63,611 nucleotides of DNA from Candidatus Igneacidithiobacillus taupoensis (lineage in GTDB: Bacteria; Pseudomonadota; Gammaproteobacteria; Acidithiobacillales; Acidithiobacillaceae), in assembly GCA_021375695.1 (NCBI GenBank), contig JAEPKX010000006.1, positions 1 through 63,611 of the forward strand, written 5' to 3'. Made by a program: the position numbers and the translations under genes. The notes below the pieces were generated by a model. It was not told the DNA's origin. It saw nothing but the letters and a program-made list of their open reading frames with translations, and did no database searches. Below, one piece after another: positions 1 through 63,611 of this stretch; positions within the stretch are counted from its first letter, which is position 1, and the number at the start of each line of letters is the position of its first letter.

Positions 1-57
1 CGCCTGGATTTGTCTTTGCATCGGGATTGATGCGCAAGACCGCAAAGGAAGATAACC

Positions 58-837
58 ATGACCGATGTTGCTGCAACGGATCCAAGCCTAGATCAGACCC
101 CCTTGGCTGCCTTTTTGCCCCTGCGTCAGGGCATGAACATTGCCGATTATCATCTGCTCCTGGTGGGGGAGTTTGACCGCAGTATGGTGGACTTTTCCCC
201 CACGCTGCTCTGTCAGGGAAAGGGTCAGCAAGCCATGATCTTTGCTGCCAATCCCGAAGATCCCGGCCATAGCTTTCAGTTTTTGGGCTGTGACCAGCAG
301 GGCTTGCGCCTGCGCCCACGACAGCATGTGGTTTGGGGTGCCTATGGCAAGGTGCTGATCTTTGTGGAAGGAGTGGGCGGAGTCTATTCCTTTTTCAGTG
401 ATCTGGAGGGGATCGATAGTCAGGGGATCTATCATTTCCGGCTGCCAGCCCTGGTCTATCAGCGCAAGACGCGGCTGCGGCGGCGTTTGCACCTGGACGG
501 CGAAATTGTGCTGCGACGCCGTTCGGGGGAGACCCTTTATGGTTCTCTTCATGACCTGAGTCTCGATGGGGCGAGCTTTTTTCTGTCGGAGCCAGAAATC
601 CAGCCGGGAGAATCGGCCCTGGTGGAATTTGCAGTGCTGGACTGCGGCCGTTGTGAGACCGTCATTACCACGGTGCGGCGGGACTCGCGCTCGGCAGTAC
701 GGGGGGATTTGATTGGTGGGCGCCTGCTGCTCACCAAGGAGCAACGCAAAAAGGTAGAGCATCTGTATCTGTGTCTGGAACACCCCCAGTATCGTCATTG
801 GTCCAGTCATCTGGACAAGCCTGGCAACTCGTTCTAA
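58..837 (+). CDS. YcgR-like PilZ domain protein
   Basis: A 259-residue cytoplasmic protein with a YcgR-like N-terminal half (about 20-130) and a C-terminal PilZ domain. The two c-di-GMP binding signatures are visible: an arginine-rich RxxxR stretch at 136-143 and DLSLDG (DxSxxG) at 166-171. PilZ proteins of this shape bind c-di-GMP and pass the signal to a motility or secretion machine. The gene lies 30 bp upstream of pilC, so control of type IV pili is the likely role; that link is inference. The start is supported by AAGGA at 45-49. The 57 bases before it hold no recognisable gene. Confidence 0.85.
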   Translation: MTDVAATDPSLDQTPLAAFLPLRQGMNIADYHLLLVGEFDRSMVDFSPTLLCQGKGQQAMIFAANPEDPGHSFQFLGCDQQGLRLRPRQHVVWGAYGKVLIFVEGVGGVYSFFSDLEGIDSQGIYHFRLPALVYQRKTRLRRRLHLDGEIVLRRRSGETLYGSLHDLSLDGASFFLSEPEIQPGESALVEFAVLDCGRCETVITTVRRDSRSAVRGDLIGGRLLLTKEQRKKVEHLYLCLEHPQYRHWSSHLDKPGNSF

Positions 838-867
838 GTGCAGTAACAGTCGGAGAAGGAGGGAAAC

Positions 868-2124
868 ATGGCCACGGCGCTAGCAAAGGACAGAGGGGCA
901 AAACAGGAAGTCAAATTGATTGACTTTGTCTGGGAGGCCAAGAGCGCCGATGGCAAGGCCAAGCAAAAAGGGGAAATGACGGCGGCCTCGGCCAATGTGG
1001 TCAAGGCCAGCCTGCGGCGGGCTGGTCTGACCCCCTTAGTGGTCCGCAAGGCCCCCAAGCCCCTCTTTGGTGGCGAGGGCATCAAGGAAGCCAATCTGGT
1101 GGTCATGGTGCGCCAACTGGCCACCATGATCAATGCGGGCGTCCCCATGGTCCAGTGTTTTGAGCTGCTGATTTCCGCCACTTCCCAGCCGGGTATGCGC
1201 AAAATGCTCAAGGGGATCCTGCGCCATTTGAATGAAGGGGAGTCCCTCTCCCAGTCCCTGGCCCATTACCCCAAGTATTTCGATCGGCTGTTCATTTCGC
1301 TGGTGGCGGCGGGTGAGCAGGGTGGTATTCTTGATGTGATCCTGCTCCGCTTGGCCGATTATCGGGAAAAGACCCTGGCCCTGGTAAAAAAGGTCAAGTC
1401 CGCCATGTTTTATCCCGCCGCCATCATTGCCGTGATGATCGTGGTGGTGGTGATCCTGATGATCTTTGTGATCCCGGTCTTTGCCAAGCTCTTTAGCAGT
1501 TTTGGCGCAACGCTGCCACTCTTGACCCAGGTGGTGATCAATATTTCCAACTGGATGCGCGGACACTGGTATATCGTGGTCCTTACGCCCATTGCTGCGG
1601 TGGCGGCCTTTCGCTACGCCTATCGGCGTAATGATCGATTCAAAACCGTGGTCGATCGCTACGCCCTCAAGATTCCAGTGCTGGGGGACATCCTCCTCAA
1701 AGGGGCGGTGGCGCGCTTCATGCGGACCCTGTCGACCATGCAATCGGCGGGCGTCCCCATCCTGGATGCCCTTGATACTCTCTCCAGGGTGTCCGGAAAC
1801 AATATCATCGAGCGCAATGTGCTAGAGGCCCGGGCCGAGGTGGCCGCCGGTGGGCGGATTTCCACCAAGCTGCGGGAGGGTGGGATTTTTCCGCTGATGG
1901 CCACCCAAATGTTGGCCATTGGCGAAGAAACCGGTGCCGTAGAGGTGATGGCGGGCAAAGTAGCCGACTTCTTTGAAAACGAAGTCAATGAAGCGGTCAA
2001 CCGGCTTTCCACCCTCATGGAGCCCATGATCATGGTGATTCTGGGCATTGTGGTCGGTACCCTGGTGGTGGCCATGTATATGCCGATCTTCAAGATGGGG
2101 GCGGTGGTTACCCACGGCGGCTAA
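868..2124 (+). CDS. pilC: Type IV pilus inner-membrane platform protein PilC
   Basis: A 418-residue protein of the T2SF/GspF family. It has two repeated T2SF domains (about 85-210 and 285-410) and three hydrophobic segments, near 185-210, 230-250 and 385-410. PilC is the polytopic platform that couples the PilB and PilT ATPases to pilin assembly and removal. The length is normal for PilC, which runs to about 400-420. A strong ribosome site, GGAGAAGGAGGG, precedes the ATG. No pilB, pilD or pilin gene follows; the next gene converges and overlaps the end by 4 bp. Type II secretion GspF is the alternative, but the PilZ neighbour favours pili. Confidence 0.9.
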   Translation: MATALAKDRGAKQEVKLIDFVWEAKSADGKAKQKGEMTAASANVVKASLRRAGLTPLVVRKAPKPLFGGEGIKEANLVVMVRQLATMINAGVPMVQCFELLISATSQPGMRKMLKGILRHLNEGESLSQSLAHYPKYFDRLFISLVAAGEQGGILDVILLRLADYREKTLALVKKVKSAMFYPAAIIAVMIVVVVILMIFVIPVFAKLFSSFGATLPLLTQVVINISNWMRGHWYIVVLTPIAAVAAFRYAYRRNDRFKTVVDRYALKIPVLGDILLKGAVARFMRTLSTMQSAGVPILDALDTLSRVSGNNIIERNVLEARAEVAAGGRISTKLREGGIFPLMATQMLAIGEETGAVEVMAGKVADFFENEVNEAVNRLSTLMEPMIMVILGIVVGTLVVAMYMPIFKMGAVVTHGG

Positions 2125-2678
2125 GGGGTCTGGCGAGGCCAGGGTCCGGTGTACCAGGGTGGGATGGGCGGCAGACCATTGTTGGGTTGGGGCGGTGCCA
2201 CGGGGTGAGGACGCGGCGGTTGCGCTGGGCGAAGGCCAACGCCTGGCGTTACATCATAGGGATAGGCCGGGAAGAAAAGTAGCCCGGGTTGGCGGTCGAC
2301 ATGAATGACACGGGGCGCTTGCTGGCTATTGGCATAATTTTGCAGGGCGCTGAGCAGGTTGAGGCGCGCTGCCAGGGCGTTCTCCTTTGCCACTTCCTGA
2401 TCCGTGTGCTCTGTAGCTGAGTGTTTGGATTCGCTTTGGCTGTGGGTGGCGGCTACGGGTGCTGGGGGGCTCTCCTCGCCAATTTTGTGGACCTGCCGGG
2501 CATCCTTGGGTGGCTGGTTGCCATAGCTGACGACGCCGGTAGGGGATACCCAGCGATAGATAGCCTGCCCCTGAATCCACGGCGCTGTAAGGAGCAGGAC
2601 AACGAAAAGCCCCAGCTGCCGCCTGCTAGGGGTGCAGTTCCTGGGACTGCTTGCAGTCCGGGTAGGGAATGGGTTCAT
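2121..2678 (-). CDS. DUF4124 domain exported protein
   Basis: A 185-residue protein with an N-terminal hydrophobic export signal (about 22-38), followed at once by a DUF4124 core: IYRWVSPTGVVSYGNQPP, the usual YRWxDxxGxxxYxxxPP pattern. The rest is low in complexity, with a Ser/His-rich middle and a proline-rich tail. DUF4124 proteins are small periplasmic proteins of unknown function. The start ATG lies inside the 3' end of gluQ with a 53-bp overlap, so the two may be translationally coupled. No methionine follows before the export segment, so a later start would need CTG. The end overlaps convergent pilC by 4 bp. Confidence 0.7.
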   Translation of the reverse strand: MNPFPTRTASSPRNCTPSRRQLGLFVVLLLTAPWIQGQAIYRWVSPTGVVSYGNQPPKDARQVHKIGEESPPAPVAATHSQSESKHSATEHTDQEVAKENALAARLNLLSALQNYANSQQAPRVIHVDRQPGLLFFPAYPYDVTPGVGLRPAQPPRPHPVAPPQPNNGLPPIPPWYTGPWPRQTP

Positions 2679-3546
2679 GGGGCGGACTCCCGAACGATCT
2701 GGCAAGCATTTTCTGACCCTGCAGGCAGCGTTGCAAGGCCCAATCTCGCCACAGCATGGGCGGGCTGCCCACCAGTTCCCGAGGGATTTCCCACCCCAAA
2801 AGAGCCAAGGTCCGTTCCCAGGCCCAGGAGGGATTACTTTGGTCGTGGTCACCGCGACTTTTGGAAAGTTTTTTTCCATCGGGCCCGAGGACGACGGGCA
2901 GGTGTCCGTAGTGGGGTCGGGGGTAATGGAGTTGCCCCTGCAAGAACTGCTGGATGGGGGTGAGATCCAGCAAGTCGGCCCCCCGGATGACTTCGCTGAT
3001 ACCCTGGTCGGCATCGTCCACCACATTGGCCAAGAGATAGGCGTACGGGCCATCGGCGCGCTGCAGGACCGGGGCCAGGTGGGGGTAAGTGGCTTTCTGG
3101 ACCCCTTGATAACGATCTTGCCAGTCGGTCAGGCAGTCTTTGGGAATTGCCAGACGAAAGGAGCGCGCCTGCGCGGGAGGGTGATGTAGGCATGGGCACT
3201 GTCCCGCCGTTGCCAGGAGACTTTGGCGGGTACACCCGCAGGCATAGGCTAGTCCCCGATCCCGCAGCTCGTTCAGGACTTCCCGGTAGCGTTCGCGCCG
3301 TTGCGATTGAAACAGAATCTCCCCATCCCACTCCAGGGCCAGGGCAGCCAACTGTCGTTGGATCTGGCCGACGGCTGCTGGCCGGCAGCGGTGGTGATCG
3401 ATGTCCTCCATGCGCAGGAGCCATTGCCCACCCTGGGCCTTGGCACTGAGGTAACTGCCAATGGCGGCGACCAGGGAGCCTTGGTGGAGAGGGCCGCTGG
3501 GACTTGGGGCAAAGCGGCCAATGATGGGTGTGAAGGGTGCTGGCAT
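2626..3546 (-). CDS. gluQ: Glutamyl-Q tRNA(Asp) synthetase
   Basis: A 306-residue truncated GluRS paralogue that lacks an anticodon-binding domain. It glutamylates queuosine at position 34 of tRNA-Asp. The sequence shows the class I signature FAPSPSGPLHQGS near the N terminus, a KMSKS-type KLSKSRGD near 230, and a four-cysteine zinc cluster (CGCTRQS then CPC) near 105-120. The length is right for the family, about 300. ATG at 3546 is preferred over an in-frame TTG 6 bp upstream because AGGA lies at a usable distance. In enterobacteria gluQ follows dksA; here it is divergent from thiL. Confidence 0.92.
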   Translation of the reverse strand: MPAPFTPIIGRFAPSPSGPLHQGSLVAAIGSYLSAKAQGGQWLLRMEDIDHHRCRPAAVGQIQRQLAALALEWDGEILFQSQRRERYREVLNELRDRGLAYACGCTRQSLLATAGQCPCLHHPPAQARSFRLAIPKDCLTDWQDRYQGVQKATYPHLAPVLQRADGPYAYLLANVVDDADQGISEVIRGADLLDLTPIQQFLQGQLHYPRPHYGHLPVVLGPDGKKLSKSRGDHDQSNPSWAWERTLALLGWEIPRELVGSPPMLWRDWALQRCLQGQKMLARSFGSPPHEPIPYPDCKQSQELHP

Positions 3547-3617
3547 TGCCAAAATCCTAGGACGATTTGGCGGGTCGCGCTATCCTGCTACCAGGTGGAT
3601 AGTCAAAAGGGGTGTTC

Positions 3618-4613
3618 ATGGCGGAGGAATTCGCTCTCATAGCGGAACTGCAACGCCGCCTGGGACAGGGGGGGAGCGGGGTCCAGACAGGCATTGGCGA
3701 TGATGGGGCAGTGTTGGAAACCCAGGGAATGCCATTGGTGGCCTCTACCGACACCTTGGTGGCTGGTCGCCATTTCTTTGCCGATGTGGGGGCTGCGGAT
3801 TTAGCGTGGAAGTCCCTGGCCGTCAATCTGAGCGATCTGGCGGCCATGGGGGCGGTCCCGCGCTGGGCCCTGCTCAATCTTGCACTACCTGCTGGCATGG
3901 CCCATGGGGACTGGGTGGCGAATTTTTGTGAGGGCTGGCAAGCCCTCGCCAGTAGGGCGGGGATCAGTCTGGTGGGTGGCGATACCGTTGCTACCGATGG
4001 TCCCCTGCTGGTCACGGTCACCGCCCTGGGAGTCCTGCAGGGCCCAGCCTTGCTGCGCTCGGGGGCAATGCCCGGGGATTGGATTGCAGTGACCGGGACT
4101 TTGGGCGACGCTGCCCTGGCCTTGGAGCGGCAGTTGCAATTGCGACGGGGGGAAGATCCCGAAGTCTTACCCGGCGCAGAAGATTGGGAAAAGCGGCGGT
4201 TGCGCCCTTGGCCACGTTGGGAGCTTGGGCAACAAGCAAGCCGCTTGGGTCTGCGCTGCGCCGCTGATGTTTCCGATGGCTTTCTGGCCGATTTGGGTCA
4301 TATTCTCCAGGCATCGGACGTCGGTGCGCGGATCCTGGTCGAGCACATCCCTTTGCATCCCGCCCTGGCGGCCTGGATTGACGAGGATTGGGAGCGGCTG
4401 GTGCGGACGGCGTTGACGGGGGGCGATGACTACGAATTGATTCTTTGTGGTCCTCCAGCACGCTGGCCGCAACTACAGGAGCTGGCCAGGGCAGCGGGGG
4501 TGCAGCTCAGTCAGGTTGGCGAAATCCTGCCTGCCGGGCAGGGCCTGCAGCTTTATTGGCACGGCCAACAACAGCAGCTTCCTTCCCGCCTGGGGCATGT
4601 CCATGCACTCTGA
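3618..4613 (+). CDS. thiL: Thiamine-monophosphate kinase
   Basis: A 331-residue PurM/AIR-synthase-like ATP-dependent kinase that converts thiamine phosphate to thiamine diphosphate. Family motifs are in order: IGDDGAVLE near the N terminus, STDTLVAGRHF, AVNLSDLAAMGA, GGDT, AADVSDGFLADLG and TGGDDYELIL near the C terminus. The GGGG at 3609-3612 sits about five bases before the ATG at 3618, which supports that start over an in-frame GTG at 3612. The expected partner pgpA is absent. The 3' end overlaps the following CinA-type gene by 11 bp, so the two are probably co-translated. Confidence 0.95.
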   Translation: MAEEFALIAELQRRLGQGGSGVQTGIGDDGAVLETQGMPLVASTDTLVAGRHFFADVGAADLAWKSLAVNLSDLAAMGAVPRWALLNLALPAGMAHGDWVANFCEGWQALASRAGISLVGGDTVATDGPLLVTVTALGVLQGPALLRSGAMPGDWIAVTGTLGDAALALERQLQLRRGEDPEVLPGAEDWEKRRLRPWPRWELGQQASRLGLRCAADVSDGFLADLGHILQASDVGARILVEHIPLHPALAAWIDEDWERLVRTALTGGDDYELILCGPPARWPQLQELARAAGVQLSQVGEILPAGQGLQLYWHGQQQQLPSRLGHVHAL

Positions 4614-5424
4614 ATGGCAGATCTTCCTACCCTTGCGGCCTGCCTTGTTGCCCATGGCGCAACGTCTGGCCCTCTGGGCCAGGGAGGCGGGGTTCTCGGT
4701 GAAAGTACAATTGACCGATCGACTCCCTCCGGGGGTCATTGGGCCGGCCTTGGCTCTGGGGGAATTCCCTGCTGATCAAGACTGGTCGGGTCCGGACCGC
4801 TACCAGCTGGACCCCCTGGATTGGCCGACTTTGGCTGGCTTCGCCCAGGAACACTGGCCCCTGCAGCCCTTGCCGCGCAGCTCTTTTGGCGTGACGGCAG
4901 CGAGCGCGGCACTGCCTGGAGAGCATTGGGGAGCAGCGGGCCTGGGCCTGGATTTGGCACCACCGGAATGGGCATTGCTCCAGCGGGCGGGCCAACGGGG
5001 TCTGCAATTGGCCACGGCAGAATCCTGTACTGCCGGCGGGGTAGCCGCGCGCATGGCTGCCCTGCCGGGTTCTTCGGCAGTGTTACGCCAGGGTTTTGTG
5101 GTCTATGACAATGCTGCTAAGAGGGAAATGTTGGGGGTCCGTGCCCAGACCCTGGCCCGCCATGGGGCGGTATCGGAGCCCACGGTGGGGGAGATGCTTG
5201 AAGCGGCCCTGCATCATGCGGACATGGCCGTGGCCATCAGCGGCATTGCAGGGCCATCGGGAGCCGTACCTGACAAGCCCGTGGGCACGGTCTGCCTGGG
5301 CTGGGGCGTGCGGGCGGGTCCGCGCAGGTTAGAGACCCTGCGCTTCGCCGGGGATCGCTGGGCAGTGCAGTATGCTGCGGGTTCGGTGGTGCTGGGGGGG
5401 CTCCTCGAGATCCTGGATTCCTGA
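4603..5424 (+). CDS. CinA C-terminal-type nicotinamide-nucleotide amidase with an extra N-terminal region
   Basis: A 273-residue protein. The last ~155 residues form a CinA C-terminal (PncC) domain with ATAESCTAGG, PGSSAVLRQG, YDNAAKREMLGV and SGIAGPSG. This domain deamidates nicotinamide mononucleotide in NAD salvage. The first ~115 residues match neither the CinA N-terminal domain nor PgpA as far as I can recognise, although the region is open and in frame. The start is uncertain: ATG at 4597 or 4603, both inside thiL; TGGGG suits 4603. The position just before recA is the usual place for cinA. Confidence 0.8.
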   Translation: MHSEWQIFLPLRPALLPMAQRLALWAREAGFSVKVQLTDRLPPGVIGPALALGEFPADQDWSGPDRYQLDPLDWPTLAGFAQEHWPLQPLPRSSFGVTAASAALPGEHWGAAGLGLDLAPPEWALLQRAGQRGLQLATAESCTAGGVAARMAALPGSSAVLRQGFVVYDNAAKREMLGVRAQTLARHGAVSEPTVGEMLEAALHHADMAVAISGIAGPSGAVPDKPVGTVCLGWGVRAGPRRLETLRFAGDRWAVQYAAGSVVLGGLLEILDS

Positions 5425-5469
5425 AGGATGATGGTGGGCAGGCTGGCAGCGGGGCAGGGTTTTTCTGCT

Positions 5470-5475
5470 AGAATG
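5470..5475 (+). promoter_or_regulatory. Possible -10 element for recA
   Basis: TAGAAT, 29 bases before the recA ATG, is the only good -10-like hexamer in the 79-bp gap between the cinA-type gene and recA. No convincing -35 lies 16-18 bases upstream. I could not find a clear LexA operator of the CTGT-N8-ACAG type in the gap. Confidence 0.3.
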
Positions 5476-5503
5476 CCAGAGAGCTCAATAGGGGAGATGG
5501 CAA

Positions 5504-6538
5504 ATGGAAGAGCAACGGAGCAAGGCCCTGGCGGCTGCCCTGTCACAAATCGACCGGCAGTTTGGCAAAGGTGCCATCATGCGCCTGGGGGAGCAAAGCG
5601 CGGTCAAGGATATCGAAGTGTATTCCACGGGCTCCTTGGGCCTGGATCTAGCCTTGGGGGTGGGCGGTCTACCTCGGGGTCGGGTGGTGGAAATCTACGG
5701 GCCGGAGTCTTCGGGCAAAACCACCCTGACCCTCCATGTCATTGCCAACTGCCAGGCTGCAGGGGGTACTGCGGCATTCATTGATGCCGAACATGCCCTG
5801 GATCCCACCTATGCCCACAAACTGGGTGTGGATCTGGAAAACCTGCTGATTTCCCAGCCCGATACGGGTGAGCAAGCCCTGGAGATCGCCGATATGTTGG
5901 TTCGTTCCGGGGCAGTTGACCTGATCGTGGTGGATTCAGTCGCCGCCCTGACTCCCAAAGCCGAGATCGAGGGCGAAATGGGTGACTCCCATGTGGGACT
6001 GCAGGCCCGCCTCATGAGCCAGGCCCTGCGTAAACTCACTGCCAACATCTCCCGCACCAAGACCCTGGTAATCTTCATCAATCAAATCCGTATGAAGATC
6101 GGGGTCATGTATGGGAGCCCGGAAACCACTACGGGTGGAAACGCCCTAAAATTCTATGCTTCCGTGCGGCTGGATATTCGACGCATTGGTGCCATCAAGA
6201 AGGGCGATGAGGTCCTCGGTAATGATACCCGGGTCAAGGTGGTCAAGAACAAGGTGGCCCCACCTTTTCGGGAGGCGGAGTTTGCCATTTACTATGGCGA
6301 GGGGATTTCGCGCCTGTCGGAGCTGGTGGATCTGGGCGTAAAATTCAATGTCATCGAAAAAAGTGGTACCTGGTACAGTTATGGCAGTGAGCGGATTGGG
6401 CAGGGCAAGGAAAATGCCCGGCAGTATCTGCAAGAGCATCCAGAGCTTGCCAAAGCCATTGAAGACAAAGTTCGCACGGCAGCCAAAGGGCAACCGCTGG
6501 CCTTTACAGAAGAAGTGCCGGGTCTGGTCGAAGTGTAA
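5504..6538 (+). CDS. recA: Recombinase RecA
   Basis: A 344-residue RecA, the ATP-dependent strand-exchange protein and SOS co-protease. Walker [10 protein letters not shown] is at 66-74, the LIVVDS Walker B is downstream, and the [14 protein letters not shown] and [19 protein letters not shown] segments of the DNA-binding loops and core are intact. Length and ends are normal. GGGGAG about nine bases upstream serves as ribosome site. recX follows after 3 bp, giving the common recA-recX pair. The sequence is very close to what I remember of Acidithiobacillus RecA, which is part of the case for the host assignment. Confidence 0.98.
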
Positions 6539-6541
6539 GCG

Positions 6542-7012
6542 ATGCAGCCCGGCGAAGACCCAACCGCAGCCATCGAAAGGGCGGCCTTGCGCTTGCTGGC
6601 TCGTCGGGAATACGCCCAGGGGGAACTCTACAAACGCCTGGTGGAGTATCGGGGCTTCCCTGCCGATGCCGTTGAGCGTGTGCTGCAGGCTTTGGCAAGC
6701 AAGGGACTGCTGGACGACGGGCGGTATCGGGTAGCCCGTCTACGCAGTCGACAAAGCCGCGGACAAGGGCCGTTGTTGGTAGCCCGAGACTGGCGTAGGG
6801 CCGGCGCGGAGCCCCAGGATCGCCTGCTGGAAGAGGTGGATTGGCTGTCCGTGGCCCTTGCGAGTTTGCGCAAGCGCTTTGGTACCCAAAGTCCCCAGGA
6901 TGCCAGAGAGCGTGCACGCCGGGCCCGCTTTTTGCAAAATCGGGGCTTTGCTGCCGATACCATCCGCCAAGCCCTGCGGATTGCCGAAGCAGAAGAGGAG
7001 GATTCTGCATAA
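6542..7012 (+). CDS. recX: Regulatory protein RecX
   Basis: A 156-residue, mostly helical protein with three RecX three-helix repeats. The opening [19 protein letters not shown] and the later [19 protein letters not shown] are typical. RecX binds inside the RecA filament groove and limits filament growth and ATPase activity. It starts 3 bp after recA, so it must be read mostly as recA read-through. The length is usual for the family, 150-170. Confidence 0.92.
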
Positions 7013-7046
7013 TGATCGTTGCTCGTTATTGTCGCAAGGGAGTCCC

Positions 7047-9683
7047 ATGAAGTCGTCCGCCATCCGCAGTGCCTTTTTGGCGTTTTTCGCAGCCGAAGGT
7101 CATGAGATCGTCCCCAGCAGCCCCCTGGTTCCCCGCAATGATCCGACCCTGCTCTTTACCAATGCGGGCATGGTCCAGTTCAAGGATACCTTTCTGGGTC
7201 TGGAAGCGCGTCCGTACCGACGGGCAGCATCCACTCAACGCTGCATGCGGGCGGGTGGCAAGCACAATGACCTGGAAAATGTGGGCTATACGGCGCGGCA
7301 TCATACTTTTTTCGAGATGTTGGGCAACTTTTCCTTTGGCGATTACTTCAAGCGGGAGGCCATTGCCCTTGCCTGGAAATTCCTGACCGAGACCCTGGGG
7401 CTGCCGGCGGAAAAGCTCTGGGTAACGGTCTACGAGCAGGATGACGAGGCCGCAACCATCTGGTTGCAGGAAATGGGCATCGATCCTGGCCGCTTTTCCC
7501 GCTGTGGTGAGAAGGACAACTTTTGGAGCATGGGCGACACCGGGCCCTGTGGGCCTTGTTCCGAAATCTTCTATGACCATGGGCCGGCCATCCCGGGTGG
7601 TCCTCCCGGCAGCCCCGACGCCGATGGCGATCGTTATATCGAGATCTGGAATCTGGTCTTTATGCAGTACGACCGGGACAGCGCGGGAATTCTGACTCCC
7701 TTGCCCAAGCCCTCGGTGGATACGGGAATGGGGCTGGAACGTCTGGCGGCGGTGCTCCAGGGGGTGCACAACAACTATGACACCGATCTCTTCCAGCCCT
7801 TGATCCATTCGGCAGCAGAACTGGCAGGGGTCCGCTACGGTGAAGACCCCGCCATGGATACCAGCTTGCGGGTATTGGCTGATCATATCCGGGCTTGCAG
7901 TTTTCTTATTGCCGATGGCGTGCTGCCAGGCAATGAGGGACGGGGCTATGTGTTGCGCCGCATCATTCGTCGGGCCGTGCGCCATGGCCGCAAACTGGGA
8001 ATGGATCAGGTCTTTTTTTATCACTTGGTAACCCCCCTGGTGGGGACCATGGGCGATGCCTACCCGGAGTTACGGCAACGGCAACGGGAAATTGAGCGCC
8101 AACTGCAACAAGAAGAAGGTAAATTCCGCGAAACCTTGGAGCGGGGGCTGGATTTGTTGGAGGAGGGCATTGCCAAACTTGCCATTGACGCCCCCATCCC
8201 GGGGGATCTCATTTTTCGACTTTCCGATACCTATGGCTTTCCCGTCGATCTAACCGCCGATATCGCCAGGGAAAGAGGGCTGGGAATGGACCTGGCAGGC
8301 TTTGAGAAGTCCCTGGCCGAACAACGGCAACGATCCCGTGCTGCCTGGGCCGGTAGCGGTGCCGTCAAGACCGAAAAGATCTATCACGACCTGGCCATGC
8401 AACTTCCATCCACAGAGTTTCTGGGCTATGGCGGTTGTGATGGAGCCGGTCGGATCCTGGCCCTGGTTCGCAACGGCGAATCGGTAGCTACCCTTGCCGA
8501 GGGAGAAAAAGGTGCCGTCATTCTCGATCAGACTCCTTTTTATGCCGAAGCGGGTGGGCAGGCTGGGGATCAAGGACGACTCTGGCACGGGTCTGAATCA
8601 CTTTTTGTGGTGGAGGATACCCAAAAACCCCTGGCCGGATTGCATGTCCATTTGGGGCATGTGGAGCGCGGGAGTCTACGGGTAGGTGAAATTCTGCAGG
8701 CAACGGTGGATCCAGAACTTCGGGCGGCTACCGCGGCCCATCATTCGGCTACCCATCTGCTCCATGATGTCCTTCGCCGCCGGCTGGGAGAGCATGTCCA
8801 GCAACGGGGATCCTTGGTCAATGCGGAGCGACTACGTTTTGATTTCAGTCATCCCGATGCCCTGGGCTGGCAGGAATTACAGGAAATCGAGCGAGATGTG
8901 AATGCCGCCATTCGCAGCAACGCCCAGGCCGAGGTGCGGGTCCTACCGTTGCAGGAAGCCCAGGCCCTGGGGGCTATGGCCCTTTTCGGCGAGAAATACG
9001 GTGACGAGGTACGGGTGGTTCGGCTAGGGGATTCCCTGGAGCTTTGCGGGGGCACCCATGTGGCGGCCTTGGGGGAGATTGGATTTTTCAAGATCCTCAG
9101 TGAATCCGCCGTGGCCGCTGGGGTGCGCCGCATCGAGGCGGTAGCAGGTGCTGCGGCCCTAGCAGTAGTGCAGCGGGAGGAGGAACATCTGCGGGCTGCC
9201 GCAGCCTTGCTGAAGACCGCGCCAGCCGATCTGCAGCAACGCCTGGCCCAAACACTGGAGCGCTTGCGCCAGCTGGAAAAGGCGCTGGAGCAAAGCGAGC
9301 GCGAACGCGCCCAGTCAGCTGGAGCAAGCTTGGCCCAAAAGGCCGAAGAGATTGCGGGGGTTCCGGTCCTCCTGCAACGGCTGGAAGGTATGGATGCCAA
9401 GGCCTTACGGGAGGTCTTGGATCGACTGCGTACGGAAATCCGTTCTGGTGTTATTGCCCTGGCGGGTGTGGAAGGGGACAAGGTGGCCCTGGTGACTGCG
9501 GTCAGTAAGGATTTGCATAACCGACTTCATGCCGGGGAGCTCGTCAATGTGCTGGCGCAGCCCATGGGTGGGAAAGGCGGTGGTCGCCCCGATCTGGCGC
9601 AGGCCGGAGCCAGCAACCCTGCGGCCTTGTCGGAATCCTGGCAAGCAGCCCGCCACTGGCTCCAGGAGCGTCTCGGTGCCTAG
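7047..9683 (+). CDS. alaS: Alanyl-tRNA synthetase
   Basis: An 878-residue class II synthetase that charges tRNA-Ala. It contains the catalytic core ([17 protein letters not shown] near 32; [14 protein letters not shown] near 240), the editing domain with metal-binding HHSATHLLH near 570 and CGGTHV near 670, and a C-terminal coiled coil and DHHA1 region ending in [14 protein letters not shown]. The editing site looks complete, so mischarged Ser/Gly-tRNA should be cleared. The reading frame is open further upstream, but the first conserved residues ([11 protein letters not shown]) and GCAAGGGAG ahead of 7047 fix the start. Confidence 0.97.
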
Positions 9684-10257
9684 GGTGCGCGCCGACCGTG
9701 CAAGCCCTCCTAAGGATGGGGAGCTGGAAAGGCTCATTTTGGCCATTGCGCGTGGCGATCAAGAGGCTTTTCGTCAATTTTATGAAGCCACTTCTGCGCA
9801 TCTCTATCCAGTTGCATTGCGTATTTTGAGAGACGAGGGTACAGCTACCGATTGCCTGCAGGATGCCTATCTGAAAATTTGGCGCAAGGCTTCGGAATAT
9901 CAGGTTGGCCGTTTGCCCATGGCCTGGGCAGCGGCCGTGGTTCGTTATCAGGCCATTGATTTGCTGCGTCGCCTCCCTAAAGACCAACCCGAATGGGAGG
10001 AGCCCAACTGGGAGCGGGAAGATTTGGGGATCGATACGGAATTTGCACCGCTTTATGCTGCGGAGCGTCGACGTTTGGAGGATTGTTTGCAGCGTTTGTC
10101 CACAGATCAGCGGCAAGCCATTGTGCAGGCATTTTATCGTGCCGCCACCTACGAAGAGGTAGCTTCTCACTTTGCTACGGCGCTGGGTACGGTAAAGAGC
10201 TGGATTCGCCGTGGGCTCCTTACACTCCGGGATTGTCTGGATCATGGATCTGCGTAA
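9676..10257 (+). CDS. ECF-type RNA polymerase sigma factor
   Basis: A protein of about 193 residues with sigma-70 region 2 (residues ~20-90, including [13 protein letters not shown] and [13 protein letters not shown]) and a region 4 HTH (~130-185, including [19 protein letters not shown]). Regions 1 and 3 are absent, which defines the ECF class. The start is inferred: GTG at 9676 overlaps the alaS stop by 8 bp with GGAG at 9664-9667 upstream; GTG at 9685 is the alternative. The next gene encodes an RskA-type anti-sigma factor, so this is a SigK/RskA-like pair. Confidence 0.88.
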
Positions 10258-10939
10258 GTTTCCTAACATTCAGGTAGCACTGTCTGCAGCCTATGTCCTG
10301 GGTACCCTGCGTGGACGCGCACGGCTACGTTTTGCGCAGATGCTTCGGGAAGATGCCGTACTCTACCAGCAGGTTGCCCGTTTCGAAGACTCTCTGCTGG
10401 GAGGTCTGCTGACCGAAGAACAGCGACCGGCTCCTGCCTGGCTGTGGCCAGCCATTGCTGCCGAATTACCCAGAGCGACGACTACCAGCCCCATCCTCGC
10501 TCCCGGTAAGGCCCCATGGTGGCGTCGACTAGGGCTTTGGCAAGGTCTGAGTGCTGTTTTGGCTGCTGTCATCGCCGTGGTCCTGCTCTGGCCCACCCCT
10601 GCACCCATGCCCTATCTGGCGGTACTCAATGATACCACGGGCCAAGCCACCTGGGTCTTGCAGGCCAGTCATCACCATATGCGCCTGGTGACTTTGCACA
10701 CAATCCAGATTCCAGCCCACAAGTCCCTGCAACTCTGGGCCATCGTCCCTGGACGCAAACCCATATCCATGGGCTTGTTACCAGATACCGCCGGAAAAAC
10801 ACCGATCCTACCGGTTCCGGATCACCTGAACCTGGCAAGCGCAAGCCTGTTGGCGGTAACCTTGGAGCCCGCCGGTGGTTCACCCACCGGTCAGCCCACT
10901 GGACCGATCCTTCTGAAAGCCCATCTGGTGGGTAGCTAG
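10244..10939 (+). CDS. RskA-type anti-sigma factor
   Basis: A 231-residue single-pass membrane protein. The N-terminal part, with ALSAAYVLGTLRGRARLRF, matches the cytoplasmic sigma-binding region of anti-sigma-K proteins. One membrane segment, about 103-120 (LSAVLAAVIAVVLLW), follows. The exported C-terminal RskA domain ends in LAVTLEPAGGSPTGQPTGPI, a hallmark of the family. It overlaps the sigma gene by 14 bp, so production is coupled. Release of the sigma factor presumably follows a periplasmic signal; the signal is unknown. Confidence 0.87.
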   Translation: MDLRKFPNIQVALSAAYVLGTLRGRARLRFAQMLREDAVLYQQVARFEDSLLGGLLTEEQRPAPAWLWPAIAAELPRATTTSPILAPGKAPWWRRLGLWQGLSAVLAAVIAVVLLWPTPAPMPYLAVLNDTTGQATWVLQASHHHMRLVTLHTIQIPAHKSLQLWAIVPGRKPISMGLLPDTAGKTPILPVPDHLNLASASLLAVTLEPAGGSPTGQPTGPILLKAHLVGS

Positions 10940-10978
10940 ATCGAATGCATCTGCGATAGGCAGTTCTGCGTATAGGAG

Positions 10979-10998
10979 ATGATGGAACGTTCCATCAT
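10979..10998. promoter_or_regulatory. Perfect 20-bp palindrome in the leader of the ferritin-like gene
   Basis: ATGATGGAACGTTCCATCAT equals its own reverse complement. It lies between the RskA gene and the ferritin-like gene, 22 bases before the preferred ATG at 11021, and directly follows TATAGGAG. A dimeric repressor or activator operator is the simplest reading. The centre contains GGAAC on both strands, which also resembles the ECF -35 motif. The first ATG of the palindrome is in frame with the gene, so an alternative 14-residue N-terminal extension cannot be excluded. Confidence 0.6.
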
Positions 10999-11020
10999 TT
11001 CACACGAACAGGAGATCGAG

Positions 11021-11644
11021 ATGGAAGAAAAAATGCAATCTGGTTCTGATCGGCGGGATTTCTTGAAGAAAAGTGCCCTCTTTGGTTTGGGTGTGGCGGC
11101 TGCCAGCAACCTGGTGTTACCAGCTACGGCGCGGGCCGCAGGGATGGCCTCGGGTGCCGAGAGTCATGACCTTGGGATCCTGAATTTTGCCCTCAATGCC
11201 GAACATCAGGCCATTGCTGCCTATCAGGTCGGTGCCGAGAGCAAACTGCTCAAGCCCGGTGCCTTGAAACTGGCCCTGCAATTCCAGAAGGATCATGAGG
11301 CCCATGCGGCGATTCTGGCCGAAACCATCCAAAAGATGGGAGGAAAGCCCGTAGCAGCCAAGCTCCCCCTGACGGCTCCCATGGAGGAACTCGCCAAGGC
11401 CTGGGGCTTCCCGGTGGCTCAGCTCAAAGACGAAGCCGATGTGTTGCATTTTGCGGCTGGTCTGGAGATTGGTGCTGCCAAGGCCTACCTGGGCGCTGTG
11501 AAAGATTTCCGTACTCCTGAGTTGGCCCATGCGGCTGCCAATATCGAAGGCGACGAAGCCATGCATTACGCAATTCTGCGCAATGCCCTGGGGATGAACC
11601 CTGTACCAGCGGCATTTATCTCGGCCATGCCCGACAAGGCCTGA
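11021..11644 (+). CDS. Tat-exported ferritin-like domain protein
   Basis: A 207-residue protein. Residues 1-40 are a twin-arginine signal (SDRRDFLKK, a hydrophobic core, then ATARA-AG). The mature part is a ferritin-like four-helix bundle with Glu/His pairs typical of a di-metal site: NAEHQAIAAY, KDHEAHAA, AAGLEIGAAKAYL and EGDEAMHYAIL. Tat export implies folding with metal in the cytoplasm before transport. The periplasmic role (metal storage, peroxide handling) is not known for this family. AGGAG eight bases before 11021 supports that start. It lies next to an ECF/RskA pair and may be a target. Confidence 0.85.
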   Translation: MEEKMQSGSDRRDFLKKSALFGLGVAAASNLVLPATARAAGMASGAESHDLGILNFALNAEHQAIAAYQVGAESKLLKPGALKLALQFQKDHEAHAAILAETIQKMGGKPVAAKLPLTAPMEELAKAWGFPVAQLKDEADVLHFAAGLEIGAAKAYLGAVKDFRTPELAHAAANIEGDEAMHYAILRNALGMNPVPAAFISAMPDKA

Positions 11645-11676
11645 TGAGTAATCCCTGATAATACTTGGGTTGTGAG

Positions 11677-11703
11677 AAAAAGCCGATCTTGGTATCGGCT
11701 TTT

Positions 11704-11704
<1 letters not shown>
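11677..11704. terminator. Bidirectional intrinsic terminator
   Basis: An 11-bp stem, AAAAAGCCGAT (11677-11687) with ATCGGCTTTTT (11694-11704), closes a six-base loop. It has a T-run on the plus strand and one on the minus strand. It sits where the ferritin-like gene and acs converge and touches the acs stop codon. Confidence 0.9.
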
Positions 11705-13647
<1,943 letters not shown>

Positions 13648-13704
13648 TGTATTTACCTGGCCGATGGTACGGCGCAGCAATTTACTTGGCAAATCTCTCC
13701 TGCC

Positions 13705-16230
13705 CTAGTCGTACCAGAGAATGAGGGGATTTTCCAAAGGTACGCTGGCGAGAGGATGATAGGGAATGATGCGTGGGGTGTAATCCGTTGTTGGCCTGGT
13801 CCTTGAAATGCGGCACCGGTAGGTATAACCATTCACGGCACCAGCCAGAGCCTCGCCCCGTTCCATTACATGAATTTCCGGTTCACCGTCCTGGACAGGA
13901 TCGGCATAGAGTTGCACCTGGATGAAGTCGGGACCGATATCATCCAGATAGACGTGCATCTGAAATTGCAAGGTTTGCTCATCTTCCTGATGGTAGAGTT
14001 GGCCAAAGCGAAGACCTTGCCAATGCTGTTGCAATAATTCCTGCCACTGACAAAGTTCGCGCACGACTGCGTCGTTTTTGCGCTGTGCAACTTTTTCCGC
14101 AGCCGGGAGGTAGAGTTTGGTCACATATTCTTGCATCATGCGGTGGCTGCTAAAGCGTTGGGTCAATTCCCCCATGCTGGCACGCATGCGACCAACCCAA
14201 GCCGTTGGGCAACCGGCATCCGTGCGACCTTGATAAAAAAGGGGGGCGATCTCCTCTTCGAGCAAGGTATAGAGGGCCTCGGCCTCTTGTCGATCCCAGT
14301 TGGGATCATCGTCATGTTCCTGACGGTCCCCCAGCGCCCAGCCATAAGACGGGCTGTAGGCTTCGGCCCACCAGCCATCCAGTTCCGAGCAGTTCAGTCC
14401 GCCATTCACCAAGACCTTCATACCGCTGGTACCGCTGGCCTCCCAGGGACGACGGGGGGTATTGATCCAGACATCCATCCCCTGGACGAGTTGGGCGGCT
14501 ACCAGCATGTCGTAGTCTGCCAGAAAAACCACTTTGTGGAAGAGATCCGGATGTTGCCGCAGAAAATGGGTCCACTCCTGGATCATGGCCTTGCCTTGCT
14601 CGTCTTTGGGATGGGCCTTGCCTGCCAGGAGGAGTTGCATGGGATGACGCGGGTTGCGAAGCAGGGCCGCCAACCGTTCTGGCTGGCTGAGCAGCAGATT
14701 GGTCCGCTTGTAGGCGGTGAAACGACGGGCAAAGCCCACCGTCAGGGTATTGGGATCCAGTACCGTCTGGGCTGCAGCGATTTCTTCTGCGGGCCGATGG
14801 GCCATGGCCAATTGCTGGGTGAGACGAGCGCGGGCAAATTCGATAAGTTGTTGTCGCGCTTGGCTGCGTAGCTGCCAGAGATCCGTGTCGCTGACTTTGG
14901 TGATTGCGTCGGCAACGGCCGCGCGCGAAAGATTCCAGCGATCGTGCCCACAGGCCTTGGTCCACAGGCTATCTGCCGCCTCCGAGTCCCAGGAAGGGAC
15001 ATGAATCCCATTGGTTACATGGGTGACGGGTACTTCTTGCGCAGGCCAGCGTGGGAAGAGTTCCTGAAACAGACGGCGACTGACCTGACCATGCAAGGCA
15101 CTGACCCCATTGACCACCTGGCTACCACGAATGGCCAACCAGGCCATATTAAAGGGTTCTTCGGAATCTTTGGGATGGGTACGTCCCAGACTGAGGATTT
15201 GTTCCGGATCTACCCCAAAAAGGCTTTGACTTCCTTCCATATAACGACGTACCAGGGCGGGAGTGAAGCGGTCAAATCCTGCTGCTACCGGGGTATGGGT
15301 GGTAAAGACGTTCCCGGCGCGGGTGGCGTTAAGGGCGCAGTGAAAATCACTGCCGGTATCCTGCATATGACTGTGGATTCGTGCCAGGATCACCAAGGCC
15401 GCATGACCCTCGTTCAAGTGGCAGATTTCCGGGGTGATTCCCAGACGGCGCAATAACATCCAGCCGCCAATACCCAGACAGATCTCCTGTTGCAGACGCA
15501 TTTCCGGGCCACCACCATAGAGCTCGGCGGTAATACCCCGATCGGCTGGCGTATTCAAAGGATCGTTACTGTCGAGCAGATAGAGTGGTATGGGTCCGAC
15601 TTGTGCCTGCCAGGCCCGCAGGATCAGGGTTCGTCCAGGAAAATCCAATTCCAGTCGGAGCCATTGACCTTCGGCATCCCGAACGGGAGTAATGGGCAAC
15701 TGCGTAGGATCATTGTAGGGGTAGAGCTCCATTTGCCGGCCACAGTCATCCAGGCTTTGGCGAAAATACCCCTGTTGCCAAAGAATCCCAATTCCTACCA
15801 GGGGAATCCCCAGATCTCCAGCCGTCTTGAGGACATCGCCAGCAAGGATCCCCAACCCCCCCGAGTAGATGGGGAGGGCCTCGGAGACTCCAAACTCCAT
15901 ACTGAAATAGGCAATGCGAGCGCAGGGAGCTTGTGGATATTCTTTCTGAAACCAGCCGGTCCGGTAATGCTGTTGGCGTCGTTTCTGGAGTTGTTCCTGC
16001 AACAGGGCAAGAAAATTTGCATCGTTAGCCAGGCGATCCAGTTTAATGTTGTCAATATTTTGCAATACCAGCCAGGGGTTCCGCGAACTGGCCCAGAGAT
16101 CGGCGTCGATCTTTTCCCACAAGCTATCGGTACCATGACTCCAGGACCAGCGTAAATCCAGTGCCAACTCCGCCAGACCATCCAAGGCCTCGGGTAACTG
16201 GGGTAATAAATAGGATGGCTGGATTTTCAT
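13705..16230 (-). CDS. glgP: Alpha-glucan phosphorylase (DUF3417-type)
   Basis: An 841-residue GT35 glycogen/maltodextrin phosphorylase that releases glucose 1-phosphate. The N terminus (LDLRWSWSHGTDSLWEKID) belongs to the DUF3417-containing, non-enterobacterial group. The catalytic part has FSMEFGVSEALPIYSGGLG, HLNEGHAAL, VGFARRFTAYKRTNLLL and the PLP region EASGTSGMKVLVNGGLN. ATG at 16230 has GGAG eight bases upstream. No glycogen synthase or branching enzyme is in view. It shares its strand with acs and the Nramp gene, but the gaps (57 and 74 bp) leave an operon unproven. Confidence 0.93.
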   Translation of the reverse strand: MKIQPSYLLPQLPEALDGLAELALDLRWSWSHGTDSLWEKIDADLWASSRNPWLVLQNIDNIKLDRLANDANFLALLQEQLQKRRQQHYRTGWFQKEYPQAPCARIAYFSMEFGVSEALPIYSGGLGILAGDVLKTAGDLGIPLVGIGILWQQGYFRQSLDDCGRQMELYPYNDPTQLPITPVRDAEGQWLRLELDFPGRTLILRAWQAQVGPIPLYLLDSNDPLNTPADRGITAELYGGGPEMRLQQEICLGIGGWMLLRRLGITPEICHLNEGHAALVILARIHSHMQDTGSDFHCALNATRAGNVFTTHTPVAAGFDRFTPALVRRYMEGSQSLFGVDPEQILSLGRTHPKDSEEPFNMAWLAIRGSQVVNGVSALHGQVSRRLFQELFPRWPAQEVPVTHVTNGIHVPSWDSEAADSLWTKACGHDRWNLSRAAVADAITKVSDTDLWQLRSQARQQLIEFARARLTQQLAMAHRPAEEIAAAQTVLDPNTLTVGFARRFTAYKRTNLLLSQPERLAALLRNPRHPMQLLLAGKAHPKDEQGKAMIQEWTHFLRQHPDLFHKVVFLADYDMLVAAQLVQGMDVWINTPRRPWEASGTSGMKVLVNGGLNCSELDGWWAEAYSPSYGWALGDRQEHDDDPNWDRQEAEALYTLLEEEIAPLFYQGRTDAGCPTAWVGRMRASMGELTQRFSSHRMMQEYVTKLYLPAAEKVAQRKNDAVVRELCQWQELLQQHWQGLRFGQLYHQEDEQTLQFQMHVYLDDIGPDFIQVQLYADPVQDGEPEIHVMERGEALAGAVNGYTYRCRISRTRPTTDYTPRIIPYHPLASVPLENPLILWYD

Positions 16231-16304
16231 GACTCTCTCCAAAGGAAACCTTCTTTAGTGTAGTACGAAGCGACGCCATCCACCCCCAACCACGGCCTTT
16301 CTTG

Positions 16305-17576
16305 TTACAGTCCTGGAATGCTCGTAATTCCGCCATAGACGCCAAGCCCTGCGCTCAAGGAGCCCAAGAGCAGGACCACCCAGAAGTACCATCCCCGTAA
16401 GCGATGCTCCCTGGGCAAGGTCCGCACCGCAAGGGCGATCAAAAAGCCCAACACCAAGGGGAGAAGGAAGGCATTCATTACCTCCACGGCAATATCCAGG
16501 CTAACGAGATTGGGAATGGTCACTACGGCCATGGCGCCAGCCAATAGAACGAGGGTATAGGTGCCATAAAACCACGGCGCTTCCTTGGGGTGATGCTCCA
16601 GAGAATGCTTGAAGCCCGTGACTTCCCCCCAGCCCCAGGCAGCCGCCAGGGTGGCGACAATGGCAGCAATCATGCCCGCGCCTACGATTCCCAGCGAAAA
16701 GACAACCCGTCCCCAGCTATCTCCCAGAAAAGGGATGATGGCTTCGGAGAGCTGCTGGACGGTATTGAGGGGTGCATTGGGGTTTTGCAAGCCAATGGTG
16801 GCCGCAGTGGCAATGAGCACCGCAGCCATGATGAGCTGGGTGATCACCGAGCCAAGAGCGGTGTCCCAGCGTGCGGGTTTGTACTCCTCCACGCCCAGGC
16901 CCTTATCAGCCACCGCCGATTGCTGATAGAAAATCATCCAGGGCATGATGACGGCACCAATATTGGCCGCAACCAGGGTCATATAGCTCTGATTTTGTAG
17001 TTCTACCTGACCCAATCCAGACAGAACACTCTGCCAGTCTGGCTGCGCGGCCCAAGCAATGCCAAAAAAAACCACCTCAAAGCTACCAAAGATCAAGGCA
17101 ATGCGTTCCACTCGGCGATAGGAACCCGTCATCACGATCAGCCACAAGGCAAGTGCCCCCAAGAGCACCCCCGTATAGCGGGGGAGGCCAAAGAGTTCAC
17201 TCACCCCAGCAAGACCAGAAAACTCCGTAAGGAGAGCCCCGGCGCTGGCAATACTCAAGCCCGTCACCGAAACGTAGGCCCAGAAAGGACCAAAGCTTTC
17301 TCGAATCAGCTCCCCATGTCCCTTGCCTGTAAAAATGCCCAGGCGCACGGTAAGTTCTTGGACGACATAGAGGATCGGCATCAACACGATCTGCAGCATC
17401 AGCAGTTTGTAGCCCCATTGGGCACCGCTTTGGGCGGCAGTGATCACGCTGCCAACGTCCGTATCGGCCAGCATGACCACCAATCCTGGTCCCAGTACCG
17501 CCAGAAAGGTTCTCAATGGACGATGTGACTTGGGCGATGCAGGCTCTTGCGGGGCATGGAGGGAGCTTGCGACCAT
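16305..17576 (-). CDS. Divergent Nramp-family metal transporter
   Basis: A 423-residue membrane protein with about eleven hydrophobic segments and the overall Nramp fold. The family's TM1 DPGN motif is replaced by ADTDVGSV, and the TM6 MPHxxxxHS motif by MPWMIFYQQS, so Asp and Met are partly kept but the usual His and Asn are lost. Mn/Fe transport by the classical mechanism cannot be assumed; a different divalent ion is possible. AAGGA precedes the ATG at 17576, and a possible Fur site lies just upstream. The first ~25 residues form a basic, proline-rich cytoplasmic tail. Confidence 0.85.
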   Translation of the reverse strand: MVASSLHAPQEPASPKSHRPLRTFLAVLGPGLVVMLADTDVGSVITAAQSGAQWGYKLLMLQIVLMPILYVVQELTVRLGIFTGKGHGELIRESFGPFWAYVSVTGLSIASAGALLTEFSGLAGVSELFGLPRYTGVLLGALALWLIVMTGSYRRVERIALIFGSFEVVFFGIAWAAQPDWQSVLSGLGQVELQNQSYMTLVAANIGAVIMPWMIFYQQSAVADKGLGVEEYKPARWDTALGSVITQLIMAAVLIATAATIGLQNPNAPLNTVQQLSEAIIPFLGDSWGRVVFSLGIVGAGMIAAIVATLAAAWGWGEVTGFKHSLEHHPKEAPWFYGTYTLVLLAGAMAVVTIPNLVSLDIAVEVMNAFLLPLVLGFLIALAVRTLPREHRLRGWYFWVVLLLGSLSAGLGVYGGITSIPGL

Positions 17577-17602
17577 GGTTTTTCCTTCAACAAAAATAAT
17601 AG

Positions 17603-17617
17603 TGCGAATGATTATCA
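17603..17617. promoter_or_regulatory. Possible Fur box upstream of the Nramp gene
   Basis: Read on the minus strand, TGATAATCATTCGCA matches the 7-1-7 Fur unit TGATAAT-N-ATTATCA at all seven bases of the first half and five of seven in the second. It lies 27 bases before the Nramp start, where it could block transcription under iron sufficiency. An AT-rich ACTATTATT tail continues toward the gene. Confidence 0.45.
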
Positions 17618-17658
17618 GTAAGTGTAAGCTTGTCAAGCAAGACCATTGGGGGATTTGC

Positions 17659-18597
17659 CTAGCTGGCCGTGACAGCCAAGGAAGATTGGACAGAGCAAGT
17701 GGACCAGGAACGGCGCAATTCCGGCAGTGGACGCCCAAGAAGCTCCTCCAGACGAAGTAATTCTGGTTCGTAGATTGTCATGAGCCATTCCTTGGCGTGA
17801 GGATCCATCAGGGGCTTCTTTTGGGGACGAAGAAAGATTTGGCGCCAAATATATTCTCCCCACTGACTGGGGAAAAACTTCTCGCCAATGGTCCGACTTA
17901 CGGGATGGGCGGCAAGCCGCCGCGCCCAATTGCCGCGGGGTTGGGCATAATGGTTGTGAGCCACCTGCAGATTGACCTTGCGAAAGGGGGAGGGATCGAT
18001 TTGCAAGGCTGCAGAAATTTTCCGTAACACTTGCAGGGGTTGCGTATGGAGATGCTCGAGCAGCATCACCTGCACACGATCGCGCCCAAAGCTTCGAAAG
18101 TATCGGGCAATTTGCTCGGAATAGAGTCCCAATTCTACATACAGCTGAGACACCCCCCAACCTTTGTCCGGGCGCTGCCAATCTCGTTGCAGGGCATCCC
18201 AAAAGGGAAGATCGATTACCCCTTCGTTGAAATCCATCAAATATTGGGAATAGGCTCGCTCGACTGGATCCCGCAGAATGATGAGGATCTGGGCATGGGG
18301 AGAATAGCGTGCAATTTCTGCCGCAGCGTGCGGGGCCCAGAGGTAGGATGGACTGGCATCCCCCCGATACCGGTAATGACCGGCACGGGCATAGAGCCGG
18401 AGGTATTCCCTTTCCGTTGCCGTATACCGAATGTAATGGCGTTGTTCAGCAGATGGCTTGGGGTGGGTAAAGAAATGGGGCTCCTTCATCTCCGGGAAAA
18501 ATATCTCCGGGTGATTTTTGAGATACGCATAGAGGGAAGTCGTGCCACTCTTTACCGCTCCGACAATGTAGAGATTGGGCCACTGAGAGTCTGCCAA
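17659..18597 (-). CDS. PAPS-dependent sulfotransferase
   Basis: A 312-residue cytosolic sulfotransferase. The 5'-phosphosulfate loop GAVKSGTTSLY is at 13-23, with the 3'-phosphate motif ILRDPVERAYSQYL near 105, both in the expected order. It would transfer sulfate from PAPS to an unknown acceptor, probably a glycan or lipid, as in heparan-type or Nod-factor enzymes. The ATG is 3 bp after the stop of the RlpA-like gene, so it is the distal gene of the dapCDE run. No PAPS synthesis gene is in the window. The acceptor cannot be told from sequence. Confidence 0.85.
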   Translation of the reverse strand: MADSQWPNLYIVGAVKSGTTSLYAYLKNHPEIFFPEMKEPHFFTHPKPSAEQRHYIRYTATEREYLRLYARAGHYRYRGDASPSYLWAPHAAAEIARYSPHAQILIILRDPVERAYSQYLMDFNEGVIDLPFWDALQRDWQRPDKGWGVSQLYVELGLYSEQIARYFRSFGRDRVQVMLLEHLHTQPLQVLRKISAALQIDPSPFRKVNLQVAHNHYAQPRGNWARRLAAHPVSRTIGEKFFPSQWGEYIWRQIFLRPQKKPLMDPHAKEWLMTIYEPELLRLEELLGRPLPELRRSWSTCSVQSSLAVTAS

Positions 18598-18600
18598 AGC

Positions 18601-19278
18601 TTACTCCTTGCCAAGTTTACGAAAGGGATACTCTGGGTTTTCTTTGCTCAGAACTTGCGCAAGACTCTGCAGAGAAATTGTCGTCGGCAAGGGTCCCAGA
18701 CGAAGACGATAGGCCGTTTTTCCATGTAGGATTCCCGGGGCAAGCAAAAGCCCATGAATTCCCCGATCGGCAAGAATCTGCTTGGCCTGCAACGCTTCAT
18801 TCAGGGTGGCAAAGGGAGCAGACCAAAGGCAGCGATCCGGTGGCAGGGGTTTTTGGGGGGATACCGGGACAGTGCGGGCCACTGGTTGCAGCCCATTAAT
18901 TTGGATAATAGCAGTACCCGGGAAAACACCCAGGGCCTGGGCGGCGGAAACGGAAAGTTGCAAGAGCCCTGGAGCGTCGTCCGGTCCTCGTCCGGTGATG
19001 CGTACCTCCAGGCTTCGCCCGTTTTGCAGATTCTCTACCCGGGCACAGACCGGTCCAGGCAGGAGATTGCTGGTGGCTGTATATTCTGGATGCAAAACCC
19101 TGGCCTGTGCACCTTGCCCTTGCCAGGCGTACCAGCCTGCGACGCCGCGCAGAACCATGGTGGACGCAGAAGTAGTCTGCTTTGTAGGAGAGGGGCAAGG
19201 ATCGAGACCCTTTGTGCTCCCCGAGGCTGAAGTAGCAACAACCAGGAAAAGCAGAAGGAGGAAGAAATCAGACTTCAC
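18601..19278 (-). CDS. RlpA-like double-psi beta-barrel protein with SPOR-like tail
   Basis: A 225-residue exported protein with a signal peptide (1-19) but no lipobox. Residues ~40-130 resemble the RlpA double-psi barrel (VRITGRGPDDAPGLLQLSVSAAQALG). Residues ~145-220 look like a SPOR domain that binds denuded septal peptidoglycan. The family's VNDRGP is here ITGRGP, and the following DLS is QLS, so the aspartate linked to lytic transglycosylase activity is missing. A binding rather than cleaving role is possible. The GTG start overlaps the dapE stop by 4 bp. Confidence 0.75.
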   Translation of the reverse strand: MKSDFFLLLLFLVVATSASGSTKGLDPCPSPTKQTTSASTMVLRGVAGWYAWQGQGAQARVLHPEYTATSNLLPGPVCARVENLQNGRSLEVRITGRGPDDAPGLLQLSVSAAQALGVFPGTAIIQINGLQPVARTVPVSPQKPLPPDRCLWSAPFATLNEALQAKQILADRGIHGLLLAPGILHGKTAYRLRLGPLPTTISLQSLAQVLSKENPEYPFRKLGKE

Positions 19279-20417
19279 ATCGGATCCGATTTTTTTCCCA
19301 GTAATTCCTCAAGGATGCCAAGATATATTTGGTGCAGGCGCTCCAGATCCGCCACCAATACATGTTCATTGACCTTGTGGATGCTGGCATTGCAGGGGCC
19401 CAGTTCCAGCACTTCCCCCCCTAGTTGGGCAATGAAGCGTCCATCGGAAGTACCCCCTCCGGTGGAAAGTCGGGCCTGTTCTCCTTGGACCTGGGTAATG
19501 GCCTGTTGGGCAGCCTCCAACAAAAGGCCTGCTGGGGTATAAAACGGGGGGCCCGAAAATTGCCACTCCAATTCATAGCGAAGATCATGGCGGTCCAGAA
19601 TTTCCAGCACCGCCGCCTGGAGATCTTCCAGCCGGCTTTCGGGCGAAAAGCGGAAATTGAAGCCCAATTCCAGAACACCAGGAATGACATTGGTCGCTCC
19701 GGTCCCAGCATGGATATTGGCCAATTGCAGGCGAGTGGGTGGAAAATCGGCATTGCCCTGATCCCACTCCCGCTCCACGAGAGAGAGCAGGGCAGGGAGG
19801 GCCCGATGGATGGGATTATCGGCCTTTTCGGGGTAGGCCACATGGCCCTGGATACCCAAAATCCGTAACCATCCATTGAGGGAACCGCGGCGACCATTTT
19901 TGATAACATCCCCCAGCCGTTCCTCGGAAGAGGGCTCCCCCACCAGACAGTAGTCGATGCGTTCTCCCTGCTGCGACAACCAGTCCACCACATGACGGGT
20001 ACCATGGGTAGCCACACCTTCTTCATCGGAGGTGATCAAAAAGGCCAATCGACCCCAATGCTGGGAATGGTGGGCCAGAAAGTCTTCCGTGGCACAAAGC
20101 ATGGCGGCAAGACTACCCTTCATGTCTGCGGCACCCCGACCGTAGAGACGCCCATCGCGGATACTGGGCAGGAAAGGATCGCTCTGCCATGCGTCCAAGG
20201 GGCCTGGGGGAACCACATCCGTGTGCCCGGCAAAGCAGAATATCGGCCCCGCGTTTCCGTGTACTGCCCAGAAATTCTCCACACCCGCAGCAGGTAAGCG
20301 TTGGATGGTAAAATCCAGGGCTTCCAGTTTGGCAATCATCCAGTCCTGACAGCCCGCATCCTTCGGGCTGACAGAGGGCTTACGGATCAGCTCTTGGGCG
20401 TATTGGAGAACTTTCAT
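19275..20417 (-). CDS. dapE: Succinyl-diaminopimelate desuccinylase
   Basis: A 380-residue M20 metallohydrolase that releases succinate to give LL-diaminopimelate for lysine and peptidoglycan. Zinc ligands can be seen in [27 protein letters not shown] and the late IHKVNEH. GGRGS-type dimer contacts follow in KNGRRGSL. The length is normal at about 375. The ATG at 20417 overlaps the dapD stop by 4 bp. The frame is open 78 bases further upstream into dapD, but the family start [11 protein letters not shown] fixes it here. Confidence 0.95.
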
Positions 20418-21238
20418 GAGACTTCGCGCAGGATCTCGTTGATACCCACCTTGCTGAGGGTCTTGGCGTCCACTTTCTTGACAATGACCGCACAATAGAG
20501 ACTGTGACTCCCATCCTTGGCGGGAAGATTGCCCGAAACCACCACCGAACCGGCAGGGATGCGACCATAGCTGATGGTACCCGTGCTCCGGTCGAGGATG
20601 CGGGTACTCGCCCCCAAAAAGACGCCCATGGAAATCACCGAGCCTTCTTCGACGATGACTCCTTCCACCACCTCGGAACGGGCACCAATGAAACAGTTGT
20701 CCTCAATAATGGTGGGGTTGGCCTGCAGCGGTTCCAGGACGCCACCAATGCCCACACCACCGGAAAGATGCACATTTTTGCCAATCTGGGCACAAGAACC
20801 GACCGTGGCCCAGGTGTCCACCATGGTTCCCTCGTCCACATAGGCACCGATATTGACAAAAGAGGGCATCAGCACACAGTTGCGGCCAATGAAAGCGCCT
20901 TTGCGGACCATGGCGGGAGGCACGACCCGAAAACCGCCGGTACGAAAATCGTTGCTATTGTAGTCGCTGAACTTACCCGGGACTTTGTCGAAGAACTGGG
21001 TTTCTCCCCCATTCATGCGGACATTGTCCTGCAGCCGAAACGACAGCAGCACGGCCTTCTTGATCCACTGGTGGGTCTGCCAGACCGCGTCGATTTTTTC
21101 TGCCACCCGCAAAACCCCTTTGTCCAGGCCCTCAATGACCTGACCTACCGCCTCGCGCAACTCCGCGGGGGCGTGTTTGGGGCTCAGTTCATTGCGTTGC
21201 TCCCAGGCCGACTCGATGATGCTTTGTAATGGGTTCAA
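20414..21238 (-). CDS. dapD: Tetrahydrodipicolinate N-succinyltransferase
   Basis: A 274-residue left-handed beta-helix acyltransferase that succinylates tetrahydrodipicolinate. Hexapeptide repeats are plain across the middle ([41 protein letters not shown]). The N-terminal helices and the C-terminal [12 protein letters not shown] match E. coli DapD in position and length (274). It overlaps dapC and dapE by 4 bp each, giving a translationally coupled succinylase-pathway operon. Confidence 0.97.
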
Positions 21239-22434
21239 GATCTTTTCCTTTCTAACCAGGCAGATGTTTCCAAGAAATGACGAATGCGCAGCAGACCTTC
21301 CCGACAGGTGTCTGTATCTCCCACCAAGGCAATGCGGACCCGATCCTCACCCGGGTATTCGCCCTGGGCGAGACGGGCCAGGTAAGCTCCAGGGAGACAG
21401 CGGACATTTTCCTGCGCATACAGGGCGCGACTGAAGTCTTCCCCATGGCCCACAGACAACCACAAATAAAAACCACCATCGGGTCGATGAATGGTAAGGA
21501 AAGAACCGAGAATCTCGGCAGCAAGAGCAAACTTTTCACCATAGTCTCGGCGCGTCTGCTCGACATGCGATTCGTCGCTCCAGGCCGCCGCCGATGCCGC
21601 CTGAATAAAGGGCGGCATGGCATTACCAAGATAGGTACGATATTGCCGAAAGCCTGCCAACAGTTCGGCATCGCCAGCTACGAAGCCGCTGCGCGCCCCC
21701 GGTACACTGGAGCGTTTGGAGAGGCTATGAAAAGTCAGAACCCTGGCCAGGCTGCCCGTGCTTGCGGCTGCCTCCAACACCCCAGTGGGGGGGCGATCGA
21801 AATAAATCTCGCTATAGCATTCGTCGGCGGCCAGCACAAAATCAAAGCGCCGCGCCTGTTCCAGCAAAAACAGCCAGTCCTCCAGGGACAAGGCACTGCC
21901 GGTGGGATTGTGGGGACTATTGACATAGAGGAGGGCGGTACGGCGCCAGATATCGTCGGAAATGGCACGATAATCCGGCTGACCGCTCGCTTTGCAATTG
22001 CAGTACTGCACGGTAGCCCCGGCCAGCAGGGCGGCCCCCTCATAGATTTGGTAAAAGGGGTTGGGAATGAGCACCCGATCTTTGCCACCATGGGGATCCA
22101 ACACGGCCTGGGCTACACTAAACAGGGCTTCGCGGCTACCGTTGGCGGGCAGGACATTGCGCTCTGGATCGAGAAAACCCTGGGGCAAGGAAAATCGTTC
22201 ATTGGCCCAGTGCACAATGGCTTGCCGTAGGGAAAGGGATCCTAAAATCTTGGGATACTGTGCCAGGCCATGAAGATGCTCCATGATGACTTCGGCAAAA
22301 AAAGCGGGGGGCGTTTGCCGGGGTTCACCAATGGAGAAATCAATGGGGGACAGCGGTGCAGGCTCCACATCTGCAAGGAGGGCTCCCAAGCGCTCAAAGG
22401 GGTAGGATTGCAGTGTCTTGAGCGAAGGATTCAT
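21235..22434 (-). CDS. dapC: Succinyldiaminopimelate aminotransferase
   Basis: A 399-residue class I PLP aminotransferase that makes succinyl-diaminopimelate. [20 protein letters not shown] and the PLP-lysine segment [16 protein letters not shown] are in place. The start [16 protein letters not shown] is typical of proteobacterial DapC, so ATG at 22434 is chosen over one 18 bp upstream. It is the first gene of dapC-dapD-dapE-rlpA-like-sulfotransferase, and its 91-bp upstream gap is shared with a divergent EamA permease. Confidence 0.94.
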
Positions 22435-22525
22435 TCTACAATCGGCCCCCATGCGAGGGGGTCGTGCAATCTGGATGCTCTATTTTCATTGGAAGAATTC
22501 TGGGCCAAGAGCGCGAGGCTGACAA

Positions 22526-23407
22526 GTGGCGAAATCATGGAATGGCACCGAGACTCTTCCGGTGCTCAGTCTTTTGCTGGGGGCGGGTCTTTGGGGGACC
22601 TATTGGTGGCCCTTGTATTTTTTTTCCCAGCATGGGCTTGGGGGCCCTTGGCTGGTTGCCTTGCTCTATTTGTTTTTATCGATTTTGGGGGGAGGCTGGT
22701 TGCTCCTGGGCAAGGTAGAGATGCCGGCTCTTTCCCATTGGCCCGTATATCTTGCCCTGGCTTTCTTTGGGGGTTGGACCAATGTTGCCTTCATGCTGGC
22801 CCTCTTTCGCGGTCCGGTGGTAGTGGTCCTGTTGTTGTTTTATCTTTCCCCCGTCTGGTCGGTGGTGCTGGCAAGATTCTGGTTGCGGGAATCGGTCCCT
22901 TTGCGGGGCTGGCTCGGGGTGGGTCTTGCCTTACTGGGCTGTGTTCTGGTGGTGCTCAATCAGCATCATGATACAACCGGGCAATGGGACGGCTGGATCC
23001 TCTTTCTGGGACTGAGCAGCGGTTTTGCCTTTTCCTTGACCAATGTGGTACTACGGGGTGCTGACTATCTGCCCGATGGGGCCAGAGCGGTAGTCATCTG
23101 GTGGGGATGTGCAAGCCTGGCACTGCTGGTAGCGGTCTTTACACCCTGGCCAGATCATCCCCACTGGCAAATATCTTTTCTTCCACTTTTTTCCTGGTTT
23201 TGGGTTGGGCTTGCGACCATCACAACGGTCTATGGGGTAAGTCGACTTCCCTTGAGCTTGTCGGCGCTGATCATGCCCATGGAAGTCATTGTGGGTGCTG
23301 CTTCCGCCTGGATACTGGCGGGCCAGGCCATGACCATCGTGGAACTGATGGGTGCGGCCTTGATCCTGTCCGCTTCCGTGCTAATGGTTATGGGGAGACC
23401 CTCCTAG
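22526..23407 (+). CDS. EamA/DMT-family permease
   Basis: A 293-residue inner-membrane protein with about ten hydrophobic segments arranged as two EamA halves; each half ends in a GxxLxxxGxxL pattern (LGVGLALLGCVLVV and MGAALILSASVLMV). These carriers export or import metabolites such as amino acids; the substrate is not evident. The start is GTG at 22526, with GAGG eight bases upstream. The 3' end overlaps convergent gph by 4 bp. Being divergent from dapC could hint at a diaminopimelate or lysine link, but that is only suggestive. Confidence 0.85.
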   Translation: MAKSWNGTETLPVLSLLLGAGLWGTYWWPLYFFSQHGLGGPWLVALLYLFLSILGGGWLLLGKVEMPALSHWPVYLALAFFGGWTNVAFMLALFRGPVVVVLLLFYLSPVWSVVLARFWLRESVPLRGWLGVGLALLGCVLVVLNQHHDTTGQWDGWILFLGLSSGFAFSLTNVVLRGADYLPDGARAVVIWWGCASLALLVAVFTPWPDHPHWQISFLPLFSWFWVGLATITTVYGVSRLPLSLSALIMPMEVIVGAASAWILAGQAMTIVELMGAALILSASVLMVMGRPS

Positions 23408-24075
23408 GACATGGGCGGGGATCGTAGCACGGAAAGTAGCTCCTCTGGTCGATGAAAAAGGCGTTGGGCCTCCCAGGATTCGGGTGGATCTTCCGCTTGC
23501 CAGTACCCCCAAAGGGCCGCCCAGGCCGGGCAGCCTGCCCCTTGGGCGGCGATCATATCGCGGCGATCATCACCAAGCAGAGGGCAATGCTGGGCCTTGA
23601 CGTTCAGCAGTTCCAGCGCAGCTTGCACGGGGATGGGACTGGGTTTGGCGGCTGCCGTACTATCCCCACCCACCAGCACGGCAGGAGGATAGGGAAGGGC
23701 GAGCTGCGCCAACAGTTCTTGCGACAGAGCGACACTTTTGTTGGTCACAATCCCCCAAGGAATGTGTTCTCGGTCAAGATGCCCCAAGAGCTCTTCCATT
23801 CCCGGAAAAAGGCGGCTTTGCCGATGACCCCTTTGTTGATAGATCTGCAAAAAACTGGCCCGTAGCACGGGATATTGAGGATCTTTTGGCATTACGCCGA
23901 AGGCCGCCCCCAGTAGCCCAGGTGCCCCATGGGATGCCCAAGGGCGCAGGCGAGAAAATTCCGGTATCAGCAGGCCCCTGGCTCTGGCCAGATCTTGCAC
24001 AGCACCAACGAGATCGGGGGCGGTATCCACCAAAGTGCCATCCAGATCGAAAAGTATGGCCTCCCAGGGAAGCAT
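23404..24075 (-). CDS. gph: HAD phosphatase, probable phosphoglycolate phosphatase
   Basis: A 223-residue HAD hydrolase with motif I LFDLDGTLVDTAPDL at the N terminus, motif II VTNKS near 115, a motif III lysine (AAKPSPIP) and motif IV GDDRRDM. The helical cap matches Gph. It clears 2-phosphoglycolate, which matters in RubisCO-using autotrophs. TGATG overlap places its ATG on the last base of the ubiG stop. The ubiG-gph pair is common in gammaproteobacteria, which supports the name over a generic HAD call. Confidence 0.85.
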   Translation of the reverse strand: MLPWEAILFDLDGTLVDTAPDLVGAVQDLARARGLLIPEFSRLRPWASHGAPGLLGAAFGVMPKDPQYPVLRASFLQIYQQRGHRQSRLFPGMEELLGHLDREHIPWGIVTNKSVALSQELLAQLALPYPPAVLVGGDSTAAAKPSPIPVQAALELLNVKAQHCPLLGDDRRDMIAAQGAGCPAWAALWGYWQAEDPPESWEAQRLFHRPEELLSVLRSPPMS

Positions 24076-24779
24076 CAGGAACTGGTTTTCTGACAGTGGC
24101 AAAGGTAGTTGACGCTGACATCGGGTACGAGCCTGGCTTGGTGCCGCCAGGGATCATAGTGCATGCCCCGCAAATCCATCATGCGCAGATGGTTGGCCCG
24201 GGCCATCTCCAATAATTCACCGGGGCGAATAAATTTTTCGTAATCGTGGGTGCCCCGTGGCAATAAGCGTAAGAGATATTCAGCCCCCAGGATCGCCAAG
24301 AGGTAACTTTTCGGATTGCGATTCAAAGTAGCAAAAAAAACCTGCCCGCCTGGACGAAGGAGCTTTGCACAAGCAGCAACGATGCTGGCCGGATCTGGAA
24401 CGTGTTCCAACATTTCCATGCAGGTGATCACATCAAAGCTTTCCGCTTCGTCTGCAATCAGATCTTCCACGGCTTGCACTCGATAAACGACGGGAACTCC
24501 TTGCTCCTGGGCATGACGTTTGGCGGCGCGAATGGCGTCGGCAGCCAGATCAATGCCGGTTACCTGGGCATTGGCGCGAGCCATTGCCTCACTCAGGATT
24601 CCCGCACCGCAACCCACATCCAGAACGCGCTTCCCTTGCAGCCCGTCGGCACGCTCCAGGATGTACTGCAAACGCACGGGATTGATTTCGTGAAGAGTTG
24701 CTAGAGGCCCTTTCCTATCCCACCAATCCTCGGCAAAGGATTCGAACTTCTGAATTTCCGCTGGATCCATATTGCTCAT
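24075..24779 (-). CDS. ubiG: Ubiquinone biosynthesis O-methyltransferase
   Basis: A 234-residue SAM-dependent methyltransferase that carries out both O-methylations of ubiquinone. The SAM motif is VLDVGCGAGILSEAMA near 55-70, and ITCMEMLEHVPDP and the family's LRLLPRGTHDYEKFI insert follow. Residues from MSNMDPAEIQKFE match typical UbiG N termini, and AAGGAGG upstream fixes ATG at 24779, which overlaps the deaminase stop by 4 bp. It implies an aerobic ubiquinone respiratory chain. Confidence 0.95.
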   Translation of the reverse strand: MSNMDPAEIQKFESFAEDWWDRKGPLATLHEINPVRLQYILERADGLQGKRVLDVGCGAGILSEAMARANAQVTGIDLAADAIRAAKRHAQEQGVPVVYRVQAVEDLIADEAESFDVITCMEMLEHVPDPASIVAACAKLLRPGGQVFFATLNRNPKSYLLAILGAEYLLRLLPRGTHDYEKFIRPGELLEMARANHLRMMDLRGMHYDPWRHQARLVPDVSVNYLCHCQKTSS

Positions 24780-26104
24780 TGCTTTGCCTCCTTGCGAATT
24801 CGTTGGGCCCAAAGGTGGGCCTCGGCAACGACTTCTGGAATTTGCCATTCCAGCGCTTGTCCGCGATAGATCTTGCGCCTGCCGCCAACCCAAACTTCTT
24901 GCACTTGATCCCGGCTGGCACAGTACACGACTTGGGATATCGGGTCGTACACTGGCGTGCTTGCCGGTCGGTCCAGGTCGATGGCAATGCAGTCAGCGGC
25001 TTTGCCAGGTTCCAGACTGCCAATTTCCTGATCCCAACCCAGGGCCTCGGCGGCGCCCAGGGTGGCTGCCCGCAGGACCTGCTGCGCCGGAAAGGCGGTT
25101 GGGTCCTGATCCCGGCCCTTGGCCAAAAGAGCAGCCGTGCGCAGCTCCGAGAGCATATCCAGATCGTTGTTACTGGCGGCACCGTCGGTACCAATACCCA
25201 GCCGTTGCCCTTGCTCCAGGAGCCGGGCCACGGGCGCGATACCGGAGCCCAACTTGAGATTGGACTCCGGACAATGGCCGATGGCGATCTTGTACTCGCG
25301 GCACAGCGCCAGGTCCTCCTCATCCAATTGCGTCATATGGATCGCCAGAAAGTCCGGTCCCAGCACTCCCAGATCGGCCAGACGTCGCAGGGGGCGACGA
25401 TTATCCCGTTGCAGGGCATCCCGAACTTCTGCAGCTGTTTCATGGACATGCATATGAATGGGCAGGCCCGATTGGCGGGCGATGGCGGCAGCCTCCTGCA
25501 AGGCGCCATTGGCAACAGAATAGGGGGCGTGGGGGGCAACGGTCTGGCGCAGCATGGGAACCTTGGCGAATCTCGCGATCTGTTCCTCTGCCAGGCGTAG
25601 GGCATCTTCGGCGTTACGGGTATAGGTGGTGGGAAAATCGATGATCACATGACCTGCCACCATCCGCATGCCCATTTCCTGGGCCATGGCAATGGCAGCA
25701 TCCGGGAAAAAATACATATCATTGAAGCAGGTGGTACCTCCCTGTAGCATCTCCACAATCGCCAGTCGGGTGCCCATGGCAACAAAGTCTGGCGCCACAA
25801 AGCGGCCCTCGGCTGGCCAGATGTGCTGTTGTAGCCAGATCATCAAGGGCAGATCATCGGCCAGGCCGCGCAGCAAGGTCATGGCAGCATGGGTATGGAT
25901 ATTGATCAGGCCTGGAAGCAGTACATGACCGGGCAGGCGAGTTACGGTAGCAGCAGGATAGCGATGCCGAAGCTCCTCATGGGAACCCTTATCGACAATC
26001 CTGTCCCCCTGGATGGCAATGCCTTCCTGATGGAAGAAACCACTGGGAACAATTGGAATCAGCCAATCAGGCAGGATAAGTGTGACGTGATTCTGTGCCG
26101 ACAA
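24776..26104 (-). CDS. mtaD: 5-methylthioadenosine/S-adenosylhomocysteine deaminase
   Basis: A 442-residue amidohydrolase of the TRZ/ATZ group. Metal ligands are in LINIHTHAAMTLLRG, MHVHETAAE, HMTQLD and GTDGAASNNDLDML. The family deaminates MTA and SAH to inosine analogues. It lies directly before ubiG, an SAH-producing enzyme, an arrangement shared by many gammaproteobacteria, so SAH clearance is likely. No ATG is in frame near the N terminus; TTG at 26104 with GGGGT upstream is the inferred start. Confidence 0.88.
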   Translation of the reverse strand: MSAQNHVTLILPDWLIPIVPSGFFHQEGIAIQGDRIVDKGSHEELRHRYPAATVTRLPGHVLLPGLINIHTHAAMTLLRGLADDLPLMIWLQQHIWPAEGRFVAPDFVAMGTRLAIVEMLQGGTTCFNDMYFFPDAAIAMAQEMGMRMVAGHVIIDFPTTYTRNAEDALRLAEEQIARFAKVPMLRQTVAPHAPYSVANGALQEAAAIARQSGLPIHMHVHETAAEVRDALQRDNRRPLRRLADLGVLGPDFLAIHMTQLDEEDLALCREYKIAIGHCPESNLKLGSGIAPVARLLEQGQRLGIGTDGAASNNDLDMLSELRTAALLAKGRDQDPTAFPAQQVLRAATLGAAEALGWDQEIGSLEPGKAADCIAIDLDRPASTPVYDPISQVVYCASRDQVQEVWVGGRRKIYRGQALEWQIPEVVAEAHLWAQRIRKEAKQ

Positions 26105-26158
26105 GGTACACCCCGACCATGGAATTTGCCCAAGTGTAGCAGGTTCGCAAAAATTTCT

Positions 26159-27355
26159 TCAGCCCAGGCGGGCTTGCAGGGCATTGGCATAGGCCCAAAC
26201 GGTGGCGGAATAATTGATGCTTGGATTGTAGCCCATTAGGGCATAAAAATTGGGGCAGGCGAGATAAAAACGGGGTCCTTCCTCGGTTTGCAACTGCAGG
26301 AGGCCAACCAACATGGAACCCGACAAGATGCTGGCACCGTTACTTGGACGGACCCCAAACCGGGCCAGCGTTGCCAGGGAATGGCGTCCCTGCAGTAAAG
26401 ATTTAGCCAGCACCGGTGAGCTTACGGTTGCTGGCAGCAACACCGGCTGCCCTGCTTGCCAACCATGAGCCAGCAAGAAGCGGGAGGTCGAAGCCAGGAC
26501 GTCGGGAACAGAACGCCAGAGATCAGGCAATCCCTCTCCCGGAGGATCATTCCAAACCGTTCCATATTGGAGATAACTACTGGCCAGAAACTGAGACATG
26601 CCCATGGCGCCGGCTTCAGAGCCGCGCAGAGTATTCACCGGAACCCCCAGTCGTGCGGCAAGCTTCAAGGTCTCGGCAGTTTGATACAAGAAAAAATTTC
26701 GTCTGGTAGGGAGTCCAGCAGCCAGGGAAAGATTGGCATCGAGGACAGGGAAGTTTCCCTGAAAAGCTCCAAAACCAGTTTCGATATTGAGGATACCCAT
26801 GAGGATATAGGGAGAAACGCCATACTTCCTGGACACCTGCTCCATGATTTGGGCGTGCTCTTGCCAGAAGTGGATACCTTTCTGGATTCGATCTTCCTGC
26901 AAGAACCGGTTCCGATATCGCCACCAGGGGTAGGGGGGTCGGGGGGTAGCCGAAGGGGGCGGTGGGGTCATCAAAGCCAACGCCCGCGCATTGAATTGTG
27001 CGTTTTGTAAAGCCGGTATGACGACTCTGGCAGGAAGACCATACTGGGTCTGCAGTTGGCAGGCAAAGTGACGAAGCGTTTCTTGATACCGAGCCGGAAA
27101 ACCGGGGAACTGGAGATCCTGGGGACAATACACAGTATTAGACTGCAAACTTCTTGATTCTTGCCTTGCACCCGGCAAAGCGGGTAGCTGGCTCGATAGG
27201 AAAGGGGTTGGGGAGCTAATTGGCGTTGGGGGATTTTGATGAGATTGAGTAGCAACCGGAGGAAGTTCCTGCGCGCAGGCGGCAAGAAAGATTGGCAGGC
27301 TCGCCAGCAAGCACCTTGCTCGAAGAGTCTGGGAACCCTTACCGATTAAGAACAT
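26159..27355 (-). CDS. mltB: Membrane-bound lytic murein transglycosylase B
   Basis: A 398-residue lipoprotein: LPIFLAAC lipobox with Cys27, then a proline/serine-rich linker. The SLT_2 catalytic domain has GVSPYILMGILNIETGFG, whose glutamate is the expected acid, and later SEAGAMGMSQFLASSY. It cleaves peptidoglycan to 1,6-anhydromuropeptides at the outer-membrane inner face. It overlaps the NlpC/P60 gene by 17 bp, so two cell-wall hydrolases are made together. An AmpG-like permease is encoded 1.5 kb away on the same strand. Confidence 0.88.
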   Translation of the reverse strand: MFLIGKGSQTLRARCLLASLPIFLAACAQELPPVATQSHQNPPTPISSPTPFLSSQLPALPGARQESRSLQSNTVYCPQDLQFPGFPARYQETLRHFACQLQTQYGLPARVVIPALQNAQFNARALALMTPPPPSATPRPPYPWWRYRNRFLQEDRIQKGIHFWQEHAQIMEQVSRKYGVSPYILMGILNIETGFGAFQGNFPVLDANLSLAAGLPTRRNFFLYQTAETLKLAARLGVPVNTLRGSEAGAMGMSQFLASSYLQYGTVWNDPPGEGLPDLWRSVPDVLASTSRFLLAHGWQAGQPVLLPATVSSPVLAKSLLQGRHSLATLARFGVRPSNGASILSGSMLVGLLQLQTEEGPRFYLACPNFYALMGYNPSINYSATVWAYANALQARLG

Positions 27356-27977
27356 GATCGTTCAGGGACTGCATGGCTAACAATTCGGGCGGCATGGGGC
27401 GGCGAATACCGTCCAGACGGCTTGCCCAATAGGGATTGCGGAGGCTTTGCACGGTAATGCCAGCATGGGCATTGAGCGCACTCACAAATTGACCACCGCC
27501 AATATAAATCCCTACATGGGTAAAAGGGGCACCCATGGTATTGAAGAACACCAGATCACCTTTACGAAGTTGCGAGCGCGAGACAGCAGGTAAGGCCATG
27601 GCCTGGGCATAAGCCGTACGTGGCACCTGAATGCCAGCCTGGGCGAGGACATATTGAATCAATCCACTACAATCAAATCCACCATTACGACTTTCACCAC
27701 CCCAGATATAAGGTTTACCGATTTGTGCTATGGCATTGACCAGGACTTCGTCCAGTATGGTCGCTTCTCTTTTGCTACCGTAATATTCCTCGTCGGGATA
27801 CATTGGTGCAGACTGATTATACTGGGGTTTTTTTGTGTAGGATGGTGGCATGTAATTGTTGTATGCAGTTTCAGGCCCGTTATATTGCGCACAGCCAGCC
27901 AGCATAAACGTACAAAGACCAGTCATCATAAAGGCCAAACGAGCCATACCATTGGCAGAAAACCGAGTAAGGCGCAT
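27339..27977 (-). CDS. NlpC/P60 (C40) cell-wall peptidase lipoprotein
   Basis: A 212-residue lipoprotein with lipobox MLAGC (Cys29) and a Tyr/Pro/Asn-rich linker of about 45 residues. The C-terminal NlpC/P60 domain has the catalytic FDCSG (Cys103), FTHVGIYIG (His154) and a later NAH. Such enzymes cut D-gamma-Glu-DAP bonds in stem peptides. It is the first gene before mltB. A good promoter, TTGCCA-N17-TATAAA, is about 40 bases upstream. Confidence 0.88.
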   Translation of the reverse strand: MRLTRFSANGMARLAFMMTGLCTFMLAGCAQYNGPETAYNNYMPPSYTKKPQYNQSAPMYPDEEYYGSKREATILDEVLVNAIAQIGKPYIWGGESRNGGFDCSGLIQYVLAQAGIQVPRTAYAQAMALPAVSRSQLRKGDLVFFNTMGAPFTHVGIYIGGGQFVSALNAHAGITVQSLRNPYWASRLDGIRRPMPPELLAMQSLNDHVLNR

Positions 27978-28017
27978 GCACTATCCCATTATTTGATCTG
28001 GAGGTTTCTATTGCAGA

Positions 28018-28046
28018 TTTATAGAACAAAATAATGAGACTGGCAA
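28018..28046 (-). promoter_or_regulatory. Sigma-70 promoter for the NlpC/P60-mltB pair
   Basis: On the minus strand, TTGCCA (28046-28041), a 17-base spacer and TATAAA (28023-28018) form a near-consensus promoter. Transcription would start near 28011, about 34 bases before the ATG at 27977. Confidence 0.7.
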
Positions 28047-28270
28047 GGTCCCAGTGTAAGTCTATTTTTTAACCTTTTGTTCGCCAGATTTTATTGATAA
28101 ATCAATTGCTCCACAACATCCAGGAGAAGTAAATTCTCACTTCGGTAATCCAGCAAGTTTCTTGCTCAAGTTTCAGGTAGCCGTCTGGAGCTTTATCAAG
28201 AGGCTTTTGCAAGAGGGCACGGAGGGCCCAAAGATCTGATGGAGCGCACCGACGCGCATAGTCTATTTTA

Positions 28271-28286
28271 CATAATAATTATTATG
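28271..28286. promoter_or_regulatory. Perfect 16-bp A/T palindrome
   Basis: CATAATAATTATTATG is self-complementary. It lies 14 bases past the stop of the DUF3293 gene. It resembles a metalloregulator site but has even symmetry, unlike the odd 7-1-7 Fur unit. No T-run follows, so a terminator is unlikely. Confidence 0.35.
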
Positions 28287-28300
28287 CGACATAAGTGCTG

Positions 28301-28879
28301 TTAGCTTGCGGGGTACGCATGCCGATGCCCTTGGCTACCCTTGCAATTCAGCGTGCATCTATGTACGCAGGATGCTCCGTGCCCACGGTGTTGCCAAAGC
28401 AAGTGAACATGTCGACCATCGAGGTACAAAAAGGCAAGCTGGCCAAAGCGTGATGCCCAGCGATTGGCGCTCGCTGGTCCCATACCTGGAAACCAATGAT
28501 GGCGCTCGAACCACCCGAGATCGCCACCCCAAAGCGTTGCACCGAAGCGATTGCTGCATAGACGTTGCAAACGACGATCCTGGTGGAGATTACGCCAAAG
28601 GCTTTGCTGTTGGGCATGGGGGTTCCAGGCACCCAGAATTGTACCGCGCATTCCTCTGCAGGGTTTGCCAACCCACAAACTTTCCCAATGACCCTGTTTC
28701 CCTCGACTCCAAAAATAGCGAGTCTGCTGAAAGGATGTTAACAAGTCACTTGAGTAATCTTCGGGAACTTGCTGTAAAAACTTGGGAATTCCCCAGGATT
28801 TGATGGGCCTGGATCGGATGCGTGCGTGTTGGGACCGCGAGCTGGACCGCAACAGTCGATATTGCAGATACCTTTTCAT
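28301..28879 (-). CDS. DUF3293 domain protein
   Basis: A 192-residue protein of unknown function. The stretch TILGAWNPHAQ near 85-95, a following WRNL, the GGD...WFERHHWFPGM centre and SRFGQLAFLYLDG match what I remember of DUF3293 (TAWNP, eN, gd..., fGQ-A). The N-terminal ~70 residues are basic and lead into SFQQTRYFWS, the usual domain start. ATG at 28879 overlaps the stop of the AmpG-like gene by 4 bp, so the two are coupled. Open frames on both strands overlap it, but only this frame shows a family pattern and junction. Confidence 0.65.
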   Translation of the reverse strand: MKRYLQYRLLRSSSRSQHARIRSRPIKSWGIPKFLQQVPEDYSSDLLTSFQQTRYFWSRGKQGHWESLWVGKPCRGMRGTILGAWNPHAQQQSLWRNLHQDRRLQRLCSNRFGATLWGGDLGWFERHHWFPGMGPASANRWASRFGQLAFLYLDGRHVHLLWQHRGHGASCVHRCTLNCKGSQGHRHAYPAS

Positions 28880-30093
28880 GGTTTGGTGGACAAGGGACTT
28901 TTGCTCATCACCTGATCTTGCAAGAAGACTGCCGAAGGCATGAAAAAAGCGAGGAAAAGACTGGGTAGCGCCACCCCAAAACTAAGCAGAAAAAAGCTGG
29001 CATAGCCAAAGTCACGCACGAGGAAACCGCTATAACTTCCTAAAAAAGTGGAAGCAACTGACATCAATGCAGAGCCAATGGCAAAATGCATGGCCTCAAA
29101 GCCACCTTGACAGCGTTGCATGAGAAAGACCATGAGCACAGCGGTACCCAATCCTGCCGCAAATTGTTCAAAGGCAGCGACCATGACTACGGCAATCAAT
29201 ACGGGCTTGCTATAGGCAAGCCAAGCATACCCCAAAATGGCAAAGGATTGAATCAGGGTCAAGGGAAAAATGGTTCGCTGCAGACCCCAACGAGCGATGA
29301 ATAATCCTCCCAGAATGGAGCCGGCAATACCGGTGATGGTACCGATGGCACCCGTGAGAATGCCGCGCGCAACCAATCCATAACCCAAACTATGTAAAAA
29401 GGGCGTCACCATGGCAAACATCAATGCGTCGCCAGCGGGAAAGAGCACGATAAAAAGGAGCGCCCACCCAATATGGGGTTGGCGCAGATAGCTCTGCACG
29501 GAGCGCCAAACTAACTGCCAACGCTGCCCCTCTTCCCTGGTGGTGAGAGACCTAGGTAAAACCTTTCGGTGCCAGATAGACAGTCCGATGAGCATGGCAG
29601 CAGCCAAACTAAAACACAGTATCCATGAGAGCCAACCGGCGATAATGACCAACAGGCTATTGCCAACCAGCATGGCAACGCGATAAGCGGCCACTCGCAA
29701 TCCGGAAAAAGCGGCTTGATCCATCTTGGGGAGGGTCTGGATGTAAAAGCCATCCACGGCCATATCATGGGTAGCCGAAAGGATCGCCATCAACCCAAAA
29801 AGTTTGAATGCGAAACCCAAGTTCACTTCTTGGGCAGGCCAAATCAACAGCGCCGCCACTAGGGCAAGAGCAAGCTCCAACAGGTAAATCCATTTTTTTT
29901 TATTTCCAAATAGATCGATCAATGGGCTCCACAGAAACTTGAGGTTCCAGGGTAAGCCCAGCAAGGAGAGCAGTCCAATCACGGGAGTTCCCGCACCAGC
30001 GGCCGTAAAAAATTGTACCGACACCTGCTGCACGAGGGAAAAAGGCAATCCCTCTGCATAGTAAGTGCTTGCAATCCAGAAGATTTTTTTCAT
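28876..30093 (-). CDS. AmpG-like MFS permease
   Basis: A 405-residue protein with about twelve hydrophobic segments. The N terminus, YYAEGLPFSLVQQ followed by LLGLPWNLKFLWSPLID, is the signature of AmpG/PAT-type transporters, which import anhydromuropeptides in cell-wall recycling. MltB and NlpC/P60 hydrolases encoded nearby fit that role, but acetyl-CoA-type PAT carriers share the motif. The start is unusual: ATG at 30093 lies right after an intrinsic terminator, whose GGGG may double as ribosome site. An in-frame ATG at 30126 lacks any ribosome site. Confidence 0.8.
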   Translation of the reverse strand: MKKIFWIASTYYAEGLPFSLVQQVSVQFFTAAGAGTPVIGLLSLLGLPWNLKFLWSPLIDLFGNKKKWIYLLELALALVAALLIWPAQEVNLGFAFKLFGLMAILSATHDMAVDGFYIQTLPKMDQAAFSGLRVAAYRVAMLVGNSLLVIIAGWLSWILCFSLAAAMLIGLSIWHRKVLPRSLTTREEGQRWQLVWRSVQSYLRQPHIGWALLFIVLFPAGDALMFAMVTPFLHSLGYGLVARGILTGAIGTITGIAGSILGGLFIARWGLQRTIFPLTLIQSFAILGYAWLAYSKPVLIAVVMVAAFEQFAAGLGTAVLMVFLMQRCQGGFEAMHFAIGSALMSVASTFLGSYSGFLVRDFGYASFFLLSFGVALPSLFLAFFMPSAVFLQDQVMSKSPLSTKP

Positions 30094-30096
30094 AAA

Positions 30097-30119
30097 AAAC
30101 CCCGCATAAGGCGGGGTTT
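30097..30119 (-). terminator. Intrinsic terminator overlapping the AmpG-like leader
   Basis: A nine-base-pair stem, AAACCCCGC (30097-30105) with GCGGGGTTT (30111-30119), closes loop ATAAG. On the minus strand it is followed by TTTTTT and then immediately by the ATG of the AmpG-like gene. It would end transcription of the cytochrome gene 20 bases after its stop. It may act as an attenuator for the permease. Confidence 0.8.
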
Positions 30120-30139
30120 GTAACATGGATCAAGGTGTT

Positions 30140-30652
30140 TCAGGAAGCCTTGGGTGGTGCGATGGGCTTTTGTGCCAGGACCCAGGATGCCAATTCCTTG
30201 GCTTCGGCAGGGGTCACGTTCTGCGCGGGCATGGGCATGCCACCCCAAACGCCCTGGACACCATGTTGAATGGCATGGGCTAGAGTAGCTTCGGCCTTGG
30301 GATTGCCCTTGTACTTATAGGCAACCCAGGCAAAAGCAGGTCCTACCACCTTGGCGTCGACCTGGTGACAAGCAAAACAACCTTTGGCCTCCGCCAGCGA
30401 TTTGGCTTTGGCCATTTGATCCGTACTCATGGCCACCGGCATCAGGTGTGACTGCGACTGCGAAGCTTGCGGCTGATAAGCAGCTGGAGAAGAGCTGGCA
30501 GCACTATCACTGGAGGTGGCTGCGGCACTGCTATCGCTGGGTGCAGCTGAAGAATTATCGGAACCCTTGCTACAAGCTGAGGCAAGGCCAATCACGCCAA
30601 GCATGAGCAGAGTTCTTGCAACGGTTTGTATTCGTGAGCCTTCAAAAAACAT
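30140..30652 (-). CDS. Lipoprotein monohaem cytochrome c
   Basis: A 170-residue lipoprotein. The signal ends at LASAC (Cys27), followed by a ~45-residue Ser/Ala-rich linker and a class I cytochrome c domain with one haem site, CFACH (92-96). A likely distal methionine lies in GGMPMP. Membrane-tethered c-type cytochromes of this size carry electrons to or from periplasmic oxidoreductases. AGGGAGG six bases upstream fixes ATG at 30652. Its leader and linker closely resemble those of the next protein upstream, which has no haem domain. Confidence 0.88.
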   Translation of the reverse strand: MFFEGSRIQTVARTLLMLGVIGLASACSKGSDNSSAAPSDSSAAATSSDSAASSSPAAYQPQASQSQSHLMPVAMSTDQMAKAKSLAEAKGCFACHQVDAKVVGPAFAWVAYKYKGNPKAEATLAHAIQHGVQGVWGGMPMPAQNVTPAEAKELASWVLAQKPIAPPKAS

Positions 30653-30750
30653 GGATACCTCCCTTCGCATCGACATGGCTACTATGTAGAATCAACAACT
30701 TTCTCATGCCCGTTTTGTTATGTAGTTAGTATGAAAAGTATAAAACAAAA

Positions 30751-30780
30751 ATGACCGGTCGCGAACTGCGTTCCGGTCAT
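30751..30780 (-). terminator. Intrinsic terminator after the Ser/Ala-rich lipoprotein gene
   Basis: ATGACCGG (30751-30758) pairs with CCGGTCAT (30773-30780), with a smaller CGC/GCG stem inside the loop. On the minus strand it runs into TTTTTGTTTTA. It lies 38 bases past the lipoprotein stop and before the cytochrome gene, so the two genes are probably separate transcripts. Confidence 0.8.
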
Positions 30781-30817
30781 GGATAAGGCGCAGCAAGAAC
30801 GCCAGTGTGCAGCCAGA

Positions 30818-31135
30818 TTAGTCGCTGGAGCTGCTGCTGTTATCGTCAGAGGCAGCGCTGGAACCAGTATCAGAACTTTCTGCGCTCGCAGTAGCACCCA
30901 TATCAGAGCTGGCAGCAGCACCGGTATCGGAGCTGGAGGCACTTGCACCTTGATCGCTTCCAGCTGCTGCAGAGGAGCTGGTGTCGCTGCTGGCAGCGGC
31001 AGAAGACTCGGTGGTAGCGCTGGAGGAAGCAGCAGCAGTGCTTTCCTCTTTCTTCGCGCAGGCACTAGCCAGAGCGATGACACCGGCGAGCAGTACAAGC
31101 CGGGCAGCCGGCTTAATTTTGTTGATATCCAACAT
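30818..31135 (-). CDS. Low-complexity Ser/Ala-rich lipoprotein
   Basis: A 105-residue protein with a clean lipoprotein signal ending ALASAC (Cys26). The remaining ~80 residues are almost only Ser, Ala, Thr, Asp, Glu and Gly and have no recognised fold. The leader LLAGVIALASAC parallels LMLGVIGLASAC of the cytochrome lipoprotein downstream. It looks like that protein without its haem domain, either from duplication and loss or as a spacer or anchor in its own right. CAGGGAG is the likely ribosome site. I do not recognise a family. Confidence 0.7.
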   Translation of the reverse strand: MLDINKIKPAARLVLLAGVIALASACAKKEESTAAASSSATTESSAAASSDTSSSAAAGSDQGASASSSDTGAAASSDMGATASAESSDTGSSAASDDNSSSSSD

Positions 31136-31186
31136 GTTTGCAGTTCTCCCTGAGAAAAGGTTTGGGCAACAGACATTGCCGTTGGA

Positions 31187-31216
31187 AATCTAGCACCTTA
31201 GGAGGAATTATCGCAA
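31187..31216 (-). promoter_or_regulatory. Promoter candidate for the Ser/Ala-rich lipoprotein
   Basis: On the minus strand, TTGCGA (31216-31211), an 18-base spacer and TAGATT (31192-31187) lie about 50 bases before the ATG at 31135. The spacing is acceptable and both hexamers are moderate. Confidence 0.4.
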
Positions 31217-31285
31217 GAGCCTCTCTCCCCTGATCAAGATCCAATCACGGATTCCTGCTCGATCCCGGGCCCGAGTAAAGCGTAC

Positions 31286-31314
31286 TTGCTCTTCGGGTAA
31301 ATAAAGGATATAAA
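31286..31314 (+). promoter_or_regulatory. Sigma-70 promoter for the desaturase gene
   Basis: TTGCTC (31286-31291), a 17-base spacer and TATAAA (31309-31314) lie 31 bases before the ATG at 31346. An imperfect GC-rich dyad, CTCG-AT-CCCGGG-CC-CGAG (31258-31275), lies just upstream of the -35 and could be an operator. Confidence 0.65.
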
Positions 31315-31345
31315 TGTATTGTTATAAGCCAACGTGGTGATCCTG

Positions 31346-32446
31346 ATGTCCGACGATCCGGTTTCCATCAATGTACTAAAGCCTGTCTCCCTTGCGGAAC
31401 TTCGTAAAGGTATTGCTCCAGAGCGATATCAACGTTCCCTGGCCCACGCCCTTGGTAGCCTCTCTTTTGATGGGTTTTTATACGTAGCTGCGGTGATTGC
31501 GATCTTTCTGACCCCGCATCCGCTGGCCAAGATATTCTTTGGTCTGCTGGCAGGTTCCGCAGTAGCTTTTCTTTTTGTCTGGGGGCATGACGCGGCCCAC
31601 GGGGCTCTCTTTACCAGTCAACGGGTAGCACGGATCCTGGGGACCCTTAGCATGCTGCCGTCATTCAATATGTACCGGCTCTGGGCTCATGGCCATAATC
31701 GTGTCCATCACGGCTTTACCAGCCTGAGTATCATCGATTGGATCTGGCGACCCTGTACTCCGGCCGAATATCAGCAAAAAAACTGGTGGCAACGGTGGAT
31801 CTATCGTCTCGAACGAAGCCCCTACACTTGCGCGCTCCACTACTTGCTACGGGTGTGGTGGCCTGGAATGATCCGTTTCCAAGGGGATGGAAAAAACCGG
31901 CAAGCTTTCCGCAACGACAAAATCCTGACCCTACTGTTTTTTGTGAGTTACTCGATCATCGCCTGGTGGCTGGGTGGTTTTTGGACTTGGATTGCGGCTG
32001 TGGTACTGCCTTTTGTGGTCTTTAACTACTACATTGCCTTATTTGTTTTTCTCCATCATACCCATCCGGATCTACCGTTTTTTATCCACAAGGAAGAGTG
32101 GTCGCCCAGTATTGGGCAACTCCATTGCAGCACCATCGTCCGCTGTTCCCGGATCAGCGAATGGTTGACCCATAATATCCTGATCCATACCCCTCACCAT
32201 GTGGATCCTCGCATCCCCTTCTATCATCTGAAAGCGGCCTATGAAGACCTCCGCAGCCAATATGGAGCCTATATACAGGAAACCCGTTTCAGTTTTCGAG
32301 AGGTGCGAAATATTTTCCGGAAATGTCAACTCTATGATTTTGAAGGCCACCGTTGGATCCGTTTCCGCGAACTTGGCTCTTGGCAACGGACCCAGGAAAT
32401 GGGCGACCCTGCTCGTCCATGGGTTGGTCAGCTACCCACTCCATAA
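31346..32446 (+). CDS. Membrane fatty acid desaturase
   Basis: A 366-residue membrane di-iron desaturase. The three histidine boxes are present: HDAAHG near 85, HNRVHH near 120 and HTPHHVD near 275. Hydrophobic segments lie between them as in acyl-lipid delta-12/omega-type enzymes. It introduces a double bond into membrane acyl chains and would adjust fluidity to temperature or acidity. ATG at 31346 follows GGTGA; GTG at 31334 is a possible alternative. The 3' end overlaps the convergent epimerase gene by 19 bp. Confidence 0.88.
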   Translation: MSDDPVSINVLKPVSLAELRKGIAPERYQRSLAHALGSLSFDGFLYVAAVIAIFLTPHPLAKIFFGLLAGSAVAFLFVWGHDAAHGALFTSQRVARILGTLSMLPSFNMYRLWAHGHNRVHHGFTSLSIIDWIWRPCTPAEYQQKNWWQRWIYRLERSPYTCALHYLLRVWWPGMIRFQGDGKNRQAFRNDKILTLLFFVSYSIIAWWLGGFWTWIAAVVLPFVVFNYYIALFVFLHHTHPDLPFFIHKEEWSPSIGQLHCSTIVRCSRISEWLTHNILIHTPHHVDPRIPFYHLKAAYEDLRSQYGAYIQETRFSFREVRNIFRKCQLYDFEGHRWIRFRELGSWQRTQEMGDPARPWVGQLPTP

Positions 32447-33438
32447 TAACTGCGATACCAGTCCACAAAAGCAGAAAGCCCTTCGGCCAGGTCGGTCCGG
32501 GGGGCAAAATCCACCAGCTCCTGCAGTTCTTGCACATCGGCATAAGTAGCAAGAACATCCCCGTCCTGCATAGGTAGGAGCTCCAGATCGGCCTTTTTCT
32601 GCAACACCTGTTCCAGGATTTGAATGAAATCCATCAAGGCGACGGGCTGGTGATTGCCAATGTTGAAGATGCGAAAAGGCGCAGCGCTACTGGCAGGATC
32701 CTCTGGCCAAAGATTCTGCCCTTGGGGAGCATGGGGCAGCAGTCTGACCACTGCCTCGACGATATCGTCGATATAGGTAAAGTCCCGCCGCATTTGCCCA
32801 TGATTGAAAACAGGAATTTTTTTGCCCGCCAGGATTTTTTGGGTGAAGCTAAAGTAGGCCATGTCCGGCCGACCCCAGGGACCATAGACCGTAAAAAAAC
32901 GCAAACCAGTGCTGGGAATCCTGTACAAATGGGCATAACTATGGGCCATGAGTTCCCCTGCCCTTTTGCTCGCGGCATACAGACTCACGGGATGATCGAC
33001 GGGATCATGGACACTGTAGGGCAAACGGCTATTGGCGCCGTACACCGAGCTGGAGGAAGCAAAGAGCAAGTGGGAGACCTGCTGTTTACGGCAACCTTCC
33101 AGAATGTTCAGAAAGCCCAGTAAATTACTGTCGGCGTAGTCATGGGGGGCCCTGAGGGAGTGCCGGACCCCTGCCTGGGCTGCCAGATGGATGACCATAT
33201 CAAAAGGCCATCGGTCAAAAAGCACAGCGACCCCCTCTCGATCGGCGAGGTCCAAACGCTGAAAGGTGAATGCCGGATGACCCTCGAGCTGGGAGAGTCG
33301 GGACCGTTTCAGGCCCGGATCATAATAACCATTAAGATTATCGATGCCATGGACTGTGTAACCATCCGCCAGGAGTCTGCGACTCAAATGAAAACCAATG
33401 AAACCTGCGGCCCCAGTCACCAGGACTCTGGCATTCAT
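32428..33438 (-). CDS. NAD-dependent sugar epimerase, probable UDP-glucuronate 4-epimerase
   Basis: A 336-residue extended SDR. The Rossmann motif VTGAAGFIGFHLSRRLL is at the N terminus, the catalytic YAASK triad lysine near 155-160, and FTVYGPWGRPDMAYFSF near 180. The last stretch and the opening HGIDNLNGYYDPGLKRSRL fit UDP-glucuronate/galacturonate 4-epimerases rather than GalE. It would supply galacturonate for LPS or exopolysaccharide. ATG at 33438 overlaps the hldD stop by 4 bp, tying it to LPS-core synthesis. Confidence 0.85.
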   Translation of the reverse strand: MNARVLVTGAAGFIGFHLSRRLLADGYTVHGIDNLNGYYDPGLKRSRLSQLEGHPAFTFQRLDLADREGVAVLFDRWPFDMVIHLAAQAGVRHSLRAPHDYADSNLLGFLNILEGCRKQQVSHLLFASSSSVYGANSRLPYSVHDPVDHPVSLYAASKRAGELMAHSYAHLYRIPSTGLRFFTVYGPWGRPDMAYFSFTQKILAGKKIPVFNHGQMRRDFTYIDDIVEAVVRLLPHAPQGQNLWPEDPASSAAPFRIFNIGNHQPVALMDFIQILEQVLQKKADLELLPMQDGDVLATYADVQELQELVDFAPRTDLAEGLSAFVDWYRSYYGVGS

Positions 33439-34427
33439 GTTTGCTCCTGGGTAGAAAGCCAATCCAAATACCGCTCTACACCGCTTTCCACATCCAGAAA
33501 TTCGTTCTGGTAGCCTGCGGCTCGCAGGCGGGTGATGTCGGCCTGGGTGAAACTCTGGTATTTGCCCAGCAATGCATCGGGCATGGGTTGATAGATGATC
33601 ATGCCCTGGGCCTGCAATTGTGCCAGGGATTGGCGCGCCTTTCCTTGCCGGTGGAGCAGGGTATTGATCACCGCCACAGCGACATCATTGAAGCTTTGGG
33701 CGCGACCGGTACCAACATTGTAAATTCCGGAGCGCGGGTGATCCAGGAAATGCAAATTGACTGCAACTACATCATCCACATGAACGAAATCTCGCCGCTG
33801 TTCCCCATCCTGGTAACCATGACTGCCGGCGAACAAACGGACAACCCCATCGTTTTGGAACTGGCGGGTAAAATGCAGTGCCACTGATGCCATCCGACCT
33901 TTATGAAACTCGCGAGGACCATACACATTGAAATAGCGAAAACCATGAACGGGGCTTTGCAAGTCAGGCCAATGGGCGCGCAGATACTGGTCGAACTGAA
34001 ATTTGCTGAAGGCATAGACATTGAGGGGGTGCTCCGCTTTTCTTTCCTCCTGAAAACAACCGGTCATTCCATAGACCGAGGCACTGGAGGCATAGAGAAA
34101 AGGCACCCGGTTTTCCTGGCACCAGTGAAACAATGCTTTGCTGTAACTGAAATTATTTTCCATGACATAGCGCCCGTCCTGGGCCATGGTGTCGGAGCAG
34201 GCTCCCTCATGAAAAATGGCCTCTACTTTCCCATATCGCCCCGCCAACAATTTGGGCAGGAATGTTTCTGCCTCTTCATAATCAAGAATATCCAGAGCAC
34301 TGAGATTGCGAAATTTATCAGGCTGCTGCAGATGGTCAGTGACCAGAATCTCCCCAATCCCCCGCCGATTGAATCCGTGGACGAGGTTGGCACCGATGAA
34401 TCCTGCACCTCCGGTAATAATATACAT
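33435..34427 (-). CDS. hldD: ADP-L-glycero-D-manno-heptose 6-epimerase
   Basis: A 330-residue extended SDR for LPS inner-core heptose. MYIITGGAGFIGANLV begins the Rossmann fold; HEGACSDTM, the YAFSK triad and FRYFNVYGPREFHKGRMAS are specific to HldD. GGAGGG nine bases upstream supports ATG at 34427, although the frame stays open 42 bases further. It is divergent from the antiporter gene with a 53-bp gap that must hold both promoters. The other heptose genes are not in the window. Confidence 0.94.
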   Translation of the reverse strand: MYIITGGAGFIGANLVHGFNRRGIGEILVTDHLQQPDKFRNLSALDILDYEEAETFLPKLLAGRYGKVEAIFHEGACSDTMAQDGRYVMENNFSYSKALFHWCQENRVPFLYASSASVYGMTGCFQEERKAEHPLNVYAFSKFQFDQYLRAHWPDLQSPVHGFRYFNVYGPREFHKGRMASVALHFTRQFQNDGVVRLFAGSHGYQDGEQRRDFVHVDDVVAVNLHFLDHPRSGIYNVGTGRAQSFNDVAVAVINTLLHRQGKARQSLAQLQAQGMIIYQPMPDALLGKYQSFTQADITRLRAAGYQNEFLDVESGVERYLDWLSTQEQT

Positions 34428-34480
34428 GCGATAGAACCCTCCGTTTGGGTATGATAGCAGAAAGCCCATAGGACAGAGCC

Positions 34481-36478
34481 ATGCCAGATCAATCCCTCTT
34501 TACCGTCGTTGTTCTGCTGGTTGCTGCAGTACTCACTGTAGCAATGGCTCGAAGACTTCGACTTCCCCCCATCATTGCCTATCTGCTGGTGGGTATCATC
34601 CTGGGCCCACATGCCCTGGCCTTGGTGCCCGATGAAGAACGGATGCGCCATCTGGCAGAATTTGGGGTTGTTTTTCTGATGTTCAGCATTGGTCTGGAAT
34701 TCAGCATTGCCCAACTGATGCGGATGCGAAAATTGGTATTTGGTTTGGGTACCCTCCAGGTGGTGCTGACCTTGCTGGCTTTTGTCGGCATCGCCCTGCT
34801 CTTTTCCCTTCCCTGGCGAACGGGTGTGGCTTTGGGGGCAATCCTTGCCATGTCCTCCACGGCCATGGTGGTGCGCGCCTTGGCCGAACGGATGGAAACC
34901 CAGAGCCGGCATGGCCGGGTCGCCATCAGTATCCTGCTCTTTCAGGATCTGGCGGTCATCCCCCTGCTGATTTTGGTTCCTGCCATGGCTGGCTCCATCA
35001 ACACCCTTCCTTATGATCTTGGCATTGCCACAGGCAAGGCCATTCTGAGCCTTCTTTTTTTGTTACTCATTGGACACCATTTAATCAATCCCTGGTTTCG
35101 CTGGGTTGCGGCACGGAAATCCCATGAACTGTTCATGCTGAACCTGTTGTTGGTGACCCTGGGCTTAGCCTGGATCACTGAAGCGACGGGTCTATCCCTG
35201 GCGCTAGGCGCTTTTATAGCCGGAATGCTCCTCGCCGAAACTCCCTATCGCTATCAGGTGGAAGCAGATATTGCTTCCTTTCGTGATGTGCTCCTGGGTC
35301 TCTTCTTCGTGACCATCGGCATGCTGGTCAATGTGCCGGTACTCATTGCCTACCTTCCCTGGGTACTGCTGATTTTGTTGATGATTTTTTTGCTGAAAGG
35401 TGGATTGGTATGGGGGATTTGTCGATTCTCTGGTTTTGATACTGGGGTAGCTATTCGCAGTGCGATCGTTTTGGCCCAAGCCGGTGAATTCGGTTTTGTT
35501 CTGATTTCTCTTGCTGCGCAGAAAAATCTTCTCCCAGGTAATATTTTACAGCCGGTTTTAGGAGCAATGCTTCTCTCCATGCTCTTTGCGCCCTTGCTTG
35601 TACAATATAATGGAGTCATTGCTCGGTTTTTGGTCCCCAGCTATCGCAGTCGGCGTAGCAAAGACCTGGAGGAAGTTCGCCAGCAAGGATTGCGAGAGCA
35701 TGTGATCGTTTGTGGGTATGGGCGCGTTGGACAGAGTGTTGCCCGCGTATTGGAAGAAGAGGGTGTTCCTTATCTCGCCCTGGATTTGGATCCCCACCGG
35801 GTGCAACAAGCGCAGGCAGCTGGAGAAGCCATTTTCTATGGAGATGCCAGCCGCGGTGATCTGCTGGAGGCCGCTGGAATCATGACAGCCAGAGCGGTAG
35901 TCATTACCTATGGGAACGTCGCAGAAAGTGCCAAGGTCCTCGCAGTGGCAAAACAATTACGACCACAGATACCCACCATTGTTCGGGCCCATGATGATAC
36001 ACAAATTGCAGGGCTTGAAGCAGCTGGAGCCGATGAAGTGATTCCTGAGGTTACCGAAGGAGCACTGATGCTGGCCTCACAGACCCTCCTCCAATTGGGT
36101 TTTCCGATCAGCACGGTACTTCGGCGCGTACGTCGCTTTCGTCAGGAACGCTACAGTCTTTTTCGGGGCAGTTTTTGGGGAGGATCAGAGCCGGGTGAAG
36201 AACAGAACTCTCCGCGCCTTCTCGCGATTCCATTGGGTGAAACCAGTTATGCCTTGGGAAAAACCCTGGGCAATCTTCATCTGGAAGATTATGGAGTACA
36301 AGTGGTAGCAGTACGACGGTTTGGGATCCGAGGACGCGACCCGGCGCCCAGCACCCAACTTCGTCGTGGCGATGTGCTGGTGCTGTTTGGCCCCCCCGAG
36401 CGCCTTGCGGAGGTGCAACAGTATGTTATACATGGCTTTGTGGGCGACCTTTTACCCGACCCGGCAGAAAGGGCTTGA
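34481..36478 (+). CDS. KefB-type CPA2 monovalent cation:proton antiporter with RCK domains
   Basis: A 665-residue protein. Residues ~1-385 carry about twelve membrane segments of the CPA2 exchanger (LRLPPIIAYLLVGIILGP, VFLMFSIGLEFS, LALGAFIAGMLLA). Residues ~405-520 form a TrkA-N/RCK domain with the NAD motif VIVCGYGRVGQSVARVLEEE. A TrkA-C domain ends the protein. It would exchange K+ or Na+ for H+ under nucleotide or redox control, which is useful for pH homeostasis. E. coli KefB is slightly shorter. No KefG/F-type ancillary subunit is adjacent. Confidence 0.9.
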   Translation: MPDQSLFTVVVLLVAAVLTVAMARRLRLPPIIAYLLVGIILGPHALALVPDEERMRHLAEFGVVFLMFSIGLEFSIAQLMRMRKLVFGLGTLQVVLTLLAFVGIALLFSLPWRTGVALGAILAMSSTAMVVRALAERMETQSRHGRVAISILLFQDLAVIPLLILVPAMAGSINTLPYDLGIATGKAILSLLFLLLIGHHLINPWFRWVAARKSHELFMLNLLLVTLGLAWITEATGLSLALGAFIAGMLLAETPYRYQVEADIASFRDVLLGLFFVTIGMLVNVPVLIAYLPWVLLILLMIFLLKGGLVWGICRFSGFDTGVAIRSAIVLAQAGEFGFVLISLAAQKNLLPGNILQPVLGAMLLSMLFAPLLVQYNGVIARFLVPSYRSRRSKDLEEVRQQGLREHVIVCGYGRVGQSVARVLEEEGVPYLALDLDPHRVQQAQAAGEAIFYGDASRGDLLEAAGIMTARAVVITYGNVAESAKVLAVAKQLRPQIPTIVRAHDDTQIAGLEAAGADEVIPEVTEGALMLASQTLLQLGFPISTVLRRVRRFRQERYSLFRGSFWGGSEPGEEQNSPRLLAIPLGETSYALGKTLGNLHLEDYGVQVVAVRRFGIRGRDPAPSTQLRRGDVLVLFGPPERLAEVQQYVIHGFVGDLLPDPAERA

Positions 36479-36496
36479 ACTTTGGGAGAGATGAAG

Positions 36497-37351
36497 ATGC
36501 GCTGGAGCTTGGTATGTATTGACGATTCTGAACCAGAGCCCATTTTGTGGAAGGCTGATACCATCTATCGCCTTGCAGAACTGAAAGCAGAGTCTGAAGC
36601 CAAGGATCTACTTTCCCGCTACCATGAACTTGCCGAGATTCTCGAAAATCGTATAGCAGAGAACGCTATCACGCCGATAAAGTCCGCGAAAAGAATTCGT
36701 TTTCTCCCCCCCTTCCTCGGTAAAAAAATCATTTGCGCTGGACTCAATTATCTTGATCATGCCAGAGAAGCAGGTATAGTCCCTCCCCCTTTTCCCAACT
36801 TTTTCATTCGTTATCCCGATTCACTGGTGGGTCATGGCGAAGCGCTGCAGATACCACCGGGTTTCGATAGCTTCGATTATGAAGGGGAGTTGGCGGTGGT
36901 CATGGGTCAATCACTCTATGGTTCGGTGGATCGTGAAGAGGCGCTCGCGGCGGTGGCAGGGTATACCCTATTCAATGATGGTAGTCTTCGCGAGCTGCAA
37001 TTTCGTGCAAGTCAGTGGACCCTGGGTAAAAACTGCCCCGCCTCAGGCTCCTGTGGACCTTGGGTCTGTACCCCCGATGAACTGCCCCTGGGAGCGCACG
37101 GGCTTGGCATCCAGACCCGCGTCAATGGTGAACTGCTCCAGCATGGAAATACTGGGCAGATGATCTTTGCTGTGGCTGATTTGCTGACCACCCTGGCAGC
37201 AGCTTTACCCCTGGGACCAGGGGACCTGATCGCTACAGGAACACCCGCCGGTGTTGGTTTCGCGCGCACTCCCCCACGTTTTCTGCGCCCTGGTGATCGC
37301 TGCGAAATCGAAATAGAGGGTCTGGGAAAACTTTCCAATCCGGTTACTTGA
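36497..37351 (+). CDS. Fumarylacetoacetate hydrolase family protein
   Basis: A 284-residue protein with an FAH catalytic domain over the C-terminal ~210 residues. It shows CAGLNYLDHAREAG, the metal-binding DYEGELAVVMG, the FNDGSLRELQ loop and ATGTPAGVGFA. The family includes acylpyruvases, oxaloacetate tautomerases and ring-cleavage hydratases, so the substrate is open. ATG at 36497 lies six bases after GGGAGAG; ATG at 36491 or TTG at 36482 are alternatives. It ends 18 bp from convergent speA. Confidence 0.85.
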   Translation: MRWSLVCIDDSEPEPILWKADTIYRLAELKAESEAKDLLSRYHELAEILENRIAENAITPIKSAKRIRFLPPFLGKKIICAGLNYLDHAREAGIVPPPFPNFFIRYPDSLVGHGEALQIPPGFDSFDYEGELAVVMGQSLYGSVDREEALAAVAGYTLFNDGSLRELQFRASQWTLGKNCPASGSCGPWVCTPDELPLGAHGLGIQTRVNGELLQHGNTGQMIFAVADLLTTLAAALPLGPGDLIATGTPAGVGFARTPPRFLRPGDRCEIEIEGLGKLSNPVT

Positions 37352-37369
37352 GAAATATCTTGCAAATGA

Positions 37370-39259
37370 TCACTCCAAATAGGTGTAACCCTGCAATCCT
37401 TCTCGGTAGAAGCTCAGAAAATCCTCCCGTTGTGCAACAGGAATCTGCTCTTGCGCTGCCAATTTCGCCTCAAATTGCCGACTCAATTCCTCCGCCGAAA
37501 ACTGTACATAACGCAGCACTTCCGCGACCGTATCTCCAGGTACGGGCTCTTCTAGGCGCAGGGCTCCATTGGCTTCACAGATAACATTCACCGCATCGGT
37601 ATCACCAAAGAGATTATGCATATCGCCCAGAATTTCCTGGTAGGCACCCACCAAAAAAACGCCAAGGTAATAGGGTTCCCCATCCCGCAGGGGATGAACA
37701 GGTAAACCCGGACTCAAGCCATCACCGGTAACATAGGAATCGATACGTCCATCGGAATCACAGGTAATATCTTCCAGGCGTGCGCGGCGAAGGGGTTGCT
37801 CCAGGTGCCGATGGATGGGCATGATGGGAAAAATTTGATCGATGGCCCATACATCAGGTAAGGATTGAAACAAGGAAAAGTTGGCAAAATACTTGTCAAC
37901 CAATTTCTCTTCCAGTTCATCCAGAACTTCTCGATGGGCCCGTTTGGCCGGATCCAGCAGAGCACGACAACGCCACAGGATATGGGCATATAGACGTTCT
38001 GCTCGCGCCCGACCCGCCAGATCCAGGAGATTCAGTTTGAATTCCTGCTGCGCCTCCTGCAGCAGAAATACCGCTTCCTGGTAGATCTCCAGGGCATCAT
38101 GGGAATTGGGGGCGTGGTCGAGGCGATCGAGCAAGCGATGCCAGGGAGATGCTAGCACGGAATCCAGATCTTCCTGCAACAGTACCTCACCCGGCGCTTT
38201 TTCCACGTCGATGATGCTGAACAACAGAACGGCATGATGGGCGGTAAGGGCTCGACCCGATTCCGAAATGATTTTGGGTTCCGGCAATCCTTCCTGACGA
38301 CATACCTCTGCCAGGGCCCGGACCACAGTGTATGCATAATCTTGTAAGGAGTAATTTGTGGAACAATACGCGCGGGAATGGGTACCTTCATAGTCAACGC
38401 CAAGGCCACCGCCCACATCCACCACCTGCAGATTGGCTCCCAGTTTGCGTAATTCGGCAAATAGTCGGGCACACTCCCTCATCCCACCTTGGATATATTG
38501 GATATTGGGAATTTGTGATCCCAAATGAAAATGGAGCAACTGCAAACATTGTAAGGAGTTAGCACTGCGTAATTGGGAAAGCATTTGCAAAATTTCACTG
38601 GAGGAGAGTCCAAACTTGGATTTTTCCCCACCAGTGTTTTGCCATTTTCCCGCCCCAGCAGAGGCAAGACGGGCTCTGACGCCAATTCGGGGGCTAACCC
38701 CCAATTCGGCACTGATGGACAGAATCATTGGCAGCTCACTTGCCTTCTCTACCACCAGGTAAACTATCAGGCCCAATTTTTCACCCATCAGCGCCAAGCG
38801 AATGTATTCCGCATCTTTATAGCCATTACAAACAACCGTGCCGCCAGCTGGAGTCAGGGCAAGGACCGTCAAGAGTTCCGGTTTACTGCCGGCCTCCAAT
38901 CCCACCAATCCCTGCCCGGCCCGCAGAATTTCCTCCACCACCCGACGATGCTGGTTGACCTTGATGGGATAGACCGCCTGATAGCATCCCTTGTAAGCTT
39001 CCTCGGTGATGGCAGTGGCAAAAGCCTCCTGCAGATCACGCACCCGACGCTGGAGAATCTGCGGAAAACGCAGTAAACAGGGAAGATTGAGATTCTGTTT
39101 GCCAAGCCGCTGGACCACATCTGCAAGTCCCGCTGCATAGGGGTGATCCGTGCCTTGGGGATGGACCCATACTTGGCCATCTTCACCTATTTCAAAGAGC
39201 CCATCGCTCCACTGCCGTACGTTGTACAGCGTCCGCGCGCATTGCACCGACCAGTTCAT
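37370..39259 (-). CDS. speA: Biosynthetic arginine decarboxylase
   Basis: A 629-residue fold-III PLP enzyme that makes agmatine for polyamine synthesis. The PLP lysine is in YPIKVNQHRRVVEEIL near 100, and GLEAGSKPEL, DVGGGLGVDYEGTHS, SESGRALTAHHAVL and the C-terminal LVGAYQEILGDMHNLFGDT follow in order. GAGGAGG precedes ATG at 39259. No speB or agmatine deiminase is in view. The 166-bp gap upstream, up to olsA, should hold its promoter, but I could not find a clear one. Confidence 0.95.
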   Translation of the reverse strand: MNWSVQCARTLYNVRQWSDGLFEIGEDGQVWVHPQGTDHPYAAGLADVVQRLGKQNLNLPCLLRFPQILQRRVRDLQEAFATAITEEAYKGCYQAVYPIKVNQHRRVVEEILRAGQGLVGLEAGSKPELLTVLALTPAGGTVVCNGYKDAEYIRLALMGEKLGLIVYLVVEKASELPMILSISAELGVSPRIGVRARLASAGAGKWQNTGGEKSKFGLSSSEILQMLSQLRSANSLQCLQLLHFHLGSQIPNIQYIQGGMRECARLFAELRKLGANLQVVDVGGGLGVDYEGTHSRAYCSTNYSLQDYAYTVVRALAEVCRQEGLPEPKIISESGRALTAHHAVLLFSIIDVEKAPGEVLLQEDLDSVLASPWHRLLDRLDHAPNSHDALEIYQEAVFLLQEAQQEFKLNLLDLAGRARAERLYAHILWRCRALLDPAKRAHREVLDELEEKLVDKYFANFSLFQSLPDVWAIDQIFPIMPIHRHLEQPLRRARLEDITCDSDGRIDSYVTGDGLSPGLPVHPLRDGEPYYLGVFLVGAYQEILGDMHNLFGDTDAVNVICEANGALRLEEPVPGDTVAEVLRYVQFSAEELSRQFEAKLAAQEQIPVAQREDFLSFYREGLQGYTYLE

Positions 39260-39425
39260 CTCTTCCTCCTCGCATTGCGCCGCTCAGTCTAGAGCTGCTA
39301 CTCCTGAAGCTCAAGAAGCCCATTTGCTGTGCATGGGGGTGCAATATTGGCAATCAGCAGCCAAATTGTGATCCGTGAAATCCTGGGGCAAGCAGGGGTA
39401 GACCGCGCATATACCAAAGAGTGTC

Positions 39426-40343
39426 TTAACGTTGGTGATGACGACGATGCCAATTATTCCAGACTTCGCGAAGGCGATGGCGCTGCGGGTCCAGATAGGT
39501 GATTTCTGCACCCTCCTCCATGGACCGCAAGGAGTCACGAATAACACGCCGGCACTCTTTTGCCAATTCGCGACGACCAAGGTCTGGACCCAATGGGTTT
39601 CCAAAGTAGATGCGCAGTGTCAATGGCGCCAAGGCCATCATGCGCCAGAGGTGTCCGGCTAGGGAATCTTCGCCAACAAAAGGACAAGTTTGATCGGCAT
39701 GCCCTGGACAAAGAATATCCTCATAACGCAGGCTAACAGGAACTACCATTGCCCCGGCAATGACGGCTGTCTCAAAAGGGGCCGCGTAGAAATCCCCTAC
39801 ATCCCGTCCATCACTGGTGGTTCCCTCCGGGAAAATGCATAAAAATCGCTCCTGTTCCAGCACTGAGGCCGCCTCTTTGAGTAATCGCTGGCTAGCCCTG
39901 GCATCGCTGCGATCGATAAAAAAGGTTCCAAGTCGCCTGGCCAAGCTTCCAAATACCGGCCAAGACTCCATCTCTTTCTTGGCGACAAATTGCCCCGGTC
40001 GGAGGGCGGCCAATGCCAGGATATCCAGATAAGAAATATGATTGGCAGCAATCAGCGCTGGACGGCTGGGTAGGTTGCCTGCAACGCGAAGGCGAATCCC
40101 CAGGATCCGAAGGGCAACGCAACACCACCAGCGGAAAACGGACAAAGCCCGCGAGTTGATTTGCCCCTTTTTGCCGTAGTACCACCACGCCAACGGAAAG
40201 GCGATGAGCAGATGCAGGAACAGTGCTGGTAAACGCCATAGACGACGATAGCCCCGAGGTTGACTGCGACGAAGGGTACGCTTGGGGTACGGAATCAGTT
40301 GCGCCGAGGTGGAATGCGCTTGAGCCGGACGGCGAAAGATCAT
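39426..40343 (-). CDS. olsA: 1-acyl-glycerol-3-phosphate/lyso-ornithine-lipid O-acyltransferase (OlsA-like)
   Basis: A 305-residue PlsC-family enzyme with a hydrophobic segment near 42-60 and the catalytic box ANHISYLD (NHxxxxD) near 100. The substrate-binding FPEGTTSDG is near 172. Overlap by 4 bp with an olsB gene points to O-acylation of lyso-ornithine lipid. General phosphatidic-acid synthesis by the same enzyme is possible, as OlsA proteins often do both. Residues 1-40 are strongly basic. The C-terminal Arg/His-rich tail is unusual. Confidence 0.85.
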   Translation of the reverse strand: MIFRRPAQAHSTSAQLIPYPKRTLRRSQPRGYRRLWRLPALFLHLLIAFPLAWWYYGKKGQINSRALSVFRWWCCVALRILGIRLRVAGNLPSRPALIAANHISYLDILALAALRPGQFVAKKEMESWPVFGSLARRLGTFFIDRSDARASQRLLKEAASVLEQERFLCIFPEGTTSDGRDVGDFYAAPFETAVIAGAMVVPVSLRYEDILCPGHADQTCPFVGEDSLAGHLWRMMALAPLTLRIYFGNPLGPDLGRRELAKECRRVIRDSLRSMEEGAEITYLDPQRHRLREVWNNWHRRHHQR

Positions 40344-41119
40344 TTGCCGTACTGCGCAGGTTCCAGGAAACGCTGCTGATAACGACTGGTGATCAGCTGT
40401 GCGTCACACCAGACAAAGAAATCCGCACAATGAAATTGTGGATCCCAAAATGGCTCTCCGCCAATACGTACTCCGGCGCGAAGGTATCCTTTGATCAGGC
40501 CTGGCAACTCTTCCGCCTTGACTGCTGCCGCAGGATCGAATCCGGGTATAGGGCGAAGGGGGAAAACCCTTTGCTCAACGGGTACCAGATGCGGTTCCAG
40601 CGAGCGATACAGAGCACCCAGGGCAGGACCATCGGTGCTATGGACACTGGCGCAACCCATGAGATGATCAATTTCCCACATGCTCATGGCCTCGGCCAGG
40701 CCAGACCACAACAAAACAATGACTGCCCCCTGTCGATAATCTGGATGGACACAGGAGCGACCCAATTCCATGATTCGGCTACCCAGGGCCAAGGGACGAG
40801 AAAGATCAAATTCCGTCTCGGCGTAATATCGCCCGACCTTGGCGACTTGTTCGGGCAAGAACAGGCGGTACGTGCCTACCACCTCTTGTCTGACCTCATC
40901 CTCAACTATCAGGTGCTCACAGAAAGGATCATATTCATCCTGATCCAATCCTGGCGGACCACTGAGTTGTGCCCCAAATTCAGCACTGAAAACCCGGTAA
41001 CGCAGACGTTGAGCCGCCTCAACTTCATCTTGATGTCGGGCCAGATACAAACGCAGGGAACGCTCTCCCTTGCGCGTATTACAATTCATACCTTTATCTG
41101 TTTGGGGTGGATTGAGCAT
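40340..41119 (-). CDS. olsB: Ornithine-acyl-ACP N-acyltransferase
   Basis: A 259-residue GNAT-fold protein. AAQRLRYRVFSAEFGAQL, DEYDPFCEHLIVED, VVGTYRLFLPEQ and ELGRSCVHPDYRQGAVIVLLWSGL match OlsB, which acylates ornithine with 3-hydroxy-acyl-ACP to lyso-ornithine lipid. ATG at 41119 has GGGAGAG eight bases upstream; ATGs at 41140 and 41089 are weaker. A tandem PHO box lies just upstream, so expression should rise when phosphate is scarce and replace phospholipid with a phosphate-free lipid. It starts 148 bp beyond purA. Confidence 0.87.
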   Translation of the reverse strand: MLNPPQTDKGMNCNTRKGERSLRLYLARHQDEVEAAQRLRYRVFSAEFGAQLSGPPGLDQDEYDPFCEHLIVEDEVRQEVVGTYRLFLPEQVAKVGRYYAETEFDLSRPLALGSRIMELGRSCVHPDYRQGAVIVLLWSGLAEAMSMWEIDHLMGCASVHSTDGPALGALYRSLEPHLVPVEQRVFPLRPIPGFDPAAAVKAEELPGLIKGYLRAGVRIGGEPFWDPQFHCADFFVWCDAQLITSRYQQRFLEPAQYGK

Positions 41120-41171
41120 CACAGGCTCTCCCAGATTCATTTGCAGACCAATGACAGTATGACCTCAAATT

Positions 41172-41211
41172 ATGACAAGAGTGCGACACTTTGATGACAG
41201 TTTTATGACAG
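41172..41211 (-). promoter_or_regulatory. Tandem PHO box (PhoB binding site) for olsB-olsA
   Basis: Read on the minus strand, CTGTCAT, CTGTCAT, GTGTCGC and TTGTCAT begin at 41211, 41200, 41189 and 41178, exactly 11 bases apart. Each is followed by the AT-rich 4-base tail typical of a PhoB half-site, so this is two adjacent PHO boxes. Less regular GGTCAT and CTGTCAT copies continue at 41165-41151. A CATACT hexamer (41161-41156) about ten bases past the box is a suitable -10. Confidence 0.82.
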
Positions 41212-41266
41212 CCGCCAATTGCGCCATATTCTAAACCGATAATGTCCCGATAGAAAACCTTTGGGA

Positions 41267-42577
<1,311 letters not shown>

Positions 42578-43786
42578 TCAGGAAGGGGAAAAAGGGAGAT
42601 CCGGACTGCTGCCACTCAAACGCCAATGTCCATCCTCCAGCACCAGGTAGGCATCGAAAGCAGCGGGAGGGAAATGATTATCCGGATTGCTTTCCTGGAC
42701 TACTACATAGCCTTGAGCACGCAGTGCTTGCAAAGCTTGCCATAGTGCCAGGGAGTCATCGGCCGGCGCCCAGACCAGCGGGCGCTGCGCTTTCTGCGCA
42801 CTCCATTCCCGCAACAAAGGACGCAAATCCAGGCTGAATCCAGTGGCAGGCCGATGGCATCCGTATGCCTCACCAATACCGTCATAGCGGCCACCGCGAG
42901 CCACCGGGGCGCCTCTTTGGGAAGAGTACACAGCAAACAACATTCCCGTGTGATAGTGGTGGCCCTGCAATTCCGCCAAATCGGCACGAATCCGCACCGC
43001 TGGAAAACGTTCTTCCAGGACTGACCAGACATACTCCAGAGAATCCAGTGCTGGTTCAAGTTCTGCTTGGGAGGTAAAGATACGGCGTGCACGTTCCAGA
43101 CAGCGACGATCCCCCCTTAAACCTGCCAGCGTCAAGAACTGTTGCCGCAAATCCAGGGAAACCCCAGCCTCTTGCAGCAGCCTCTGCAAATCAGGCCATG
43201 CCTTCCGCTCAATAGCATGAATGATCTGATTCGTCTGTGCCGGACTGAGTCTGGCAGCCTGTACCAGGTACATGGGAATTTGCACATGGCCCAAATCCAG
43301 GTGAAGTGCAGAATCCAGACAGCGCTGCACACTTTCCAACATTAAACTGATTATTTCCAAATCGCCTTGGGGCGATGCCACACCAAACAGTTCGGCACCC
43401 ACCTGAAAAGGAGCCCGGCTGCCGCCCAAGGCATCGGGACGGGCTCGCAAGACAGTGCCAGCATAGCAGAATCGGCGCGCCTCACCTCTGCGAGCCATTT
43501 GGGCATCCATTCGTGCCATTTGTGGCGTCATGTCAGAACGAAAACCCAGTACTCTGCCACTGACTTGATCAATGACCTTCCAGGTTTCCAGATCCAGGTC
43601 GGCAGCGCTGCCTGTCAATAGGCTTTCCAGATGTTCCAACATGGGGGGAATGAGTTGCTGATAGCCCCAGCTCGCGAAAAGATCCAGCAGTTCGCGCCGT
43701 TTTTGCTCCAGGGCTGCTGCCTGCCCGGGTCCCATATCGTCAAAACCCGCGGGCAGAATCCAGGTACCTGCTTCGGTAGCAATCAT
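42578..43786 (-). CDS. hisZ: ATP phosphoribosyltransferase regulatory subunit HisZ
   Basis: A 402-residue HisRS-like protein without aminoacylation function. Its fold motifs resemble class II synthetases (LGFRSDMTPQMARMDAQ, FCYAGTVLRARP, FQVGAELFG) but the histidyl-adenylate residues are changed, as in HisZ. It complexes with short-form HisG and gives histidine feedback control. Its presence implies a short HisG elsewhere. A genuine hisS is at 56.9 kb, so this is not the tRNA synthetase. ATG at 43786 overlaps hflC by 4 bp. Confidence 0.92.
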   Translation of the reverse strand: MIATEAGTWILPAGFDDMGPGQAAALEQKRRELLDLFASWGYQQLIPPMLEHLESLLTGSAADLDLETWKVIDQVSGRVLGFRSDMTPQMARMDAQMARRGEARRFCYAGTVLRARPDALGGSRAPFQVGAELFGVASPQGDLEIISLMLESVQRCLDSALHLDLGHVQIPMYLVQAARLSPAQTNQIIHAIERKAWPDLQRLLQEAGVSLDLRQQFLTLAGLRGDRRCLERARRIFTSQAELEPALDSLEYVWSVLEERFPAVRIRADLAELQGHHYHTGMLFAVYSSQRGAPVARGGRYDGIGEAYGCHRPATGFSLDLRPLLREWSAQKAQRPLVWAPADDSLALWQALQALRAQGYVVVQESNPDNHFPPAAFDAYLVLEDGHWRLSGSSPDLPFSPS

Positions 43787-44658
43787 CGCTTGATGGTACT
43801 CTGCTGTGAGCGAAGATATTGCACCAGAGGGGAGCTCTCTGGCAAGACAAGAACATCCCCCTTCTTGATCTCCCGCAAGAGTTCGAGGCTACGGTAAAAC
43901 GCAAAGAAGCGCGGATCTTTTCCGTAGGATGCGGCATAGATTTTGGCAGCTTCTTCCCGCGCCTTACCAATGGTCTGTTGCGCGTCTGTGTAGGCATCAC
44001 TTAGCAACGCTTGCCGCTTCTTTTCTGCCTGATCCTGCAATTGATTGACCTGATCCTTGCCAGCCAACTGCACGGCTTCCAGCTGACTTTGCAGCTTTGC
44101 GCGCATTTGTCGGTAGGTGCTTTGTAAGGCATCAGAAGTCAGGCCGATTTCCAGAAAGTGCAGAGAATCCATACCAATTCCATCTTTGGTCAATGCTTTT
44201 TTTGCCGATTGTAGAAGCGACTGTTGCCAGGCATGCAATTGTTTGTCATCTGGCTGATTTTGCAGCGCCTGGGATTCGAGCAAGCGATGGAAAGCAGAAA
44301 TGACCGTATCACTGACCTGACTTTCGGCCAAGGCCATGTTGAGACCTCGTTCATAGAAGCGAGCCGGGTCCGCAATGTGCCATTCCACAAAACAATTGAG
44401 CTGCAGATCTTTCCCATTGGACACATGTACCGTAATGGCCTTGGTGCTCTGGCTTCGCTGACGGGTATCTATGAGTTGCACTGATTGTAAAAAAGGCCAA
44501 TGGAGATACAAACCAGGGGTAGAACGTATAGCTTCCACCCGGCCCATGCGTAACAACAAAGCGCTTTCTCCGGGTCGCAGTACATAAAAACTGGCAGTGA
44601 GCAGGTAGAGCACGATCGCCAGAATCAGCAGGGTCCAGCCCCATTTGGCCAACTTCAT
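43783..44658 (-). CDS. hflC: FtsH-modulating SPFH protein HflC
   Basis: A 291-residue inner-membrane protein with one N-terminal membrane segment (9-29) and a band-7/SPFH domain in the periplasm (VLRPGESALLLRMGRVEAI, LYLHWPFLQSVQLIDTRQ). A long charged coiled coil (~190-250) follows. It assembles with HflK around FtsH and limits its access to membrane substrates. It overlaps hflK and hisZ by 4 bp each. Confidence 0.95.
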   Translation of the reverse strand: MKLAKWGWTLLILAIVLYLLTASFYVLRPGESALLLRMGRVEAIRSTPGLYLHWPFLQSVQLIDTRQRSQSTKAITVHVSNGKDLQLNCFVEWHIADPARFYERGLNMALAESQVSDTVISAFHRLLESQALQNQPDDKQLHAWQQSLLQSAKKALTKDGIGMDSLHFLEIGLTSDALQSTYRQMRAKLQSQLEAVQLAGKDQVNQLQDQAEKKRQALLSDAYTDAQQTIGKAREEAAKIYAASYGKDPRFFAFYRSLELLREIKKGDVLVLPESSPLVQYLRSQQSTIKR

Positions 44659-45773
44659 GACTTGCCTCCCGTGCTTAAGGCAGTGGCAGTGGCTGACGCC
44701 TGGGGTGCTTCCGCACTACGGTCGGGAACCGCAGCAGGCACTTGAACAATGGTATCGTTACCGCCAAAGACTACCCGTCCTGCCTTACGCCAGGCATCCT
44801 GCAAGGCTTGCAGATACATTTCCGTGCCCATGACCTGCGGGTCCGTCTGATACGCTCGATAGGCGGCATCAAAGCGGGCCGAATCACCCTTGGCTTTGCC
44901 CAAGATCTGCTCTGCTTCTACTTGTGCTTGACTACGCATTTTGTCAGCTGCAGCCTTGGCCGCAAGCAGTGATTTTTGACCTTCTGCCTTGACCTTGTCG
45001 GCCTCTGCCTGGGCAGCTTTCCGGGCTTGCTCAATGGCCTGATATTCCTTATCCAACGTATTGGGATGGGTGATTTCAATGACCTGCACACCCTGCAACT
45101 GAAGCCCGGAATGGCTGTTTTCCATCAGTTGTTGTGCGGCCTTGAGGATTTCTTGCTCCAGAACGTCATGGGGAGCTGACAACAACTGATCAGAGCTCAT
45201 GCCCTGTGTTACCTTTCGGACTGCAGTCGTTAATATATAGGCCAGATATTGTTGGGGATTAGCATTGGCAAAGAGATATTCCTGCGGGTTAGCAATGCGA
45301 TAGTCTCCGGCATAGCGAATATCTACTACTTCGCCGTTGGTGCTCAATAACCTTCCGGGGTTCAGGGTATCATCGGACCCACCATATCCCAGAACCAGTC
45401 GCCGGTTACGACCGACATCCACAGCCTCCACCTGTTCAATAGGATATGGCCAATGGTAATGACTGCCAGGCGGCACGGTAGCTACTATTTGACCAAATCG
45501 GAGTAATACGCCCTCTTGCCCAGGACCCAACTGATAAAACCCCGAGCTTAGCCAGGCGGCGAACAGGATCACCAAGACAATGAGTGGCAACCAACGCCCG
45601 AGCTCTTTGCCGCGTTGCGGAGCGGAACCGTTGGCAAGTTTACTGCCCAGCTTGCGCAGTTCCTTGGTAATCTTTTCGATACTCCAGGAGGTACCCGAGG
45701 CTCCAGGGCGTTGCCCCCAGGGGCTTTGCTTGCCGTTTTGCTTGCCACTTCCGCCCGGATCACTCCATGGCAT
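44655..45773 (-). CDS. hflK: FtsH-modulating SPFH protein HflK
   Basis: A 372-residue partner of HflC. A Gly/Pro/Gln-rich cytoplasmic start is followed by a membrane segment (about 63-82), the SPFH domain (QLGPGQEGVLLRFGQIVATV) and an Ala/Lys/Glu-rich coiled coil, with an Ala/Ser-rich tail. ATG at 45773 has GGAG nine bases upstream. It begins 20 bp after hflX. The earlier in-frame methionine lies inside hflX and is unlikely. Confidence 0.94.
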   Translation of the reverse strand: MPWSDPGGSGKQNGKQSPWGQRPGASGTSWSIEKITKELRKLGSKLANGSAPQRGKELGRWLPLIVLVILFAAWLSSGFYQLGPGQEGVLLRFGQIVATVPPGSHYHWPYPIEQVEAVDVGRNRRLVLGYGGSDDTLNPGRLLSTNGEVVDIRYAGDYRIANPQEYLFANANPQQYLAYILTTAVRKVTQGMSSDQLLSAPHDVLEQEILKAAQQLMENSHSGLQLQGVQVIEITHPNTLDKEYQAIEQARKAAQAEADKVKAEGQKSLLAAKAAADKMRSQAQVEAEQILGKAKGDSARFDAAYRAYQTDPQVMGTEMYLQALQDAWRKAGRVVFGGNDTIVQVPAAVPDRSAEAPQASATATALSTGGKS

Positions 45774-45793
45774 GCCGCTCTCCTTGCATGAAT

Positions 45794-47104
45794 TTACCGG
45801 GGCATTGTAGAAGGGGGATCCTCTCGCTGACAACTCTCCAGATCATTGTGCTGCAAAATGCGACCCCATTCCCGGCGATCCAGCTCCACCCACAAATGCG
45901 TTTGCCCCTGTTCGTCATAGTGCTCCTCGAGAATTTTCCCTAAACGAAAGAACTCTGCACGTAAAGCTGCCTGGTTTGGCCGCAAGGCACAGTGAATGCG
46001 GATTCGATTGGCAAAAAGTCGTTCCTCGATGGCCTGGTACAGGTGATCCAAACCCGCTCCAGTCCGGGCACTGATCCACAGGTCCACGATTTGTCCTTGT
46101 TCATTTTTTCGCCAGCGAGGATCTTCGCCCAGTACATCAATTTTGTTGTAAACCCGGATCCTTGGCAGATTATCAGCACCAATATCGTGCAAGACCTCGT
46201 CTACCGCTGCCATTTGCAGATCTCGATCGGGTGCAGCGGTATCAATAACTTGCAAAAGTAACTGGGCTTGGTTGACCTCTTCCAACGTGGCGCGAAATGC
46301 GGCGATGAGCCCTGGCGGCAGGTCCCGTAAAAAACCCACCGTATCTGCCACCAGCACCTCTGCTTCTCCCTGTCGGTCTTTGACCAGACGTCGAATTGCG
46401 GGATCCAGGGTAGCAAAAAGCTGATCGGCAGCATACTGTCGATCATTCGTCAACCTATTGAAAAGCGAAGACTTGCCCGCATTGGTGTAACCAACCAGAG
46501 CCACCATTGGCACCGGTGCCCGTTGGCGGGCGCGCCGTTGGGTGGCACGTTGGGAGCGAACACGGTCAAGCCGGTGGCGCAGCGCAGCAATCCGATCACC
46601 AATCAAGCGACGATCGGTTTCCAATTGCGTCTCACCAGGGCCCCTAAGACCAATACCGCCCCGTTGCCGCTCCAGATGGGTCCAGCCCCGCACCAGACGG
46701 GTACGCAAATGGTCCAGCTGGGCTAGCTCCACCTGCAGTTTTCCTTCGTGGGTCCGGGCGCGACGGGCGAAAATATCGAGAATCAAGCCGACCCGATCCA
46801 GCACCCGCGTAGACCACGCGCGTTCCAGATTGCGTTCTTGAATGGGTGTCAATGGACGATCAAAGATCACCAGATCAACTGGATCCATCCGTAACGCTGC
46901 GGCAATTTCTTCCACCTTGCCCGAACCAATGCAGGTTGCGGGATCCAGGCGGGCGCGTGGGACTCGCCAACAATCCACCACGGTCGCCCCGGTATCCGTG
47001 GCCAGCTGGCGAAACTCTTCACAATCCCCAGAATCTTCCAGGGATCCTGGAGTGAAGACATGGACTAGGAGAACCCGATCCTGGTGCGATCGATCCCAGT
47101 ACAA
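45794..47104 (-). CDS. hflX: Ribosome-associated GTPase HflX
   Basis: A 436-residue GTPase that splits stalled ribosomes under stress. The N-terminal HflX domain runs to ~190 and ends in the glycine-rich GGIGLRGPGETQLETDRR linker. The G domain has GYTNAGKSSLFNRL, DTVGFLRDLP and YNKIDVL. There is no ATG near the family start; TTG at 47104 with GAGG six bases upstream, 8 bp after the hfq stop, is the inferred start. Confidence 0.94.
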   Translation of the reverse strand: MYWDRSHQDRVLLVHVFTPGSLEDSGDCEEFRQLATDTGATVVDCWRVPRARLDPATCIGSGKVEEIAAALRMDPVDLVIFDRPLTPIQERNLERAWSTRVLDRVGLILDIFARRARTHEGKLQVELAQLDHLRTRLVRGWTHLERQRGGIGLRGPGETQLETDRRLIGDRIAALRHRLDRVRSQRATQRRARQRAPVPMVALVGYTNAGKSSLFNRLTNDRQYAADQLFATLDPAIRRLVKDRQGEAEVLVADTVGFLRDLPPGLIAAFRATLEEVNQAQLLLQVIDTAAPDRDLQMAAVDEVLHDIGADNLPRIRVYNKIDVLGEDPRWRKNEQGQIVDLWISARTGAGLDHLYQAIEERLFANRIRIHCALRPNQAALRAEFFRLGKILEEHYDEQGQTHLWVELDRREWGRILQHNDLESCQREDPPSTMPR

Positions 47105-47112
47105 TGGTTGCC

Positions 47113-47388
47113 TCAGTCCGTACCCTCACCTGGCGTGGGATTTTCCTCCAGCCCGTTTTCTGGCAGGGGCAGGCGAACGTCTCGGCTTGGCACCACCGTC
47201 GAGATGGCATGCTTATAGATCATCTGACTGACATTGTTGCGCAAAAGCACAACAAATTGATCAAAGGATTCGACAAAACCCTGGAGCTTGATGCCGTTGA
47301 CCAGGTAAATTGCCACCGGGACATGCTCTTTGCGCAGCAAATTAAGGAAAGGGTCTTGCAGGATCTGCCCTTTTTGTTGACCAGCCAT
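47113..47388 (-). CDS. hfq: RNA chaperone Hfq
   Basis: A 91-residue Sm-like protein that pairs small RNAs with mRNAs. The Sm1 and Sm2 motifs are intact: [40 protein letters not shown] and [16 protein letters not shown]. The tail of about 20 residues is acidic and shorter than in E. coli. AAGGAG precedes the ATG. miaA, the usual upstream neighbour, is absent; hfq heads the operon and is divergent from ppc. Confidence 0.97.
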
Positions 47389-47501
47389 TCGTTATCTCCT
47401 TGTTGACTTGTTGGCTCTGAAGCGATTCTTAGACTATATCAAAATAACACATGATACCATGGTTCCCGGCTACCCATCGCCCGTTTCGCGGGGCGTGATT
47501 T

Positions 47502-47530
47502 TTGACCTCGCGCCCGATTCCCGCTAAGTT
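47502..47530 (+). promoter_or_regulatory. Sigma-70 promoter for ppc
   Basis: TTGACC (47502-47507), a 17-base spacer and TAAGTT (47525-47530) lie 47 bases before the ppc GTG. The GC-rich dyad CGCCC...GGGCG followed by a T-run lies just upstream and overlaps the -35. Confidence 0.6.
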
Positions 47531-47577
47531 TCTGTGATCGAGCAGAGCAATGAACCTCACGCCAGCGGAGAAAGCCA

Positions 47578-50379
47578 GTGGAAGCCAAAAACCCATCCAA
47601 TGACCGAGTCCTGCGGGCCCGTGTCAAGCGCCTGGGCAATATTCTTGGCGAAGTTCTGCAGGAGCGGGCCGGCCCACGGGTCTATGCCGCGGTAGAGCAA
47701 CTGCGACAGGGATACATCCGGTTGCACCGTCGCGAAGACCCCAGACTTCGGGAACGCCTGGCGCGCTTTATCAATGCCCTTCCGCTGGATGATCTCGTCA
47801 TGGTCATCCGCGCCTTCAACACCTACTTCAGCTTGGTCAACATTGCCGAAGAAGAGTTCCAACATCTTCAGCGACGACGGATGATGCAACGGACCAGTGG
47901 CCTGTGGGTTGGCTCTTTTGAAGAGACCTTCCGGCAATTGCAGGCCATGGGTATCAATTCTGGGCAACTGCAGTATCTGTTGGGACAGTTACGGTATATC
48001 CCGGTATTCACCGCTCATCCCACGGAAACCAAGCGCCGTACCGTACTCCATGCCCTGCGCCGAATCTTCCTGACCAGCAAGGCACTGGATGATCCTTCCC
48101 TGAATGATGAAGAAGAAAACGATCTCCTCCGTCAACTCAAGGCCCAGGTACAAGTCTTGTGGGAAACCGAAGAGGTACGAACCAATCGACCCCAAGTACA
48201 GGACGAGGTGGAGAACGGCCTTTTTTACTTTCGGGACAGTCTCTTTCAGGCAGTACCCATGACCTACCATGCAGCACGTCGAGCTGCGCGACGCGTCTAT
48301 GGCGAAAATCAGGTGGATATACCTGCTTTCATCCGCTTTGGCTCCTGGATTGGTGGAGATCGTGACGGGAACCCCAATGTTACCGCAGCGATTACGAGCT
48401 GGACCTTGCGGACACAAAGCATCGAAGTGCTCAAGGAATATCAGCGACGCCTTGCGGATCTCTATCAGCTGCTGGGCCATTCCAGTCGCTTTTGCAAGAT
48501 TTCTCCCATCCTGCTGGCCTCGTTGGAAAAAGATGCCGATGACTTTCCGGAATTGGCAGAATGGGTGAATCAACGCTTTCCAAGCGAACCCTACCGTCGC
48601 AAGCTTCGCTATATGATGACCCGCCTCGATCTGCGGCTGCGCCAGCTGGAAAATAATCAGATTGCTACGGGTATGGGTAGTCAGGGATTAGCCTACAGCT
48701 GCGATAAAGAGTTTTGGGAAGATTTGATCCTGGTGCGCGAATCCCTCCGCGGCCATGGTGACGACTATATTGCCAATCATGCAGTGCAGGATTTGGTCTG
48801 GTTGGTAGAAACTTTTGGCTTTCACCTGGCTTCCCTGGATATTCGGCAGGAATCCACCGTTCATAGTCGCAGTATTGCTGAACTCTTCGGTAATTTACCT
48901 AAATTTGCTGGCTATCTGGAGAAAAGTGAAGAAGAAAAGATTTTGTTGCTCGGGGAGTCACTCCGCCAACCAGGCCCCATTCTGGAGGAGCACCCGGAAG
49001 GCTTGTCACCCCTCGTCAGCGAAACCTGTGGCATGTTCCGATGCTTGGCCCAACTTCGACGGGAAATCAGCGACAAAGCCATTGGCAACTATGTAATTTC
49101 CATGACCCACGAAGCAAGTCATGTTCTGGAAGTGCTGGTTCTCGCCAAGGAATTTGGCTTGGCTGGGTGGTCCAGAAATGGTCTGTATAGTGAGTTGGCC
49201 ATCACTCCCCTCTTCGAAACCATTCATGACCTAGAACGCATGGAACAGGTCATGTCCCGACTGCTGGATAATCCAGTCTATGGGGAAGTGTTACGCAGTC
49301 AGTCCAACATCCAGGAAGTCATGCTGGGCTATTCCGACTCCTGCAAAGACGGGGGAATCCTTTCTTCCAGTTGGTCCCTTTACAAAGCCCAGCGAATCCT
49401 GGCAAGCCTGGGGGAACGCCGAAAAATCCATATTCGTATCTTCCATGGTCGCGGTGGCAGTGTAGGCCGGGGGGGGGGACCAACCCATGAGGCGATCCTG
49501 TCCCAGCCACCCAATACCGTGCAAGGACAAATCAAAATCACCGAACAGGGTGAAGTGCTTTCTTTCAAGTACGCCAACCTGGAGACTGGGGTATATGAAC
49601 TTTCGGTGGGGGTAACCGGGCTCATCCGTGCCAGTGTGGGGCTGATTCAGGAAGTTCCCAATGATCCTGGCGAATTTCTGACGGTTCTGGCAGATCTAAC
49701 CCGCACCGGCGAAAAAGTATACCGCGAACTTACGGAGCAGACTGCTGGCTTTATTGAGTATTTCTATGAAGCCACCCCGCTGAATGAAATCGCCCAGTTG
49801 AACATCGGTTCACGACCCTCCCATCGGCAGCGCAACGATCTCTCCCTATCCTCCATTCGGGCCATACCCTGGGTCTTTGCATGGGCACAGTCCCGTCACG
49901 TTTTACCAGCCTGGTATGGTTTGGGTTCGGCATTGCGGCACTGGCGTCAGGAAGACCCAGAGCGTTTGAAACTGCTGCGCAAGATGTACCAGCATTGGCC
50001 CTTTTTCCGGGCCCTGCTGGGAAACATTGCCATGGCCATGGCCAAGGCAGATATGACTTTGGCAGCCGAATATGCACAGCTACCCAAAGATCAGCAGGCT
50101 GCCCGCCAGATTTTTCAAAAGATCCGGCAGGAGTTTAACACTGGGGTGGAAGAGTTATTGCTGATTCAAGAAAGTTCGGAACTACTCTCCAGCAATCCTG
50201 GCCTAGCCTTCTCCTTACAACGGCGTAACGTCTACATGGAACCCTTGAACCACATCCAGATTGCCCTGCTGCGGCGTTATCGCAATGAGGATGCCCCACC
50301 GGAGTTCCGCGAGATCTGGTTGGATCCCCTCTTGCGGACCATCAATGCCATTTCCGCTGGACAACGTAATACCGGCTGA
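47578..50379 (+). CDS. ppc: Phosphoenolpyruvate carboxylase
   Basis: A 933-residue enzyme that fixes bicarbonate onto PEP to give oxaloacetate, an anaplerotic step. FTAHPTETKRRT near 145, FGSWIGGDRDGNPNVT near 260, the catalytic glycine-rich loop HGRGGSVGRGGGPTHEA near 623-639 and the C-terminal end are in place. GTG at 47578 is the start, with GGAG upstream; the nearby ATG is out of frame. The glycine loop is written with ten consecutive G bases (49469-49478), yet the frame is intact. Confidence 0.96.
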   Translation: MEAKNPSNDRVLRARVKRLGNILGEVLQERAGPRVYAAVEQLRQGYIRLHRREDPRLRERLARFINALPLDDLVMVIRAFNTYFSLVNIAEEEFQHLQRRRMMQRTSGLWVGSFEETFRQLQAMGINSGQLQYLLGQLRYIPVFTAHPTETKRRTVLHALRRIFLTSKALDDPSLNDEEENDLLRQLKAQVQVLWETEEVRTNRPQVQDEVENGLFYFRDSLFQAVPMTYHAARRAARRVYGENQVDIPAFIRFGSWIGGDRDGNPNVTAAITSWTLRTQSIEVLKEYQRRLADLYQLLGHSSRFCKISPILLASLEKDADDFPELAEWVNQRFPSEPYRRKLRYMMTRLDLRLRQLENNQIATGMGSQGLAYSCDKEFWEDLILVRESLRGHGDDYIANHAVQDLVWLVETFGFHLASLDIRQESTVHSRSIAELFGNLPKFAGYLEKSEEEKILLLGESLRQPGPILEEHPEGLSPLVSETCGMFRCLAQLRREISDKAIGNYVISMTHEASHVLEVLVLAKEFGLAGWSRNGLYSELAITPLFETIHDLERMEQVMSRLLDNPVYGEVLRSQSNIQEVMLGYSDSCKDGGILSSSWSLYKAQRILASLGERRKIHIRIFHGRGGSVGRGGGPTHEAILSQPPNTVQGQIKITEQGEVLSFKYANLETGVYELSVGVTGLIRASVGLIQEVPNDPGEFLTVLADLTRTGEKVYRELTEQTAGFIEYFYEATPLNEIAQLNIGSRPSHRQRNDLSLSSIRAIPWVFAWAQSRHVLPAWYGLGSALRHWRQEDPERLKLLRKMYQHWPFFRALLGNIAMAMAKADMTLAAEYAQLPKDQQAARQIFQKIRQEFNTGVEELLLIQESSELLSSNPGLAFSLQRRNVYMEPLNHIQIALLRRYRNEDAPPEFREIWLDPLLRTINAISAGQRNTG

Positions 50380-50382
50380 AAG

Positions 50383-50955
50383 ATGGAATTGATTCTAGCG
50401 TCCACGAGTCCCTATCGACGAGCACTCCTGGCCCGCCTTGGACTTCCCTTTCAGGTACAGGCACCGGAAGTGGATGAATCTCCCCGGGAACACGAAGCGG
50501 CCGAAGATCTCGTTCTTCGCCTTGCCAGGGAAAAGGCCCAGACTGTAGCCCAAAGCTTTCCCGATGCCTTTGTCATTGGTGGCGATCAGGTGATCCGCTG
50601 CCAAAGAGAAGTGCTCGGTAAGCCTGGTACCCTGTCCAAGGCCCGCGAACAGTTGCAACTGTGCCAAGGCCAGCAGGTCGACATCCTCAACGGGCTCTGT
50701 GTTGTGGGCCCCCAGGGATTTTGTGAGATCCGGATGGTTCCCTACCATGTGCAGCTACGTGCCATGGATGAAGCAAGCATCCATCGCTACTTGGAACGGG
50801 AGCAGCCATTGGACTGTGCTGGCAGCATTCGCTCCGAGGGACTGGGTATAACGTTGATAGAGCGGATGTGGGGAGATGATCCCAATGCCTTGATGGGTCT
50901 CCCTTTGCTTACCCTGACCCAGATATTGCGTCAGGCAGGATTTTCGCTCCCTTGA
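50383..50955 (+). CDS. Maf-family nucleotide pyrophosphatase (YceF type)
   Basis: A 190-residue Maf/HAM1-like pyrophosphatase. The N terminus LILASTSPYRRALLARLGLPF, the DESPREHE motif, IGGDQVIRC and the KPG segment fit the YceF subgroup that removes 7-methyl-GTP and other modified nucleotides from the pool. The ATG lies 3 bp after the ppc stop, so it is read with ppc. YceF rather than YhdE is suggested by GGDQV and the later CAGSIRSEGLG. Confidence 0.88.
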   Translation: MELILASTSPYRRALLARLGLPFQVQAPEVDESPREHEAAEDLVLRLAREKAQTVAQSFPDAFVIGGDQVIRCQREVLGKPGTLSKAREQLQLCQGQQVDILNGLCVVGPQGFCEIRMVPYHVQLRAMDEASIHRYLEREQPLDCAGSIRSEGLGITLIERMWGDDPNALMGLPLLTLTQILRQAGFSLP

Positions 50956-50961
50956 TTACAT

Positions 50962-51024
50962 TGGACCTATTTCCGCTGATCCGATCCCTTCTGCGATTCT
51001 TACGGATCATAAACCATTGGTCCA
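50962..51024. other. Two concentric inverted repeats between convergent genes
   Basis: TGGACC (50962-50967) pairs with GGTCCA (51019-51024), and TGATCCG (50977-50983) with CGGATCA (51003-51009). Both dyads share centre 50993, and symmetric arms of about 9 bases separate them. No T-run follows, so it is not a plain intrinsic terminator. It sits between the maf-type gene and the convergent molybdopterin enzyme gene. Confidence 0.45.
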
Positions 51025-51097
51025 TTAGGATCTTGCGCAACGGGTCATTCCACCAGCAAAACAAAGTGTAATTGTGATGGGTGATCAGGTATCTATA

Positions 51098-51727
51098 TTA
51101 CAGCAGATCAAGCCATTGAAAGCCCTTTTTGATATAGGCGTTGGCTGCATAGCCATCCCGTTCCCAGGTGCCCATAGGACGGCTGCTGGTCAGCTCCACG
51201 CGATTCACCCACTTGACACTTTTATACCCATACATCTGCGGGACAAGTAAGCGCAGGGGATAACCTCCTTTGCGAAGCAACGGCTGTCCAGCAATATGGG
51301 TAGCCAGGATGACTCCAGGCGCCCGGGCCTGTTCCAGACTCAGACTATCCACATAGACGCCATCGGCGCTATGAAAGACAACATATCTGGCGGCGCTGGA
51401 AGGTTGCAACTCGGCAAGAAAAGTTGACAGTGAAATCCCCTGCCAAGGGACGTCCTGCACAACCCAGCCGGTCACACAGTGGAAGGTTTGGATTTCTCTG
51501 GCCTGGCTTCGTTGGTATAGTTCATCCAGCGTAAATTCCCGGGGTTTGGCCACCAGTCCCGAACAATGCAAACGGTATTGCTGGGAATCAATCTGCGGAT
51601 AAGAACCGGTATAGGTATAGTATTCCGGAAAGGTGGGAATCTTTTGTGCCGTTGCCCACGCTGGCAAAAGCAAAGGGCCTGCACCGAAAAGCAGGGCACT
51701 GTGCCGGATGAAGGTGCGCCGATTCAT
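51098..51727 (-). CDS. Tat-exported sulfite-oxidase-fold molybdopterin enzyme (short MsrP/YedY type)
   Basis: A 209-residue protein with a twin-arginine leader, NRRTFIRHSALLFG, then a mature sulfite-oxidase-fold Mo domain. The Mo-ligand cysteine lies in FHCVTGW near 120, followed by VPWQGISL, and the end ...MGTWERDGYAANAY is typical. It is much shorter than E. coli MsrP (334). It is encoded with a b-type cytochrome, like MsrPQ, so quinol-driven periplasmic reduction of oxidised methionine or sulfur compounds is plausible. GAAGGAG fixes ATG at 51727. Confidence 0.8.
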   Translation of the reverse strand: MNRRTFIRHSALLFGAGPLLLPAWATAQKIPTFPEYYTYTGSYPQIDSQQYRLHCSGLVAKPREFTLDELYQRSQAREIQTFHCVTGWVVQDVPWQGISLSTFLAELQPSSAARYVVFHSADGVYVDSLSLEQARAPGVILATHIAGQPLLRKGGYPLRLLVPQMYGYKSVKWVNRVELTSSRPMGTWERDGYAANAYIKKGFQWLDLL

Positions 51728-51741
51728 TTTCTCTCCTTCTC

Positions 51742-52317
51742 TCATCGCCATGAGAATATATTCCAGAGGGGCTGCCGCCGAGCCGCATGATAGATCGCCA
51801 TGAATACATGGCCAAGCCAGAAATATAGCAACAGGGGAGTACCAAGCCGCATGGAGCTAAGGCCCAAATGGGTCAGTCCAGGAGCAGTAAGATACCCTTC
51901 CATCACCAGCCAGGCACCAAAACCACTAAAGGTGACCCAACTGGCCAGCAGGAAAAATGCCCCTTGCCAGTAGCTGGATAGGCCAGGGCGAGGCCCATAT
52001 TGCGGTAAACCACCACGAAACAAGCGGCCCAGATCCTGAAACGTCTCGCGCCAGTGCAAAGGCCAGTACCAGTTCCACAGTAATCGTCGTCCCCAAGGGG
52101 TAAACAGGTAGACCAACCAACTCAAAGCCAACCAGACCGTAAGAAAAATCCCCACCAGTGTATGCCAGGCAAAGAGGGTAAAGGATTGCAACCAAAGGGC
52201 GAGTATGGAATTGAGTAGCTCGAAGCTAAAAGCCAGAACCAGGCCCAGATGCAGCAGGCGAGCCAGCGGGGGAAAACGTCCTGCCTCCAGGTAGGATAGT
52301 GATTTCGCAGTGACCAT
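51742..52317 (-). CDS. Membrane cytochrome b561-type subunit
   Basis: A 191-residue membrane protein with four hydrophobic segments (about 20-45, 50-72, 115-137 and 158-178). Histidines suited to bind haem b include LLHLGL near 23, FAWHTLVG near 52 and LGHVFMAIYHAARR near 170. It starts 14 bp before the Tat molybdopterin gene and is the likely quinol-linked electron donor or acceptor for it. It does not match MsrQ closely; it is nearer the thiosulfate-reductase/hydrogenase cytochrome b group. Confidence 0.75.
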   Translation of the reverse strand: MVTAKSLSYLEAGRFPPLARLLHLGLVLAFSFELLNSILALWLQSFTLFAWHTLVGIFLTVWLALSWLVYLFTPWGRRLLWNWYWPLHWRETFQDLGRLFRGGLPQYGPRPGLSSYWQGAFFLLASWVTFSGFGAWLVMEGYLTAPGLTHLGLSSMRLGTPLLLYFWLGHVFMAIYHAARRQPLWNIFSWR

Positions 52318-52386
52318 GGCGTAGCTGCAACTCCCAAGAGATCACTTAGGTATACGCAGCCAGCGTCGTTGCGGATGCAAAACTGC

Positions 52387-52412
52387 AGCCCGGTTTTTAA
52401 AAAACCGGGCTT
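52387..52412 (-). terminator. Intrinsic terminator after the DsrE-family gene
   Basis: AGCCCGGTTTTT (52387-52398) pairs with the following AAAAACCGGGCT, giving a twelve-base stem with almost no loop, or a seven-base GC stem with an A/T loop. It lies six bases past the DsrE-gene stop and before the cytochrome b gene, and can work on both strands. Confidence 0.75.
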
Positions 52413-52417
52413 TGTGC

Positions 52418-52795
52418 TTACCAGGTCAACACGCGACCGGCAGCACCCAAGGTGGGCAGGGCATTACTGGGATTCAAAAGAGGGATCTGCTTTGCCAGGT
52501 CGTCTTTGCTCATACCGTTGAGCTCCAGCGATTGCAGGCAGCCAATGATCTGGACACCGTTGTCTTCGGCAAGCTTCATAAAGTCTGCCACACTTTTGCC
52601 ACCTTCCATGGGATAGATGGTTTCGGCTTTGCCTTTGGCCAGGAGTTCCGTGGCGGGACCAGTGAAATACATGACCACATGCTGCTCATTGGCTGCTGCG
52701 GTGGCGGCCAGGAAAAAAGCCGAGGGCAGGCGCTTGGGATTTTCGGGGCCGGTGATCAGGATAATGACAAGATCGGGGGCTTGTTGCTCAGACAT
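52418..52795 (-). CDS. DsrE-family protein
   Basis: A 125-residue DsrE-fold protein (DLVIILITGPENPKRLPSAFFLAATAA, YFTGPATELLAKGKAE, GVQIIGCLQSLELNGM). The cysteine in IIGCLQS is at the usual sulfur-carrying position. DsrE proteins relay persulfide in sulfur oxidation in this kind of host. No tusA, rhodanese or hdr gene is adjacent, so the partner is unknown. GGAGAG seven bases before ATG at 52795 supports the start. It is a single gene flanked by a terminator and its own promoter. Confidence 0.82.
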   Translation of the reverse strand: MSEQQAPDLVIILITGPENPKRLPSAFFLAATAAANEQHVVMYFTGPATELLAKGKAETIYPMEGGKSVADFMKLAEDNGVQIIGCLQSLELNGMSKDDLAKQIPLLNPSNALPTLGAAGRVLTW

Positions 52796-52861
52796 AATCA
52801 CTCTCCATTTGTGAACTTACAGAATGGTAAGCCAAGTACGAAACGTATTGACTTAGCGTTC

Positions 52862-52870
52862 ATCATATCA
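52862..52870 (-). promoter_or_regulatory. Extended -10 promoter for the DsrE-family gene
   Basis: On the minus strand TGATATGAT is an extended -10 element (TG-N-TATGAT), 66 bases before the DsrE-family ATG. No good -35 lies upstream, as is common with extended -10 promoters. It overlaps the last codons of sixA. Confidence 0.45.
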
Positions 52871-53359
52871 CAAACGCGGCGAACCTGCCGTCAAACCCAG
52901 GATGGCAAGCGCATCTACCCGTAAAAAAGCTGCCAAGTACATTCTGGCTGGACCTTGCCGAAGCCAGATCAGACTGGCTTTGCTCACAGGCAGATGAACC
53001 CCAGTGAGCAAGGCGGTCCAATCCCCAAGAAAGGGTTGATGTCCAACAAGAATCAAAGCAGAAATCCCTCTCGCCTCCCACTCTGCTTGCAGCATGGGAA
53101 AATCGCCATCGGCCAGGGCTGGCTGCGCAATAGCAGGCAGCTTTGGAAGAACGGATTGCAGTGCGGCAGCTGTTTGCCGGGTACGTTCCTTGGGGCTAAA
53201 CCAGAGTTCCGTATCAGGTGGGAGCGAAAAGCCTCGAAACGCGCTGGCAAGGGCATGGGCTTGCTGCTCTCCATGGGCAGTGAGCCGACGGGTGGCATCT
53301 CCTTGCCCCGGGCCTTGTTCTTCGGCTTCAGCGTGTCGAATCAGCAACAGGTCTTGCAA
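52868..53359 (-). CDS. sixA: SixA-type phosphohistidine phosphatase
   Basis: A 163-residue histidine phosphatase. LLLIRHAEAEEQGPGQGD carries the catalytic RH(A), LTAHGEQQAHALA follows, and SPKERTRQTA and VGHQPFLGDW complete the pocket. SixA removes phosphate from His of phosphotransfer proteins. Nearby ATG at 53440 lies deep in the upstream gene; TTG at 53359, after AAAGGA, gives the usual length. Its end is close to the DsrE promoter. Confidence 0.85.
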   Translation of the reverse strand: MQDLLLIRHAEAEEQGPGQGDATRRLTAHGEQQAHALASAFRGFSLPPDTELWFSPKERTRQTAAALQSVLPKLPAIAQPALADGDFPMLQAEWEARGISALILVGHQPFLGDWTALLTGVHLPVSKASLIWLRQGPARMYLAAFLRVDALAILGLTAGSPRL

Positions 53360-53741
53360 GGGGGGTTTCCTTTCCAAACCAGATTCTTTGCAGGGCTTTT
53401 GGACTGAAACGTGCGAGGATGGTGACCATGGCAATGCCAATAAGTGCGGTCATCCAATGATCAATATGCTGCTGGCCGGTCATGTCGGCGTTTCCCAAAA
53501 AACTGGTGACTGCGGACAGCACCGCTCCCACCAGAAGAGTCATGGGCCGCCAGTGATAGGGGCTGAGCTTGGGAAAGAAACGAGCAATGCAACCCAACAA
53601 GCAAAAAGCCTGGAGGCCATAGGCAAGGGCAGGAAACCAATGCCACTTAGGCCAGGGGAAAAGCGCCAGGACTTCTGCCAACAGGTACATAACGTATAGA
53701 AATCCAGCAACGATACACCAAATGGGCAAATCCTTGGTCAT
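53328..53741 (-). CDS. Small four-helix membrane protein
   Basis: A 137-residue protein with four hydrophobic segments (about 6-27, 35-54, 66-84 and 96-112) and a short basic tail. I do not recognise a family. It starts 3 bp after der and overlaps sixA by 32 bp, so it belongs to the end of the der operon. The HW and CLLGC residues in the second segment could bind something, but that is speculation. Confidence 0.65.
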   Translation of the reverse strand: MTKDLPIWCIVAGFLYVMYLLAEVLALFPWPKWHWFPALAYGLQAFCLLGCIARFFPKLSPYHWRPMTLLVGAVLSAVTSFLGNADMTGQQHIDHWMTALIGIAMVTILARFSPKALQRIWFGKETPLARPVADSTR

Positions 53742-53744
53742 GGC

Positions 53745-55091
53745 TCAGTCCCTCCCTTTGGGTGCATAGGGATTCTCACCCTGGCGAAAGAGCAAGCGGA
53801 GGGGAACACCTTCCAATTGCAGGGCATTGCGAAAACTGGTTTCGAGATAGCGCTTATAGGCACCTGGCAAGCGATCCACCTGATTTCCGTGAAATACCAA
53901 GGTAATGGGCCCAATTCCCCCTTGATGACAATACCGTAATTTGATCCGTCGACCGGAAACCAAAGGTGGCTGATGAGTGCTGATGATGTCTTGCAGCACG
54001 CGATTGAGCTCTCCCGTGGAGAAGCGCTTCTGGCTGTTTTGCCATAACTTGTCGATACTTCGGTAAAGATCCCCTACCCCACTGCCATGCAAAGCCGATA
54101 TGGTGTGGACCGGGGCATACTGGAGAAAACGCATGCGACGTTCCAATTCCCCGCGAACCTGTTCCCGCTGCCTGGGATCGATACCATCCCATTTATTGAG
54201 CAGAAGAATCACCGGACGGCCCAGTTCCACGGCAACACCAACGAGATGGGCATCTTGTTCACTGACCCCGGATCGGGCATCCATGACCATCAACACCACA
54301 TCGGCTTCACGCAGGGCTGCAAGAGTCTTGAGCACTGTTAGTTTTTCCAGACCTTCGCCAACCCGCGCCCGCCGGCGGACCCCGGCCGTATCAATCATAA
54401 CGTAGGACTTCCCCCCCCGCTCATAGGGGATACGAATACTGTCGCGGGTGGTTCCTGGTTCATCAAAGACGATCACCCGTTGTTCCCCAAGCATGGCATT
54501 GACCAAGGTGGACTTACCCACATTGGGGCGACCCAATACCGCAATGGACGGCCCCTGCAGGGCATCACCCCCTGCTGGTTCCTGCAGATCAGCAGTAACG
54601 GGGAGAGCATCCGCTACCCTTTGCCAAAACATTTCCATGCCATGGCCATGGGCTGCAGAAATGGTAATGGGTGTTCCCATGCCAAGGCGATGAAATTCCG
54701 GGAGTTCTGCAGCTGCCGTTCGAACCTCCATCTTGTTGACCAATAGCAATACCGGTTTGCCGCTGCGCCGAAGCTCGAGGGCAATTTCTTCATCCTGTGC
54801 CGAAAGCCCCTCTTTGGCGTCTACCAGGAAAAGCAGAAGGTCCGCTTCGGCTATGGCTTGCCGTGTCTGTTCCGCCATGGCTGCAACGATTCCAGCCTTC
54901 TGCTCCGGCTCAAAACCACCGGTATCAATGACTAGAAAATCTCGACCCTCATGATGCGTAGTCCCATAATGACGGTCCCGGGTCAAACCAGGAAAATCGG
55001 CAACCAGGGCTTCACGGCTTCTTGTGAGCCGGTTAAAAAGGGTCGATTTCCCTACATTGGGCCGCCCAACCAACGCAAGAATGGCTGCCAC
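53745..55091 (-). CDS. der: Ribosome-assembly GTPase Der (EngA)
   Basis: A 448-residue protein with two tandem GTPase domains, GRPNVGKSTLFNRL at 8-21 and GRPNVGKSTLVNAM near 185-198, and a KH-like C-terminal domain (LVSGRRIKLRYCHQGG). It is needed for 50S maturation. The start is GTG at 55091, 3 bp after bamB; AAAAGG lies next to it, closer than usual, so coupling with bamB probably helps. NKMEV and NKWDG bind guanine in the two domains. Confidence 0.96.
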   Translation of the reverse strand: MAAILALVGRPNVGKSTLFNRLTRSREALVADFPGLTRDRHYGTTHHEGRDFLVIDTGGFEPEQKAGIVAAMAEQTRQAIAEADLLLFLVDAKEGLSAQDEEIALELRRSGKPVLLLVNKMEVRTAAAELPEFHRLGMGTPITISAAHGHGMEMFWQRVADALPVTADLQEPAGGDALQGPSIAVLGRPNVGKSTLVNAMLGEQRVIVFDEPGTTRDSIRIPYERGGKSYVMIDTAGVRRRARVGEGLEKLTVLKTLAALREADVVLMVMDARSGVSEQDAHLVGVAVELGRPVILLLNKWDGIDPRQREQVRGELERRMRFLQYAPVHTISALHGSGVGDLYRSIDKLWQNSQKRFSTGELNRVLQDIISTHQPPLVSGRRIKLRYCHQGGIGPITLVFHGNQVDRLPGAYKRYLETSFRNALQLEGVPLRLLFRQGENPYAPKGRD

Positions 55092-55094
55092 CTT

Positions 55095-56291
55095 TTATCG
55101 ATCTTGCAGTTGCAACTGGTAGAGAGTGCCCTGTCCACTCAAGACCAAAAAACGATCCGGAGCTATGCATACTGGCGCACTTTGAATACCACTGCTGGAA
55201 ATCTTTCGCTGTCCTACCCGATATCCGGTCTTCGGATCTACCACGATGACCTGTCCTGCATAATTACTCAGGATGAGCTGATTGCCACAAATGGTCATGC
55301 CACTCAGGGACTGACCCTGAAGGGCATCATTGCGCCACAACACACTTCCACTGCGCGCATCGATGGCATAGACCTGACCATCGGTGCTTGCAACAAAAAG
55401 CACATTCCCCGATAAAACTGGTGTCAGAACGACGGACAGAGGGCGGCTCCACAACTCAGAGCCACCACTGGCAGCAAAAGACGCCAAATTTCCCTGATAG
55501 GCAGCAGCAATGACACTATCACCATCCATCACCGGTGTTGCGGAAACATCGACCATGCGCGCCAGTTCATTGTTGCCATGGGGAATTGCAATGGTTGCAC
55601 GCCAAAGCTCCGCACCATTCTGGAGATTCAGGGCGACAAGATGACCATTGGCAAAGCCGGCATAAACCGTCTGGTCATGTACCAGAACGCCACCAGTGCG
55701 GCGTAGGAGCAAGGATGGTTGCGTAACGGAATAAGTCCACTGGATCTGACCGTTATTGGCTAGTACCGACAAGAGATGGCCATTGGAAAGTTGAAGGAGC
55801 AGCCGATCACCAGCCACGGTAATGGGACTGTTCACCTCCGCAGAGAGTTGCACTTCCCAGAGTTTTTTTCCATCCTTGGCAGAAATAGCGTACAGCTTTC
55901 CCCGATCGGTACCTACGTAAACTACTCCATTGGCAACCGTGGGGCCTCGGGGGCTTTTACCATCCAAACGATAGAGCCATTCCTGCCTGCCAGATTTACT
56001 CAAACGGAGCAAATGACCAGAATCATCGGTCAGGTAAATTGCCGTTGGTGTCACGGCAATGTCACCAGCATTATAGGGATCCAGGCGCCAGTCTCCGTAC
56101 AATCGCGACTGCCAATCCTCGTGGATGGAAACGGTCATTTTTTCTTTTGGGAGTTGCCCAACTGCCCTGGGTACAGGGGTCGATGGCCCAAAGGCCCAAT
56201 TCCAGACGCCGCAGCCACCCAGGGAAAGCAAGACTCCCGCAACACCAAGACTATGGAGAGCAAGCCTGCCTAGACTGGTATGCCGCTTCAT
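55095..56291 (-). CDS. bamB: Outer-membrane assembly lipoprotein BamB
   Basis: A 398-residue lipoprotein with LSLGGC lipobox (Cys27) and an eight-blade PQQ-type propeller; repeated motifs such as VYVGTDRGKLYAISAKDGKK, VYAGFANGHLVALNLQNG and VYAIDARSGSVLW are spaced by ~40 residues. It scaffolds BamA for beta-barrel insertion. It lies between yfgM and der with 4-bp and 3-bp junctions, a gammaproteobacterial order. Confidence 0.94.
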   Translation of the reverse strand: MKRHTSLGRLALHSLGVAGVLLSLGGCGVWNWAFGPSTPVPRAVGQLPKEKMTVSIHEDWQSRLYGDWRLDPYNAGDIAVTPTAIYLTDDSGHLLRLSKSGRQEWLYRLDGKSPRGPTVANGVVYVGTDRGKLYAISAKDGKKLWEVQLSAEVNSPITVAGDRLLLQLSNGHLLSVLANNGQIQWTYSVTQPSLLLRRTGGVLVHDQTVYAGFANGHLVALNLQNGAELWRATIAIPHGNNELARMVDVSATPVMDGDSVIAAAYQGNLASFAASGGSELWSRPLSVVLTPVLSGNVLFVASTDGQVYAIDARSGSVLWRNDALQGQSLSGMTICGNQLILSNYAGQVIVVDPKTGYRVGQRKISSSGIQSAPVCIAPDRFLVLSGQGTLYQLQLQDR

Positions 56292-56899
56292 TCCGTCACT
56301 CCTAGATTGGCTATTTTCAACTGCAAGAATGCTCGATAGGGATCTTGTACCGGTAAGGCAGCCAGGGCTTTTTCATAATCTTGACGGGCAAGGTCCAGGT
56401 GCTGCAGGGCCATTTCAGCATCGCCGCGAAGCTCCCATGCCAAAACGGCAAAAGCAGGATCCTTGTGGGGCAGGACGTGCAGGGCGAGCTGAGGCTTTTT
56501 CTGTTCCAGGTAGAGCCTGGCCAGGCGGATCTGGGCCATGGCTTGCATCCCCGTTGGCAGGGAGCGATCTTGGCTCAAGAATCGTAATTGTGCCTCCGCC
56601 CCTTGGAAATTGTGGGCATCCAGGTCCAGTTGCGCCAAATAAAAATGGGCCATTTTGCCATAGGCCAGCTTGCCGTAGTCATGAACAAGGGTTTCTGCAC
56701 TGGCTCTGGCGGTAGCTGTCTGGCCTGCGGCCAAACTCATTTGCAATTCGTTGAAAAGGACTGCTGCGTGGGCTGCCTGGGCGCGCTGGTGTTTGTCATA
56801 TGCAAAAAATGCAAGTAAAGCAAACAAGATCAAAACAGATATGATCAGCACCAATTTGCTATGGCGCTGCAACCATGCACTGAGTTCTGGACCAGTCAC
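56288..56899 (-). CDS. yfgM: YfgM-like SecYEG-associated TPR protein
   Basis: A 203-residue protein with a short cytoplasmic start, one membrane segment (about 16-34, LVLIISVLILFALLAFF) and a periplasmic TPR-like region. LDLARQDYEKALAALP near the C terminus is typical. YfgM tethers periplasmic chaperones to SecYEG and sits beside BamB in E. coli as well. The start is GTG at 56899, which overlaps hisS by 4 bp. Confidence 0.88.
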   Translation of the reverse strand: MTGPELSAWLQRHSKLVLIISVLILFALLAFFAYDKHQRAQAAHAAVLFNELQMSLAAGQTATARASAETLVHDYGKLAYGKMAHFYLAQLDLDAHNFQGAEAQLRFLSQDRSLPTGMQAMAQIRLARLYLEQKKPQLALHVLPHKDPAFAVLAWELRGDAEMALQHLDLARQDYEKALAALPVQDPYRAFLQLKIANLGVTE

Positions 56900-58203
56900 G
56901 ACAATTTTCCCACCGCATCGGATGGCGCAGTAGTATGAGGATGGCCCCGCTCAAAATCAACGCCAAGGGATCGCAGACCTTGCTCCAGCAGGGTCCAACT
57001 GCCCTGCCATTGACCATTACCCGCCTGTTCTTTGAGGAGCACATTGGCATCGTGAAGCTCACGCTCCCCCAGCAGCGCCTGCAAACGTGCTGCGGAACGC
57101 TGGGCAGCTTTCAATAACTGTTTCACGGAACCGGGTCCTGCCATCACTACGCTGACCCCCTGCCGACGAAGATTTTGGCATGTTTGGAGAACGGCACCGA
57201 GTGCCGGTTCGTCCAAGGCACCAAGAAAGAGCTCTGGTCTTGGGGATGGCTGGACTGGGGTCAGGGTCAGCAAGCGCTCCATGCCCAGGGCAAAACCCAC
57301 TGCCGGGACGAATCCCCCGCCTAATTGCTCCACCAGTCCATCATAACGGCCACCGGCCAGCACCGTGGCCTGACTGCCCAAACCCTCCGCCACCCATTCG
57401 AAGACCGTGCGATGATAGTAGTCGAGGCCGCGCACCAGCCGGGGATTGATCTGGTACGGAATCCCCAGATCGTCGAGCAACCGTTGCACGAGGGCGAAAT
57501 GTTCCGCGGACTCTGGATCCAGATGGTCCAACAGCTTGGGTGCGTCTTGGGCAATAGCCTGGCAGCCGGCCATCTTGCAATCCAGCACCCGGAGCGGGTT
57601 ACGCTCCATCCGGCTCTGGCAGTCCGCGCAGAGGGAATCGCGCTGGGGACGCAGGTATGCCAACAGCTGCTCCCGATAGCTGGCACGCGCCGCAGGTGTA
57701 CCCAGCGAGTTCAACTGTAACTGTGCAGGCACGCCTGCTGCAGCCAGAAGGTGTGCAGAAAGAGCTATGAGCTCCGCATCGGTAGCAGCCCCGCCATTAC
57801 CAAAAAATTCCACTCCCAATTGATGAAATTGTCGATACCTACCTTTTTGTGGGCGCTCATGGCGAAACATCGGACCCAGGTAATAGACCCGAGGGGATTG
57901 TCCGCGTAACAACCCATGCTCGATCATTGCCCTTGCGACCCCTGCCGTCCCCTCAGGACGGAGGGTCAGGGACACTCCATTGCGGTCCTGAAAGGTATAC
58001 ATTTCCTTCTGGACAATATCCGTGATATCACCAATGGCGCGGGCGAAGAGAATACTTTGCTCCAGGATCGGTGTGCGCACTTCGCCCACACCATAGACCC
58101 GAAGAATATCGCGAAAAAGCGATTCCAGGCGCTGCCAGGATGCGGATTCCGGGGGCAGAATGTCATTCATTCCCCGCACGGCATGGAGGGTTAACTCAGC
58201 CAA
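56896..58203 (-). CDS. hisS: Histidyl-tRNA synthetase
   Basis: A 435-residue class II synthetase. AVRGMNDILPPESASW opens it; LRPEGTAGVARA, YLGPMFRHERPQKGRYRQFHQLG and the histidine-specific LVRGLDYYHRTVFEW and GGGRYDG-type loop (LAGGRYDGLVEQLGG) follow. The C-terminal anticodon domain is present. It has the catalytic residues that hisZ lacks. There is no ATG at the family start; TTG at 58203, seven bases after the ispG stop, is the inferred start. Confidence 0.95.
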   Translation of the reverse strand: MAELTLHAVRGMNDILPPESASWQRLESLFRDILRVYGVGEVRTPILEQSILFARAIGDITDIVQKEMYTFQDRNGVSLTLRPEGTAGVARAMIEHGLLRGQSPRVYYLGPMFRHERPQKGRYRQFHQLGVEFFGNGGAATDAELIALSAHLLAAAGVPAQLQLNSLGTPAARASYREQLLAYLRPQRDSLCADCQSRMERNPLRVLDCKMAGCQAIAQDAPKLLDHLDPESAEHFALVQRLLDDLGIPYQINPRLVRGLDYYHRTVFEWVAEGLGSQATVLAGGRYDGLVEQLGGGFVPAVGFALGMERLLTLTPVQPSPRPELFLGALDEPALGAVLQTCQNLRRQGVSVVMAGPGSVKQLLKAAQRSAARLQALLGERELHDANVLLKEQAGNGQWQGSWTLLEQGLRSLGVDFERGHPHTTAPSDAVGKLS

Positions 58204-58209
58204 AGGGAA

Positions 58210-59310
58210 TCAATGCTCACCGCGGGCAGCCTTGCGCTCCGCCACTTCCGCTCGAATCCGTTGCTCCAGGACATCGACAATGTCTTGATTTTCCACACGA
58301 TCAACCTGATGACCGCGATAATAGAGGATGCTTCGCTTGTCCCCGCCAGCAAGACCAATATCAGCCTCTTTCGCCTCGCCAATTCCATTCACCACACAGC
58401 CAATCACGGAAACATCCATGGGTTCCAGGATATCCTCCAGGCGAGCCTCCAGGGCATTGATGGTCTGGATCACATCAAATTCCTGACGGGAACAGGAGGG
58501 GCAAGCGATCAAATTGATGCCTTTTTGGCGCAAATGCAGACTCTTTAGAATATCAAAACCAACACGAATCTCTTCCACCGGATCGGCTGCCAGAGATACA
58601 CGAATCGTGTCACCAATTCCCTCGTTGAGTAACAACCCCAAACCAATGGCTGACTTTACCGTGCCTGAGCGAAGCCCGCCGGCCTCGGTAATTCCCAGGT
58701 GCAATGGATAGTCTACCTGTTGTGCCAGGAGCCGATAGGCAGCAACTGCAAGGAAAACATCCGATGCCTTTACACTGATTTTGACATCATGGAAATTGAG
58801 TTCATCGAGAATCGCCACATGCCGAAGCGCGGATTCCACCAGTGCTTCGGGGGTGGGTTCCCCGTATTTTTCCTGAAGATCCTTTTCCAAAGATCCCGCA
58901 TTGACCCCGATGCGGATGGGAATGCCCCGATCCTTGGCCATCTCCACCACCAAACGCACCTTGTCCATGGCGCCGATATTGCCGGGATTGATGCGCAACC
59001 CATCCACACCATTTTCCATCACTTGCAGGGCAATGCGATGATCAAAGTGGATATCGGCCACCAACGGCACCTCTACCTGCGCGCGAATGGCCTTGAACGC
59101 TTCCGCAGCCTCCATGCTGGGTACCGAGACGCGCACAATGTCTGCGCCAACGGCTTCCAGGCGACGAATCTGGGCAACGGTAGCCGCCACATCACGGGTT
59201 TCGGTATTGGTCATACTTTGCACCGAGATGGGTGCATCGCCACCAATGGCTACTTTACCAACGTGAATCTGGCGGCTTTTACGCCGCTGAATGGGCGATT
59301 GATGCTGCAT
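58210..59310 (-). CDS. ispG: 4-hydroxy-3-methylbut-2-enyl-diphosphate synthase
   Basis: A 366-residue enzyme of the MEP isoprenoid pathway. A TIM barrel starts with [20 protein letters not shown], and the C-terminal [4Fe-4S] domain has [10 protein letters not shown] and [16 protein letters not shown], which supply the three cysteines. ATG at 59310 has GAGG six bases upstream and agrees with the family length. The frame is open another 400 bases, but that part lies over rodZ and is not coding. It overlaps rodZ by 32 bp. Confidence 0.95.
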
Positions 59311-60283
59311 GGCTGACCTCTTCAGAAGAAAGGGTACTGCTGGTGGACGGCGAAACCGCAGCGAACCCCTGGTTGACGCTCGATTGGTTTCTTGATGATT
59401 GTGCCGCGCCCGAAGGGTTGACGGCAAGACCAGAGGGAGATTTGCTGACAGCGGAAGAAGTCCTTGCCGTGGGCGAAACGGGAGCAGTCCCGATCGTAAG
59501 ACGCGCAACACCCAGGTCATTGGCAGGCAAGGGAACGCGCTTGCCATGGTAAAATACCATGGCTGCACTGGCCCTACCCAGCAAGATTTGGTAGGGAGGA
59601 GTCCCCGTGCTGATACTGTGCTGCTCACCTGCATGGGCCAAGGTCGAAAGCAGGATCCGGCCAGAGGCGTCACGAACCTGTACCCAACAATCCCCCGTAA
59701 AGCTGAGCTGGAGGGCATTCTCGGCAGAAGCAGAAAGGCCAGAAGCGGTGGCCGCCACCAGGGGTGCAGCAGTGGTTACTGGCGTAATGTTGCCGCTTTG
59801 GGTGGGAACGCTCACCGGGGCTGGCTGCGATAGGGCGACAGTGGGTGCTGCAGCCGATGAAGTCGCAGCTACCATTTGCCGCGTGCTACGGTCACTTTGC
59901 CCCCAGATCCACCATGCCAACCCGATCAGCAGGATTGCCAGGAAAATGGAAAGGAAGAGGGTCTTTCGTCCATAATCCAACAGAGGAATATTGCTGCGCG
60001 GCAAAACCTCGCTGGAGGGGCGCAGGGAGGTCCCCCCCGTATACTGATCATAGGCTTCCAAGAAGGGGCTTGGATCCAATTGCAGCAACCTTGAGTAATT
60101 GCGCAAATAGCCACGCGTAAAGGCAGGGCCAGGCAAAAGCTGGAAATCACCCCGTTCCATTGCTTCGACCTGTGCCGAAGTGATGTGCAGTTGCCTGGCA
60201 ACATCTGCAATCTGCAAACCCATCTCGATGCGACGGGTCGCCAAACCTTTCAGCACATCACCAATGACGGAAGAATCGGTCAT
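59279..60283 (-). CDS. rodZ: Cell-shape protein RodZ
   Basis: A 334-residue protein with an N-terminal HTH_25 domain (residues ~5-75, [21 protein letters not shown]), then a membrane segment (about 107-128, [19 protein letters not shown]), and an Ser/Thr/Ala/Pro-rich periplasmic linker. A DUF4115 domain follows ([19 protein letters not shown]), with a long Ser-rich tail. RodZ couples MreB to the wall-synthesis machinery. ATG at 60283 overlaps pilF by 4 bp, and the end overlaps ispG by 32 bp. Confidence 0.92.
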
Positions 60284-61137
60284 GGGGTTGTACCCAAACC
60301 CAGGAGTTCGCTTTGGGCCTGCTTTCCGGCTGCGGAATAGGGGCTGGCATTGACACAACGCTCCCAAAATTCCCGGGCCCGCGCTACCTGACCTTGCCGC
60401 TTTGCAATCTGTCCAGCAAGCAATAACGCCTCGGCATTGTCGGGTTCCTGTGCGAGCACCCCTTGCAAATGCGCAAAAGCGTTCTGGAGATTTCCTTCTT
60501 GCCAATCCATTTGTGCCCACAGTAACAGTGCGGGAGGATAGCCAGGTTTGAAATACAGGGCCTTCTCGATGGCAGCCAAGGCTTTCTGCTCTTCTTTCAG
60601 TTTATGATAGGCGACTGCCAGATTGGTCCAGGCAAACTCCGGCGTACCGTAGAGGGGATCGGCAACCGCCTTGCGCAATTCTTGAATGGCAGCCGCATAG
60701 TCCCCCTGCTCCAGCAAAAAAGCACCATAGTTGTTATGAAATTGTGGATTACCAGGATCCTCTGCCAGGGCATGTCGAAAAGATTCGCTGGCGAGCTTCC
60801 CCTGCCCCAAGGCTTGGTAAGCAAGTCCCAACACATTATAGGTGTCACCATGCTTCCCAGGCTGGGCCAATGCCTCCTGCAGTTCTCGAACCGCCGCGCG
60901 GGGATGACCATTTTGTAAATAGGCCGTACCCAGGGAAGTATAAATGGCAACCTGATCTGGGGGGCCTGCCTGCAAAGATGCAGCCGGATTGGGCGGGGCA
61001 TGACGAGCAGCTGCAGCCGCCTCTTCGGCAGGATTGAGGGCTTTTCCCTTGTCGCCAAAGATTCCACAGGAAGCGACAAAAAAAACAGTAAAAACCAGTA
61101 GCAGACCCTGCCCACCAATCCGCAGCGCCTTGTTCAT
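60280..61137 (-). CDS. pilF: Type IV pilus assembly lipoprotein PilF/PilW
   Basis: A 285-residue TPR lipoprotein: FVASC lipobox (Cys24), an Ala/Pro-rich linker, then about six TPR units (AIYTSLGTAYLQNGHPRAAV, YNVLGLAYQALGQGKLASE, NYGAFLLEQGDYAAAIQEL). PilF pilots the PilQ secretin to the outer membrane. Its partner pilC is 58 kb away in the window. ATG at 61137 overlaps the rlmN stop by 4 bp, the usual neighbour. Confidence 0.9.
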   Translation of the reverse strand: MNKALRIGGQGLLLVFTVFFVASCGIFGDKGKALNPAEEAAAAARHAPPNPAASLQAGPPDQVAIYTSLGTAYLQNGHPRAAVRELQEALAQPGKHGDTYNVLGLAYQALGQGKLASESFRHALAEDPGNPQFHNNYGAFLLEQGDYAAAIQELRKAVADPLYGTPEFAWTNLAVAYHKLKEEQKALAAIEKALYFKPGYPPALLLWAQMDWQEGNLQNAFAHLQGVLAQEPDNAEALLLAGQIAKRQGQVARAREFWERCVNASPYSAAGKQAQSELLGLGTTP

Positions 61138-62225
61138 CCTGCCGCCTTCAGGGGAAAAGCACGACGTCCCGAGCGTACTTGTCCGGCCAGTTGCCCGCAA
61201 GCTGCCGCAATATCTTCACCGCGGGTCTTGCGAGTGACGGTCATCAACCCGGCGCGCAACATGATCTCGCGAAAACTGTCGATTCGATCTGGGGTACTGC
61301 GCTGGTAATTGGTTCCAGGAAAGGAATTGAACGGGATCAGGTTCACCAGCGCAGGGATACCTTCCAGCAGTCGCACCAGCTCGCGTGCATGCTGTTTTTC
61401 GTCATTGACGCCATGGAGCATGACATACTCAAAGGTAATACGACGCCTCGGTGGCAGTGGATAGGCACGGCAGGCAGCCAGCAATTCTTCCAGCGGATAA
61501 TGACGATTGAGGGGAACCAGTTCATCCCGGATTTCGTTGCGTGTGGCATGTAGGCTGATGGCGAGATTGACCGGGCTTTCCCGACCCAATTGAAACAAGC
61601 CTGGCAGTACTCCTGCCGTGCTGACGGTGATCCTTCTGGAACTCAAGCCATAGCCAAAGTCATCCAAGAGCAGGGAAATGGCAGGCAGGACATGGCGCAG
61701 GTTGAGCAACGGTTCTCCCATGCCCATGAATACCACATTACTGATGGCGTCCAGGCCCAAGAGCCGACGCGCCACCCGGATTTGCGCAATGATCTCATGG
61801 GTTTCCAGATTGCGCCGCAAGCCCTGTGCACCGGTCGCGCAAAAACTGCAGGCAAGGGAGCAGCCGACCTGGGAAGAAATGCACAGGGTAGCTCTACTCT
61901 CTTCCGGAATGAAAACAGTTTCTATGGCATTTCCATCGGGCAATGCCAACAGCCACTTTCGGGTCCCATCTTGGGCTTGATGATCTGCAAGGACGGAAGG
62001 CTCCTCCCATCTCGTTTCCTCAGCCAGGCGCCGGCGAAGATTTTTGCTGATGTTGGTCATCAACAAAGCATCTTCCACTTGACGAGCGTGAAGCCACTGC
62101 AGGATCTGTCCAGCACGGAAACGTGGCTCTCCCCAGTCAGCAAGAAGATTTTCCAGGCCAGCCCGATCCAGTCCCAATATGTGGGGCCGGTAATCTGCAT
62201 TGGCGAGGGTGGAGCGCACCATCAT
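61134..62225 (-). CDS. rlmN: 23S rRNA/tRNA adenine-C2 methyltransferase RlmN
   Basis: A 363-residue radical SAM methyltransferase that modifies A2503 of 23S rRNA and A37 of some tRNAs. The iron-sulfur motif [11 protein letters not shown] (CxxxCxxC) is near 125, with [10 protein letters not shown] and NLAISLHA downstream and the methylated cysteine region near the C terminus ([10 protein letters not shown]). Two ATGs (62225 and 62222) are possible; either overlaps the ndk stop. Confidence 0.95.
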
Positions 62226-62650
62226 GGGCGCGGACAGAGCTCCTGCTGAGAGAAAAAATACGAGATCTCCCAGGCAGCACTTTCGGCACTATCGGATCCA
62301 TGGACGGCATTGGCATCAATACTCTCGGCAAAGTCCGCACGGATGGTGCCTGGGGCTGCGTCCTTGGGATTGGTGGCTCCCATCAGCTCCCTGTTTTTGC
62401 TGATGGCATCCTCTCCTTCCAGTACCGAGACCAATACGGGTCCACTACTCATAAAAGCACAGAGTTCGCCATAAAATGGACGGTCCTTGTGGACAGCATA
62501 AAAGCCTCCCGCATCTTCTGCACTCAATTGCATCATCCGCGCCGCAATGATTCGCAGACCCGCATTTTCAAATCGCGCAAGAATGGCTCCAATGGCATTT
62601 TTGGCGACGGCATCGGGCTTGATGATGGATAAAGTGCGCTCCAGGCTCAT
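62222..62650 (-). CDS. ndk: Nucleoside diphosphate kinase
   Basis: A 142-residue enzyme that equilibrates NTPs and NDPs. [15 protein letters not shown] opens it, [20 protein letters not shown] and the catalytic histidine motif [10 protein letters not shown] follow. Length and ends match the family. It heads ndk-rlmN-pilF-rodZ-ispG-hisS, where every junction is an overlap or shorter than 10 bp. The 85-bp gap upstream, to the DUF1641 gene, should hold its promoter. Confidence 0.96.
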
Positions 62651-62735
62651 ACTGTTCCTCACGGATAGTCCAGAAATTTGGCATAAGCGTATCACCCAGG
62701 AGGCTTGTGGGCAATTTGACAAGCGGATGAAAGCG

Positions 62736-63587
62736 CTAGGAAACCTTATTGGGCAACACGCCTGCTTTTTGCAGGTAGATGGGCAACACAGCGACGACGC
62801 GCATTCCCCGCTGGACATCGGGGTCTTTGAGCATATGGTAGAGGCCGCCCAAGCCCCCTGCCTTGCCCTGGGCTTCGTGTTCGGCCGCATCGGCCAGGGC
62901 CTTGGCCATGGCTTTGCCCGAGTGGAGCAAGGCACCCAGACTGCTAAGAAGGGGGTTGTGCTCTTGTTCCTGTACGAGTTGCCCCAGGAGCGATCCCACC
63001 GGGATGGTTTCGGCCAGGAGGCCCAGCTGTCGACTGAGTTCCCCGATCCGTTCCAGATTCCCATCTTCCTGGAGCTGACGGAGCAACTGGAGTGCGGCAA
63101 TCACACTTTCATCGGCCCGGGTCTCTTCCCAAAGGTCCCCGATCCGCTTGATGCTTGCCACCAGATCGTTACCCGCCGCGGATTGCAAGAATTCTTGCAC
63201 GGCCTGGAGGCGGGGCAGGACACTGGCTACCAGGTCCAACAATTGCGGTAGGACCGTCCAGGGAATCTCCCGAATCCTTTCTAGCAAGCTCGGGAGCATA
63301 CCTTGCAACAGCTCGGCGTTCTCTGCCAAAAAGTGGGCATTGTCGCGCAGCCCCCGCAAGATGCCAGACTCCCGCAGGACTTGCAGCGTTGCCAACAGCT
63401 CTTCCAGACTGGCATCCAGCTGATATTTCTCCAGCCATTGGCCAAGGCGCAGCACGGTCGACATGGGCAGAGCCGCGGCAGGACTGCCCATGAGTGCTTC
63501 CGCACCGTTCATCCAATCTCCCAGGCGGGCCAATCCTGCCCATTGCTCCGGGCTTAGGGAAGGCATTTCCTTGCTTTCCTGACGCAT
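62736..63587 (-). CDS. DUF1641 domain protein
   Basis: A 283-residue, mostly helical soluble protein of unknown function. The C-terminal [20 protein letters not shown] is the DUF1641 signature, and the remainder is Leu/Ala/Glu-rich helices. Such proteins are often encoded beside sulfide:quinone oxidoreductase or formate dehydrogenase genes; the neighbour here is outside the window. AAAGGAG upstream supports ATG at 63587; an ATG 21 bases later is possible. Confidence 0.8.
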
Positions 63588-63611
63588 GCATATTCTCCTT
63601 TTCTAGCAATG

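Follow-up and report, generated by a model that had tools for sequence, protein, structure and literature searches.

Control of olsB by PhoB through a PHO box is a type of regulation already known in many bacteria. Acinetobacter baumannii carries a PHO box at olsB, induces the gene strongly at low phosphate and requires PhoR (PMC11828411). The olsBA operon of Pseudomonas aeruginosa, a species that also has PlcP, is summarised in PMC9804370, citing Lewenza 2011, as raised at low phosphate. A putative PHO box lies at Agrobacterium olsB, and lipid remodelling in Agrobacterium and Sinorhizobium involves PhoR-PhoB, PlcP and, in addition, betaine lipids (PMC3972451), while Vibrio cholerae reaches the same end by way of olsF under PhoB (PMC12186959). 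The original prediction placed PhoB control of olsB in rhizobia; the control is not peculiar to that group, being reported in gammaproteobacteria as well (PMC11828411, PMC9804370).

Here we describe the olsB locus of Candidatus Igneacidithiobacillus taupoensis, an acidophilic member of the Acidithiobacillaceae, within a window of 63,611 nucleotides (the whole stretch of DNA that was analysed; Table 1). It resembles A. baumannii in having a PHO box before olsB, P. aeruginosa in having an olsBA operon, and Agrobacterium and Sinorhizobium in combining an olsB PHO box with PhoR-PhoB and a PlcP-like gene. By contrast, olsA of A. baumannii lies elsewhere and is not phosphate-regulated (PMC11828411), and olsA and olsB occupy separate loci in Agrobacterium and Sinorhizobium (PMC3972451), whereas the olsA-like gene described here overlaps olsB and should be co-induced with it. 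Relative to P. aeruginosa, the difference lies in the acidophilic host and in plcP, which is PHO-led in many Acidithiobacillus and not clearly so in this genome. In the literature that we searched we found no report of a PHO box in Acidithiobacillus, and an environmental lipid survey was the only work found there to name both Acidithiobacillus and ornithine lipids.

Table 1. Coordinates of the olsB promoter and its neighbouring genes, numbered from the first letter of the window.
Feature	Position	Strand	Basis or remark
PHO half-site 1	41201..41211	-	CTGTCATAAAA; sequence and matrix scan
PHO half-site 2	41190..41200	-	CTGTCATCAAA; sequence and matrix scan
PHO half-site 3	41179..41189	-	GTGTCGCACTC; CGCAC invariant in the family
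PHO half-site 4	41168..41178	-	TTGTCATAATT; matrix scan
-10 hexamer CATACT	41161-41156	-	6 nt past half-site 4
Predicted transcription start	41149	-	inferred from the -10 position, about 7 nt past the -10
Ribosome-binding site GGGAGA	41127..41132	-	sequence; relatives have GGAGA or a comparable stretch of purines before the same ATG
olsB-like, ornithine N-alpha-acyltransferase	40340..41119	-	Pfam Acetyltransf_5 (PF13444), 4.9e-34; open frame from 41140
olsA-like, lyso-ornithine-lipid O-acyltransferase	39426..40343	-	4-nt overlap with the end of olsB
purA	41267..42556	-	upstream neighbour, 55 nt from the PHO box

The array runs from 41211 to 41168 on the minus strand, within the 126-bp gap between the end of purA (41267) and the olsB open frame, and its four half-sites follow one another at exactly 11-bp spacing. 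Their TGTCAT-type hexamers lie at 41205-41210, 41194-41199, 41183-41188 (reading TGTCGC) and 41172-41177, a regularity that had already been noted and that is far beyond chance. The -10 reads CATAAT or CATACT in most relatives. The -35 position, 17 nt from the -10, is filled by GCACTC (41179-41184), the last six bases of half-site 3, and has no consensus -35 hexamer. Two looser copies proposed as further half-sites did not survive comparison with relatives: GGTCAT (41164-41159) belongs to the -10 region, which relatives keep as TCATAAT or TCATACT; TGTCAT (41156-41151) overlaps the -10 and is present only in this genome among the relatives examined. The -10 therefore does not lie downstream of both copies, where it had been placed.

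The start codon of olsB is probably the ATG at 41119, which relatives share together with its ribosome-binding site, and we rejected the ATG at 41140 for the same reason; a start at 41119 leaves about 30 nt of 5' leader. The encoded protein has two OlsB models as its best NCBIfam matches, yet scores below both equivalog cut-offs (167.1 against 350 and 144.6 against 320); the names of these models suggest that they are taxon-specific. An alignment covering 88% of the query shows 35% identity to a protein of Sinorhizobium meliloti encoded next to a malic-enzyme gene; we take this protein to be the OlsB of that species. The neighbouring OlsA likewise falls below its curated NCBIfam cut-off, with an Ols model as its best match and a fitting Pfam family. 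Best models, Pfam families and gene overlap together support the designations OlsB-like and OlsA-like, as does the record of ornithine lipids in Thiobacillus thiooxidans (references in PMC4484230).

To place the array in its genomic context we used an 11-bp half-site matrix whose weights were set by hand from the published consensus after the olsB site had been seen. In a scan of the genome (1,731,744 bases in 62 contigs), a check proposed with the original prediction, the olsB array is the best four-half-site match at 45.3, the runner-up scoring 39.9. The best scores in six first-order Markov genomes of equal size were 14.3-19.0, the maximum in 3 Mb simulated with local composition was 24.8, and the same matrix applied to the real genome at spacings of 8-10 and 12-15 reached at most 27.3. 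A two-half-site pattern with 2 mismatches is by itself common enough in the window (7 observed, 4.5 expected) to lend something to the idea that the repeats arose by chance or from low-complexity sequence; it was too weak for a significance test, and the four-half-site matrix was used in its place. Against that idea, which we regard as having practically no chance of being right, stand both the four-half-site statistics and conservation across genera, the footprint of which already refutes it.

Orthologues of OlsB are found in 27 of 29 family genomes, in all four genera sampled, the named relatives being Acidithiobacillus and Igneacidithiobacillus. Array and -10 are kept at a fixed distance in 26 of 27 olsB promoters examined, so that the 11-bp repeats, whose absence upstream of orthologues would have spoken against the prediction, are a family feature. 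Array scores in these 26 promoters range from 19.4 to 45.4, against 8.3-19.5 for the simulated references (the best of 300 simulations per promoter), and each exceeds its own simulations. The lowest belong to two genomes of one genus (G024 and G025), in which the array is degenerate (19.4-19.7) and still above its own simulations; the one promoter without an array is that of a second olsB copy in G005, a genome with 7% contamination. Between two genera, identity is 25% in the 60 nt upstream, 70-83% in the half-sites, 81% in the -10 and 24% in the next 24 nt: the sequence flanking the conserved array has diverged to chance level. The olsB PHO box is thus real, strong and conserved in the family.

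CGCAC in half-site 3 and the leading CA of the -10 are near-invariant in the family despite departing from consensus, and we read them as a putative tuning of the olsB promoter. Elsewhere in the genome, eleven PHO promoters have a -10 that begins with TA. A CA-starting hexamer is also present, at equal distance, in plcP promoters of Acidithiobacillus.

The genome holds about 15 distinct four-half-site sites, the olsB site and some 14 others, with C14:20551-20616 and C25:66619-66662, identical sequences at contig ends, counted as one. Among the genes that they lead are pstS (TIGR00975, 347 bits, cut-off 205), pstB (TIGR00972, 397, cut-off 343) followed by phoU, a phosphate/H+ symporter-like MFS gene, three TonB-dependent receptors, two OprD-like porins, one solute-binding protein and the exbB-exbD-tonB row described below. 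From this phosphate-scavenging gene set the motif can be recognised as a PHO box. Just upstream of pstB-phoU lie phoB and phoR, whose products score above their curated cut-offs (PhoB, TIGR02154, 309.4 against 296.2; PhoR, TIGR02966, 365.5 against 334.2). Eleven further PHO promoters with an unambiguous array have their -10 6 nt past the last half-site, as olsB does, and the aligned promoters have no TTGACA at the -35 position in half-site 3. This is the expected picture at promoters where PhoB takes the role of the -35 element.

Direct repeats of 10-11 bp are common targets of OmpR-family regulators, and the array might accordingly be the site of another response regulator of the OmpR/PhoB family, with a signal other than phosphate driving olsB. 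The genome does encode other response regulators, at 166-192 bits to the PhoB model, as well as an unusual winged-helix regulator whose gene (C39:40283, on the contig that we label C39) is itself led by a PHO box. We nevertheless judge this explanation to be quite improbable, given that the identical motif and spacing lead pstS, pstB and phosphate-transport genes and that the half-site unit agrees with the published PHO consensus CTGTCATNNNNCTGTCAT (PMC11828411, PMC8528852).

With the array in 26 of 27 family promoters, PhoB above its cut-off and the same motif ahead of pstS and pstB, the predicted reading as a PHO box is well supported, and we are highly confident that the olsB promoter is a PhoB-activated sigma-70 promoter serving olsB-olsA at phosphate shortage; induction of olsB by PhoB is very likely. 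What the sequence itself shows is an array that exceeds chance, is conserved and belongs to a pst-led gene set, in a genome with phoB and phoR. PhoB binding, induction and the lipid change are inferred. At low phosphate, PhoR would phosphorylate PhoB, and two PhoB dimers would occupy the four 11-bp half-sites, the lower pair covering the -35 position. As there is no consensus -35 hexamer, PhoB would recruit RNA polymerase to CATACT via sigma region 4, and transcription from about 41149 would run through olsB and the overlapping olsA. OlsB would then N-acylate ornithine with a 3-hydroxy fatty acid and OlsA would add the second chain, yielding a phosphorus-free ornithine lipid that could replace part of the membrane.

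This wiring extends well beyond the family. Of 29 more distant olsB genes, taken from other gammaproteobacteria and 37-65% identical, 22 are preceded within 250 bp by a four-half-site array (p<=0.01 against simulation). For every one of the 29 except one, the opposite strand gives the lower score, usually by a wide margin. PHO-box wiring of olsB is therefore widespread in the class rather than peculiar to rhizobia or new to this host. The S. meliloti olsB-like gene served as a weak positive control for the hand-set matrix: its site, two half-sites scoring 12.6, outscores all others in the 5.7-kb locus and is far below that of the host.

The prediction also held that phosphate limitation should exchange phospholipids for ornithine lipids. 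Such replacement requires that phospholipid be removed, and it is plausible because a PlcP-like metallophosphoesterase gene is found family-wide (29 of 29 genomes), with PHO boxes nearby or paired with a glycosyltransferase gene. A two-half-site PHO box lies close upstream of the PlcP-like gene in 13 of 30 loci, all outside the host genus. In Igneacidithiobacillus, the gene is paired with a glycosyltransferase gene, as in plcP-agt loci (PMC4796936, PMC8528852), and the gap upstream of it also holds a PHO box that faces a divergent gene. No clear PHO box directed toward plcP was found in the host genome (best score 12.5), the box in the gap facing the divergent regulator gene. The host PlcP-like gene and its GT4 glycosyltransferase neighbour lie at C39:38348-40200 on the minus strand, resembling a plcP-agt pair. 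The best-annotated named relatives of the PlcP-like protein, P. aeruginosa plasmid copies at 49% identity among them, carry no label other than UDP-2,3-diacylglucosamine diphosphatase; the PlcP-like and glycosyltransferase assignments go by similarity and neighbourhood only.

PhoB could also boost olsB while ornithine lipid is made constitutively, by read-through from purA or from a second upstream promoter, so that no real swap occurs. The end of purA, which has the same orientation, is separated from the PHO box by 55 nt, and no terminator-like site was found in those 55 nt. Works of 1978 and 1983 in the references of PMC4484230 describe ornithine lipids in Thiobacillus thiooxidans, a relative of the host that bears an old name within this bacterial group, and P. 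aeruginosa growing under ordinary conditions contains 2-15% ornithine lipid (PMC9804370). The PlcP-like gene in all 29 genomes and the PHO box near 13 of 30 loci point the other way, to phospholipid removal at low phosphate, and we consider constitutive production rather unlikely. Returning to lipid replacement, it is possible, and we propose it tentatively, that the Acidithiobacillaceae have a PhoB-run phosphate-sparing membrane programme comprising OlsBA, the PlcP-like enzyme and, in some genera, a glycolipid made by the adjacent glycosyltransferase, with the olsB promoter as a tuned sub-type that has an invariant CGCAC at the -35 and a CA-starting -10, the latter shared with Acidithiobacillus plcP. 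Should PhoB control of olsB act as proposed, phosphate supply would determine what the membranes are made of in a family with bioleaching uses, and the lipid make-up of the membrane may bear on acid and metal tolerance.

Three further observations concern other genes. Downstream of olsA, after 166 nt, lies speA (biosynthetic arginine decarboxylase, 825 bits; 37370-39259, minus strand). The PHO-led regulator on contig C39 (C39:40283-41207) has a PhoB-type winged helix, its front domain is not identified by Pfam as a receiver, and a strong PHO box is kept in its gap in most genomes of the genus. Finally, a PHO box (C39:41199 onward) leads a row of exbB, exbD, tonB, a ribonuclease T2 gene and a PF04185 phosphoesterase gene, apparently a TonB energiser dedicated to the phosphate-starvation response.
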